A stretch of DNA of 62,608 bases, from assembly GCA_003693705.1 (NCBI GenBank), contig RBZT01000508.1:1-62608 (forward strand), written 5' to 3'. Of the stretch, positions 1 to 62,608 are shown piece after piece (position 1 is the stretch's first letter; each line of letters starts with the position of its first letter). A program made the position numbers and the translations under genes. The notes under the pieces are model-generated. The model was not told the DNA's origin. It ran no database searches and worked only from the letters and a program-made list of their open reading frames with translations. The stretch comes from Polymyxa betae (Eukaryota; Endomyxa; Phytomyxea; Plasmodiophorida; Plasmodiophoridae).

Positions 1-335
1 ACGGTACGAGTCAATACGCTGCTGACAGTTGCTGTTTCGAGAGGTCCGACTAATTTGAGATCTTCCCTGGGATGATATTCTTTGATAACCTTGATCAAGG
101 CCGGGGTATGAGTGGTTTCGAGCCAGTGTTCTGAGAGCAATAACGATTTCTTCGGGGGCATGATTGATACTCCGAGTACGTGCTATTGACCAACGATAGG
201 ACGAATGACAGCCGTCAGGACAACCGAATCAAGAAACGAGGCAGCCGCAGCGCATTTCACACACGAAGGGCGAGCACTACTTCATGATGCACAGTCCAGT
301 GAGCTGGAGTTAAGAGTTCGTCTGGAGGCAGGCTG

Positions 336-577
336 AAAACGCCGTTCCGTGGCTCAAAACGCCGTTTTGAAACTGAGTTGCAACTGTCTGGAGGCAAAAC
401 GGAGCCTCATCCGAAAACGCAGTTTTCTTTTCAAAACGGAGTGCGTGTCGCCGCACCTCCCTGACGCACAGGATTCTGCGCAAACGGCGTTTTGTCTTGG
501 GTGTCTGGAGATTCCAAGCCCATCAAAACGCCGTTTTAACAGAACGCCGTTACGACGATTTGAAACAACGGCGTTTT
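336..577. repeat. Cluster of AAAACGCCGTTTT palindromes
   Basis: Two full copies of AAAACGCCGTTTT (356-368 and 525-537) and several near copies in both orientations (336-346, 482-493, 541-552, 567-577) lie within 250 bp. The motif is an odd-length palindrome around a central C/G. Long open frames run through the cluster on both strands, but they look like a by-product of the repeat and I do not call them genes. Just downstream (645-665 and 925-945) there are TTTGCGCAA-type palindromes. Function is unknown. It could be a protein-binding array or the terminal part of a mobile element. Confidence 0.6.
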
Positions 578-1009
578 GCCGTAACGGAGTTTTGAAACAC
601 GGTCGCGTCCAGACGCGCTCTAAAACTAAATTTTGAAAGCCCGCCGTTTGCGCAATTTGCGCAAAGGATTTGGATTTATATTTTGCGACGCTTTGCGCGG
701 TGTGATTTTTTTCTGCGCACTGTTTGCGATTTAATCGTTGGCTTTGCACGACAATTAGTGGTCGCCATTCGCTCAGTTTTTATTGGATTGCTCAGATTCT
801 TGGATATCTTGCAGCGCCATGTCTAAACTTTGGAACGCAGTCATCGTGAATTGCCTAGAGCTGCACGCATAACGGCAAAGTGCGAAAAATCTACAAAAAA
901 TTAGAGATTTTGCATTCCTTTGCGCCGATTGCGCAAAATGCGCAGAAATTTTTGCGGTGCTGTCATACAGAGAAAGCGACTGTGGCATTCCTAGCTGCTG
1001 CAATCGCCC

Positions 1010-1990
1010 ATGTCTGCTAACTCACGATGGTTTATGGCCCGAACAGTATCGCTCTTGGGACCGGCGACGGACACTCAGAGATGGCATAAGCGATTTCGCA
1101 CCCTCTTTGGTGTTTCATTTCAGATCATGATTTCACTCTGGGAGCTTTTACAGTTCAATGCCCCATCACAGTTTCATAGGGAGCATCTACTATGCGGGCT
1201 GTTTTTCCTTAAGGTGTATCCAGCAGAGACTGTAGCGACCTGTGTTTTCGAGACAACAGGAAAAACGTGGCGGAAATGGGTCACTATTGTTGTTCAAGCT
1301 ATCTCTGAGCTTGAATTGGTACGTACAATAAACAATTTCAGAGTTAAAATTGGGATTGAAAATGGAGCCATGATGCAGATCATAGAGAATTTGGATTACA
1401 ATAATTTGGTTCCATGCCCGGTTAAAATACTGAATGTGTTGACATATTTTCTGGGATGGCCGCTTTGAGGATTGGGACTGCGATCAACCATCCTGTTATG
1501 TCGACGGAGTTGATTTCGCTGTTTTTGAACAAACTGTTTGGACAAAGGATGACTTCTCTCACAAAATGAAGCATGTCGCACTCCGTTATGAAGTGGCAAC
1601 CGCTTTAGGATGCTCAAAAATCGTGCATATTGCAGGTGCCCTATCGCCGGTCTGTGGCCAGATTTGAAACTAGCACAGCATCATATCATCCGTCGTATGC
1701 TGGATGATGAAATGGCTTGTGCAGATTTAGGTTACCGAGATGGTTGTGCTCGAATGATGACACCTTTCCGAAACCCTAACCCTTCTGAAAAAAATTAACA
1801 GCGAAATGCATGTGATTGCAGCTCGGCATGAAACAGTGAATTCCCGATTGAAGACGTTTGGTTGTCTTGGTGTGAAATATTTTTCATGGGCGCGAGTCTC
1901 ATCCGACTGTGTTTACCGCCTGTGCCAACCTCCTTCAGCTGCTGTTGGCAGAGGAGCCTCTTTTTGACTGGCGAGACTCTGTTGCAAAGT
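1010..1990 (+). pseudogene. Degenerate DDE transposase, Harbinger/IS5-like
   Basis: The first segment (1010 to about 1320) reads as a typical N-terminal region of plant/protist Harbinger- or IS5-type transposases, with a helical stretch around HLLCGLFFLKVYPAE and a FRKW-like TGKTWRKW. After a probable intron or insertion, the catalytic core continues from about 1463 as RFEDWDCDQPSCYVDGVDF, the first Asp block, followed by a HKMKHVALRYEVA stretch. The frame breaks near 1662: the second Asp region (LWPDLKLAQHH) is in another frame, and the final block with the catalytic Glu (AARHETVNSRLKTFG, from about 1820) is in a third. A stop follows near 1970. The order of blocks is right but the frames disagree, so it is a dead copy unless several introns are used. 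No terminal inverted repeats were found by eye. Confidence 0.6.
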
Positions 1991-2164
1991 TCAAAAATAA
2001 CAATTAAAAACCAGCCCTTTATTCATTGGAATACAGATAAAATCGTGTCTGATGTATTTTGTGGAAATTACCGGAGCCTCCAGGGTATCTTTGATGAAAA
2101 AATGTAAGTGGCCTGAAAAGATAGGTACGTTTGTATAGAGTTCATTAAAAGATACGTAGACACA

Positions 2165-2580
2165 GCCACCCACCCTCGGCCTCCGTAGAACTGCAGCTTC
2201 CGTTTCCCTGATTTACTGATGAATTCACATACCGACTTATGCGGTGCCATGAGAATTCCTGCTTCAGACGGTGAACGCTATATGATGACCATTCTTGATC
2301 AGTATACTCATAATGCGGAAACATACTGTATTAAGGATAATTTCAGGCATTTGCTTGCTTCGAACGGTATCGCAAACTTGTGCGAAACCAGCACAAAGCA
2401 AAATACAGTTAGGCGTCGTTGGCAGAAACCACAGGAATTCCTGTGGTTTCTGCCCGCATTGATGGAGGCGGCGAATGCAGCTCAATGAAACAGTTTGTTA
2501 AATGACAAAGGCATTTGCTTAGAGCGTACAATGCCATATAGCTCCAAAGAGAACCCTAAATCGGAGCGACGCTGTTAACT
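2165..2580 (+). pseudogene. Ty1/copia integrase fragment
   Basis: Reading in the frame of position 2219, the sequence gives a pre-integrase tail (RNCSFRFPDLL) followed by NSHTDLCGAMRIPASDGERY and LDQYTHN, matching the copia integrase block HTDLCGPM..S..G.RY..T..D.YS. A later block in another frame (from about 2500: NDKGICLERTMPYSSKEN, then PKSERR) matches the copia stretch NGI..E.T.PYTPEQNG..ER. The two blocks are separated by a 34-bp palindrome and a stop, and there is no reverse transcriptase, gag or LTR in the window. This is a short, broken remnant. Confidence 0.6.
2421..2454. repeat. Perfect 34-bp palindrome
   Basis: The 17-bp arm starting GGCAGAAACCACAGGAA is followed immediately by its exact reverse complement, with no spacer. 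It sits inside the copia integrase remnant, where family members have ordinary coding sequence, so it probably arose after the element died. It would extrude as a perfect cruciform or hairpin. Confidence 0.9.
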
Positions 2581-3139
2581 ACCGCGACCAGGGATAGCCT
2601 GATCCAAATGGATGAGATCCAGGACTCCATTGGTAGATTTGACTGCCAAGAAGGTTCCGTCCTTCTATCTGTCCATGAATATCACGACAAACACGCGGAT
2701 CCTCTGTGCAAGAAGCCCCTAGACGCGTTCTTCGACTGAATTGTTGGATTGTACAGAGAGCTGCATGATCTTCCACACAATGTATGACGAGATTTTCTGC
2801 TTTTAGAATATAGCGGGTCGCTGCTGCTGTCGTCGTTCTAGTAAAACCACTTTCAAATATCTGACGTAATTCTAGAAGAATTCAAATCTGGAACATAGAA
2901 AATGCAAATTATCTGCGTTTTTCCCTAAGAAGGAACAAACTATCCTTGGATTTTCTGTGGTCAGGTGAACATCCCCGTTTTATTTTGCCATGCTGATATC
3001 ACTCGTCAAAAGTTTGCGTCGAATTGTCGATCAATTCTGCAGCAAGATCGGATGCGAGTTTGGCTTTCTCCAGGACTTTCGTTCGCCCCTCTTCATGTAA
3101 TTTGAAACAGATTTAGCTCCAGTATGCCAACAAATGTTA
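2581..3139. other. No recognisable gene
   Basis: Open frames of 60-65 codons exist but show no family resemblance. The segment 2579-2776 may be further transposon debris, because it directly follows the copia fragment. AT-rich sequence runs up to the phosphatase stop codon at 3140. Confidence 0.4.
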
Positions 3140-4639
3140 CTATTGACAGACATTATAGAATTGCATCGTATTTAAATCCATATTAAAGCTCTCCCTAGCA
3201 TGTGCCAGATCTTGGGCCCCAATCAAACCCGCCAAGAACGCTTCAATGCTCGCCTCCAGATAACTAAGAAGAACAGTGAAAATTAGCCGGCGTTCGCACG
3301 GTCGGTATCACTTATCAAAGACGAAGATGCCCTGATCTCGAAGTTCCTTGCGCCTGTAAGAATTTTATTCCTGTCAAGCTGCATACTGAAAAAGTTTACC
3401 TCTTGGGTGAGGTCTTGGGATTGTTATGCTTATCAACAACATCGTGAATCAATGACAATGCCACCTGATGATTGGGCTCCTTCAGGACCTGACGCATGAA
3501 CTGAACATCACCTTCGCCGCTATCTCCTATCAATACAAATCTATATCTATGTCAGAGGATGACGCAAGCATGATGTTCAGGACGAACTCGTAATCTGGAT
3601 AAAACTGCTTGTACGCCATGTAGTTGCGGAACTTGCCTCTAGCCTTGCCGCCGTTGGTCCAGGCGATGCTGGTTGCCGCAATAACTGTGATATTGGGGAA
3701 TCCTTTCTCGAGCAGTTGAAATTTCGTCCACCATATGAACAGACGGTTAAAATCGTCAGGCCGCGCCGTCAAGAACGCCACATTGTTCCACATCGGCAAA
3801 CAGCCATGGAATGAAAAGTAGAACATGCGAATACCGGGATAGACAGCGACGCCAGGGAAGCTCTGATCGTTAAGACTCGGGAACAGAGTGTCGTCGATAT
3901 CAGAAAGCACCTTTATCGATCGACGATTGTGGCTCGCAAGCTGCGCGTGAATGTGGGCCACGACGCGATCCAACATGGCCTGGACATGCGATAAAACGAT
4001 TGGGACAGCTGCGACGAGCTCGTACAGGACTGAGAATCCGTGAGGTCGGAACCAGCTTGTCGTCCAACGCATTGCGTAGCTGTACGAGATCGCTGAATGT
4101 TGTTGATGTGATGATTTCCAAGAATCTGAAACAACCTCAGTAATTGGTAGCGGAAACACCGATGCGCCAGACTTCGCCTGTCTATCCGGCCTGGATAAAT
4201 CATCCAGATCCCGGACGTAGGCGACCTTCTCGTCCAGCGTCATTGTTGTTACGTTCAGAAGTTCACTGATACATGTTTAGTGCTGGGACGTACTGGCCCT
4301 GGTTGATAAAGCGCGAACCTGTCCAATCTTTGCAGAGGTGGTGCGTTCGTTAACAGATTCCTGGTGCAGAGCACGGTCATGATTACGGCCATACCGGCGA
4401 ACCTCTGCCCGATCCAGGCCATCGCCATCAGCTCGATACCAAAATGACAGGTCAAGTTCGCCAGGCAATGGGATAACTTGCTCGCTCAGAATCGCTGTGA
4501 AGTGTGCCATGATGTGCAACAGTCCGGAAACTTTTATGTTCCAGAAAACAGTTCGAGGTTGAAAGGTGTAATGATAGCTGACACCGAGCAACCGGCAGGT
4601 GTAGCGGATGAAATCGTCGCAAACCAACATGGTCAACAT
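3140..4639 (-). CDS. DUF2183/APP1-like phosphatidate phosphatase family protein
   Basis: Multi-exon gene read on the minus strand. The N-terminal exon carries the conserved block CDDFIRYTCRLLGVSYHYT. The central exon carries SDIDDTLF (near 3885), the DxDxT nucleophile motif of HAD-type phosphatases found in APP1/DUF2183 proteins, then VAVYPGIRMFY and FLTARPDDF. After an intron near 3535 comes IGDSGEGDVQFMRQVL, the late HAD Asp motif with the GDSGxGD signature of the family. The tail (VFDNYLEASIEAFLAGLIG) follows another intron of about 48 nt. In yeast App1 this fold dephosphorylates phosphatidate at endocytic sites. Activity here is inferred from intact Asp residues. The start is uncertain: a possible 3' splice site precedes the first exon near 4670, so an upstream exon may exist. 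Its 5' end faces the CH-WH2 gene at 4966. Confidence 0.75.
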
Positions 4640-4965
4640 GAAACAGTTTCGCTCAGATTTGGCTGAATAAATAAACTTTTAAGGGGCAGTGGGTTTCAGA
4701 TTCGATCAGACGGCGAGACGAGCCCATTTTTGAAGACGGCCAGTTCGAATTGTTCGACAAAGAATCTTCGGCGGGAAAAATTGCCGACCGTGTCGCGTGC
4801 CTGGCTAGATAAAAGCAGAATCGGTAGATATTGATTGAATCCAGATGGAATGTTCGCGCTGTCGTCATCGGTTTGAGACCGATCACGAGCCTAGTTTCTG
4901 CACGTAAATTCTGTCGCGTTGTGGACAGAGATTCACGATCGTAAGCATTTGATAGGAAATGCGGC

Positions 4966-7900
4966 ATGAGCCGATCCAAAGGGCCAACGAAAGCGGTCCC
5001 GCCCATCCCTACGAAGGCGCCATGTCCGGCATCAGCACCACAGTCTCGATCTGCACAAGATGTGACCAACGAAATCGCTGTCCGAAACTGGATTGAATCG
5101 ATGACAATGATGAAGCTGAACAATGACGATATCTGTTTGGCGTTGCGATCCGGAATCGAATTGTGCATGTTATTGAACCGAATCCAGCCTGACCTTATCA
5201 AGAAAATCAACCGGGTTAACCAGCCATTCCTGGAACTTGAGAATATTGGCAAGTAGGTCACAGCATTGTTTGTTGGTAGAAACTCGAACATCGAAATAGA
5301 TTTGTTCTTGGAGCGCGAGCCCTGGGTGTTCCGAAATCCGACGTAAACCGCCCTGTTTGTATTGTGTTTGTCGATTTGACTATGATGGGAATCGCAGGTG
5401 ATCCAAGCTGCCGATCTTTGTGACGCTCTAAATCCAGGTCGAGTGGTTTCCTGCATTATAGCGCTGGCTAGGTGTGCAGAGGTCAAAGCTCCAGATCTTC
5501 CCCGATTAGATCTTAATGGCTCAAAGTTGCAAGCCAACGAGACGTCGAAAAGCGATACTCAGAAACTAAACCAGCGGCTCAGTGTCTCGATTTCCCCGAT
5601 CAGCGCCTCCATGATGGATGCGAATTCCGCTTCGGCATTAGAGTCGCAACTAAAGAGGAGGCAATCTTCGATTATTCTGCAAAGGTTTAGTTCGGCAATG
5701 TGCAGCAGCAGCTTTAACGTTTGACGTCCTGACGTAGAGAAGTTGATCATTTAAAAGAGGAAAAACATCAATTGGAACAAACGAATCAGGAGAGGATCGC
5801 GCAATTCCAGCAACTTCAAGCTGCCGATAAGAATATGATCGGCAAGCTTCAGATCGAGAACCAAACAGCGATGATGGAACTCGACCAAATGCGGACCGCT
5901 TTAAAGAAAGCTGAGATCGATATGGCCATCCAGAAGAAACAGGTATGATGGCGTATTAAAGGGTGGTCATATCATGATGGTTTCAGAACAGGCAGAAGCA
6001 GATCGATTGCAGGCAATGACACAACAACAACGTGCCGTACAAGATGCAACGGAACAGTTAGAACAAAAGCTGACTGCCCAACACCAGCGTGAGCTGGAAC
6101 AGCTCAAAACAGCATCGAAGGTTTTGATCATGCCTGCGGATTATGAAACATCTGATGAAGGATCCAGGCAGCGTTGGATGAACGCAGACGTCAAATTCAA
6201 AAGGAGAGTGAAGAATTAGGTGCCAAACGAGGCAAAAAACTTGAGAATGCTCTGCAGCGTATCACTCAATTGGAGCAAACCGACGACAACAATCATAACG
6301 ACGAAATCGCTCGAATTAAGCAAGAAGCTCGAGTCCAGATAGCCGTTGAAAGCGAGAGGTATTTTGATTTTCGGGGCGCTTTCTGGAATTCTGAATGAAT
6401 ATCTTTAGAATTCGTCTAGAGGCAGATCAAAGAGCTATTGAGCAAGTGCGTTTGCAAGCTGAACGGGCAAAACAAGAGATAACGTCCGTTAGCACAGTTC
6501 TGAGAAAAATTAGTATCACCTGACATGACCAATTAGAGCTCAAGTTACCGAACAATGCCAGTTAGAGCTTGCCAAGATGAAAGGACAGATTGAGACACAT
6601 GTCGTACAGAAGACGACGGCGCTACAAGCGGAAACGAGGCAACGCGAACGAGAATTACGCAAAAGTCTAGAAGTCGAGTTAACTAGTTTAGAATTGCTAG
6701 GTAAATCTAAAATCATGAAGAACAGTTGAAATGCTGAGGTGACGTCTCAGGGAAAACGTTGGAGCAGGAAAGAGCACTTCGCGTGAAATATGAAGAAGAG
6801 CTTCAGCACGTTCGAGACGATCTCGATCGCAAGATCGCAAGCGTTCGCGATGAGCAGGTAAGCACATACCAGCAATTACGGAGAACTGTCAAGTTCATTT
6901 TCGACTAGATGCTACATCAGAGTGAAAAAGAGGCCCAACTTCGAAAAGAATTCGAAGATGAGCTGCAAAGAATGAAAGATGTTCTCGAACAAAAGGTGCG
7001 ATCTGAAGAAAGGTTAAGAGTCGAAGAACGAAGAAAGATCGAGGAGAAGTATAAGACCAAAGTCCAGGAACTCAACCGGAAACATCTAGAACTATTGAAG
7101 GTTGGTCATACTGTCCCTAACCAAACCCCCGTTTAGTCATTCCATTTCGATGCAGAAACAAGCGGATTTAGAAACCGCTTCAGCTGAGGACCGTGCTGGA
7201 TTAGAAGGGACGGTGAAACAAATGGAAGATACCATAAAACAATTAGAAGCAGAAGCCCAGGTTCGATCAGCGGTAGAACAAGAGCGAGACCGCTTTATGG
7301 CAAAGGTGATTGCTTAGAGATAAGCAATGCTAGTTAATGCTGACATCCCACACAAGATTGCAGAATTGGAGAATGAGAAGCGGAATTCCCAGGCGGTCTA
7401 CGAGCAGCGACTCCGGTTGCTGCTATTGATAATCAGTCGCCGCATTTCTGATTTGAATACCAGGGAAGTGACTGAAGAGTTGACGAAGCAGCGAACAGCC
7501 CTGGCTAAGCTACAAGACGAGCTCGACAATAAGCTAAATGATGAACTCGCCATTATAACAGGGCCTGGGGTCGCAGCCAACCGGTAACATAATTTCCAAG
7601 TTGTGTGCTCACCTGGGGTCATTTCACTCTGTTATGAGAGCGCTCTCTGTTTATCATTTGCCAATCATGGCTGTTCTATTCGTTGAGTGTTGAGGTGTCT
7701 TTGGTGTCTGGCATCAGTTCCAAGAGCACTGCAATGACGGCTGATAATATTCTATAGAGAGGCGGAACTGCAAGCGCTCCGTCTGTCGCAAGAGGACACG
7801 TTGAATCAATACAAGGCGGAGATCGATAGACTGAATCGAGGCCTAATACAGGAAAAAGAACATATCGAAAGGCAAATACAGCAGCAGTATGAAGATAAGC

Positions 7901-8909
7901 TGCAAGCGCTGCAAAGTCTGAATCTATCAGCATTTTTTCAAGGATTACCTGACTTTGTTATTTAAAGGTCATCTGGACGCTGAGCATCGTACTGTGAAGA
8001 ACCTAAAAGCGGAACTCGCGACGATTAAGAAGACGCAAAATTCAAGCGATCATGCAAATACAGTTCAGGTCTTACAGAAGGTCCGACCGTAATACTTTCC
8101 CCAATCACTTTTTAAACTTGACAATAGGCTCTGGTTGATATGGGAGTCACCCATAGTCGAGATGTGGATGCTTTGAAGACGAAGTTCGCACAAGAAATGA
8201 CGAAAGCTATCGAGACGCTTCGTGCCGAGTATGAACCCAAACTGGCCTCGCTACCTGGAGACGATAACAGACAGCAGCTGATTGCATCGTATGAAGAGAA
8301 ACTGGAAGCTGAGCGCTCCGCTCGTTTGAAAACTGAGGCAGCCCTTGCCGCCCAACCAACGCCACCGTCATTGGAATTGGTTGCACCACTGCCTCTAACT
8401 GTTGGCGTTCCTCCACCGCCGCCATCACCGCCTGCTGGCGTTCCTCCACCGCCACCACCACCGCCTGCTGGCGCTCTACCGCCTCCGCCACCTGTTTCAA
8501 ATTCCAGCCCTGTTGATCTCCTTTCGGCACTTCGAAATATGCCATCTCTGAAGGTACTTAATTGGAAGTCGTCAAATTTATCTCTCATCAACACTTGTGA
8601 TACAGAAAATCGAAACTGACGATTCACAGACAAAGCTTTCGGGGCAAGCAGAATTATTAGAAGCGATCAGGTCCCGGCCTAAGCTCAAGAAAGCGAGCGA
8701 ACGCAAGCTACCAAATAGATCCAGTAGTAGCGGCTCTGATAAAGGAAGCGCTGGCCTGATGGGTATGATGGGAATGATGAATATTGTAGGATCGGTTACA
8801 GACTTATCGAATGAGATCATATTTAACAATACGCTGTTAGGCTCAGATTGCGGCTCAGAAAGCAGCTGCAAGAAAAAAGCGAATGCAAGAATCCGATGTT
8901 TGCGTGTGA
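4966..8909 (+). CDS. CH domain - coiled coil - polyproline - two WH2 protein (actin regulator candidate)
   Basis: Exons joined by eye through many 44-61 nt introns (for example 5253-5299, 5343-5397, 5685-5737, 5943-5991) give one continuous frame. The N-terminus is a calponin/transgelin-type CH domain: RNWIESM, LRSGIELCMLLNRIQP, ENIGKFVLGARALGVPKSD, NPGRVVSCIIAL. Then comes a long, charged, Gln/Glu-rich coiled coil (about 5740-8330), a polyproline stretch with GVPPPPPPPPAG-type profilin/SH3 sites (8395-8510), and two WH2-like actin-monomer motifs, LLSALRNMPSLKKI (about 8517-8600) and LLEAIRSRPKLKKA (about 8658-8700). The last exon, after a 61-nt intron, ends in a basic helix (AAQKAAARKKRMQ). 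CH domains can bind filaments, polyproline binds profilin-actin and WH2 binds monomers. Tandem WH2 plus dimerising coil suggests nucleation or elongation, which is inference. I know no standard family with this order. Confidence 0.8.
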
Positions 8910-9268
8910 AAGTTTGTAAGCGATAACGATTAGCCACAACGTGAAACAATTTTAGTCACTGCTTTCAAAGAAATTCTTGATTGTATAGTACAGATTGCTA
9001 CAAAATACAGTGTCTTTGTAGCCCAGGATTATAAACATTGTTTAAATAAGTGTTTTGTTATCTGAAAGGGTCTCTGGTGCTTGGGTTATCAAATGGTTTA
9101 ATGTTGATCGTAGATCGTCTTATAGGCTGTAATTATTCCCTTTCTTTCTAAACCGGGGCAGAATCTGATTAGATAGTTGAGAATTCTTCGATATTTCGGT
9201 GTGCTTGTAGAGAATCCAATCTACTCGACTGACAAAATTAAAGCGTTGAATGACTCGTTGTCGTGATT
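8910..9268. other. Intergenic, no gene seen
   Basis: AT-rich region between the CH-WH2 gene stop and the next minus-strand open frame. It should contain the 3' UTR of the upstream gene. No clear AATAAA hexamer or repeat stands out. Confidence 0.4.
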
Positions 9269-9736
9269 CTATCTAACAACTATTCGTTTAGTATCCCAAC
9301 TCATGGTGCTGACAGATTTTGAAGATCCCAAGTCACGTTCAAAATCGATTCCGACAAGTTCCATGAAATATGCCATGATGTATTTGAGCATCCGATAGAG
9401 CAACGGCACCCGACAATCAGAGACTCTCAGAAGGACCGTTGTGAACTTGATGCAGAACGAGCTGTAACCGCCATTGGTTCTCAGTCCAGAATCGTCCAAT
9501 GCCGAAGAGTTGCAGTTCTGGACTTTGTTGAATGATTTTAACAAGAACGTTTTCCGAAGCGCACACAGGTCGACCGCATTGGCGGAATGCCGCTCATCCT
9601 CTTCGCATTGATCGCTTCTAGATACGTTTTGTGGTTGGTTCATCCACAACAGATGCAGAGTATCGAATAGGCATTCAGGAGTACTCGCTTTAACCGAATA
9701 ATGTTGCCCAACGGAACTTCTCGAAACAAAATGCAT
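9269..9736 (-). CDS. Uncharacterised protein (doubtful)
   Basis: A 155-codon frame. The C-terminal half is moderately hydrophobic (VPLLYRMLKYIMAYFMELVG) and the N-terminal half is rich in Cys, His and Ser. I recognise no family. An adjacent minus-strand stretch (about 9950-10070) contains a short hydrophobic helix in another frame (AAIVALIGCMALVVK) and could be an upstream exon of the same gene, giving a small membrane protein. Stops and frame changes between the two leave this unresolved. It may instead be a chance frame. Confidence 0.25.
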   Translation of the reverse strand: MHFVSRSSVGQHYSVKASTPECLFDTLHLLWMNQPQNVSRSDQCEEDERHSANAVDLCALRKTFLLKSFNKVQNCNSSALDDSGLRTNGGYSSFCIKFTTVLLRVSDCRVPLLYRMLKYIMAYFMELVGIDFERDLGSSKSVSTMSWDTKRIVVR

Positions 9737-11047
9737 AAAATAGTACGAAACGCAAATTCTTCGTCTTCATCAGCTTCTGCGTCTTCTTCGTAATAATACG
9801 AACTCTGTCACGGTTTAGCCACCCTGTACGGCTTCGCTTTCAATACTTCCACATCATTCAGACCAGATCGCAATCTGTGGATCTGAATGCTGCAGAAGGG
9901 CGATTTGAACTTGGAGATGGTGGCCGAATTCAACATCTGTCAATTGCATAGATGATCGTGGCCCATGATTAAAGTTTGATCGGTTCTGGTGGCGACGGGC
10001 TGGCTCAAGCCAACACCTTGCGCGTCCTTCACGACAAGCGCCATGCATCCGATCAACGCCACGATTGCGGCCGCCCCAAGGCTCGATTGTCACCATCTGT
10101 TATACACAGAAACGTCATGGAAGATTGGTCAAATGTAATCTGCCGTCATTGGTCAGAAATTGATTCCATCTCTGAGGGCTCAGAATACCAAAACAATGAG
10201 CTTCTAAAAATACACATGTAATAAAAGTATTATTGGCATATGTAGTGATATTCATTTACTTCCTATTGGTACAATATACCAGCAGGACGACAAACATGAG
10301 AAATGGATTCATGAGAAGAACGCCTACAAGGTGATGATTGTGATCGCCAACTCACAACGATCAGCTTGTCGATTGATCCATAATACCAAGATATGAATTC
10401 TACAAGAGTCTAGCTCATATGCCTTGTAGCATCGAGAGCGACTTATGGTATGAGATTCCCAAAATTTACGACAGAAAAATTCAACTCGTTCAAAATGCAG
10501 ACAGCATGCTGGGTGTAAACTCCATCAAAACAGAATCTGGTAGTGCTGTTTTAATACGAAATGCTGCATAATGTGAATAAACGCAGCTCTTCGAATCACT
10601 GAGCCTGGGTCACAGTTTTCATGGGTAGGCTGTATAGCATGTCTGCAGCAAGCTTTCACCTTCCAGATGCCTTCATAGTCAACTCCAACGATAATACTAC
10701 AACCACATTGATCCCTATGTTGGCTTCGTCAGCTACGACGGCAACGCCTCCCATCAACATCGTGAACAAGTCGAAATGAGCGATTGGGGGCTCCTCCTCC
10801 TTGTAAGCGATAAGAGGCCGCCCCGCTCCTCATTGATGTCATGTCCACATCTCGAGGTTTAAAATGGCCAAACTACAGTCATCTTTATCAAGCGTTTTTA
10901 CAACACTGTAGTATCTCAATTGCAGGAAGCAGCTATCATGCTGTATAATGAGACCTGTGAAGTCAGACCCGACGCTTGTGGCTCTCAGAGCGTATTCGAT
11001 ATAGACTGTGTGGCGTCGGAGATCCAGCATCAATGATCAAAGGAGCC
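9737..11047. other. Mostly unassigned intergenic sequence
   Basis: No convincing gene on either strand. Short open frames of up to about 80 codons occur near 9854-10221 but lack recognisable motifs or consistent splice sites. The stretch 10230-10830 is AT-rich with frequent stops. The ATG5 promoter should lie near its right end. Confidence 0.4.
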
Positions 11048-12147
11048 ATGAACCGTGACGACATCCGCGATCTGGTCGTTGGCGGGCACGTCCCGATCCG
11101 ATTCGATCTGGCGGCCACCGACCTGGCCAGCCCTGTAGCCCCCGTCCCCATCTATGTACTTCGGCCGCTGCTAGCCTCACCCACCTTCTAATCGCTCATC
11201 GACAGATTCGAGTTCGTCGCGTCGCTTTCTTGGTGCAGTTCGTCAAATGCCTGTCAGAATGGTTTCAAGGTGCGATGAAAATAGCCACCAAGGGTTTAGG
11301 GTTTTAGAATTGCTCTTTGCAGAGTTCGTCTCAGATTTGTCGTGCGATCCTTGGCTGGAATGTGACCAGCTGGGGCCGATTCCGTGGCAGTATCCAGCTG
11401 GGGCTCTGTACGACCTGCTCGAAACTCAGCCGCGACCATGGCGCCTTCGTGTCCATTATTCAGCGTTCCCCTGCGCCGTCGTCATGAGCTTCACTAACGG
11501 CGCCAATTCGCCTCGCGCTCATTTCCTGAACTCGCTTAAACAGGTCTCATTCATCGATGCTTTTCAGTTCCGTAAAACTGAATCTGTTGAAGGCCGCTTT
11601 TCTGATGTTCGGGACTGCCGAGCCTATCATGAAACTCGCTTCAGAACGCATCCAGAATCTGTTCGATTCAATGTCGCTCGGTTTGTTGTTGAATGACATC
11701 CCGTTCGGAATGCTGAAATGCCTCTCAGGGTGTGCACCTGCCGTGCTGGCCCCGGAGGAGATCGTCACCGGCGGCCAAATGAACTGCCTCCCAGTCCGGT
11801 TCGTGAGCGTTGAACGCGACGGCACTATTCGGGTCCGACAACGGCCGCTGTCGGCATCCGATTCGTGGACAATCGCTGCAGCTTTCGAGTTTGTCACGGG
11901 CGCCTCTGTTCGCGAATGCGAATTCGTGTCTCACGGGGTCGTGCTGGACCCAGGTCGGTGTGTTGTAATCGATGTTTGCTGCTTCTGGCAATGACATGTC
12001 TGATCGTGTGTATTTTGTTTTCCAGAATCCGATCTGAATGCAATCTGTATTTCAATCCCATTCTGTGATATGTTCGTGTACATCACGCACGGACCGAAGA
12101 AATTGGTACCGGGTCCCGGGCCTATCTATATCGGACCTGACGAATAA
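11048..12147 (+). CDS. ATG5: Autophagy protein ATG5
   Basis: Five exons joined across introns 11156-11205, 11270-11322, 11544-11592 and 11954-12025. The start at 11048 gives MNRDDIRDLVVGGHVPIRF, which aligns with the usual N-terminus (DVLRDVWFGRIPTCF). WLECDQLGPIPWQYPAGALY matches the central EYEG.PLKWHYPIGLL block. AHFLNSLKQAAFL matches the helix holding the ATG12-acceptor Lys (Lys130 in human), and the Lys in SLKQA is the likely equivalent. CLPVRFVSVERDG and a C-terminal ubiquitin-like fold follow. ATG5 conjugated to ATG12, with ATG16, forms the E3-like complex that lipidates ATG8 on phagophores. The second intron holds two plant-type telomere-like repeats. The stop codon is embedded in AATAAA, and ELP2 ends 9 bp away on the other strand. 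Confidence 0.9.
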
Positions 12148-12168
12148 ATACCTCCGCTATAGTTTATT
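12143..12168. terminator. Opposed polyadenylation signals of ATG5 and ELP2
   Basis: AATAAA at 12143-12148 contains the ATG5 stop codon TAA. On the minus strand AATAAA (TTTATT at 12163-12168) encodes the Asn-Lys near the end of ELP2, just before its stop at 12157-12159. If both hexamers are used, each mRNA's 3' UTR extends into the neighbour's coding sequence. Confidence 0.55.
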
Positions 12169-14557
12169 CTCGATAGAAAACAGGCGGACAGTATGGTCAG
12201 TACCACAAGTTGCCAGCAGAGGATACTGCCCCATCTTCTTAGGCTGCCAGCAGACCTGCTTAACAGTTCCTGAATGTGTCATTGATGTGGGCAATGTATG
12301 TAGATGGCGCCATTGTGATCCACACGCCATACTCTGCCATAGTTCAATACGACCATCTTCACCACCAACTGCTAACAAGTCGCCGCTAGTGAACGCCACA
12401 GCCGTGACAGCCGTCGACAGCGTGAACGCGCCGACCTGTGAGAAGGTCCCTGTCGTCCGATCAAGAGCCCAGGCTTGGACCTGCTTATCTCGACCACCCG
12501 TCACGAAATACGAATCATCGCTGTTCCATGCGCATGACCAGATTACCCGGGTATGGGCATTCTTAATTTTGTGTGATCGACGCCATCCATCAGCGCCATG
12601 AACGCTGACACAGACGCTGCGATCTCTCGATATCGATAGCAGATATTGATCATCACCTGAGAATGCCATCTGGATAACGGTCAGGTCGTGGTTCAGAAGA
12701 CGTTGCTCTTCTTTCCACGTCGAACATCGCCAAATGATGATGGCGGCGTTATGACGGTCGCGTGATGTCGATGCCGACGCCAGCCATGCGCCGGAATGCG
12801 ACGCGCACACCGAGAACAGATGGTTGCCGTGCCCGTACAGCTTCGCCACCTCGGGCCAGAGAGAATCCAGAGCCAGTAGCGATTCTTCGGGCGGTACCAC
12901 CACATCGGTCAGGATGCGTTCTCTCTCCTTCATGATCTTATTGGACAGACTCAATGGTGGCAAGTAGACGCCCTCAGCACGGGACATTTCGTCCTTGCAG
13001 AGCACGACGCCGCTCAGATCGTGAAGATCGCGCAGGAACGGCTTCGGGGCATCGAACACGCGCAGGACCTTCTCTTGTCCAGCTGATACGAATCGATGCT
13101 GAACGCCGGGAACTGTGCATATGCACGCCATGTCATAGCCGTGAACCTGATTGGGGGTGAATTCGTGGAATGTAGGGTTTAGGGTTTGTCAACCTGCGGA
13201 CGAGAGATTTCGTGGAATGAGAGGGAGGGTGCTCGGGGCGATTTCAACCAGGGCGCGTAGACGCGCGTGGTCTGATCTTCTTCGCCGATTGACACGATGT
13301 AATCGCCATCAACGTCCCAGACGATGCCGGCCACGGCCGAACAATGTCCTGACCAGACAGTTTTGCTGTGCCAGAGGCCACGATCGTCTTGCGCCCAGAG
13401 ATAGAAGGCGCCATTGTAGGTATTGGTCAGAATCATGGAGGCGTCCGGTGAGAACGCCACCGCGTAGCAGGCCAGATTGTGACCGCCGACTTCGCCCGTT
13501 TGAGACATTGAGACCCATTTGTCGTCTTCTAAGCGCCTAAGGACAGTGATGTCAGTCAACGCTTATCATAAACAGCAGTAGCAAAGTTGAGAGATACTGA
13601 GAAAAAGCCATGATAAGAACCAAATCATTGTGTTTGTTAAACAGAAAGCAAAGAACAAAGCAGAAACTCGTCAGACCATGACATAACAGTTTTGTCAAAA
13701 GATGTCGAATAGAGGCTGTGATCAGGTCCCCATTTCGCATTCATCACTGAATGGTCATGTCCATCCAGGACGGCTTCCAGCGTTACATCCAATCGGGGTC
13801 GCTGTTCAGCGTCACTGAACGACCAAATGCGAATGTTGCGATCGAGAGAGGCGCTGGCCAAGACGCATTCGTCGCTGACACCGACTGCCCAATCCAGGTC
13901 GCGGATCCAATCAGCATGACCTTCAAGAGCAGCGACCTGTTTGAATAGGTCGTCCTCTAAGCGGTAAATGACAATTCTGGCGTCGACGCCGCCGATCGCG
14001 AGGAAGATGCGATCATTGTAGAGGCAGAGCGCCGAACAGAGAGGCAGAACACGGCAGTCGATTGTTTGAAAAAGTTTCGTGTTTTTCCAGACGCGAACGC
14101 ATTTGTCTGAGGCCGCCGTTGCCGCCAGAAAGTCGCCCGACGGCAGCGCTAGAGACGAAAGATGCCCGATTGATTCCGAATGGGCGGCGATCGATGATTC
14201 GAGAGAATACTCAGGGCCTTCATAGTTCCAGAAGTTTAAAAAACCCAGAGAATCGCAAGACAACAGACGGCGGGTGCCATCGTTAATCCAACGAACGGCG
14301 TTAACCTGAGACTCGGGCGCATGACCGACAAAGACGGCCTCGATCTGGGCGGTGTATGGATTGCCGATCACGACGAGCGGCCCCGAGCAGAAGGCCACGC
14401 GATCCATGTTGGAATCGCGACCGCGCTCCCAGCTGATGCCACATGACGACCGGTTGGCGCCGGTCGCCACGAACACGGCTGAAGTCGTCAGCTCGACCTG
14501 CTGCTCCATCGGTAAAATGACCGCGCCGATAACGTGAAGGTGACCCGCAAATTTCAT
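12157..14557 (-). CDS. ELP2: Elongator complex protein 2 (WD40)
   Basis: Three exons: from 14557 to about 13678, from about 13532 to 13194, and 13146-12157, with introns of about 145 nt and 47 nt (13147-13193). The product is made of two WD40 propellers, with repeats such as GHADWIRDLDW, LASASLDRNIRIWSF and SYFVTGGRDKQVQAW. The segment RPQVHGYDMACICTVPG joined to HRFVSAGQEKVLRVFDAP is the Elp2-specific linker seen in yeast and human. Elongator (ELP1-6) adds the carboxymethyl side chain to wobble uridines of tRNAs, and ELP2 is a scaffold in the ELP1-2-3 lobe. The start codon is preceded by only 5 nt before a run of telomere-like AACCCT repeats. The 47-nt intron also holds two such repeats. It converges tightly with ATG5. 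Confidence 0.93.
13171..13190 (+). repeat. Telomere-like TTTAGGG repeats inside an ELP2 intron
   Basis: The 47-nt intron 13147-13193 contains TAGGGTTTAGGGTTT, two plant-type telomere units. A similar pair (GGGTTTAGGGTTTT, 11292-11305) lies in the second intron of the neighbouring ATG5 gene. In ELP2 the intron is on the minus strand, so the RNA carries the C-rich form. Confidence 0.75.
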
Positions 14558-14562
14558 GAGAG

Positions 14563-14582
14563 AAACCCTAACCCTACCCTAA
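14563..14582 (-). promoter_or_regulatory. Telobox-like run beside the ELP2 start
   Basis: AAACCCTAACCCTACCCTAA on the plus strand ends 5 nt before the ELP2 initiator codon. AAACCCTA is the plant telo-box, a known promoter element of translation and ribosome-related genes. Whether it works that way here is inference. Confidence 0.5.
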
Positions 14583-14620
14583 CAATTGAACCCCTCGCTC
14601 ACACAGAGCATAGGTTGTGA

Positions 14621-14699
14621 ATGTGGAGGGATGACATGCGATCAGTATGTGGAGGGATGACATGCAATCAGTATGTGGAGGGATGATATGCGATCAGTG
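14621..14699 (+). repeat. Three tandem 26-bp repeats
   Basis: Units begin with ATGTGGAGGGATGACATGC at 14621, 14647 and 14673, with one or two substitutions between them (CGATC/CAATC, GACATG/GATATG). They lie in the 206-bp space between ELP2 and the CCCH zinc-finger gene, upstream of the ELP2 start and downstream of the CCCH stop. They could be regulatory or a simple minisatellite. Confidence 0.85.
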
Positions 14700-14763
14700 C
14701 AATTGAGAGACTGTAGAAGCGCGTTCGACGCGGGATTTGCTGATTACAGTGTTTATTGACTTT

Positions 14764-15246
14764 TCAGAAGGATGGAGTTAATACGAATTGTGATGGACGT
14801 AATAGAATATCATTGGTGAGGCTCTTGGTCGACTTTCGCATCGCGTCTGGGGCAGCGATAGGCAGCAACAGGTCCAATGGTAGAGCCATGGGAACGCTAT
14901 GGGTGACTGGCGCTGGAGAACTGACACCTACGACGATCTGAGCTGACGTCTCCTTGTGGATGAAAGCGCATCGCGGCCCAAACGGACAGAATCCTTCGTC
15001 ATGGAATCGGCGACATTTCACCGTCTTGTAGAGATGATGACGATGCAATGGACGAAGTTCCGGTTCACCATGTGCGAATTGACATTTCTGGTTATAAGGG
15101 CATTGGCCTTGCTCAGACCAAAGCCTGCACATTTCTGTTTTGTATTTGCTGGCATTCAGCTGCGAACGTGACTGCGGTTTCAAGCCCGCGTGGCGATGCG
15201 AACGCGATTCATGTAGGGCTACGAGCTTGGCGTTCGCGCTGAACAT
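14764..15246 (-). CDS. Tristetraprolin-like CCCH zinc-finger protein
   Basis: A single-exon 160-residue protein. It has two tandem CCCH fingers at about residues 35-95: [19 protein letters not shown] with C-x5-H, and [18 protein letters not shown] with C-x5-H. Both fingers have the C-x8-C-x5-C-x3-H spacing and the (R/K)YKTE/V lead-in of the ZFP36/TTP family. These proteins bind AU-rich elements in 3' UTRs and recruit deadenylases. The tail is Pro/Ala/Leu-rich without a clear CNOT1-binding motif. A canonical AATAAA follows the stop by about 10 nt. The N-terminus is short and basic. Confidence 0.88.
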
Positions 15247-15590
15247 TTCGGGTGGTTGGAGGTTAATTATGCTTCAGGCTGGTCTTATGAACCAATAATA
15301 ACAATATAGAAAATAGAGATTGACGAGGTTTGCTGACGACAAACTATTGGCAGGAATCTAATTCCGGCATGAATCAATCGATGATTCAACATATGTGAGG
15401 GTTTTGGCCATGTCAAGCTTCTTTGACCAACAAGGAAATTTCAGATTGGCAGCAGATATATCCGGCAAAAGAATGGACAGAAATTTACGACAACAAATCT
15501 TTACTGCATGCTTGGTCAAAGGGATGCATGATGTTTGGGAGGCATGGAGAAGATATGGTGTATGTTTGGAACAATTATTGATACGCAGGA
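15247..15590. other. Intergenic, no gene called
   Basis: Space between the start of the CCCH gene and the 3' end of GMP synthase. Opposed open frames of 72-80 codons overlap here on both strands, but neither has a recognisable motif. Probably promoter and 3' UTR. Confidence 0.4.
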
Positions 15591-18088
15591 TTACTCCCAT
15601 TCGGTCTGCATAATGTCAATGAAGTATGAGCGGTAAATCTCTAGACTTACAGTTCCAGGTGGCTTTGCTGTTAAATCGTAGCAGACGCGTTCAATATCTG
15701 GAATTTCCGACAGAATTCTTTCAACCATTTGGTTCAGACTAAAGGCAAGTTGAATATCAATAGCCGGAAATTGACTCGGCATAATGGCATTACATGGTTT
15801 CCTGGAAATGTCTTCCGGGTACGGCTGGCACTCCCGTCATGAAGTCATGCGTTACGAACGGACGCAACGTGATACATCGCTTGCCTGCAACGCCGAAATC
15901 CGCTGGAAATAGAATAACAGGGACTTGCGCCAAAACACGATGTAAACTGTTCTCTAACAGAATCTCATTGACACTGTGCATTGAGCATTAGACAAAGGTC
16001 ACGATCAGTGCGGTTGGCAGCTCACATCTTGTCAGCAGCGCGAACCAGAGCAATCTCGTCGGTTCCTAGAAAGGACGGTGTGATTGTCAGCGGTACAGGC
16101 GTGTGTAGATCATCGTTTGAGTTGCGACCGGGGAACAAGAACACGACCCGATTAACAGAGTGAACCTTCTTCGGAATCGAACTTGCAATCGACATCAACT
16201 TCAGCGCGAAATCAGATTTCAACAGCGTTGGCGCCAAATTAATACATTACCTGAATCCAGTTCGGTTTGGAAGAACGAATACCGACACACGACGCATAAG
16301 ATCGACCATCGCCTTGAACCCCAACAGTACGAATAGGAAGAAGATCTGCAGCGATATCTGGATTATAAAGAATAAGATTCGCCTAGAAACCATAACTTGA
16401 TAAAACATACTGTCAGAGTTGAATTGCTTTAGCTGAGCAATAACGGATTCGTGTTGAGGAGATAGATAAGGCTGTGAAGCACAGATGATACGGATAGCTA
16501 AGCCGGGTCCAGGGAATGGCTGGCGCCAGACCTGATGCAACATATCAGCCACAGAACTTGAGGATTTAAGAGACGGCCATTACCAGAGATTCGGAAAGAC
16601 CAAGCTCAACGCCCAAAGCACGAACTTCATCTTTATGGTAGTCCCGTAACGGCTCAACAATACGTCCTAATTCGCGTAAGTGTCGAACAATAGCCGTGTC
16701 GTTATGGTGCGTTTTAATCACGTGAGCGGCTTTTCCGATGCTGGGGCTGAACGACAAACTTGAGAGAGCAAATCAAATAGAATCGGAGCCAAAACGAACC
16801 TTCCGGATTCAATGAGATCGGGACGAAGAGATCCTTGTGCAAGAACACAGGTTGCTGCATCCAAACCGAGACGACGCAATTCTTCGTCGCAGACAGACAT
16901 GAAGCAGTCGCCGATAATCTGACGTTTCAATTCCGGGTCCTGAACCTGGTGAAGAGGCAACGTGCGGACTCCATTCACGACAGTCGTGGAGTGTGCGAAT
17001 CGCTCTCGGGCGTCGATATAATGCAGCTGTAGGCCTAACACCGAGAGCGCTGTCATCACCGATTCGCTTTCTTCATGGCGCATGAATCCCGTATCGATGT
17101 GAATGGCGAAGATCCGCTCGTGAGGAAGAGCTTTGCTGAGCAGGGCGCAGACGACCGTGGAATCGACGCCACCGCTGGCCAGCACCAGCACAGAGGCGGT
17201 GGGACCCACCGCTTTCTGTATATACTCGATAGCCGACAGCTGACGGCATTGGGGCGTGTACGTCTGGCGACAGCCGCAGACATCAACCAAGAAGTTCTTC
17301 AGCATGGTCACACCGTTCTCGGTCAAGTTGACCTCCGCTGAATCATTAGAATTTAGAAAGCGTTGGTGGGAACGTAGCAAGGACCAGTACGATGGAACTG
17401 AACGCCATACAATGGCAGAGATTTGTGGGCGATTCCGACAACAATATCGGAATGATCGGATGAGCGAGCCGTCACGTCATATTCTGGGCTTAACATGCCG
17501 ATGCTATCACCATGTGTGAGAAGAACTGGAGTTGGAGTGTCGATATCTTTCCACATAGGGGAAGATTCTGTAAATCACAATTAACTGTGCTCTTGATAAG
17601 CAGCAATCTACGAGACCTAAATCGATGTCAAAAACGCCATCTTCGCGCGTAGTCTTCCGTTCCATGGATCCACCAGCAGCAACATTGAGTAGCTGCATTC
17701 CTGATTCAGACCAATCAGCAAGGAAATATGGGTAAGATGTGAAAGGCACATGCCATAACAAATGCCCAGTACAGGTTTCGTCTTCAGGATGTCTAAATCG
17801 AAAGCAGCAGCGAGATCGGGATTGTCAGCCAGGCTGTTTGGACCGCCTGAGATAATCACTCCTTTATAACGTTTATCGGCAATGGCAGAAGCTCTTGTTT
17901 CAAATGGCATAATCTCTGTCGATGCATTAGCTAAGAAAGTGGACCACATTCAGAAATTTACCAGAGCGAATGTTCAGTTCGCGAACGCGTCTGTCTATAA
18001 CCTTGCAGTATTGGGCGCCCGCATCCAAAATAACAACGATATCCTCATCATCGTGAACAGGCAACAGATCAGCGACAGGAACGCCCAT
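15591..18088 (-). CDS. GMPS: GMP synthase (glutamine-hydrolysing)
   Basis: Multi-exon gene. The first exon starts at 18088 with [20 protein letters not shown] followed by [18 protein letters not shown]. The glutaminase half has the catalytic Cys in GICYGMC (about 17750), and the His and Glu of GVQFHPEV, whose Pro codon is split by the intron at about 17342-17378, so the triad is intact. The ATP-pyrophosphatase half has the P-loop [17 protein letters not shown], then HIDTGFMR, and [13 protein letters not shown]. The C-terminal dimerisation/XMP region includes [14 protein letters not shown] and ends with [15 protein letters not shown] (family GTIE.E). It converts XMP, Gln and ATP to GMP in the cytosol. 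An insertion relative to bacterial enzymes (about 16200-15800) resembles the longer eukaryotic (human-type) form. Confidence 0.92.
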
Positions 18089-18589
18089 CACCAGCGATCA
18101 ATTGCTTACAGGTGAAGTCTGGAATCTTGTTGGCGGCCACAGCCGGGACGGGACAGTTACTCCGGAGGTCTCCAGTACGGCGAATCTATTTCGGGCATCG
18201 CGACATTTTCCAACGGAACTCGAATTAGGAAATTCAGTCAGGACTCAGGAGTATTGTTTACCGTACTCGGACCAACCTGTAGTCAGAACCATCGTTATTG
18301 CTTTTTAAGCAAATACAACAGCAAAGCCTTCTGGAATTGATTCAGCTGATCCCGAGAAGTTCAATTGTGTAGAGTTTCGATCCTTCATTAACCTCGGTTT
18401 CCTCAAAATGTGATTGCATTATCGTGAGAAGCAGAGCGTGACGACGCCGGGAGCGGAAGATTTCCGAAAAAGTTCGTTCAAACTTGATAGGTAGCTTTCC
18501 ACAACGAAGAACATTTTCATCCATTCCTTCCGGTTGAAAAAATAATAAGCAAAATGTTGAACATCAAATCAACTTAAACTTCGGGGCCG
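18089..18589. other. Region upstream of GMP synthase, no gene called
   Basis: It holds short open frames (a 68-codon plus frame at 18102 and a 60-codon minus frame at 18342-18524 with an arginine-rich stretch). Neither is recognisable. The GMP synthase promoter should lie immediately right of 18088. Confidence 0.35.
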
Positions 18590-18872
18590 CTTACTTTGAC
18601 TGATGACGAGCGGCTTGATCTTCTGTTTAAATCGGTTACGTTGACACATATTAACCCAACGGTGATTCGTTGCTTCTGAACCTGTCAGCTGAGTTTTGGC
18701 AATTAACCTCTTTGGATGAGCTTTCAAAAATTGAGCAGTTTCGTCCAATCCAAAACATTATCTGGATTGACCCATGCGAAACGAAAGTTTTCAACTGATG
18801 CCGCCCCATGAATTTGTGTAACCAGCCATTAGAAAGACGTAATTCGTTGTCGATGTTCAGGGCGTTCTTCAC
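18590..18872 (-). pseudogene. Remnant resembling a Tc5/CENP-B-type DNA-binding domain
   Basis: The translation contains ELRLSNGWLHKFMGRHQLK, close to the HTH_Tnp_Tc5 signature of CENP-B, jerky and pogo-type transposases (..SxGWLxxFKxRHxL). Before it only a few helical residues remain open. After it the likely continuation (LDETAQFLKAHPKRL) is in another frame, and no DDE domain follows. This is most likely a decayed transposon fragment. A short domesticated DNA-binding protein is less likely because the frame is broken. Confidence 0.4.
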
Positions 18873-19559
18873 TTCAACAGCTTTTGAAACGTCTCAAAGA
18901 TTATGTTAAGGTTAGCTAGGGCGATCCATGGTATAAGCGCCGGGTCTAAGTAGGAAATTTGCAAGACTTGCTCTTTTCAGATCAGGTGAATGTATAGTCA
19001 TAGGGTTGCTTAGGATCTTGTACAATGCCCAAAATCGTCGTGCGGCTGACTTGATACCCTAATCTCCTCTGACATTAACATTTATGTTGTCATGGGACGT
19101 AGACATGGCATATCAGTGTTTTCGGGGCTATCCGTAATGACGTTCTCTTCCTGCTAGGACTTGAGACCATGAGACTAACTATCTGGGCTAGACGCTCCAA
19201 TTCGACCGTCTTAGCTGGCCAGTCCAAAAGGTGACGAGTCAATAGATAAAAATCAGGCTTTTATAGTTAATGGTCTAGATTGAATGACGAAGCCAATCAT
19301 TCAACTGACAACAGCAGGGTCGCGTCGCCAGGTCAATGATGTCGTTGTAAAGAACCCATAGAACAATTTCCCGTTTAAATCAATCAAAGTAAAGTAAAAA
19401 GTTAGGAGGATTTCACAGCTTTTGATAGGTATGATACATAACATAATCGATCATGAACACAGTGACGCACTTTTATCATTCTCGAACATTTCACCTTTAG
19501 AACGTACAGAAATGCGTTTGTGAGATATTTGGCATCGTCTGCCATCCGTTTGGTTCGGA
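18873..19559. other. Intergenic, nothing recognised
   Basis: No open frame with a family resemblance on either strand. The rightmost part is presumably the PIG-F promoter. Confidence 0.4.
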
Positions 19560-20393
19560 ATGCTTGAAGCCGTGAGTCGTCAAGATTTTAAGCAGCATGC
19601 AAGTAGAGTATTGCTTTGGTCGCTTGCGCTTTGGACCCTAATGCTGCAGCGCTGGATTCCGCTTATCCCATCTCCTGCGTCTTATTCATCCAGCGATAAC
19701 GACGATCCGTTGCTGATCGAACGTAACATCCAGGACATCACTCCCGCCCATACAAACACTGTTATCCTTCTCCTCTTCATCCTGTCTCTGGCAGGGATGA
19801 GCTCGGCTGCCTTGCAATATGTCAATCAGCTACCCTATCAGGTACTAAGGCTGACAAAAATAATTTTGATCCGTCGCGCCTTCTTTGGATTGGCTATTGG
19901 AACCTGTATAATGAAGAGGATTGTATTCCTTATTCTGGTGTTTGATTTTTTAAATTAGGTTGTTGGAGTTTTGTTGTATGGGCTTTGGGAGCGAAACAGA
20001 TGCTGTCGACACTCATAATAGCAATGTTGCTTTCGTCTTTGATAGTGGTCCCAGCGGCTATTGTGTATGGCGATGATTACTCTGAGTGGCGTCGGGCATT
20101 CATATTGTTTCAGTATGCAATTTGGAGAATGATTCAGGTCCTTATTGAAATTGGTTAGGACACACAATCATTTTGAAAAAGAATTCATTTTGAGCGTGTA
20201 TGCTGGAATCATTTTTTGTTGGTGTTCTTCAGTTTTGCTGATACTGGATTGGGATTACGCCATTCAGACCTATCCAGTTCCGAATGTGCTGGGCTTGATA
20301 GCCGGTTTTACAACCATGTCATCCTTGCATGCAATCACTCTTGTCTTTGCCCCCCCATTAGCATCCGCAGCTTTATCTCGCAAAAGAAGTTAA
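19560..20393 (+). CDS. PIGF: GPI biosynthesis protein PIG-F/Gpi11
   Basis: Three exons (19560-19905, 19959-20112, 20159-20393) join in frame to 244 residues, similar to the usual length of about 220. The protein is almost entirely hydrophobic helices. The central part has SFVVWALGAKQMLSTL (family: VLFGAP..E..L.T..L) and ends with CWCSSVLLILDWDYAIQTYP, the PIG-F signature in which a Trp-rich helix runs into PLDWDRPWQ.WP. PIG-F stabilises the ethanolamine-phosphate transferases PIG-O and PIG-G in the ER late in GPI-anchor assembly. A gene for a probable GPI-anchored protein lies 1.2 kb downstream, which is probably coincidence. The C-terminus ends in RKRS. Confidence 0.8.
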
Positions 20394-21231
20394 ACGAATT
20401 GTAATATATTCTCGTTAGAGATGTCTGATAGTATTAGTAGCTTAAAAGCACCTTTTATTATAGATCAAAGGAGTAATTTGTGCTATCAGATCCGCTTCAC
20501 AACGCCAAGTAAGGGCCTAGCAATGCGGTTCATTCCGCAGTGATTCTGCTCCTGGCGGGGCATTCGGTTTCTTGGTTATATACTGCGATGATCATCTCCT
20601 GGTTATGAAATCTTCTGAATACTGATTACTGAAGGCCATAATTAACAGGGGGTTTACGTTTCTCGTATAATGAGTCTTGCGTCCTTCGACTCTACATCGC
20701 TTCATTATCTGTTGTTGTCCTTCATCAAGCTCTGGCATAGACACAGGTCGATGCCCATGTTGCCAACAATCACGCGTCCTTCCCGCCGTTGAATGAGATG
20801 TTCGACACTTGGGTGTTATGGGCATGTCCCGGGGGCGTTCGAAATTTTTGGTGAATCTCAATGGCTTGCATTATACTGAACTGAGGCGTACGAATTTTTA
20901 AACACGACCACGGTGAGTTGCTTCCATCAGATCTAATCTATCCCAGAACAGTCCGGTATGAACAATGAATTGAAATTCAATTGGAAACTAAATCACAGTT
21001 TAATTCATAGATCAATGATTCCCTTCCAGATCAAAACAGCTTGATATGAGAATGCATCGTTTAATCCTGATATTTATATGAGTGGTTGGCAAAATATCTC
21101 GTATCTGTACTTCAAGAAGCTTCTGAACACATTTAAGCAAGCTGGATGAATAAGACAGAGATCGAGTACAGATACGATTTCCTATTCTGTCATTGGACCT
21201 GCGAAACAGCAAATAATGGGCATGACATCAA
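20394..21231. other. Intergenic, nothing recognised
   Basis: AT-rich. The largest open frame is 89 codons on the minus strand (20592-20861), basic and without recognisable motifs. No repeats stand out. Confidence 0.4.
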
Positions 21232-21449
21232 ATGAAACGATCCACACGGCAGCTCCAAGCTCTAAGTCGACCAGCACAGCCGCAACAGCTGGGATTCTCC
21301 CTCAATACGACGTCGTCGCAAAATGATGCTGGGAAGGAACCCAACGTGACTCCTGTTTCACTCTCTATCGTGATGGAGGCTTGAAAGTGTTTCAACAGAA
21401 GCACATATCCAGACTGGCTCTCAAGCTGGCAACTTATGTTGACTCATGA
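21232..21449 (+). CDS. Small hypothetical protein (54 residues)
   Basis: Two exons (21232-21345 and 21399-21449) separated by a 53-nt GT-AG intron that matches the local intron length. The product starts MKRSTRQLQALSRPAQPQQ and ends KHISRLALKLATYVDS, a basic N-terminus and an amphipathic C-terminus. No family is recognised. Support is only the fitting intron and codon pattern, so it could be chance, or the start of a larger gene whose later exons I missed. Confidence 0.3.
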
Positions 21450-21480
21450 CATCAGACTCTTGACGTAACATGGTGGAGGA

Positions 21481-21488
21481 TGACGTCA
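21481..21488. promoter_or_regulatory. CRE-type site TGACGTCA
   Basis: A perfect palindromic cAMP-response-type element, with a related TTGACGTAA about 20 bp upstream (near 21462). Both sit 125-150 bp before the start of the secreted repeat protein. bZIP factors bind this sequence, and one is encoded at 59202-59534. The link is inference. Confidence 0.45.
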
Positions 21489-21612
21489 ACGTCTTGGTCG
21501 TGTGTAATGAGTATAGCCCGTCTCTTCCCAATCAAATGCACCCATTTTACTATTAATCGGGCATATTCGACAAGGTCCACTGTTAATTTACTCTAAGCCT
21601 CTCTACTTATCT

Positions 21613-23846
21613 ATGTCACGATCTATGATCCGAAACTTGCTGCTTGGTAGCGCCGTCGCTCTGGCGTCTGCCCAAAGCGACACGTTGGCGAACATGGATC
21701 TGACAACTGCTGAAGCTGTCCCAACCACGTGCACGGCGGCTCAAATGTCTTCTATCTATAACGCTTGTCTTAACCAGTGTGAACCCACGCCTGCTAATAC
21801 CATCATCGGCTGTGATGACGTTCAAACTCGTTTCCAGATTGTCAAGTGTGCTGCTTTGACTGAACAATGCAACGGCCAGCCCGAATCTGGCGTTATTCGT
21901 CAAGCTCAAGTCAACCGCTTGAAGGAAGTCTGCTTGAACGCCGATTCATTCCGCAAGTCCGATGTCTCGCTGGTGTTCGCCTCTGCCGCCGATGTCGCCA
22001 ACTCGTTGACCGCCCAATCCCAGATCGAACAGTTGACCCTGAATGCCCAAGCTCTTAACAATGTCAACTCGACCGGATTGCCATCAATTCCGGTCGGCAT
22101 GCCTGGCAGTGGCCTTCCAGGTATCAACGGCGCCCAAGAAATTCCTGTTCGCACCAAGCGTGGAATCAAGTACCCTGGCGGTCCCCGAAATCCAGCCGGT
22201 GTTCGTGGAAGTGGCGGTTTATACGGCAACGAGTCTCCATCTGTGGATGATGTTCTTAGCCCACTACCCAGCGACATCGACCTGATGTTGCCACCCATGG
22301 TCAACGGCGGGGTTCCACCTATGGTCAAGGGCGGCGTTCCATCCATGGTCAACGGAGGGATGCCACCAATGGCCAGCAATGGCGCTGGCCGTCCCAAGAA
22401 GGGCGTCTTCTCGAGCAACGGAACCGGTATCCCCAACACCAATGGTATTATCCCAATCGACATCATCGGCGTCTCAGGACCTGGTGGCATCAACATCGAC
22501 ATCATCGACGACACTCAAGGTATCGAAATCACGGGAACTCCTGGCTATGGCGTTGGTGTTCACAAGCCTAGATCTCCACGCAAAGGTCAAGGCAAACGCC
22601 ATGGCTCTCCACGCAATGGCTACTTTGAGATCGTTGGAGGAAACGGCACTGAGGTTCACAACGGCAAAGATGTCTACAATGTCAAGAACGGCAAGTCAGG
22701 CATCGAGATCGGCGTCGGATCTGGTAACGGCGGTGATACCTACATGTTCGATATCAACGGCAAAGGATGGGGCAAAGGTGCTGGATCTCCTAAGAAGGGC
22801 AACGGACAAGGATTCGGTTTTGGATATGGACAAGGCTCCGGAAATGGCCAAGGATCTGGATTTGGACAAGGTTCCGGCTCTGGCCAAGGATCTGGNNNNN
22901 NNNNNNNNNNNNNNNNNNNNNNNNNNNNNNNNNNNNNNNNNNNNNNNNNNNNNNNNNNNNNNNNNNNNNNNNNNNNNNNNNNNNNNNNNNNNNNNNNNNN
23001 NNNNNNNNNNNNNNNNNNNNNGGCTCTGGCCAAGGATCTGGATTCGGACAAGGCTCCGGCTCTGGCCAAGGATCTGGATTTGGACAAGGCTCCGGCTCTG
23101 GCCAAGGATCTGGATCCGGGCAAGGCTCCGGCTCTGGCCAAGGATCTGGATCCGGGCAAGGCTCGGGCTCAGGCCAAGGATCTGGATTCGGACAAGGCTC
23201 CGGCTCTGGCCAAGGATCAGGATCTGGACAAGGCTCCGGTTCTGGCCAAGGATCTGGATTTGGACAAGGCGTTGGCTCCAGTTCTGGATCTGGCCAAGGC
23301 GTCGGCTCGGGCTCCGGCGATGGATACAACACTAGCATTGGCACTGGCTCTAGTGTCGGCTCCGGAAAAGGCGTCGGTCAAGGTGTTAGATCTGGATCTG
23401 GACAGGGTGTCGGCTCTGGATATGGACAAGGAATTGGTTCTGGATCAGGAAGCGGCTCTGGCTCAGGAAGCGGTCCTGGCTCAGGAAGCGGCTCTGGCTC
23501 AGGAAGCGGCTCTGGATCTCCTAGCATTCGAAAGAGCACCGGTGCTGGCGATGGAAAAGGCAGCAGCGGCAGTGGCAGTGGCAAAGGAGCTGGCGTCAAG
23601 GAATACACCTGGAAGCAGACCGGAGGCAAGAAAGGCGACTCTTCATCTTCTTCATCTTCCCCGTCGTCAGTTGGATCATCAGTTACTGCTACCATGGGCA
23701 ACGGCACTGGCGCCAAGACTTACAACACGACCAAGTTCCACACGACCAACTCGACCTCTTCAAAACCGAACTCGGTGGCAAAATTGGCCGGTCCAGCTCT
23801 TTCCGCTGTGGTTGTCTGCGCATTGACCGCTTTCTTTTCATTTTAA
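21613..23846 (+). CDS. Secreted Gly/Ser/Gln-repeat protein, probably GPI-anchored
   Basis: The N-terminal signal peptide is [21 protein letters not shown]. It is followed by a Cys-containing domain (about residues 35-110, Cys in [19 protein letters not shown]) and a Pro/Gly-rich linker with [13 protein letters not shown]-type repeats. A long low-complexity region with about 10-residue repeats such as [10 protein letters not shown] and shorter GSGSGS runs comes next. After the assembly gap the same repeats continue one frame away, so the frame shift is a gap-length artefact. The C-terminal exon frame ends with a Ser/Asn/Thr-rich spacer and a hydrophobic tail, [20 protein letters not shown], with no charged residues after it, typical of a GPI-attachment signal. 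This is probably a cell-wall or cyst-coat protein (inference). An AATAAA follows about 35 nt after the stop. Confidence 0.8.
22800..23530 (+). repeat. 30-bp imperfect tandem repeats coding [10 protein letters not shown]
   Basis: DNA-level repeats built on GGCTCTGGCCAAGGATCTGG and variants run through the coding sequence on both sides of the gap, then degrade into shorter GGATCAGGAAGCGGC units. The high identity explains why the assembly stopped here. Confidence 0.85.
22896..23021. other. Assembly gap (126 N)
   Basis: A run of 126 N inside the repeat. The reading frame before it (codon positions from 21613) and the frame of the Gly-Ser repeats after it (from 23022) differ by one base, so the number of N is an estimate rather than a true length. 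Confidence 0.95.
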
Positions 23847-24278
23847 ATTCTATAAGCAAAGTGTGATCCTAGTCGATATGCTTAATAAATCTCGATTGTT
23901 TTTAACTTTTGCGAATCATATTTCGATTAGCTCAATTTGCATCTAAGGATGCTAAATAGTAAAGATCACACAAACCGTTTCCAAAGTCTCCTACCTGAAT
24001 GCATTTTTTTTTCTCAAATATCACTTGCAGCACTTTCATTGATCAAAACTGAAAAAGAAATGAAAAATTTTGCGGAATGTAAAATCTATATTGGGAATCT
24101 GATAGCAGAGCGCAGTCGAAAGCCGGAGGCCGCGCCCATCATAACGAATTGCTCTCAAAACACTCAATCCACGTCATCATTTTTCATTACCATCGCTCTA
24201 TTCGACGTCGGTCTGTCGTTTGCCATCCTTGTCGCCAGCTTGCGTATGGCTTTGGCCTAGGCTAAAGCGCCGGGCGCA
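23847..24278. other. Spacer before the bromodomain gene
   Basis: A 107-codon open frame (23937-24260) occurs here but shows no family. A possible 3' splice site (CCTAG before GCTAAAGCG, at 24260) sits just upstream of the bromodomain gene's chosen start, so this region may contain an unrecognised 5' exon of that gene. Confidence 0.4.
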
Positions 24279-27200
24279 ATGGGTGGCTGGAAAAAGGAGT
24301 TCCAAAGCATTTTGAGCCGGCTGAAGCGTGAGCCTGGATATGTCTACTTTAAAGTGGCAGTCGATCCAGTTGGGCTGCATATTCCCCTTTATCCATATCT
24401 CATAAAATGCCCAATGGATTTGGGTACCGTCGAGGTATGATGCTCTGCGAACATTTAAGTGTTTGGATTGGAAGAAAGGCATTATTCAGCATATTCGTCC
24501 CCTTTTTATTCAACGTCTACAACCGACGCATGTAATATTTTAGGCAAAACTATCTTCAGGTGCATATGAATCGCAAGCTCCAGCCGCAGTTGATGTTTTG
24601 ACCTGTTTCAACAACGCTTTATTATTCAATGGCCCATCTTCTACTGGCTCCGATGTTTACAAATCAGCCAAGTCAATGCGAGGGACTTTCGCTAAATTGC
24701 ATCGTTCAAAATTTGGCTCGGATCCGCCTTACACTGGATTCCACGTTTCTGCACCAGACCCTCTTCCTGAAGAAGAACGTGTTGAATTGACGAAACCGAA
24801 CGTCGCGATTTTGATGGATATGCTAGATAGGCTTAAGAAGAAGTACAAGAAGGCCCTTGAGCCTTTTATTTTCTGTGTCGATCCGGAGCGATATCCGGAT
24901 TACTATAAAAGAGTCCCGAATCCCATCGCTCTGTCTGTTGTTGAGGTCAGGGGAGTCAATCTCTCGATTTTGTTCGGTTCTCTGACATTTTTTTAAGCTG
25001 AAAGGCTGATCCTCTGGTTACTTCTTTTTGGTTATCTGGTTTGCGTGAAGAGTCACTCTTTGCTTGGCGTGAACAATCACTCTTTGATGCGATTCACTGT
25101 TTTATATGCTACATAATTCTCACTCGTTTATTATTTCGCTGTCTTTTTTCACTCGCATCAATGGAGCTTGTGGTTAATGGGCCCCAATCTAATCATTGCT
25201 TTAGGCCAAACTTGAGCTTCATGGATACGAGATGTTTGGGCATTTTGCAGCAGAAATTCGGCGGATTTGGAGCAACTGTCAACTATACAACGGACAGGAT
25301 AAACTCTCAAGGCAGGCAGGAAAGATAGCTGCAAAATTCGAGAAATACCTCGGCAAAGCTTTGGACGATATGCGGTCTATTGTTGTGATTGATGATGGTC
25401 CTGCTAAGAAGGCGGCAGCAATGGTCGTTCTCCCTGTTTCATTGGCATCTAGCACTCTCGTCGACCCACAGGTTGTTCCAAAAGCTGAATCTCCACTAGC
25501 ACCATCGGCAGCTAAGCCTAATTCCGGTCTCCCCGCTAGTATTGAACCCGAAAAGCTTCCAGCTCCACCTCAGGTAGGCTGTTGCTTCTGATCTGAATCG
25601 CAATACTCATTTCGTTTAGAAAGCTAAACGGGATCAGTCGATTACACTAAAATTGGCTCTTTCATCGCGACCTCCGTTCAATAAAGCCGCTTGTCTCGAC
25701 ATAATCAACAAGCTCATCAAAGACAAACGCTCCCAATTGTTTCGAGATCCTGTCCCCGACTCAGTTCCCGGCTATCGCGATGTTATTGATCGACCGATGG
25801 ATCTGAAAACAGTTCGGGTATTCTAGCTGATTTACCCTGATGTGAGAGGCTTACCGTTTGTAGGGGAATATTCAAGCAGGGCGCTATGAAAGCAATGATG
25901 ATTTCGTAGCAGATGTGGCTCAGATTTGGGAAAACTGTCGCACTTTCAATGGACACTCCCCCATTACTGATATAGCCAATGTTCTCGCTACGAAATTCGA
26001 GCGAGATCTACTTCCATTACTTGATGCTGAGTATCCGCCTGTTTCTCAGGCGTCAAAACTTTCAGCACCACCCCCGAAACCAAAACAGCCCAAAGTTCAG
26101 CCGCCCAAAGTTCAGCCTCAGCCAGTTGTTGTCGAAGAACCAGTTCCAGTGAAAGTGGAACCTACACCTCCTCCTGCTTATTCTGGTCCCATTCTGCCTT
26201 CAATTCCTATTCTGCCCACTGCAGCTGATGCTTCACTAATATGTATTCCCTCTCAGCCAATGACCAGGACCTCTTCTCGTCTTTGCTCGACGATTCTGCG
26301 TTCTGTTATCTCAGTCGACATGTCTGGGGATTTTATGGATCCCCTTGACCCTGATATGTATAATTATGTCGGATATGACGAGTACGTTAAAAAGCGGATG
26401 GACTTGAAAACGGTCAGAAGGAATCTGGACACAGATCGCTATCCTACACCAAACGATTTTTTTGCCGATCTCAATTTGGTGTTTCTCAATGCCCTCACAT
26501 ACCCTGGCACTCCATTGCTTACCAAAATTGCTGCCAGGTATCTGTACTTACATGCTGAAACCGGATTTCTAGAGGCTTTTCCTGGAGCCAATTCCAAGCA
26601 AAACCTCAAACAACCGTGGGTCCAAGCTGCTAGGACTGCTCTGAATGAAGTCAACGCTTATGATTTCGGAAGGCTGTTTGCCGAACCAGTAAATCCCATC
26701 GTATTCAATCTTCTTGAATACTACGATCGTATTGAGAAGCCACGAGATCTCATAACTGTTACAAGGCGTCTTAATGCTGGTATTTACAGTACAGCTAGCG
26801 AGTTCCTTGCGGAAGTTGACCTGATTTGGTCCAATTGCATGCTCTATCATGGTGACACGAATCCTGATCTTACCGATGTTGCTGTTAACTGTCGAACTGT
26901 CTTTTTGGAATCGTTTGATCGCGCTCTTTCTGGTGTTTCAACGTCGGAATCTACTTCAACAGAACTGACATCCCTTCCTCCTGTCACTGGGGAATCAACT
27001 CTTCCGCCTCCCAAAGCCCCTGCAAAGCGACCGGTGCCCACACCTGCTGTCCATCTAATTCGGCGTCTCAAGAAGATGGATACTCAACAGGTATTCCACT
27101 TTCCTGTGGACCAAGCTCTCTATCCCGAATATAAAAATTTCGTTGAGAAGCCGATGGATTTGGGGACCATTGAAGCGAAATTATTGGAAGGTGGCTATTT

Positions 27201-28005
27201 TAAAGCTGAGGATTATATCGCTGATGTTCGACTGATTTTCACAAACTGTTCAGCATATAATGGTGAAGGGACTCCTATTCGTACACTCGGAAATCGTATG
27301 GCTGGAGTTTTCGAGTCCCATCTAGAAAAAACTGACATTCAGGCATCTCTGGATGAAATTCGCATCAAACTCGAACAGAAACGAGAAGAGAAAATTCGAA
27401 AAGAAAAAGAGAAGGAAGAGAAGAAAGTCGCCATTCAACAAAAAGCTGCTAAGCAAGCCTCGGAATCTGCAAAACGAAAAGCTGATGGCGGTGATGTACA
27501 TGGTCCGCCTCAGAAAGCCGCTAAGATTGACCATAGTAAAGCCAGGAGACCGTTGCCACCCGTACCGAGTGCGGTCTCAGATGAGCTGGTGTTCAAAACT
27601 TTACCCCCAAGAATCCCCATGCCTGTTTCAGTTCGTAAGAAGCTGTTGCCGTTAATACGCTCCCAAATCAGCACCTTAAAGTTGATACCAAAATCGATGT
27701 TATCTTCAAATTCAACTGACGGTCCAAAGACTGCTGAAGCTGATAAAAGCAACGAAGAAGCGGTACAACTTCTCGCTAGGGGATCAAATGGGATTAAGTT
27801 TCGGCTTGGTGCCAAGTTCAAAACAAGGACCAGACCTCAGAAAGAAGTCAGTTGTTCTCGCGCCGGTCCTGTTTTTGCTAATTCCATGGACGCTGATGAT
27901 GCGATGAATATCGATTCCTACAGCCAATGGGATTCGAAGGTTCAGTCATGGCTTCAGAATATGCAGTCGGAATCAAACACTTCAGTCGATTGTTGGGCAA
28001 GATAG
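24279..28005 (+). CDS. Protein with six bromodomains (polybromo-like)
   Basis: At least five exons. Bromodomains: BD1 (24285-24700, split by an intron of about 108 nt) with CPMDLGTVE and FNNALLFNG. BD2 (about 24800-25360, split by an intron of about 250 nt) with IWSNCQLYNG. BD3 (about 25640-26025) with IDRPMDLKTV and IWENCRTFNG. BD4 (about 26260-26560) with MDLKTVRRNL and FLNALTYPG. BD5 (about 26605-26935) with IEKPRDLITV and IWSNCMLYHG. BD6 (about 27035-27340) with VEKPMDLGTIEAKL and FTNCSAYNG. The acetyl-lysine-binding Asn is kept in BD1, 2, 3 and 6 but is Pro in BD4 and His in BD5. A basic KEKEKEEKK region and a short tail follow, and no BAH or HMG domain is visible. Six tandem bromodomains recall PBRM1 of PBAF/RSC. 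A chromatin-targeting role is inferred. Confidence 0.85.
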
Positions 28006-28152
28006 AGCTCTCTTTTCTAAGGGCTGATTTGATCTACATCCCATTCCATATATCAATGAGATCAAGTAATTGTTAATATACTATGTATTGAATAGATTAA
28101 TTATTAAATATTTATAACAGAGATAGAATCCAAGCATGTCCGCCAATGCTTT

Positions 28153-29031
28153 TCATTGGCAGTTTGAAGTTTTGTCAGAATGAATTCTGCCATTCCTGAG
28201 ACGTAGCCTGTCCAAGTTGGGACTTAGTTCGCTGTTAGCATTTTGTTTTGATTTCGGAGAATGGACAGTCCGCTTTCTCAAAGAAACCTTTGCTTTGCGA
28301 AGAAGAGCTTCATTGAGGCGATAACCAAGCTTTTTGAGTGATAGAGTAAAAAAATCGCCACAAACAAGAACGGATTCTTTCAGGGTATTGAGGTCCAAGC
28401 GAATGTGATTAAAGGACTCAGTAAGGGTGGACATACTCTGGAGCTTCTCCTGGCGATTCAATGAAGACTGAATTGTTCTCTGAAAACGCAGTTCTTGCAC
28501 TGATCTCTCCAGTTCAGCGATCTTTCCCTCTGCGTAGTGTCGATACGCTTGGAATTCATCAAGGGAGAGGCGAAGCTCATTCTGACATTCTGATACGCTG
28601 CGATGTGCAGCTTGTAAAGCTAATAGCAGCCCATAAACGTCAGCGTTTTGTTCAGAGTCAATTCGGGTAATGTTACACGAGCGAGATTTAGCATCATTTG
28701 TACTTTCTGGAATCTCATCGTATGGATATATATTTGGAGTTTCTCCCAGCTGCTTATCAGAGGTGCTGACATTTGTTGTTAGTTGGACGTCAGCATTGTT
28801 GACATTGACAAGCGAAGCAACTGACGACGGACTCGTTCGTCTTTCACTTTCACAAGGAGGAGACGTATTAGTTTTGGGAGAATAACTAGTGCCGTCATCA
28901 TATTGAAAATTAAGTTCTAGCTGAGCTCCCGTAATTTCTTGAGCAGAGCATGGCCCGGAATCTACTGCGGTCTGTAGATCTGGATTGACACCTCGATAGA
29001 AATCGGCCAAGACCGAGCTCTTCATCACCAC
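28153..29031 (-). CDS. Coiled-coil hypothetical protein
   Basis: A single-exon 292-residue protein. The N-terminal half is Ser/Thr/Asn-rich and probably disordered. A coiled coil (about residues 130-190: ALQAAHRSVSECQNELRLSL followed by DEFQAYRHYAEGKIAELERS) leads into a helical segment and a strongly basic tail (KVSLRKRTVHSPKSKQ). I recognise no family. The basic tail could be a nuclear signal. Its stop lies about 150 bp from that of the bromodomain gene, so the two converge. Confidence 0.6.
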   Translation of the reverse strand: MVMKSSVLADFYRGVNPDLQTAVDSGPCSAQEITGAQLELNFQYDDGTSYSPKTNTSPPCESERRTSPSSVASLVNVNNADVQLTTNVSTSDKQLGETPNIYPYDEIPESTNDAKSRSCNITRIDSEQNADVYGLLLALQAAHRSVSECQNELRLSLDEFQAYRHYAEGKIAELERSVQELRFQRTIQSSLNRQEKLQSMSTLTESFNHIRLDLNTLKESVLVCGDFFTLSLKKLGYRLNEALLRKAKVSLRKRTVHSPKSKQNANSELSPNLDRLRLRNGRIHSDKTSNCQ

Positions 29032-29436
29032 ATCATTACGAATGAATAAAAGTGTGTATTGAATGAAAGCAAAATTGAAACTTAGGAGGAGGCCAAGCGG
29101 GAGGCCAATCCTTCACAGATAGCCTCAATGTGAATGCCACAAACAAGATGATGGTCGTCTGATCAAACTTTTACAGATTATCAGAATGATCAACTCATGT
29201 CATCATGATACTGGTCGATAATGCTGATTGGGGATGAGGCTCGATTGCCTGGCTACAAAATCGCTTCTCGCCAAACAACCGTTAAATGGATGAGCTGCAT
29301 AGCCCATAGCCCATTTAGGGGGCCCTCAATACCGTCATTTCCGTTCTTTCAAATCCCGTAGATTTGCTTTTTTCCTGACTTGATGACCGGTTTGATCATT
29401 CTTCATACAACTTAATACCTCACTCCTTTTTAACCA
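29032..29436. promoter_or_regulatory. Shared promoter region of two divergent genes
   Basis: A 405-bp space between the coiled-coil gene (minus) and the signal-peptide gene (plus). No recognisable motif, only scattered AT-rich stretches. It presumably holds both promoters. Confidence 0.4.
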
Positions 29437-30422
29437 ATGGAAACCACTATCGTATTTGTCGTCGTCATCTCGGCTTTCTTCGTCCCGTTCTGCGATGCGG
29501 CCATAATATCCGATTTGAGTCAGAGCCAGGAGACGTCCCAAGGAATGATGCACCAAATGGTAGTAACCTCTGCCTTGTGAATATCCACCTATCTGATTGC
29601 GTTTATCTGCAGGAACAAGGCTCAGACTATCCCTCCCATGGATTCAAGCAGAACGTCTGGCTCGTGAGAGATTTGGCCGTGAACACCGTCGAAAAGAATG
29701 TCAATGACATCGACCTGCATAACAATGTATGGTGTCGAATTGATGCTGGAAGAGAGACAGGCATTGACATGATCATATCTCAAATCGTATTGGTAAGTTT
29801 ATTAGTCCAATAATTAGAGGGTTATGCTAATGTGCTATAGCTGCGGGTTCTCTTTCGAATCATGTTCAATGCTTTCAGAGAATGGGATGCTAAATCAACA
29901 TTATCACAGATTGTTGCTTCCTTTCGTGCTTCGGAAGAAGGCAATCAGTATCTGCGTTCAATGTCGTTCAAAAACGTGAAAGACGCAGCTCCAAGGCTGA
30001 CAAGATCGTTGACAAGGCCGACGATGCCTCAAATCAAGTCGTTGTCGCGAACCATATCGAGGAATGCTGTGCCTTTGACGAGAACCGTCTCGAAGAATGT
30101 GATCGAAATGCATGTTGATGCAGCAAGGTTCTTCCATCAATTCAGACTCGTGAAATGCATCTTGAAGAACATCATCCCGACCGATGGAGATCTGATCGAT
30201 GTCGCTAGTAATGTTATCTTAGTAATGTGGCTTACTTGTACTGCTCATGCTTTGGCCAAGAACGCCTTCGATGACCCTGTTAGTCTGATCACGTACCAGC
30301 TAACAAGAGAAGGAATCACTCTTAGAAGGTTCTTAATGGATATGGTGGCTCTCATTTACATAAGTTTTTACGTCATACGATTTATTTGTAGGTTGACATG
30401 CAGATTTATCTGCAAACACTGA
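29437..30422 (+). CDS. Membrane protein with signal peptide, unknown family
   Basis: Three exons (29437-29559, 29613-29792, 29841-30422) join in frame to 294 residues. The first exon encodes a clear signal peptide, IVFVVVISAFFVPFCDA. The middle is soluble, with a basic Arg/Ser/Thr repeat (RLTRSLTRPTMPQIKS, LSRTISRNAVPLTRTVS), like consecutive phosphorylatable RTxS motifs. The C-terminus has one or two hydrophobic helices (NVILVMWLTCTAHALA and ALIYISFYVIRFICR) and ends basic. No family is recognised. It is probably an ER or plasma-membrane protein. Confidence 0.7.
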
Positions 30423-30896
30423 AATCATCTGATCAAAGTAAACAGAAAATACCTCAAATCTCTGATAATTTTGTAATCGTTTGACCCTGTATTGCGTTTT
30501 TTTAAGGGCCGATCACATTGCATCTCGGGGGTCGCTTAGCTCTTTCGTTCGAATCGATTGGTTCCTAAAACGCAAGTAGTAGTGTAAAACACGACTTTGA
30601 AGCGGGAACGATGCATCAATGACAGTGTTTGGCAGACAGGTCAACAAAGTGTCAAGGTATGGATGGCAGCCAAAGCCTCGTTAGCTTTAGAATCTGTTTT
30701 ATAAATGTGATAAGAATCAAGTCATCACTCAATCTGAATTGTAACAAATCACAGAGTGGTAACATTACAGTTGAGATTATTCACGCAATAACAATCAGTC
30801 ATTTCCAATTTTGTGATCGTTATTGATCTCGTCATTGATCTCCAGATCCAGATATCGACGGATTAGTCGGACCTGACCATAATCCAGACGGTCCCA
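30423..30896. other. Intergenic, 4EHP promoter side
   Basis: AT-rich, with no gene seen. A GTTCGAATC string near 30548 resembles a tRNA B box, but no matching A box or cloverleaf could be drawn. Confidence 0.4.
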
Positions 30897-31487
30897 TTGC
30901 CAGGCATTGGCCCAGTTTATCTCATGTCTGCTGAGAATAGAGAACACCCGCTCAAGGCGCGGTATTCGCTATGGATAGCGCCGCGCTCCTTCGCCGGCGC
31001 CTACCAGGCCCAGCTCACACATTTGGCGACGTTCTCCACCGTCGAATCGTTCTGGCGTCATTGGTCTTGGACGATCAGACCGAGTGAGATCGGTTTCAAC
31101 TGCGATCTGCATCTGTTTCGTGACCGCATCCGTCCAATTTGGGAGGACGACAACAATGTGAACGGTGGCAAATGGGAGATCCATCTCAGGAAAGGGATTG
31201 CATCGCGCTGCTTCGAGGATGTCATCCTGGCCGTTCTGGGAGACCAATTCCGGGTCGGTGATGAGATTTGTGGCGTGGTGGTCAGCATCAAATCGCACGA
31301 AGATATGTTATCGATCTGGAATCGATCTGCTCATGACCAGGATGTGATCAGCAGTATCCGAGACACACTAAAACAGATCCTGAACATCCCCTCGAACCAG
31401 GCTTTACAATACCATGTTCACAGCGAGAAGATGGCCGCCATGCAACAGCAGCAGGTCCAGCAACAACGTCAGCAGCAACACCCTTAA
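30897..31487 (+). CDS. Class II eIF4E homologue (4EHP type)
   Basis: A single-exon protein of up to 196 residues. The first in-frame ATG is used, and an alternative at 30924 (MSAENREHPLKARYSLW) fits the family better. Diagnostic blocks: ATFSTVESFWRHWSW, FRDRIRPIWEDDNNVNGGKW (second cap-stacking Trp present), LRKGIASRCFEDVILAVLG, VGDEICGVVVS, and SIWNRSAHDQDVISSIRDTL. At the positions of human eIF4E Trp43 and Trp56 the protein has Tyr (ARYSLW and AYQAQL), the hallmark of class II proteins. 4EHP binds caps weakly and usually represses translation or works with GIGYF-type partners. The tail is Gln-rich (MQQQQVQQQRQQQ). The dynein heavy chain converges on it with 43 bp between the stop codons. 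Confidence 0.9.
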   Translation: MPGIGPVYLMSAENREHPLKARYSLWIAPRSFAGAYQAQLTHLATFSTVESFWRHWSWTIRPSEIGFNCDLHLFRDRIRPIWEDDNNVNGGKWEIHLRKGIASRCFEDVILAVLGDQFRVGDEICGVVVSIKSHEDMLSIWNRSAHDQDVISSIRDTLKQILNIPSNQALQYHVHSEKMAAMQQQQVQQQRQQQHP

Positions 31488-31530
31488 TGTACCTAATATA
31501 ATTGAGTCATAGCACAGCGATACTGTTTTA

Positions 31531-34500
31531 TTAAGTTTGATCTAGTATGAGGGCAACCCCTCGCAACCCCAATGTGCTTGAAGAGCATGGTAGCTGAACT
31601 TCAGCGGACAGATCCCGCCGACTACTGTTTGTGTAGATTGGAACAATAAGTTGCGGCGTGGTCAGTGCTCGGTCTTCAGGCAGCGCCCAGAACATCCTCG
31701 CGCGTCGAATTTCGGTCTGCAATGACGCGATCAAATCCTAATACGACAAATGCGGAGTATGGCAGTACCTGGATGGGATCACCATCGCAGCTAAGAATTT
31801 GCCGTTCTGAATCCCAGATCGCAGAACTCAAAATGAGGTTTTTGACATAGAACCCCGTTTGACAACGTTCATCACTCTGGACAATTGAAGGTCAGTGGTC
31901 AGAGAGGAAAAAGTCAAGAATGCTAGAAAGCTTACAGGACTGAGATCGATTTGGAGCCGCATCATGTCGAGAGCCCAATTCTGTTCAATTGCTACCACCT
32001 GTTTAGTGCAGGAAATAAACTTGGATGGGTCCAAACAACCAGTTCCTAGAACGTGCTCGCTTTAGCGCAGACGGACACACGATCTGAGATACTTCGTCAC
32101 CTAAATCGATCTCTGATTGCTGAATGGGGCAGCAAGTTGGCAACTGCGAGCTGGCTGAGACACGGCGCCCGACATCACGAACATATCCTAATGGGGTCAG
32201 CATTGATATTGATGGCGTGTACAGACGCAGCCATGTTTCAGGAATGCGATTGCATCGTAGCGTGGATGTCTACGACGTTCAGTAAGGACCTTTAGACGAA
32301 GGCGAAATGCGAACTACCAGATTGACGATTTCGCTACTCGGAGTGGTCTTGCTTGATTTCAGAGTAGATTGCACCAATTGCAGGTCATCGATCATGATAT
32401 GGATCAAATTTTGCCAGCTTGAATGCTCATTGTGAACAAATTCGCTGATTAAATCGTTGGCGTTTTCGTCTGAAAAAGTTGAAATTGCGATTTTCAATAA
32501 AAAAACACAGGATTACCAAAGCTTGTCCTAAGGCGATCTTTGTACTGGACAATACAGTCAAGGCATTGGTGGATCACATCAGCTAAACGCATCTGCCAGC
32601 TGTCGTTTTCATTTTGGGAGTGCTTTTCAGCAATAAGTTGATATGAAACAATTGAGGGCTGTCGCATACCAATGTATCAGCGCTCTCATCCTGCAGCATG
32701 ACGATTTGACGGACGAAACGACGACCTGATTCAGTCAACAAAATCGACGACGTCTGCCGAGGCAACCCCAGCGGGGAAGGGTTTTCGAACAGAGGCATGG
32801 AGGGCGCTATGATATCGTCGAAGTCTGAGTGTCGCACGCAAGTCGCCAATTGACGATTGAAGTCGGTCTCGAATTGCAAAAGGTCGAAGTCGGAATCGAA
32901 AATCTGAGACGAGTTTAGTCTGTGTGATTGTGGCAACAAGTAAATACCCACTTTGTTATCAAAGATCTGGTCGATGAGAAGTTTAAGACAATGGCGATCA
33001 TGGCGCTCCTGAACCTGACCTCCTAAACGGAAAACTATGGACGTCTGTACACAAACGATAAGGGTGTTCGCGTACCGAACGCAAAGAGCAATAAGAGAGC
33101 GCGAATAGCTTGAAGACGATCGGGGCTGGTAATCGCTGATTTTCCGATGAAAGAATCGATGACCACCAATGCACAGTCCAGGTCGACGGTAGAGAATGAA
33201 TAACTCCTTGTCCAGCCGATCGGCTTATAATGAAGCCGTTCCAAGAGCTAAAACATTATTGGATGCAGCAGCCAAGTAGAGCGTCGCTAAATGCATACCT
33301 GAGCGTATAACCAGGCGCACAGAAAATACAGACGCGAACGTGAACGCGGCTGATGATCGGCACGATCGATTGGAATCAAATTCCAGGAAGATTTTAGAGC
33401 AGTGGACGGGGCCGATTCAATGATTGCGACATTACAAAGACGAAGCAGGCGGATCTGATCACAGACTTAGTCTCTTGATGAGATGGTTATCGATTGTAAT
33501 ACCGGGAGCCGATCTGATGCATCTAGCTGAGCGGATAAAGTATGTCGTGATGTTACGCAGTGGTGTTCGTTATCTCGCAGAGCAGCTTCCAATGCCGTGA
33601 GCCACAAGCGCGATCCCAAATGGATGTTGCACAAAAGAAGGCGTCGCTTACCCTAATAGCGATCAAAATCTAACAGAATTACGCAGGGATAACGAATACA
33701 AGTTGTATAGCATCCAGCGCGGATTGGAAAGATTCCTCCGAGCCCAAACTAATAATGACAATATCATCAAAGTCATCCTCCTTTTCGATAACTTTTTTGA
33801 TATCGGTGAGAGCGTCGGTGAGCAGTAATCGAGGACCAGGCAATTCTAAATTCTGAAACGGAGGCCCTAGCAATCGTTACTTCAGACAACATTGAAAGGG
33901 ACGTCACTTGAAATATGATACCAAGAGCATCCTGTACGTATCGCTTCACGCAATGTGGAACCTGTTCAGGATACAAAACCGATGAAACGACGGCCGATTC
34001 GATCGAAGGCATTTTAAAGAGTTGATCGGATAGAGTATGAAGACCCAAATCATTCAAGAACGTGACTCGTTTGTCAAGCTCGGCAAATCCAGCAATGCAC
34101 TCCTGATCGAGAGAAATAAAAAAAAAATGGAAAACAGAACCAAATTCAGTACGGTGGCTTTGTTAAACAATGCAGCATGGTCAGAATCTAACAGAAGGGC
34201 AATTAAGAATGAGAACAGGCTCTGGTCGACAAAACGAATCGAAGCGATATAAGCATCGTTGATGGCGCGAGCCAGACAACGACGTAAACGCTTCATGTCT
34301 TGTTCGTCTTTGCCAAAAGAAGTTAAGAATGACCGCAGCATAAGAAATAGTGATTGGGCCGAGAACTGATACAATGGCGAAACCCTAATTGCAATTTCAA
34401 TGAGTTCTTTGAACGTGCTCAAAATGCTGTTATACATTTCCATGCGCTGTAAGAGAGAATAGATATTGGTAACGAACTCAGTGATGGGCGCGTATCTCAT

Positions 34501-37500
34501 CGAATGGGCCATAATCTGTTCAAGCAATTCATCCGCCTTTTTCAGCTCTAAACAATGTTAAACAAGCCAGACAAATTCCTCATATACCGACCTAGATTTG
34601 CCTGCTGCGATTTGCGGCTGGCTTGTTCGAGCTTCGATACAAGCGTTACGTCATCAACAATGTTGCTGACTGATCCCGATTCGTTCAGATGCTGCAGTAT
34701 TTCTCGCTCTGACAAAGCCAAACTAAGCCGAGTCTGTTCGGCTTTCGAATGCAGTGTGAGTCGTTGCGAATGCAATTCAGGTGTCAAGACTTCCTGTAAA
34801 CGGAGTGAGAGATGATTTCTAGAATTTCTTGTTGCCGGTAAAAACATAAAACCGACCTGAATTAAGTGCAAAACTTGATCGGAGAGCGTGTCCTGCGTTA
34901 CAGAGAAATGAACAAATGTTACTCGTGAGCACAGATCTAAGCAAGCCCCTCAGATCAGATAGTGACAGATTAGAGCAACCGACCTGGAGTGAAGCGGGCC
35001 TTCATGTCGCGAGTCACCATGATCAGATGGAATTTGGGTGACACGTCAACATCGCGATCAACGACACGGACCACAGTGCGACCATCAAGACGAATAAATT
35101 CGCGATTTAACACCGGATTTAAAATCGGATCGATATCCTACCAGATGTCAGCACATGACTCGAATGAAACGACGAAAAATGAGAACATATAACTTAAAAA
35201 AAGAGAAACAAGAAAGAAGTCAAATATCGAGTTAAGACAGTGTTCTCTCGCACCTCAACATCTTCAATCAGTAAAACAGTTCCGAATCGCAAACACGAAG
35301 TAAGCGTTTTCAAGAACATGGGACTAGACAGCCGAGTTCGAGTAAGCTGTGGGTATCTAGTTATGAGATGAAAATCCGGGGTAGAATATAATCTTTGATA
35401 GGGTTTACCTGGCTTGAATAAATGCAGCTGCTTGATTTGCTGGATCGATTAGTAGCGGATATCGAGGGCTCTGCTCCAGAAGCACAGCATTGCTGAGGGC
35501 GTTGTTTCCAACAGGAAGACCCAGCAGAGACCATCGAACGTGATCGTCGGCGGAGCTCATCACCTGAAACATAGAATAAGAAAACAGCCAAGATGACACA
35601 AATATGTAGAAGCGACAAAGGTTGCAGGGTCGGTAAAATGGGTTCAATGCATTTAGAGCTGAACACAGATGGAAATGCAGATCCACCTGTGAGAAGTTCA
35701 GTTCGGTTCGTGCTGAAAGAAGGCAATTTTGGTGCCAGAGTTGAGCGAGCTGATCGCGATTGTGCTCGTCGAAATAACCAGCATAGACCAGAAACGCCGA
35801 GCTCAATACGGAATCGCCAAGAATGGATTCGAACGCGTCGGCAGCTGCCAGAGATGACGCTTCCCATCGAGCGCGTTCCGATGATAATCCAGCCACTACA
35901 CCGAAACAAGTTAAGCAACAAGTTTGAATCTTGACAAATCACGAAACATAAACGCTTTTGGAATTTAAACAGAGGACGTGCCGATTTTCAACGAGCGATC
36001 GCATCCCGATTCGACAGATTCAATTTCTGATTTCAAGGACTGAATTGAGGCCACCATCTCGGCATAACGCTGCTTTATAACGGCGATGTGTTGTTCGATT
36101 TCATGCAATGACGCGCACAGCTGTGAATGTTTCTCCTCCAGTTCGTTGCTGTCGTTCAAAAGCAGCTCCAGCTAGGTAGAATAAGCAACCGGTTAATGAT
36201 GGCTGCGGGTGACGAATACCTGAGAGCGCATCGGGGCAACCGCTTGCAAGACATCGCTGTATTCGATCTGGGATTTCACCCAAGAAACCAGCGGCCCGCA
36301 TGCCACGCTGGCATGATTTACAGTCTGTATCAAAATTAGTTGGCAGCGGAAAACGACAATAGACAAACTTCGAATGTAAACTCTGGATTGACCATATAGT
36401 CAAGTTTGATCGCCATGCGAACACCCGGCGTGACATTTTCTGGGTCGAACTGGTCCAAATTCAGTATTACGAGATTAATACTAATAACAACCAGGCTGAC
36501 ATTCACGATCGAGCTGATAAAATCGGCACGACGCAGAACGCGCCGGACTTCAGTCCACGATTTGCAGGAGACTCCCAACAGCAGCAAGGTGGGCTCCAGG
36601 GCGAGCTTGACAGCCGCAGGTGGATTACTATCAATTGTGAATATCCGCAATGCATACCAATCGCAATGCCTTTACCTGAACCCGCGGATTTCGTCCAGCG
36701 ACGCCTTCCGAATCGATTGAACGGCGCTTCTCGCCTCATCTAGCTTTGGTTGGATCGCATCCAGATCGTCCTGTCCGTCAAGTTAAAACTTTGAGAAGGC
36801 ACATCAAGCTGGTATGACCCGAATGATGCGTTGGCGCTCTGAGATCTCAGCACGACGCTCGTTGAGCTGAGCTTCAACGGCAAGCGTTTCGTCACGTTTC
36901 TTCTCGGCCATCGACTGCTCTTTGAGCACATCTTCCAGTGTCGTGTTTGCCACTTTTATTTGCTGTGAACAAACATGAGAAGCGAAAAAAACGTTTGCCG
37001 ATTATCCCACCCGATCGAGCGTTTGGCGAACCGCAATTAAATCATCCTGCATATTTCTAACGTCAACTTCAGTGGAACGTAATTTTTCGAGACCAGAACG
37101 GCGATGCCCTTGTTCTGTGTGTAAAATAGTATGTCAGCGACGGTTTGGAGACGCCTTGTTCGTGCTTATACCATAGTCAAGGGTATTGCGACATTCTTGA
37201 ACGACTTTAATGAATGTATGGAGAAGGTCGACATAATGGCGAGGAGTGACGTAACAGCATCTCTGAATGCGATTCAGGCGATGATCATCGCTGAATTTAA
37301 CTGTGGATCGATGACACGAAACTAGCGACTTCTACGCCAAAACGTTAATCTTCGGGAAACTGGATCACAAACAGTTAATTTCCAACCGCGACTGAAACGA
37401 TCGAGTCATCGTCCTCATTGAATATGCCCGCTTCATGAAGTAACTCGATAGCGATTTGATGTAAGGCATCATCGGACCAATCCCCTGTTTCACAGGACAG

Positions 37501-40500
37501 CTGTTTATGACCGAGCTATTGCGGTTAAAGCAAACATACCGAACCAGTCAACTACGCACCGGTTGAACAGCGCCGGCGAGGTATTCGAACGATTGAAGAA
37601 ATCGTCGTTTGCAGGATTCATTGTGAATATGATGTGAACGTTTCGCTGAGCACGTTGGCGAAACCAGGCGTAGACGACGTCATCATTATCGCAGGTTCGA
37701 ATAGACTAACTTTGGATCAGAACGTTACGAAACACTGTAGAGCTAAATTTACGGGATCATCGACCTGCGAAATTACTCGACGACAGCATTGCATCAGAGA
37801 TGCAAAATCGGCACCTTCGAACAAACCTGGTATCTGCACGCACAGTTCAAAACAATACAGCGAAGTTAGATATCAGATAAACAAGGCGCAAATTGGACAA
37901 ATCAAAAGTTGTCGAAAAAATGCACCTCGCCACACGTAAGCAGTTCGTTTAGCAGTTCAAGAAAGCCGGATTCGACAGCGTTCGATTCGTCAAAAACGAA
38001 GACGACGGGCGCCGATACAGCAGCCAACATGAGGCGACGAAGATCTCCAATAAACTCGTTAATCGAGTATCCGCGATGCAGCTTGATTTGTACAATATTC
38101 ATGTTCAGCAACCAGCTTACGAATCGTGTCAGAAGGGTTTCTAAATTGCTTCGTTAGAGATTGCCAGGCTTGAGAATGGTTTTGTACGTACTTCCTGCCC
38201 CACTTGTACCGCAAAGAAGCAAATGTCCAAACGGCTGCGATAATACACGACCGATTCGTAACAGGTGTTCAATAAGGGAATCAAATCTGTTTGCAAGCAG
38301 CTCGAATCCCATTCAATGAGATTATGGTATCTTACAGGACAATATTGACATCGACCACTTCCTCACGGAAAGCAGGGAGGCGGTCTCTAACAAATTCGCA
38401 AAAAGATTCCATAGAAACTGGTTCATAGACGCCAGTGCAAAGCGAAGAAAACAAGACGGGTCGTTGCAAGCAAACTTTCAATGATTCCTAAGATAGTAGT
38501 GAGAATGTGCAAAGACCGATCCCAAAATATTACCTGATCGAGATCGAAGTTATCGACTACTGATTTATCAAGTACATCGAGCATCCAGTTAACAGATTCA
38601 GAATCCACCAGTCGATCGGCGAAGATGCGATGACCTTATAAACAGTTAAGACAATGACAGCAAAATCAAATAAACGACGTAACCCTCATGTAACCAAAGA
38701 CGAACAAATTCCGGCCAGGTAAGAAGTTCATTTCGATTATAGGATTGCAGTGCAATGTGCAAGGCGCGAACCCATCGTGTTAGATCTCGTGGTGAATACT
38801 GTGTCAGGAAACAATAAGGGACTGCAGTTCTGCCAGATTAATATCCGATGAGCAAACATACCACATAGTGTCGATATTGGAAGGCCAACGGTGAAAACTT
38901 TCTACAGGCAGCAGTAAAGACTTCAATCATAGCTCGAGTTAAAGCCAAATGTTGAGGAATCAATCCAGGGCGTTCTCGCAAAATCGCCTACAGCTTTGTT
39001 GAGCAAGAACAGTTAAAGAGCCCAGCGAGGAAATTCAGACGCGATTAAAGCAGGAATAAATGTGAAGAAGTGAGCCAGGGTCGGGCATGTCAATGAACAG
39101 GATGGGGGTATGACGTAGTAAGCGAGGCGACATTGCCTGACGAGATGCGTCTTGAGGTGGATTACAGGCACCAATCACGACGATGTTACAAAGTCGAACG
39201 TAGTGTCTTTCGTCGCAGTCCCAGAACGCACCTGCACTGGATTGGCATGACAGATGGACACACTGAAGTTCTAATACCGTGCTCGATTATCGATCGCAGC
39301 AATGATAGGGTCGGTTGGGAGCCGACCTCGTCCAGGGCAGGCAGGTTGATTTCGTCGCAGAAAACGATCAGTTTCGAGACTGTTGCAGGACTCGGGTGAA
39401 GTTCCACCTACGAACAACATGAAACATGGAGCAAGTGTGGGCAAGTAAGGAATAAAATTACCTGATTGATGCCGTCCTTAATCAACTTTCTCATCGAACA
39501 ATGCTGCTTTAGGGCCTTTATCACTAAACTGGGTGTCGTGACACTTGAGAATGACAGCATCACACAAGAATAAGATGACCCAGCATCCTCGGAAAGCAGT
39601 GATTTCATCAGCATGGATTTTCCGGAGCCAGGCGGGCCACACTATGTGATGTCAACATGACGCCGATAAATAAACATGAAATAACCATAATGAAAGACCG
39701 GTTGGCTTCAATCATCGAATAGCAGAATAAACGATACTGGATCGTCTGAGAGCTATCAATGAAACATTCCGATGATAAGACATCCTCTGGAGACAGAGAA
39801 GGTGGGTTCACCTAACGTGCTTGTAAGTGACGAGTTAGAAGTTATGAAGAGAGCCGACCTCAAACAGCTGCCAAATCCCAGTTGATTTACAAAGATCGGA
39901 ATGTAGCACCTCAGTGGGGACTTTGGGCCAATGATCTCGCTGAGATAAATCAAAACAAAGTTAAGAGCATGAAGGGAGGAGCTCACCAAACAAAAACTGA
40001 GGTCGTGAGAGTGGATGTGGTTGATGAAGTCAATTTGGGCGGAATAACCCAGATCACAAGTGGCTGCCCATATTAACGACTGAATCAAAACGCGAATATG
40101 AAACCGGTTAACGAGTAAATCATCCTGGAGTTATGAGCGTTACAAAGAGATCGCCCAGATCTTCAAGACCATTTCAACCTTTGAAAGAAAACCGTAACAG
40201 CGACGTTGAACAAGCGAGATAAATGTGATTAAGATCCGCTGCGAGCAAGCACCCATGATACCAAGATGGCCGTTAGCGTGGCGCCATGTTAAAGCGGTCA
40301 ATACCAATTGGGTATGTTGAAGCAATAAAGATACCAATTTATCGCTTGATATGCTCTGTTGTGGACAATTGTTACTTTGTTGGCAATATGATCGAAAATG
40401 AGGATTACTGTCGCAATGAGATGACGATAAACCACTTCCTCCGATACCAAGCTCTTATCAAAATAGACCATTCCACAACGACTGATTGACGCCGGTGTCG

Positions 40501-43500
40501 CAGGTGTCAAGTCAGAGACTTCGAACACGATTCGCACCGAATCTGGTAATTCCAATCGCTCTCCTAAACAAAGTATTGATCAACGATGGAATAAACTTTA
40601 TCGCATTCATACCGTTCGGAAGACAAAGCTTCTTCGTATCATCAAGTAAAGAATTCAGGTTTTCCGCCCATTTTGGATCAATGTCGCCATCAAAAACGAT
40701 CCAATGACGATCTGATTTACTAGCGCTACTGCAAATCTGTCGTAGTAAAGAAGTGAAAACGCCTGAAAGCAGATGAATTCTGAGCTTATATCACAAGATG
40801 AAGATTACCATCAGTCCAGGCAAGAGTGATCGGATCTACATAGCCAAATAATTGAGTTTTCGTGACTGCTTTAGGTGCAATCACATGCAGATTCACATTG
40901 ACATCAGGTAGTGTTAGACGTTGTGTATCCAATAAAGAACGTAAACAGGTCGATTTGCCAGAACCAGCATCCCCGACAAGAATCAGTCCATGTCGACAAG
41001 CTTGCAACGATTCACTGAAAACTATGGTTATCGATTGCTTTTTACACACATTATGATTACAGTTGGTTGAGCTTCTCAAGCCAGGCTGGCGTCATTGTCA
41101 GTTGTAGATGTTCGGCGACAGCTGCAATGGAGTCGGGCACAAATTCAGAGCGGATTCCTTTTGTGGGTTAATTTCAGTAAAGGTTAAAATAGTATTGGTT
41201 ATTGTACCACTTAGATTAGCAACATCAGGGAAGACCGAGCGCAGCAACAGCATGAATAAGGGAACATCAGGCGCGATTAGACGAGGCATCACACTGGTAA
41301 GTAGAGTGTCGACTATAACTTGCCATTCTTCACCGCACGAACCATTTCGCAGGACATGACCCGCTGATCGTAAGATACTCTTCAATGATCGCAAACCGAA
41401 ATCGTAATGAATCTACAGATAGTTCGATAAAGAAAAATGGATACTGACACGACATACTTGTGAAGAGAGACGGTTTCTACACAACGATAGAAGCTCAACC
41501 ACACAGGAGGCGATCCTTTCCGATTGAGTGAATCCTTGTGAGTAGAGCGTCACCTGAAATATATCAAATGCTGAGATCATTATGGTATTCAGGCTACCTT
41601 GGCAATGCAAATGCTTTCGGGCTGTGCCATTGGAACAGAGCGGAATAAATGCTGAAGGTTATCAGGAAGCGCATTTCGCCCAGCCTAAAAATTATGATTT
41701 TCATGAAAAGGAGGCAGCAGGTACCATACATAAGTTGGATTTAAAGTCATGAACAAACCCAGATGATGATTAAGAGGAATGGAATTCTCTTTCTGGTGTG
41801 CTGTAAAGACGACATAATTCGAACGCTGACGAAGAGCACATTGTATCGTGTATATCTGCTGCGAAAGCGAAGACAACGTGTTTTTTGTCAAGCTAAACCT
41901 GTTCATTGACGGTGGAGAAACCAAGAGACAAGCGCATACCGATTAAATTCGTCAAAGCAACCCCAGGCTCCCGACATGCAGAGTCCAGCCAGGATCCGTT
42001 CCATGGCAACGATATCGAAGTTCTCGTCGCAATTGAAAACAATAACATGCCGACCAAATAAGCCGCCCAGAGCTTTAACCTAAATGGGATTTTTAGCAGC
42101 TACGAGTAAGTAGATTCAGGCATGATACGGTTTCTGTTTTTCCGGTTCCTGAACAATGACTTTAGTTCCTTACAACAAGGAAATATAGAAGCGATACCTG
42201 CAGGCCCATATGGAGCACCTCCAAAACCATAATGCAATGCATGAATAAGAGCGGTGAATGTATTCAAAGTCAAATCAGTGTAGACCAGCAGTTCAGGGAC
42301 GCCGATATATTCAAATCCGTGATGAATGCTGATTCCAGCCATTCGCATCTCCAGCACGGCAGGAGTGGACCGAGATGTGATATAAGATCGAAATGACGAT
42401 TGCCAAGTCCAACACGATGTAGAAACTGATCTAGAGTTAATTACGCTGACATTACGTTTTCCTGTCTACCTTCATGAGAGTTAATGAGCTGATTAACTAC
42501 ATCTCGTTGGTGCAACAACTCGTTCAGCAGGGCTTCGGCGTTCAGGAAACCGATGCCGGCAACGTTAGATGTGACAAATGCAATCGTCAGCGACAGCTGC
42601 ACCATTACAGATTGCAAATCGGACATCTCAAAAGCGCGCTCGACCGCGCTTGTCCAGCAAACCTGCTCTTAATCAGCAGCAATTGAGAGCATATGGGGTC
42701 GTACTCGGGCAGCCAGAAGCTGTATTTGGATGGGGAATCTTGAGATCCAACACCTCATATCCGATAGATTGCTGGGGAACGAACTGATAGCTCGAATCTG
42801 CGTTTTCTATAAGCATTGTGGAACAGTGATAGGCGAACACAAGTTACCAGCATCGACGCCAATGTCTGCCGCATCTGATTCTCAACTTCTGCTAGCCACG
42901 ATTGCAATCTTGTTTGATTCGATGCGATCAAAACCGGGTCCTCGAATAGGACCGTTTCGCCGGATTTCGATGACATCCCAGTTATTGAACAATCACCGCC
43001 CTCCTGCTCCTAAACGATGGAATTGAGCATCCTTTTGGTCTCCATTGGGCCGAGTCACATGAATTATAAGCGTAGCGATTCCAGCGAAAAGTTTTGAGAG
43101 GAACGGAGCACAGTGGGTCGGAGATGAGGGGTTTGCGAGCATTTCTAGTAAGTCTTCATCACCTGTTCCAAATCAATAAGCTGTCGCCAGACACAATCTT
43201 CGGCCCTTTTTCGTGTTGAAATTAGTAGTTGCCATAACCAAAAGATAGAGATCAAGCCACTGCAACAAAAGGCAAAGCGAATTAAAAGGAAACGAGTTGG
43301 AGACGTAAACTCAGTACCGATGAAGAAGAGACGTGGAAAATCGGCACGTTGTCGCTGTAAGAACTCGCCCAGACCTGCTTGAACTTGATCGATTCGTGAA
43401 ACGATCGATGCTAATTTTGGGGAGATTTGAGCAGCATAAGAACCGACCCGCAACAAACTGTAACCAGATCCGTCGTTTTGAGCATCAGCAAGCAATCGTC

Positions 43501-46500
43501 GATAATCAGAGTCAAGGTTGCTAAATTGCCGATAATGATTGCTGCCTAAGTCCATAAGAGCATTGTTTCCTCCTTTCAGCGATCCTGATAATGAAAGCCA
43601 TCGTTTTTGAACGTCATTCCAAACCTACACGGCCTATAAGAAAAACAACTGCGATGCAACCATGGTTGACCTCGGTACCTCTAAAATGTCGTTGATAGCG
43701 CCGAGACAAGTAACTCGCTGCTCTATCAAATCAGCAACGCAGCTTGCATAAGGCGATGAACGCATCGAAGTTAGGGTGGAGGCCTGATCTGAAACGACAG
43801 AGAAAATTATCGCCCAGTTGCAGATTACATCGCCACTGAATTGAAATCGCAGATCTCGCAGTTCATTTTCCATTTCTTCAAGGCATCGCATCTGGTAGCG
43901 CTCTGTTCAACAATAAACAAGAACGGAACCATATGATTACCAAAGCATTCTCCCCCTACAGAAATAATGTCAAAATAATGGGATGCGCGACACCAACGTA
44001 AAATCAAACGAAACGAAACAATCAGAAATGCGATTCAAAAGTGACCTGGGCTTGTTCGACAATGGAATGAATTTGGTCTCGAATCTTCAATAAATGACCA
44101 CCACAAGACCACACATCAGCAACACTTAGCTCTGACCAGACGGTGACATTTGCTGTGTCACCGAACAACAAGGCGACTATTTGTTTGTGATGAACAGATC
44201 GCAAACCCGACGCATGAAGAGCCACGACAATGCTGTTTATCGACAGCAAAAACTCTACACGCTTGAACAAGACAGTATGCGCATCGTAAAGCCGGATTGC
44301 ATTTGGCATTGCCATTAATGTCGTTTGTAGTTGTGTTAACGCAGAACGAATCGTCGATTGCCCTACAATAGTACATTAGCAATTGACTGCATCAAGATGC
44401 CAAATACCAGAATGAGCGAGCTTCAGTTGCCCAAGGTCGTGTAAAACGGAACAGACTGGCGAAAGCTTGGACCAGAGAGATCTTAGATCACATATGTCAC
44501 TGTCAAGAGCTTCAAACATCTTTTCGCAATCGTAAATATCAAGAAGAGAAGACGAGGCCTGAAAAATGTCAGGCTGAAGACAGCAGAATTGGACAAATAG
44601 TGACCTCGGCCTCAGCTTCATGAGCGTTTTCAGAGCTGGCTTCAGAGATGAACTGAAGAGCATGGGTAACAGAAACTGCTTGTTGACGTAGATTAGAAGA
44701 TCGCTTATAAAAAAGATCCAATAAGAAAACGGCTTGGTCAGCTTGACATTGACCATCAACGGGGCGTTTTTGTTGCCATTCGTCGTTAAGTTGATGGGTG
44801 GCGGCTGCACAAAATGGCATGAAAATGGGATTAAAAAGGTGCTAGCAGCTAACCAATGAGAGCATGGCGCTCAGAGTTGAGATTTACATCGATAAGGTGA
44901 TAAACGTTTCGCAATTGCTGAAGACGTATTTGAAATATCTGTCCAACAGCGTCATTAGTGGATTCAATCGTTTGAATAGATGGCGGCATGTCCGAAGAAG
45001 TTAGAAATCTCGAACAAGAAATTATCAAATTAACGCGTTCTCCCCAAGTTGATAAGTGTTTCTGGACAGAGCGCAGCAGATCGAGCGAGATACATAGCTC
45101 GGGGACGGGGACGGAATGTAGCCGTGATGTCATCGCCTCTAATCGGGAACGAGTTGTCGAAAGAATCTCATAAACCACACGCTTCTCTTGAGAAACCAGC
45201 GTGTTTAAATGCAATGTAATCTGGCGATTGATGGAAGATATTCGGTCCTGAACAAGCAGAATCACAAAAAGCACACACACAGAATAGGATGTCCGACTTC
45301 GATAAGAGGGTGAATGTTCTGAGAAATTATTGTGATGGCGCCGATATGATAGTCGCACCGATCAGATAAAAATCGATCGCGATCTGAGCATAGCGAATTT
45401 AACATCGAGCGACAGCTGTGAATATCAGGGATTTTCAGTATGACATCCTTCTCATCGATGTCTAAAAAACTTTGAAACTTCATAATTTCAGATAAGTAAT
45501 CACTGGAAGATTTCAACCAGCCGCTAAAACTTGCCAAACAAGAAATGATAGGATTTAAGTCATCAACAGCGGCATGAGAATTTAACATTGGACTCGGAGC
45601 GTGCAACTTCGATAAACTAACAAACGGCCAAATGAACGCTTCTAGCTGTTGCATCCTAACAGCCAGCTCAAGGATGATTCGACGAAAAAGAGCAACGCTT
45701 ACAGCAAAAGACGCGCTTCATGAAGAGATGGACTGAAAGTCAAGACGTTATTGCTTATCTCAACTTGGATCGTAATAGTGGGGCGATTGCGCGCTTCAGT
45801 AAGCCACTTTTGAATTAAAATCGCAAAACGCTCGCGAAGTTGATTCTGAACAATATGATTGATACGGGCTAGCCATTTGCCACAGTTGACATGATCCGGA
45901 TGTTGGATAACAGAGTGAACATGAACCTGAATGTCTTTCATAAGCTGGGAAACGGTGTCCCCATTGCATTCGGCAATCGAGCGACATAAAGAGCCGATAG
46001 CGGACTCGGCGATGGAAACAACCTCGTATGATGATTGAAGAGAAGCGACAGCATCCGCAACGCAATCGATCGCTTCTTTAAGACGAGAATCGCTGGTTCC
46101 CCAACGTAAAGTTGTTAGATTCCGGATAGCAGTTTGTGATTTAAGTTTAAGTTCGGATAGGACCAGTGAAGGACCGGAATCGTTGCTCATTCGTGTTATC
46201 GAACAAAGGTAGGCATGGAGGATATCGTTCAAGCGCACAGCAAACGGCTGTTTCGATTTAGCTTCGCTGCATCGAACACGGATATCGTAAGGAATGCGAA
46301 GCTCAAGGGCAGACAGAGCCCGGGCCTCTTTCAGCAAAGCGGATAAGGCATTGCTGAAATTAACGTCTGGAATCAGACGTTTACGGGCAGCTGGAATACG
46401 TAATAGAGCGTCGTCAAGCGAGAACAACACGGACGATGATACTGATTTCCAGTTCTCCAGCTCAGCATCCCCATGCCTGTGCAAGCGCTGCCAGAAGTTA

Positions 46501-48793
46501 AAACACAATGAAAAATGATCCAATTTTATGAACGGTACCTGCCTGAAAGCATCACAATCATGCTTCAGAGCAATACCATCAACATGATGCGTCCAACGAG
46601 GGCCAAGAACGCTGCTGATTCGTTCAAGCCAAAGGTCCATGTTTCGCTCAATACCGCGGCTGTAGATACGTCAACACAGATTGAAATAGAATGAAGGAAG
46701 TCATACACCCAAAGCAGAATGCCAGTAATCGTAGGGACATTTCTTGCACGACACGACCTGGCCATCTTGCCGCTATAAAATCCAAGATCATAGCGTTCCT
46801 GCAGAGATTGCAGTGCTTGACGAGCACATGATAATAAGCATTCCTGATAAGGAACAAGAGCTGTTTGAATTTGGGGTCGAGCTAGAAGTCCTTTGAAACG
46901 AGAGCAAACAGCAAACATGACGTCAGTATCATTAGACGCCTTGTCCAGCTCTGAACGGATTCGCTGTTCCAGTTCCGATTCCAAATTTTCGATTCGTTTC
47001 GAGTACTGGGTTGCGCAAGTGGTATATGCAACTGATTCTAAATCGAGAACATTGACGCCGCGAAATGTCTGCAATGATGATTCCAAGTCAATGCAGTAAT
47101 CAGGGAATGTATCCCGTAAGATGGTCCACAAATCATGATGCGATTTGCGAAGAGTGTGGATCTCAGCCACGCGAACGTTGAATTCGGTTAAGTGTTTGTC
47201 GTCGTATTTAAGCGTGTCGCTAAGCGCCAGTAAGGTTTCACTTCGCTATAACAAAGGCTGAGAAATACGGACCAGCATATTGTTCTGTTACCTGCTGCCT
47301 TGAGCAAGATTGCAATCTGAATTCGCGAATATCGTCGCGAAATGAAGCTCCTTCGGCAAGCCACAGAGTTATGGCGCTCTGAACAGATGATGTCACAGCT
47401 TTAAAATTATCAAAAGAAAGATTGAATAGATGAGTCCCATCAGCCTACAAACAATTCAGAATCTTATCATTTCGTTGAGAAATACCGAACCAAAGTTTGC
47501 AATCGAGCAGCTGTATCCCGGCATAATGTCTGTATAAGTTGCAATGCTCGAGAAATCGGGTAGTCGATACGCTTCACCATCCGCAAATGTACGAATACCT
47601 TACTGATTGCATGGCATAAATCGCTGATATTAGTTGCATAGGTTAAAGTCTTGATCGGGAGCTCTTGTAAAAACTCACAGTAAGCTGCAAAACATTGTCA
47701 GCATGTAACAAATATATATACGATATTGAACATGCACGTTTTTTTGAAGAATAATTACGCGAGCTTATTCGTACCTGTAGTCTTAGCCTTCAAATCGCTG
47801 AATCCGGATTCATTGTGAAATCCCGTTACAACAAACAATCGACGTTTCTCTTGCAGTATTCCCAGCGTTAACTGGACAACATTTGACAGCAGCTGTTGAT
47901 GGATGAGTTCCACAGCAGTAGCTACTGATGCCCAAAAAGAAATCTCGTCTGCCACAGTTCCAAGGCGAGGATCCCGATCTAGCAAAGCAAACTCTTTAAA
48001 TTTCTGCCGCCACTGTGTCACTTTTTTCTGCAAAGCATTCAGGATACGGTCATCGTCGCCAACAGCGGAACAAATTTCTTGAAGAGTGGACTTAGGGCTG
48101 GAATGTAGGTAATTGCAAACCCATTCTGGAAGCTCAAGCGTCGTTGTGGGAATCTTGACGGTAACAGAAGTCCTATTTGTGTCAAATGTTAACATCAGCT
48201 GAAAAACACGATTGTAAACAGAGCAATGGTCAACCTGTTGAGGTCGGATTCTAATTCGGCTAACTTGGCTGAGAAATCAGTCAAGGAGGTGGCCTGATGC
48301 TTCATCAATATGATATGTGCCTTCAATTGATTCGCGATCGGGGTTTTAGACTGGATTGGATAAGCTGCGATCTGATATTGTAGGCCCTCCATGTTCTCTT
48401 CCAGAGGATCATTGTCGATCCGGTAAAAGGCGATGCGTTTATGATTGTCATCCTACACAGATATCTTTGAAAACGATTCCAGAAACCCATAAATTTATCG
48501 ACCGGTTCTGAGGCATTTTGAAACGGAATCGTAGCGGAAAGGGTAGGAATTCGACCTTCACAGGCCGGATGAACAGCAACGATCAGCAGCGACCCATTGC
48601 TGTGTGCTTTACTAAATGCATGGACAGCCGCAATGCTGTCTGGATTCCAGTTGGAAGGACCGACTTCTACGCCAGCGAAACATGATGTGAGACGAGATAG
48701 ATAGGAAATGATGGCATCATGATCCGTAGCCATCTTAAATGATGAGGGTACTGGATCCACAACGTTACCCAAAACAAAAAAGCCCGCCTGCAT
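31531..48793 (-). CDS. DYNC1H1: Cytoplasmic dynein 1 heavy chain
   Basis: One large gene with dozens of short introns, reading right to left. The tail includes [20 protein letters not shown] (family: VLGKGWENHVEGQKLK). The linker ends near 43330 with [16 protein letters not shown]. The motor has four P-loops: AAA1 GPAGTGKTET (42220-42140, split by an intron after GPAG) followed by FNCDENFD and [14 protein letters not shown]2 GDAGSGKST (about 40960-40985); AAA3 GPPGSGKSM (about 39620-39645); AAA4 GTSGAGKTLL (about 38210-38140, intron-split) with [16 protein letters not shown]. The microtubule-binding stalk tip is at 36650-36330 ([18 protein letters not shown]), flanked by coiled coil. The C-terminus [12 protein letters not shown]...RGVALIL matches dynein 1 rather than dynein 2 or axonemal types, as does AAA4. 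It drives minus-end transport on microtubules. The start at 48793 is the first Met of the exon. The upstream Met at 48855 is in another frame. Confidence 0.9.
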
Positions 48794-49409
48794 GGTCCAG
48801 GGGCTACACAGTCTTTACTCCTACAATATGAAGATTCATTCAACTGGAAACTCATCTCTATGTCAGCGCGCTTCTAGTAGCACTTTCAGCAATAGAGAAA
48901 TGAATATTGAGCTTAAGCATTAGTGTCCTAGGCTTTACACTGGACCGGAACATGATTTGATGCAAGCTTTAATTGGTTGCGTCGCATTAAGGCTAGACTA
49001 TGCAACTTGCGATCTAGCCTCCGCTTACAATACAATTCTGATCAATTTCTGATTTTGTTGGCTGAGAAGTGGCCAACCTGAATCAATGTTAGTAAGTCTC
49101 CAAGTGATTGTATTGTTATAATATCTACTCTAACTGTGCCCCACAGTTATACTGCGAATTCGATGACAGTGGTCATTCTCTTATCTGTATATAGTTCTTA
49201 TAAGTATAGCCCAATAGGAAACACATTCCTTCAATTCAAGCTTCATTGTTGACAAGGGGGTTGGGTCGTCCAACACAGAACCAATCGTTTAGTCAGTAGC
49301 TGCTACTAAACAAAATCGGAGCTAGACAGCTTATTGAATCCGCCAACATTTTTTCAGTGGCCGATTCATGATTGCTGTCTTTTATAAACCAAGTCACTGC
49401 TTGGATTGA
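48794..49409. promoter_or_regulatory. Divergent promoter region of dynein and the MLO fusion
   Basis: 616 bp, AT-rich in the middle, with no gene seen. Start codons diverge on both sides, so it should hold both promoters. Confidence 0.4.
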
Positions 49410-52346
49410 ATGATCCGAAGCTGTAAATGCAACAAACCATATCATAACCTACCAGTGACATCAGCATGCTCAAAATCTGTTTTCTGGGGATCCCAACATG
49501 CACTGAATCGTATATCGCAGTCCACTGACTCAGATACATCTTATGAAAGAGCAGTTGCTATGGGTGAAAAGGGATTGGTCGCGTGCCCAGTTCCAGTACA
49601 ACAGATCCAGCAGTTTCCTCCAATGGCGACATCAGCGGACAATGAAGGCTTCTTTGAAGGGACCAATCATCTGGAATTGATAGCAGTGTGCGTTCTAGTT
49701 GTCTCTGTTGCTCTTCACTCACTTCTACTCTACGTCCATAAAGTTAGTATAGTTTCATTGACGATGTTATGTGAGAACTTGTGCCATTGACAACTGCCCT
49801 AGATCACTCGAAGGCATCGCAATGTAGCACAAATGCTTGATCGAATGTTCCATGGTCGATATCTGGTTGCTGTTTGTTGGTCTTGCTGAATCCGAATCAG
49901 AGCTCATGATATTGGGTCTCATTAGCACGATCCTGTATTTCTGTGAAGCATCGAATCTGTTCTCTCACACTGAGCTTGAACGGATCCATCAAATTCATCT
50001 CACTGTAAATCATTACGAAATGCACATCGTGATGCGTTTAACGTTTGGTCAGCTATTCTTCACTGTGATTGGATGGGTATTTGCAAGTATCTTGCTATTG
50101 GCTACGAGTATCTAGTAAGTACCTCGCATTGTCAAGATATTATGTTTGATCATTTTCAGCATATCGTTCACTTGGAATAAATCAGAGCAGTCCATACCGC
50201 AGCAAAACAGACTACAGCAAGAACTCGATCAAATCAAAAGTGAGTTGGCTGAAACCAGGTTTTGGCTCCTTCCATTTCACTTGGCGAAATTGACCAGAAG
50301 GAACGAGGTTTGTACTACTTCATTGCCTTATCTACCTGCTATAACATATGATGTAGCTTGAGAATTTTGTCAACTACTCTGAGGTCCGCCAACAATTTAT
50401 CGATTCAAACCATTTGCCGAAAAATTACAATTTCGGATACTATCTCCGAAAGTGCAAACGGCATGTCTTTTTGACTTTGGGCGGGATTCACACATCTGCC
50501 TGGATTACGGTAACTGTTGATATTCGTAGAAATTAGGAGTGACTAATTGTATCTAGGTGGCATTTGTACTGTTGCTTGATATGATGTATCGAAATTATTT
50601 CGCATTACTGAGTAGCGTCCCGCAATTCGTGAAAGACTTTGAGTTCTATGCAAATGGAGCGCTGATGTTCGTGTCAAGCGTTGTCACAGCACTTTCACTG
50701 ATTGTTTTCTACAAATGTAAAAACATTCTAAAACATGTAAGAAACCGCCAAACCTGTAGTTGAATTAAGTTTTCCCCAGTTGCAAACATCCGAAATGATC
50801 AAATTCGATGCTCTAGCGAACAACTATATGATTCGGTCTAACTTTGATGATGCTCTGAACGACGATTTGGAGTTTGATGAAGACTCAGGTTAGTTCGCCC
50901 TGTTTACCGCTGTGAGAAAACTTCTTATATCTGTTGAAGGGCTCGCTGAAATGACAAGAAATGCTCGTGTTTACAGCCATGATAAATGGGTGCATGGAGA
51001 TGAGAACCGAAACGTTGTTCAAGGAGTTGCAATTGTTGTATCGGAATACAGATATGAATATCGACCCAACAAGCAGCAGGAACTGTATAGGCTTTGCAAC
51101 GAGCTGTGCTAAATTAGTGACATGTTGATTGTAGGTTCTGGTTCGGGTCTCACCTCGTCCTATTGCGTTTCATCCAGTCGATCTTGGCGATCATGATCAT
51201 CATATGCTCAATTATGGTAGCACACTACGTTGCAGGTGGAAACATCAGTTTCTGCATGATGACAACTGACAGCTTGCAATCAGGAGGAAAAGTGCTATAT
51301 AGTTGGACACCAGTCATTCTGACAATCATGTTCATATTGGTATTCGTGTCGATCGCCTCTGCAATTCCGCTTTATACAATAATTGTTCATGTTGGAGAGC
51401 TGGCAGTACGTTATTTCTAGCTTGCTATTTGGCATCTGTTCGAACGGTTTTTAGGATATCAAAACGGTTCGAGAAGCTGCCAGGAAAATTGAGCAACGCA
51501 GGCACACGGCCAGACAGGCGAAATTGACAGTTACTGCCCCGAAAGCAACCTGTAAGCTCCCAGTTTGTTTGCTACATATCACTAGGTCATGCGAATTTAC
51601 AAGTTGCCAATCGCATGGAAAGAATTCTGATCAGTTCATGGATGGAGTCCCTGATACAATGGCTAATCATTGCGAACCTTGTAGCAGTAGCCATACCCCT
51701 GGTGTTTTCAGAAAATCATTCTGTTCAAAATGCTGGTGATGTCATTACTTTGAGCATTACAGGTAGGCATCTAACCATTCGAGGTCTCTCGGTGCTAATC
51801 TCCCATGTGCTACTCAGTTTTCTTCCTCCTAGAAATTATTATCAGAGGAAGTATTTTGGGATTTTCGTATTTCTTTATTGATTGGTGGACCATTGTTGAT
51901 TGCGTCGTTGTGATTGTGTCGTTTTTGGCTGCGGTTATCCAGTTTTGGTATCCCATCGCCGATATAACGACCGTATTGCTGGGCATGCGTTTGCTTGAAA
52001 GTGGACGAGTCTGGAGGATAGGTCTGATGTCTTGATCACTTGTTAAGTGAGCTAACAATATGTTTCAGCCCGTAAAATCAAAAGGGCAAGGGCTGCGAAG
52101 CAATATCAACAGCAACATCACGATCCTTGGGATTACTCCAAAGATGATAACCCCATGCAACCTACCCAACCATCATACATTCCAGAAGATCATTCTGAAA
52201 AGTATTCATCCTCTGAAATTGATGAAGAGTATACTGATGCACCGAGAAGGGGTCAACGATCCTTAGTTAATGCATCAGAGGACGTCGGGTCAGTTGTTGT
52301 TAGTCTGAACCGAGGACAAGCATCTGAAATATTATCACAAATCTGA
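49410..52346 (+). CDS. MLO-family membrane protein fused to an Hv1-like voltage-sensor domain
   Basis: Thirteen exons with twelve GT-AG introns of 43-60 nt (after 49742, 49854, 50114, 50307, 50510, 50736, 50888, 51083, 51405, 51551, 51762 and 52021). They sum to 2343 coding bases in one frame: 780 residues. Residues about 80-540 look like MLO: first helix LELIAVCVLVVSVALHSLLL, ELMILGLISTILYF (family EELMLLGFISLLLT), NFGYYLRKCKRHVFLTLGG, ELFWFGSHLVLLRFIQSILA (FWFxRPRLxLFLIHFxLF), and SAIPLYTIIVHVGEL (SYxTLPLYALVTQMGS). A basic linker follows, then a four-helix voltage sensor (about 580-690): S1 SLIQWLIIANLVAVAIPLV, S2 VFFLLEIIIRG, S3 WWTIVDCVVVIVSF, and S4 with RVWRIARKIKRAR, the RxWRxxR pattern of Hv1. 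The Asp that gives Hv1 proton selectivity in S1 is Val here. The tail is acidic and Ser-rich. Plant MLOs act as Ca2+ channels. Voltage control here is inference. Confidence 0.85.
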
Positions 52347-52587
52347 GCTGATGCCACAATGCTTAGCCCTCGGCTCCTGCAGACTGCTTTCTGCTAGCAA
52401 ACTGTTCTATTTTAATGTTAATATATTCGTTGAACTTAATAACACATTTTCGTCGATTGAGGGAACAGTTTATTTTATTGAGAAGTTACAGCAGAACGAG
52501 GTGAAGAAAGTTGTGATAATCGGTGAGATGCGATTGTTGGGAAAGAAGTTGGGTTTGATGCGAACAGCACAGCATGGACGGAGCTTG

Positions 52588-52903
52588 TTAGCAGAACCGA
52601 GGCCAGAACGGCATATTCTGGAAGTACCATTTCTGCACGCGTCTCCAAAGTGGGTTTGATGTAGGTCCGAACGGGACCATGAAATGACGAAACCGAGTCC
52701 AGAACCGGTTCTGCTCTCGCTGGCGCTGAATTCATGATGAGAATATAACACATTGAGTGAATATGATGGCTTACATCCCTTCTAATTAGATTCTGTTGCA
52801 GCCCATGCAGAAGTCGTCTCGTTTGTCTGATAGATACCAATTGTTCTTGCCGACGTTGCCGACGACGTCGCCTTTGGTGTCTAATCTCACGTGAAGATTG
52901 CAT
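52588..52903 (-). CDS. Small basic hypothetical protein
   Basis: A first exon rich in Arg and Gln (RHQRRRRRQRRQEQLVS) is followed by a 49-nt GT-AG sequence matching the local intron size. If it is spliced, the protein continues as DRQREQNRFWTRFRHFM and ends after about 90 residues at 52588. If it is not spliced, the frame runs on to about 52475, giving 142 residues. The spliced form looks more uniform in composition. No family is recognised. Its 3' end faces the MLO fusion. Confidence 0.35.
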
Positions 52904-53255
52904 TGAACCAGCTTAAAGATGATGGAAATCAGAACGCAACGACGAAGATGTTGAATCAAAGACGGAAAGCCTTTTACAGGTGTGAAGAAAGACGCCGAGA
53001 TTCAGATCTGCACACGAGCATTGGGACGGAAATCTTGCAACCGACTCCAAATGGCTAAATATCAAATGTCAATGCCTGCTTAAAACGTGTCATATAATTG
53101 TTAAGAAGTTGGGAGTTGGTTAGTGTGATCATGACACTCGGGATTAATCTCATCCTCGCACATCGAACTCCATTATAGCATCATTTCTGACCCTGAACTT
53201 CCGAACCAGACATCCAATCGCTATTTGATTACAGACTCTAATCTCGACCTGCACA
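52904..53255. other. Intergenic, promoter side of two divergent genes
   Basis: 352 bp with no gene seen. It separates the small basic gene (minus) from the J-protein gene (plus). Confidence 0.4.
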
Positions 53256-53816
53256 ATGGCGATTCGTATATCGACCGTGGCCATGGTTGTCTTCCTGGCC
53301 TTAGCTGTGGGATTCTGTGCAGGCGGCAGGAAGTTCAAGACCTACTATGAGGTTCTAAACATCACGAGATCGGCGTCGACCAGGGATGTCAAGCTGGCGT
53401 ACTACAAAGTCTCGCGAATCAATCATCCAGATCGAAACAATAAGAGTAATGCTGATCGACGAATGGCTGAGGTGAATCGGGCCTATGAAGTCTTAAAGAA
53501 TGTTAACCAGAGAGCTGCCTACGATCTGTATTTGACCATGAATGGAAATGCTCACCATCCTGATTGGGATAAGAATGGAAGTTTCTCACAATGGCAGACC
53601 TTGATGAATATGTTGTATCTCAGCGATTATCATTGGTTCTGGCAGATCACCATCGTTCTGCTGCTGCTAGGAGTCGGATCCGCTCTTCTGGGCGCCGTTC
53701 TCACTCTAATCACACCCATTATGAAATTTGCCAGTTCTTGGACGTTCTGGATCATGCTTGGCATTTCCCTGTTTAACCAGGGATCGACATGGATGTATGG
53801 CGGCAAGAAGAAATAA
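53256..53816 (+). CDS. ER membrane J-domain protein
   Basis: A single-exon 186-residue protein. The signal peptide is TVAMVVFLALAVGFCAGG. The J domain runs over about residues 29-90, with YYEVLNITRSASTRDVKLAY and the essential HPD in INHPDRNNKS, then NRAYEVLKNVNQRAAYD. Two hydrophobic helices follow (about residues 125-175: ITIVLLLLGVGSALLGAVL and WTFWIMLGISLF), and the protein ends GGKKK. The layout resembles small ER-anchored Hsp40s whose lumenal J domain stimulates BiP. With a cleaved signal, the J domain would be lumenal. The lysine tail is not a strict KKxx signal. The stop codon overlaps AATAAA. Confidence 0.85.
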   Translation: MAIRISTVAMVVFLALAVGFCAGGRKFKTYYEVLNITRSASTRDVKLAYYKVSRINHPDRNNKSNADRRMAEVNRAYEVLKNVNQRAAYDLYLTMNGNAHHPDWDKNGSFSQWQTLMNMLYLSDYHWFWQITIVLLLLGVGSALLGAVLTLITPIMKFASSWTFWIMLGISLFNQGSTWMYGGKKK

Positions 53817-54045
53817 TAAACTCAACCCAGATGAATTAGATGCTTACAACAATTCACAATTAACTTGGTGAAAATTCGGAAAGTTTTTGTTGGGAGGTTG
53901 CACTGACAGGCAGTCAGTGGAGCGCAGCCCGTGTCTTCACTGGACATGTATCGTTGATATACACAAGGAGGATCCAGTTCGTTCTATGATATCACATCTG
54001 TAAGAGCACAGCTGCCTGAATCTATCATTTTCCTGCTCTGTCGCA

Positions 54046-56012
54046 ATGTCGACGTCGGCGTTGGCTCAGAGGACCCAAGAGAAGCTCATGGAGCGTATCA
54101 AGGCCCTCCGAAAACTCAAGGAAAATCGCAAGTGTTTCGAATGCTTGTCGAAGGTTCGGGCCCTGGCTGTTGAATCGGGCTCGGGATCTCATATGAAAAT
54201 TTTTTCAGAGCCCGTCGTGTGTAGATACGACACATAATACATTTGTTTGTATGACATGTGGTGGGATACTGAGGATGTTCAATTTCCGAGTGAAATCCAT
54301 CTCCATCTCGAGCTTTGCAGTTAGCGAAGTCGAAGCTCTAGAATCTGGGGGCAATAAAGTCGCTCGGAAAAAGTGGCTGGCTGGGTTCGATGGCGAGCAC
54401 CCGCCTTCGGGCAATACTGAACAAATCAAAGAGTTCATTCGTAAGAAATACGAAGAGAACGCCTGGGTGAACAGGTCGGGCAAAACCAAGAGAAAGAGCA
54501 GCAATAAGCCTGAACCTGAACCTTCTGAGCAAGATCAAACTGATGATGATGAAAATTCAGAGGTGATTTCCTGTTTCTTAACAGCTGACTTCCAATTCTG
54601 ATAATGTATTACAGGCTGCTCCAACTGCTCCGGTTGAACGAAGAAAGTCTGGCAGTAACCGACCCCAGACAAAGACACAGTCGGCAGCGCCGCCTGATCT
54701 TCTCGATCTTAATGCTATCTTCTCCTCCCAATCGGCTTCTACGGCACAGGCTCCGAATTTCGGCAGTTCGTTTCCATCACAGCCGAACATGCAGGAAGCC
54801 CAACATGCACAGCCTTTCTCTTCTCAGACGCGCTCTGATTGGGGTGGATTCACCAATCCCATGTTCCAAAATTCGTATAATCAGGCGCCGCAACAGATAG
54901 CCCAGCAACCCCCACAACAACTCGGACAATCGTTCCCGATGGATTCGTTTTTTGGTGCGGCACCTTCGGGCGGCGCCAACCAATATTCGAATGCAATGCC
55001 GCAGGCTGGATATCATCCGAATTCTTCTCCATTCGGAATGACTCCATCACAGCAGCCACAATCAACCCAAATGTCGCATTTTCAGGCAATGGGCCAGAAT
55101 ATGCCCATGCAGCAGCCGCAACAGCAGCAGGCTGATTCGAATATGTCCCGAATACCATTTCCGCAACAAATGGCTGGAGCGAATGGGTTTTCTCCCGCTC
55201 AATCGCAGCCAAAACTGCAGTCGCCATTTGTCCCTTCTGCTCAATCGAATTCCGACCCATTCGCCGATCTTTTGGCTACACAAACGATGGCACCGAATAT
55301 GTCCTCTCTACCATCCAATCGTGGCTCTGTTACTGGTGACGATCTCTTTGGAAACAGCAATCCGCCATACAATTCGCAACATCCGCCCCAACGAAACTCG
55401 TTAACGTCAGGGATCACATTCGGAAATGCAAACGTGGCATTGGGTGGGCAGCAGCAGCCTAAACGTAACTCCATTCCTTCAGATATTGTATTTGGTAATG
55501 CAAGTTTGGAGTTCGGGTCTCCTGATTCGTTTGATGCATCGAATCCGTTTGGGCCACCACCGCCTGTAAATTCAGCACCTGTACAGATGGGGTTCTATCA
55601 CAACCAGTCGCCCAATGTGAATTTCGGGATGGATCCACCCCCGGCCAACAACAGGGCGTATGCCCAACCTGCTGCAAATATGTCTCCATCCCCTTTTTAT
55701 TCGCAACCAGCATCGTCAGTCAATCAGCCCATCATGGCGAGTACGCAGCATTACTCGCAACCGATTCCGATGCACCAGCAGCAGCAGCAGCAGCAGCAGC
55801 CACAATTTGGGCAAGCGCAGGGATTCCCACAGGCGTTCGCTCCAAGGCCAATAGAACAATTTCCATTTAATAACATGCCTGCTCAACCTAATGTTCCGTC
55901 TTACAACATGCAGCAGGTGCCTACTACGAATACGGCCGTTCCAGATTTCTTCAGTAAGCAGCGACCTGTAGACTCTCTGGATACCGACCTAAATTCTAAT
56001 CCGTTCTTGTGA
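54046..56012 (+). CDS. ArfGAP of the AGFG type
   Basis: Three exons (54046-54153, 54209-54562, 54615-56012) give 619 residues. The ArfGAP zinc finger is exact, C-x2-C-x16-C-x2-C-x4-R: CFEC, then CMTCGGILR with the arginine finger, and FRVKSISISSF and IKEFIRKKYEENAW match AGFG1/2 better than other ArfGAPs. The intron at 54154-54208 splits the zinc finger. A Lys-rich and acidic linker follows, then a long Gln/Pro/Asn-rich disordered region with repeated FGNA units, a Gln run (CAG repeats near 55780) and NPF motifs (SNPFGPPPPV and the terminal SNPFL) that bind EH domains. AGFG proteins work in clathrin-mediated cargo sorting. The product is probably cytosolic and endocytic. Confidence 0.88.
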
Positions 56013-56141
56013 TACATAAATATTGTTCAATATTCGCTAATTGTATACTGTAGGTCAATACAATGCTCTTCATGATTATGGATATCACAGTTCAGGTAAT
56101 GGTTTATTCCCATCCATCAGTTAACAAGCCTTAAAAGAAGA

Positions 56142-56774
56142 TTATCCCACCGATTGATCAATTGATAACACATCTTCTGATACCTTTGGTGACGATTGCT
56201 CGACCCGGATGATCTTCCCGGCCTGTTCTGTCCCATTCAGGGCCCGAATCGCTTTGTTCATACTGGGCTCCGACCCGAACGTCACGAACCCGAACCCTCG
56301 CGACTGTCCCGACGAGTGATCGGTTATGATGCGAGCGTGCAGGACATTGGCGAACGGCTCGAACCAGGACGCCAACGTCGATGCCGATATGCAGCAATCG
56401 AGGTTGCCGACGAACACATCATATTCGTTGTGACCAAATCTGGGCCAGATGCTCACATACTTGGTGACGGGTGGCTTCCGTATCATGAAATCGCCATTCT
56501 CGGGACCTTTGTCGGGGCGCGGCTTGTTCATGTGTTCATCGTCGAGTGCGGGTGATGATGATGGGTGTGGCAATACCGGATCTGGAACACGATGTATACT
56601 GCGAGGACGTTTAATTACCTTTCTTGAGCTGGACCTAGACAGGGCGTTCTCCCAGAGTTGTTGATCAGCATCGGGTAGAGTGCATAACGGTCCAAGATTC
56701 TGTACCAAATTGTTGCCGTCATTTTTGTCGCTCATGAGATTCCGGTCGGTTAACAATCTCGCCGATTGCCACAA
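56142..56774 (-). CDS. Single-RRM RNA-binding protein
   Basis: A single-exon 210-residue protein. The N-terminal half is charged and disordered. The RRM occupies about residues 115-195: RNP2 is VFVGNL, followed by SASTLASWFEPFANVLHARI, and RNP1 is RGFGFVTF, with NGTEQAGKIIRVEQS at the end. No second RRM, RGG box or other domain is visible. The target is unknown. It converges with the AGFG gene (130 bp between stops) and diverges from the first DHHC gene. Confidence 0.85.
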   Translation of the reverse strand: MWQSARLLTDRNLMSDKNDGNNLVQNLGPLCTLPDADQQLWENALSRSSSRKVIKRPRSIHRVPDPVLPHPSSSPALDDEHMNKPRPDKGPENGDFMIRKPPVTKYVSIWPRFGHNEYDVFVGNLDCCISASTLASWFEPFANVLHARIITDHSSGQSRGFGFVTFGSEPSMNKAIRALNGTEQAGKIIRVEQSSPKVSEDVLSIDQSVG

Positions 56775-57105
56775 TGATCATGGTTGAGGTTCATGTCGTT
56801 TTACCCATTCAGCCACAGCTTCGGATCGGCGATTCAGTCGGAGCATTGACGGGTTCCGACTCCGTTCATCGCTGTTGATGCTCGTAGTGGACGATTTACA
56901 TGATCGGTTCAGGTATGTTTTAGTCTTCATGATTATGTCTGTTATCACCATTACTACATAGCCGGTCTTTCAAAATCTGATCAATCATTGTATAGCCAAC
57001 GTTTTATGGAAAGCGCTGGGCAATCTGGCCCGTTTTATGATAAAGGCCGTTTTAGGCTAATTTGTTGAATAAAGGTTGACCGATTGCGATTCATAATGAC
57101 GATTA
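56775..57105. promoter_or_regulatory. Divergent promoter region, RRM and DHHC genes
   Basis: 331 bp between two start codons. AT-rich, without an obvious shared motif. Confidence 0.4.
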
Positions 57106-57879
57106 ATGCTGAGCTTCGTAGGCAATAATCCGGTCGCATTCCATGGGTCGTTCTTCTTCCCATCCCGATACATTGTGGCTGTTGTGACCTTTCTGATTAT
57201 GGCTGCATTACAGATGACATTCATTATCATTATCTGTACAGCAGTTGGGATATGGTCTATAATCATATGCAGCGTCTTCCTTGCTCTTGCCTCTTTAACA
57301 TTCATCATGTCATCGTGCTGTGATCCAGGAATAGTACAACGTCGTACACAGCAGATCGACCTGGCCAGCACATCATTCCTCAAATTCTGTGCGGTCTGTC
57401 AGATCTGGCGTCCGCCTCGATGTAAACATTGTCGTCAATGTGACAATTGCGTCGAGGATTTCGATCATCATTGTTTCTATCTGGGCAATTGTATCGGGCG
57501 ACGAAACCGTCGTTGTTTCGTCCTGTTTCTGCTTCTGACCGCCTTGATGCTGTTCCTAAATACGATAACAGGCGCCATATACGAAGCGTTCACATATTTT
57601 TTACTTTTAGATATAGAACCGATGAAACCGAGTATTGGGGACATATTCTATCGACATCGATCAGGTGCAGCATTGGTTATAGTTGCCGCCATCTTCTGGA
57701 TTATACTCTCATATCTGTTGATCTGGAATCTGATTGTAATTGGTAGAGGTCAGACCATGGTTGAATATATTAAAGGTACATACAGGACTACGCCCAATCC
57801 CTATGATCGTGGTCTCATTCAAAACTTTTGGCTCTTCTTTACCGATCCAATCCCAGAGAGTCAAGTCTACAACACATAA
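57106..57879 (+). CDS. DHHC palmitoyltransferase
   Basis: A single-exon 257-residue protein with four predicted membrane helices. The cysteine-rich domain between helices 2 and 3 (about residues 90-135) has the zinc ligands in FCAVCQIWRPPRCKHC and CRQCDNCVEDFDHHC, then LGNCIGRRNRR. The catalytic DHHC is intact. The usual PWVNN after it is FYLGN here. The C-terminal TTPNPYDRGLIQNF resembles the TTxE and aromatic motifs of the family (TTxP here). It S-acylates membrane proteins at the Golgi or another membrane. The next gene is a tandem paralogue with a broken active site. Confidence 0.9.
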   Translation: MLSFVGNNPVAFHGSFFFPSRYIVAVVTFLIMAALQMTFIIIICTAVGIWSIIICSVFLALASLTFIMSSCCDPGIVQRRTQQIDLASTSFLKFCAVCQIWRPPRCKHCRQCDNCVEDFDHHCFYLGNCIGRRNRRCFVLFLLLTALMLFLNTITGAIYEAFTYFLLLDIEPMKPSIGDIFYRHRSGAALVIVAAIFWIILSYLLIWNLIVIGRGQTMVEYIKGTYRTTPNPYDRGLIQNFWLFFTDPIPESQVYNT

Positions 57880-58016
57880 ACCGACCAATGATTATTATCA
57901 CAAAAATATCTCTTCTAATTGATAGCAAGCAGAAAATGTGGAAGTTTGGAATGGGTTGAGTCCGACTTCCTTCAAATATTATGGATCGGCCAATACAATA
58001 GATAATTACCGACCTC

Positions 58017-58772
58017 ATGATGCTATTCGCCGGTAATAACGCTCTGCTTTGGGGCGGCCGTCTCGTCGTACCGGCCCAGGTCGCCTGGACCGTTCTGTAC
58101 ATCAATTTCCTGATCATTCTGCAATCATGTTTCAGTCTGGCATTGTATGAACGTGTTGGGATGTGGATATGGCTGGCGACCATCCCCCAGCTATGTCTCA
58201 CCGCCATCTACTATCTTCGGGCAGCCTTCACCGATCCCGGCATACTGGCCCGGTTCCTGGTCGCCAATCGTACTGTTCCGGCCCGGTCGCAGCGGTCCCT
58301 ATATCAGCATTGCGACCGATGTCAGATCTGGATTGAACCACAAGTTCGAGCTCGTCATTGCGATATCTGTGATAATTGTATCTCTAATCATAATCATCAT
58401 TCTAATACTCTTGGAATATGTATTGGACACAGAAACTTACCACTTTACGTCTTATTTCTCATATGGGGTAATGTTCTGGTCCTTTCAGATGCCAGCGTAC
58501 TGGCCCTGGCCGTTTATGTCGATCGTGTGTTCTGGACTGAGACGCCCGGTATTGGTCAGCTGTTAATGTTGTCCATATTTGCTATGCCGATGTTGATTAT
58601 TATATGGATGGTGCCGTTATATTCAATCTGTAAGATGATCGCTAAAGGTAGACCAGGATGTAGACCTGATAATCATAGTTGTGGGTTTATATATAATTTT
58701 ATGAATGTATTTTATGAAGAGATTCCTGTTAGCCAGATCAGAGTTGATGCAATACAATCTATACCCAGATAG
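58017..58772 (+). CDS. DHHC-like protein with NHHS active site (predicted pseudoenzyme)
   Basis: A single-exon 251-residue paralogue of the gene 137 bp upstream. Both share the start (LFAGNNALLWGG against LSFVGNNPVAFHG), QHCDRCQIW against FCAVCQIW, CDICDNCISNHNHH against CRQCDNCVEDFDHH, and a similar end (FYEEIPVSQ against FTDPIPESQ). The catalytic tetrapeptide DHHC has become NHHS, losing the acylated Cys and the preceding Asp, while most zinc-binding Cys and the CIGHRN motif remain. The open frame is full length with no stops, so it is not simply decaying. It may act as a regulatory partner of the active copy (inference). Four membrane helices are kept. Confidence 0.88.
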   Translation: MMLFAGNNALLWGGRLVVPAQVAWTVLYINFLIILQSCFSLALYERVGMWIWLATIPQLCLTAIYYLRAAFTDPGILARFLVANRTVPARSQRSLYQHCDRCQIWIEPQVRARHCDICDNCISNHNHHSNTLGICIGHRNLPLYVLFLIWGNVLVLSDASVLALAVYVDRVFWTETPGIGQLLMLSIFAMPMLIIIWMVPLYSICKMIAKGRPGCRPDNHSCGFIYNFMNVFYEEIPVSQIRVDAIQSIPR

Positions 58773-59201
58773 ATCATGGCTTTTAATATGACCTCTCATG
58801 ATATAATTCAATCAAGCAGTACGATAAAATGGATCGTCATTGTCAATATCATGATCTCGCAGCAATGTTTTAATAATGGGGTGCTCGTAACAATGTGAGC
58901 AAATGTCCAGATCATAAATACATAAGTTTATTCAGCGATGATTTGCCCATCGTGTAACCTTCAAAAGCTTAATGCCTTTCACAGTGCTCATCGATGTCAT
59001 GGATATGGTCGTCCAGAAATGTGCACAGCATAGGCAAATAGCAGAGAGATAAATCAAGAGGAGAGGTCATGAACGAGGGATTGGTCGATGTAGGGTAGAC
59101 TGCAAGATAATTGATGAAATGATACAGGAGACTTGATATCATCATAATCAGGCCAATGAATAGGTTCTGATTCCAATACAATATCTTTAATCCAATAAGG
59201 A
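58773..59201. other. 3' region between DHHC-like and bZIP genes
   Basis: Convergent 3' space. A 93-codon minus frame (59054-59335) overlaps the end of the bZIP gene in another frame and might be its true C-terminus if a small intron exists. Otherwise nothing is recognised. Confidence 0.35.
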
Positions 59202-59534
59202 TCATTTGTATGAGATCTGGGCTGCCAGACTACTCCAACTGCAGGGAGAGACAAGTACTGCAGACTTGTCAGATATGGTCTGACATCCCAGATCTTCTTG
59301 ATCGTCGGCCAGGAACTCGCTTGTGATAGATTCATCGCATGAACATTTGGGCTGGGATTGGGCCAGGCTTCGGCGTAAGAGCTCGTTCTCTTCTTCTAGG
59401 GCTGTGATTCGTTGTTGAAGAAACAGGAACATCTCCCGCTTCCGGATCCGTGACCGCAGAGCCGCTTCCTTGTTGCTACGCTTACGTCGCTCCAACGGCG
59501 AAGATGATAATGTCAGCCCACTCGCTACCATCAA
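59202..59534 (-). CDS. bZIP transcription factor
   Basis: A 110-residue frame. The basic region is ERRKRSNKEAALRSRIRKRE (N-x7-R pattern: N in SNKEAALRSR), followed by a short leucine zipper (FLQQRITALEEENELLRRSL). The rest is Ser/Asp-rich. The end of this frame and an overlapping frame (59054-59335) compete, and the second would add about 70 residues including YLSLPAVGVVWQ. The factor is expected to bind ACGT-core sites as a dimer. It may be a short form. No other domain is visible. Confidence 0.8.
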   Translation of the reverse strand: MMVASGLTLSSSPLERRKRSNKEAALRSRIRKREMFLFLQQRITALEEENELLRRSLAQSQPKCSCDESITSEFLADDQEDLGCQTISDKSAVLVSPCSWSSLAAQISYK

Positions 59535-60259
59535 TTCACGACGGCGATACAGATTAATGAAGATTAATGAGAAGACGAGAGAAAGGCCACTCCGTAAGAA
59601 AACTGCGTAATAATATCATTCTGATTAGGGTTTGGAAATTGTTCTATGACACGTCAGCAATCAGATCTCTCATTTATGCTATGAAAGTGCAGACTTCCAT
59701 TTACACAATGATGGGTTGTATTAATGGTCCAGTAAAGACTCTTTACAGTTATGTTGATCAGCTGCCAGCAATATCGGTATAGGGTTTATATCAACAACCT
59801 TCAAACAGGGCTGTCGATGATAGATAGGGCTCGCAGATAAGCGTTTGTGTTCTATCAATCAATAGGTCTCTGTTTGTCTTACAGATTTCCGTGCCTCTAT
59901 TAAAATGGGCAACATATTAAATAATGTGACTTGTCGATGGTATTAGGTAGCTTCAAACATGGATGTTGGAGATCGGAATTCTTTCATCTGTTTCAACCCG
60001 ACTACGCTTATGATTTTGAATTTCGGAATGAAAACATGTTCTGAGATCAATGTGTGATTGATTAGTGATTAATCAGAGCGGATATTAAAGGTCTATTTGG
60101 TGTTGTTGTGTTCTTGGAAGATTCTAGTCTTAGGGGGGCGGAGGTTGCGCAATCTTCCGTCTCTCCGCCACCTTCACGTTATTAGTCTGTCTCTCTCTAT
60201 TACATCCATATTAGATATTGAACTTGATACTTGAATATCAACACAGAACTGATAGAGTC
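59535..60259. other. Intergenic between bZIP and p23
   Basis: 725 bp without a recognised gene. It contains a small inverted repeat (GGCGGAG near 60138 and CTCCGCC near 60164) and scattered TAGGGTTT strings (about 59627 and 59781). It holds both promoters. Confidence 0.4.
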
Positions 60260-60897
60260 ATGACGTATGTGATGTTACAAGTGTGATTGTATTATAATAG
60301 GGTTTACTAACATGTCTATGTAGACATTCAGAGGTTCTCATTCCTAATCTTCTCTGGGGACAGGACAGTGATCATATCTTCGCTACCATCAATGTTGCTG
60401 ATCTTGACTCCGCTGATGTCCAATTTGATGAAAATCAAGTCACTTTCAAGGGGTCGAAGTCTGAGAGGTCTGGAGACGCCAAGGACTATGCCATGTCGGT
60501 GGAGCTGGCTGAATCCATTGATGTCTCGGGCTGCAACTGGGCTAAACGCGCTCGTAATGTACAGATTGTGATGAAGAAGGCGGAATCTGGAAAGAAATGG
60601 ACACAATTCGCCAAAGATGTTAAGAAATGGAAGGCTCATGTTGCTGTTGATTGGAACAAGTGGGTTGATTCTGATGATGAGGATAATGTCCCAGGACGGT
60701 TTGATGATTTAAGTGATATCATGGGAGGTGGTGGTGGCAATATGGATCTCGCCTCTATGATGAAGGGTAGTGGTGCAGGAGGATACTCTCCTGGTGCTGT
60801 TGATGAAGAAGAACAGGATAGTGATGATGAAGAGCTGCCTGAACTAGAATCTGAACCAGCTCATGTTGAAGCTGAACCTCAGGCTACCGAACATTAA
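60260..60897 (+). CDS. p23/Sba1-type Hsp90 co-chaperone
   Basis: Two exons. A five-base first exon (60260-60264, ATG AC) is joined across a 59-nt intron (60265-60323) that contains a perfect TACTAAC branch point, giving 192 residues starting MTHSEVLIPNLLWGQDSD. The CS domain follows: HIFATINVADLDSADVQFDE, NQVTFKG, SGCNWAKRARNVQIVMKKAE, and KWKAHVAVDWNKWVDSDDED (family DFNKWVDEDD). A Gly/Met-rich stretch and an acidic tail complete the typical layout. It stabilises ATP-bound Hsp90-client complexes. The tiny first exon would be missed by most gene finders. A convergent gene lies 170 bp downstream. Confidence 0.9.
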
Positions 60898-61069
60898 TAG
60901 ACATTAGAAGTTGATGGTACAACCCATGACAATCTCTCTCATTAATGCTAGATTTATCCATGCAACTTTCTTTTATGTCTTTGACAGAAGCTTCAGTTTG
61001 TAAAGCGTTTTTTTACCAATTCTTCTGGCTGCTTTGTATATAATTGAGAGCGAGTTAAAATGGGTTTAT

Positions 61070-61790
61070 TCAGTGAGCCAGTAAAGTCAATGCTGTTCCT
61101 ATAGCAGCAATAATAGTAACAGTACCAATTAAGGTATTAGTAATAGGATCAGGTTTGTGTACACCATATGCTGAATGAATAAAGATATTCTCGATTAGTT
61201 CACCAAGCTGCATGACTCCATCACGAACAAACCGACCAATACTCTGAAACACGTGCTTTAATGTCTCCAGAAATGATCCATCATCATCATCATCATCATC
61301 ACCATCATAGTAGATATGGTCGGGTATGACCTCGATCTGAACAGATTGTGATCCCATAATAAGGCGTTGTTGTTGATTGAGTTGGGTCTCGTTCTCCGAA
61401 TCAGTTTCCTCTTCAATAACTTTCTCAACACATGCTAATACATATGGATCATGAACAAATTTATCAACAAGACGTTCTGTAACACGAACTGCTGTACCTG
61501 GCTTCATACCAGAATCAATGACCACTATCAAGGGCAGGGTCAGTACGTCGTCGTCTATCACGACAAGTATTACCTTGTCGTGCATGATCCGGTACTCGTG
61601 TCCATAGTTCCTGTGATAGTGATGAAGTGGTTGGTACATCAGTCTCATCATGTACAAAGGTCCAGCTATTAGCAGAGGATGGATCTGAATCAGTGATCAT
61701 GGAGGTCACAAGAGCAGCTGCACCAGCAGCATGACGACCACTTTGACCAGCCTGTTTCATGATTGATGGGATGGCTTTAGAGGCGTTCAT
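61070..61790 (-). CDS. Acidic protein with C-terminal membrane anchor
   Basis: Two exons (61790-61574 and 61524-61070) joined across a 49-nt intron give 223 residues, with a split Val codon. The N-terminus starts MNASKAIPSIMKQAGQSG. The middle is acidic, including EKVIEEETDSENETQ and an Asp run (YDGDDDDDDDG, coded by ATC/GAT repeats). The C-terminus is a hydrophobic helix, TLIGTVTIIAAIGTALTLLA, ending LAH, so it looks tail-anchored. No family is recognised. The second exon's frame is also open through the intron up to an ATG at 61657, so an alternative N-terminus is possible. The stop overlaps AATAAA. Confidence 0.65.
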
Positions 61791-62608
61791 GATGGAAGTC
61801 AGGAGCTTTGGATACTGAATGAATATGGTGATGTAGTGGACCTTAAGGAGATGGGATATTTAAGGGTGGTATAATATTCAGTAATACGGAGATAGAAAGG
61901 ACAGGCCCCCGGTCATGGGTAGTAAGTAGGCTATGTGGGGTGTTGGGCTCACCTCCACCCCAGTTACGCTATTTTTTTCACTACTGACAAGTGACGCAAC
62001 ATTTCCACCATAGAATCTTCCATATTGTCTGTACAGAGAATCTTCATGCATTTTATTACGACTTTTCTCATATAAATCTTATCATCAACCTGCCATATTA
62101 CCAATATATGTAACATAACTCTTCCAACAATCATCTCTAATAGAACCAAATGACATTCAGAAATCATGAGCAGTCAGGTTCATGTTACAATAATAGATTG
62201 TTTGTATTCATTGTCGATCTAGGGCCAGTATTCCGAACCCAACTGGCCACGGCCTCGATTGCTGTTTCGAAGCCAATGACCTCTGGTCGTACTGATTGCT
62301 TTTATGAAGTTAATAACTGATGTATTGTGACGAATACTAACTACACAGTTTCTCAATTTGCACAATTTTTGGATTATGTAAACAAACTCATGATGAAATG
62401 AATGCTTCAGAGGATCTGATATTGCACCAATATATGATCTGTTCAATAATCATCTCATGCTAGGTCAGACAAGTTCATAGCGAGTATTGACAAGAGACAG
62501 ATTGGGTTGATTATAGTATAAATATCTCCATAATAGAGGCTGCAAATAATAAATAATATTGCACATGACAAGGTTAAGTATTAGAAGTATATTGTTATAT
62601 GTTGAATA
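61791..62608. other. Right end, no gene confirmed
   Basis: AT-rich sequence. Two short minus frames (61964-62167 and 62219-62446, the latter starting MNRSYIGAISDPLKHSFHHE) could be exons of a gene entering from the right, but I see no family and no secure splice sites. Confidence 0.35.

Follow-up and report, generated by a model that had tools for sequence, protein, structure and literature searches.

A divergent MLO-like domain followed by a poreless voltage-sensor domain in two predicted genes of one genome

The mode of action of the MLO proteins, and whether they themselves form a Ca2+ pore, is an open question in the field. Plant MLOs carry four conserved extracellular cysteines, a feature of the family, and their tail bears a calmodulin-binding helix with a tryptophan. 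The plant proteins are presented in the accessible text of two papers as having seven helices and a tail located inside the cell (PMC13360292, PMC8475652), and MLO1, 5, 9 and 15 are reported to be Ca2+ channels once they have been activated by the kinase MARIS (PMC9810639).

Proteins that possess a voltage-sensor domain (VSD) without a P-loop pore form a short list: Hv1, the voltage-sensing phosphatases, SLC9C1 and TMEM266. The voltage-sensing phosphatases (Ci-VSP, TPTE2) have their VSD ahead of the effector, a cytosolic enzyme. Excerpts of the Hv1 literature describe the role of an aspartate, D112, in the middle of S1 (PMC7910559, PMC13095418) and give R.WR..R as the core of the S4 motif in mammalian Hv proteins (PMC7910559). 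In SLC9C1, the sperm Na+/H+ exchanger, a transport-type membrane domain is followed by a C-terminal poreless VSD (PMC10620092, PMC13095418), whose charge transfer centre, located in S2 and S3, is reported to consist of Y743, E746 and D767 (PMC10620092). The gene discussed here, found in a window of 62,608 nucleotides (the whole stretch of DNA that was analysed), encodes a predicted protein in which an MLO-like domain precedes a VSD, and it would add another effector to this list.

The whole coding span of the MLO–VSD gene covers positions 49410..52346 of the plus strand, as judged from the splice model, its translation and the comparison with a paralog. The model comprises 14 exons and 13 GT-AG introns of 43–97 nt, runs from the ATG at 49410 to the TGA at 52344–52346 and yields a product of 736 aa. 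The preliminary description was right on the start, the stop, the helices that it named and both junction introns (51406–51454 and 51552–51603); its count of 13 exons and 12 introns and its length of 780 aa no longer represent the best model. Automatic splicing by a simple score proposed 24 introns and was replaced by manual, homology-guided splicing, in which the loop was read with the introns 50889–50976 and 51038–51134. The additional intron (50005..50052, plus strand) is 48 nt long, frame-neutral and stop-free, which makes it invisible to the frame test; it is suggested by the alignment of TM3 with the paralog that its removal brings about, and its retention would give a product of 752 aa. 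It is also the exception among the 13 introns when one is retained and the others are spliced, the remaining 12 each leading to an early stop. The 752-residue model, in which this intron is kept, served as the query for the first Pfam, PDB, protein-database, viral-contig and genome searches, and a Pfam rescan with the 736-residue model had the same outcome. Exon 1 (49410..49742, plus strand) encodes an N-terminus that has no counterpart in the paralog, followed by TM1 (residues 91–109). The homology begins only at residue 86, a point that is preceded by 15 residues in the paralog, and for this reason the true start codon of the window gene is uncertain.

The genome (24.4 Mb in 541 contigs) was searched exon by exon. 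With the window protein as the query, 14 rows were obtained at E up to 0.01, of which 12 lie on the contig of the window and two on contig C403, where the paralog (L009, positions 1000–3838, 732 aa in the model) again has the MLO-like part first and the VSD second. The MLO–VSD order is present in two genes on different contigs of one genome, and it is on this one genome that the conservation of the order rests. The paralog matches the window protein in BLASTP at 1e-44, with 24% identity over most of the length and 27% in the MAFFT alignment. Contamination or a chimeric assembly was considered as a source of the fusion and is opposed by the second gene, which is of the same order, only 27% identical and located on another contig.

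The MLO-like domain (49665..51405, plus strand, residues ~86–491) has seven predicted TM helices and was recognised by hhalign comparison with plant MLOs. An Mlo profile match to residues 80–540, whose failure was to count against the fusion in the preliminary description, is absent: Pfam Mlo leaves the window protein unmatched even when E is allowed to reach 10, with either the 752- or the 736-residue model. In our view this failure is overruled because the paralog does match Mlo, at 27.4 bits against a cut-off of 24 (the barley MLO control gives 695 bits), and because a profile–profile comparison matches the plant MLOs. In the latter, the alignment of the window protein and its paralog was set against 16 plant MLOs and matched them over 190 columns of the N-terminal half with a probability of 97.3% and an E value of 2.1e-11; the score of this half was 83.3, compared to a maximum of 32.8 among 50 column shuffles. 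The C half, from LFWF to PLYTIIVHVG, is colinear with the plant MLOs and is weak when taken alone (probability 11%), and the VSD part has no match to the plant MLO profile. An AlphaFold2 model of barley MLO built with 16 sequences reached a mean pLDDT of 49 and was not used for a fold search.

As judged from these comparisons, the first half of the protein is a real but divergent MLO-like domain. Its seven predicted helices suggest the architecture of the MLO family (PF03094, barley MLO type), with which it shares a series of short motifs: ELM-LG-IS before TM2, IH--IF in TM3, F-x-YL/IK before TM4, FWF before TM6 and PLY-----G after TM7. In the window protein the corresponding stretches include ELMILGLIS (129), LFWFGSH (401) and IPLYTIIVHVG (478). 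The domain departs from the family in its identity of 24% in the aligned part, in a first extracellular loop that is short and free of cysteines, and in the VSD that stands where the plant MLOs have their calmodulin-binding tail. Neither the extracellular cysteines of the plant MLOs nor their tryptophan-bearing calmodulin-binding helix is evident in the window protein, in which the predicted outer loops contain 0, 0 and 1 cysteines and the N-terminal 90 residues contain four. Hydropathy gives seven segments ahead of the VSD in the window protein and eight in the paralog, the extra one at 150–168; of the four loops expected inside in the window protein, three are net basic and one (337–408) is net acidic.

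Behind TM7, the exon 51455..51551 (plus strand) encodes a basic linker that leads to S1 of the VSD (the loop of residues 480–539 has 11 K+R and 6 D+E) and is followed by the intron 51552–51603. The VSD itself occupies 51604..52100 (plus strand, residues ~524–655, introns 51763–51817 and 52022–52068 included) and consists of S1–S4 with no pore helices after them. Pfam Ion_trans matches the window protein at residues 535–651 (profile positions 2–115 of 241, E 4.6e-11, 42.8 bits), the C-terminal part alone scoring 46.5 bits. In the paralog, the C-terminal part alone reaches 28.0 bits against a cut-off of 25, and the match is unlisted in the scan of the whole protein. The S2 helix of the window protein reads F579-x-x-E582-x-x-x-R586, S3 contains D604, and S4 carries R634, E637, R640, R643, R646 and K649. 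When the C-terminal part was shuffled 20,000 times, the S4 pattern R-x5-R-x2-R-x2-R appeared in 0.36% of the shuffled sequences. The E value of the Ion_trans match, the rarity of the S4 pattern and the recurrence in a second gene place the VSD and the fusion beyond chance.

The two VSDs are 22% identical. Both of them keep the F-x-x-E of S2 and the D of S3, and in both the S4 charges stand at 0, +6, +9, +12 and +15, position +3 being E in the window protein and Q in the paralog; this likeness of spacing is a reading by eye, and the MAFFT alignment gives the S4 helices of the two proteins a different register. The interruption of the S4 charge series by E637 and by Q623 of the paralog would suit a VSD that is a relic, insensitive to voltage and retained for assembly or anchoring. 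However, F-x-x-E in S2, D in S3 and the rest of the basic series, spaced three residues apart, have been kept in both copies at an identity of 22% (VSD) to 27% (whole protein), and we consider such a relic quite unlikely.

The PDB yielded 30 matching sequences for the 752-residue model with E no higher than 1 and 45 for the isolated domain with E no higher than 0.001, among them the voltage sensors of sodium and calcium channels, TPTE2, chains named 'voltage-sensor containing phosphatase', and Hv1. The VSD of the paralog is weak, its best match to a solved structure having an E value of 0.016. By score, the voltage-gated Na+ and Ca2+ channels are the top matches of the VSD. A voltage-gated channel of the P-loop type was nevertheless rejected as a reading of the window protein, since the Ion_trans match ends at profile position 115 of 241 and S4 is not followed by the S5-P-S6 pore that these channels have. 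The ~86 residues after S4 in the window protein contain no hydrophobic segment, and the hydrophilic C-terminal tail that they form (52101..52346, plus strand) has no domain above the cut-off.

The preliminary description also called S2–S4 Hv1-like, and S4 does resemble that of Hv1. The window protein shares with Hv1 a poreless VSD and the R.WR..R sequence in S4; it differs from Hv1 in the attached MLO domain and in its predicted S1 core (residues 540–558), which, like that of the paralog, has no acidic residue (D/E), and this leaves a proton channel of the Hv1 type unsupported. That the VSD might itself be the permeation path, as in Hv1, with the MLO domain a mere passenger, appears very unlikely to us: the motif core common to the window S4 and the mammalian Hv proteins (PMC7910559) speaks for this arrangement, whereas the acid-free S1 cores, the absence of tryptophan from the S4 of the paralog and the PDB scores, in which the sodium and calcium channel chains surpass Hv1 (partly because each of them contains several VSDs), speak against it.

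The claim that an MLO-type region and a voltage sensor lie in one frame is borne out by the splice model, by the Ion_trans match and by the paralog, which repeats the order. The join between MLO TM7 and S1 holds only two introns, of 49 nt (51406–51454) and 52 nt (51552–51603), and an enumeration at the junction gave eight GT-AG pairs with which the frame stays open as far as the VSD, so that the fusion is independent of any single splice choice. Two neighbouring genes, one MLO-like and one encoding only a VSD, could have been wrongly joined, and the ATG that sits just ahead of S1 in the window gene would provide the second of them with a start. The small size of the introns, the eight frame-keeping splice pairs and the same order in the same frame in an unlinked paralog make this highly improbable, and there is a strong inference from the sequence that the MLO-like and VSD parts belong to one gene, presumably read as one transcript. 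An AATAAA is missing from the plus strand at the join, but also from the stretch between the stop of the gene and 53814, so this says little. A bacterial promoter scan across the junction found two promoters where 0.4 were expected, but the bacterial model is inapplicable to a eukaryote and the result was not used.

These features suggest an 11-helix membrane protein in which a divergent MLO domain, with seven helices, the N-terminus outside and the C-terminus inside, would come first, to be followed by a short basic cytosolic linker and a poreless S1–S4 sensor in the position of the calmodulin-binding tail of the plant MLOs. The odd number of MLO helices and the cytosolic C-terminus would let S1 start inside the cell, which a VSD requires. 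Changes of membrane potential would then move S4, the movement would act on the MLO domain through the linker and the tail, and a cation conductance of the MLO domain, probably for Ca2+, would thereby be gated or tuned in a manner comparable to the control of SLC9C1 by its VSD. The analogy includes the sensor residues, the reported Y743, E746 and D767 of SLC9C1 being matched by F579, E582 and D604 of the window protein. It is limited by the first domain, which is an exchanger in SLC9C1 and MLO-like here, and by the very long S4 and the cyclic-nucleotide domain of SLC9C1, which are not seen in the window protein. The voltage-sensing phosphatases likewise place a poreless VSD on an effector that is not a channel, but in the opposite order to that of the window protein, where the MLO-like domain is first and the VSD second.

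We would give about even chances to the proposal that an MLO-type cation conductance, probably of Ca2+, is under the control of S4 as it moves. Voltage-controlled Ca2+ entry, suggested from the beginning by the analogy with plant MLOs, may fairly be inferred. The main competing explanation is that the VSD does sense voltage but drives another output, such as partner binding, sorting or endocytosis, as may be the case for TMEM266, which in the accessible part of a review is apparently no channel and has no known function (PMC13095418). The conservation of the sensor residues in both copies is compatible with this explanation, and the strong divergence of the MLO domain leaves its conductance open. 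Against it stand the reports of plant MLOs as channels (PMC9810639) and the position of the VSD close behind TM7, a regulatory one, and on balance we regard it as rather unlikely, though it is the most serious of the alternatives.

Control of an MLO-type conductance by S4, if it exists, might extend to a new class of voltage-gated cation channels, with a permeation path in the MLO domain instead of a P-loop pore and gating by S1–S4, that perhaps converts voltage into Ca2+ signals in a swimming cell; this is a tentative proposal that we would place somewhat below an even chance. The genome contains a radial spoke protein, which is axonemal (two rows), so the organism, or some stage of its life, probably has a motile flagellum. 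If an MLO occurs in nature with its own voltage sensor, it would permit a direct test of MLO as a pore, since S4 mutations that shift the voltage dependence of the current would place the pore or the gate in the MLO domain.

No published fusion of MLO and a voltage sensor was found among the open-licence papers listed. One paper has both PF03094 and PF00520 and, in its accessible part, assigns the domains to separate genes; the word 'MLO' is absent from the main text of the 2024 review 'Voltage sensors' (PMC13095418). In the protein database the window protein (region 80–752 of the 752-residue model) had no relative at E up to 0.001 among 8000 scored candidates, and the alignment of the two proteins had none among 8000, the candidates in each search being those that share most words with the query. 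A search with barley MLO, its sequence identical at 100% to the database entry, gave 2876 matches; among the 120 listed, PF03094 was the sole precomputed domain, and the matches with a named organism came from land plants. The viral contigs provided 5 and 55 stretches with a pattern and no relative, and the genome contigs 46 such stretches and no relative, the latter a weak test, as these contigs are prokaryotic. NCBIfam gave two matches, both far below the cut-off. These searches leave room for relatives in eukaryotes whose genomes lack annotation or have diverged too far.

Within the genome, the paralog used as the query gave 11 rows at E up to 1, namely seven of its own, one of the window gene and three on contig C252. 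The three C252 genes match the paralog at 1.4e-16, 1.6e-9 and 1.4e-8 and represent more distant MLO-like proteins. Pfam Mlo has no match at E up to 1 to the six pieces of these genes, while the comparison with plant MLO of the N halves of the whole family of five gave a probability of 96.9% and an E value of 1.8e-10. No VSD was found in the two loci around the C252 genes beyond one row at E 0.40, so that at least two of the at least five MLO-like family members have one; both counts are minimum values, given that the genome was searched one exon at a time. Searches of the genome with Pfam Mlo and Fungal_trans gave no match, and as the 14 control genomes were equally silent this is uninformative. 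Two of the C252 genes are arranged head to head, and one adjoins an ORF that we would call MADS-box-like from its sequence.

At an E threshold of 0.01 the genome contains 33 exon-level matches to Ion_trans, which include the window gene, so the organism possesses a sizeable set of Ion_trans proteins. The profile PF03142 marks chitin-synthase-like sequences in 11 rows and also responds in 4 of the 14 control genomes. A relative of EF1A is encoded in one long frame at C429:38940–40313 and shows 46% identity to human EF1A along almost the whole of its length (the best of five rows); judging by its sequence, it is perhaps an EFL that replaces EF1A and a possible taxonomic marker.

Rfam and tRNA scans of the window returned nothing. 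Upstream of the MLO–VSD gene and running away from it, 45702–48276 on the minus strand contains N-terminal exons of a dynein heavy chain, with Pfam DHC_N1 in three pieces; all eight PDB rows of the piece 45702–46670 are cytoplasmic dynein 1 heavy chain. On the plus strand, a DnaJ-domain protein with hydrophobic segments behind the J domain lies at 53229–53816, and 54197–56012 combines an ArfGAP domain (54197–54598) with a Q/N/P-rich tail that has no Pfam match, an arrangement that reads as AGFG-like. Two adjoining ORFs at 57100–58772 (plus strand) match DHHC palmitoyltransferases, and the ORF at 25864–28005, on the same strand, has four bromodomain stretches and appears from its sequence to be polybromo-like.
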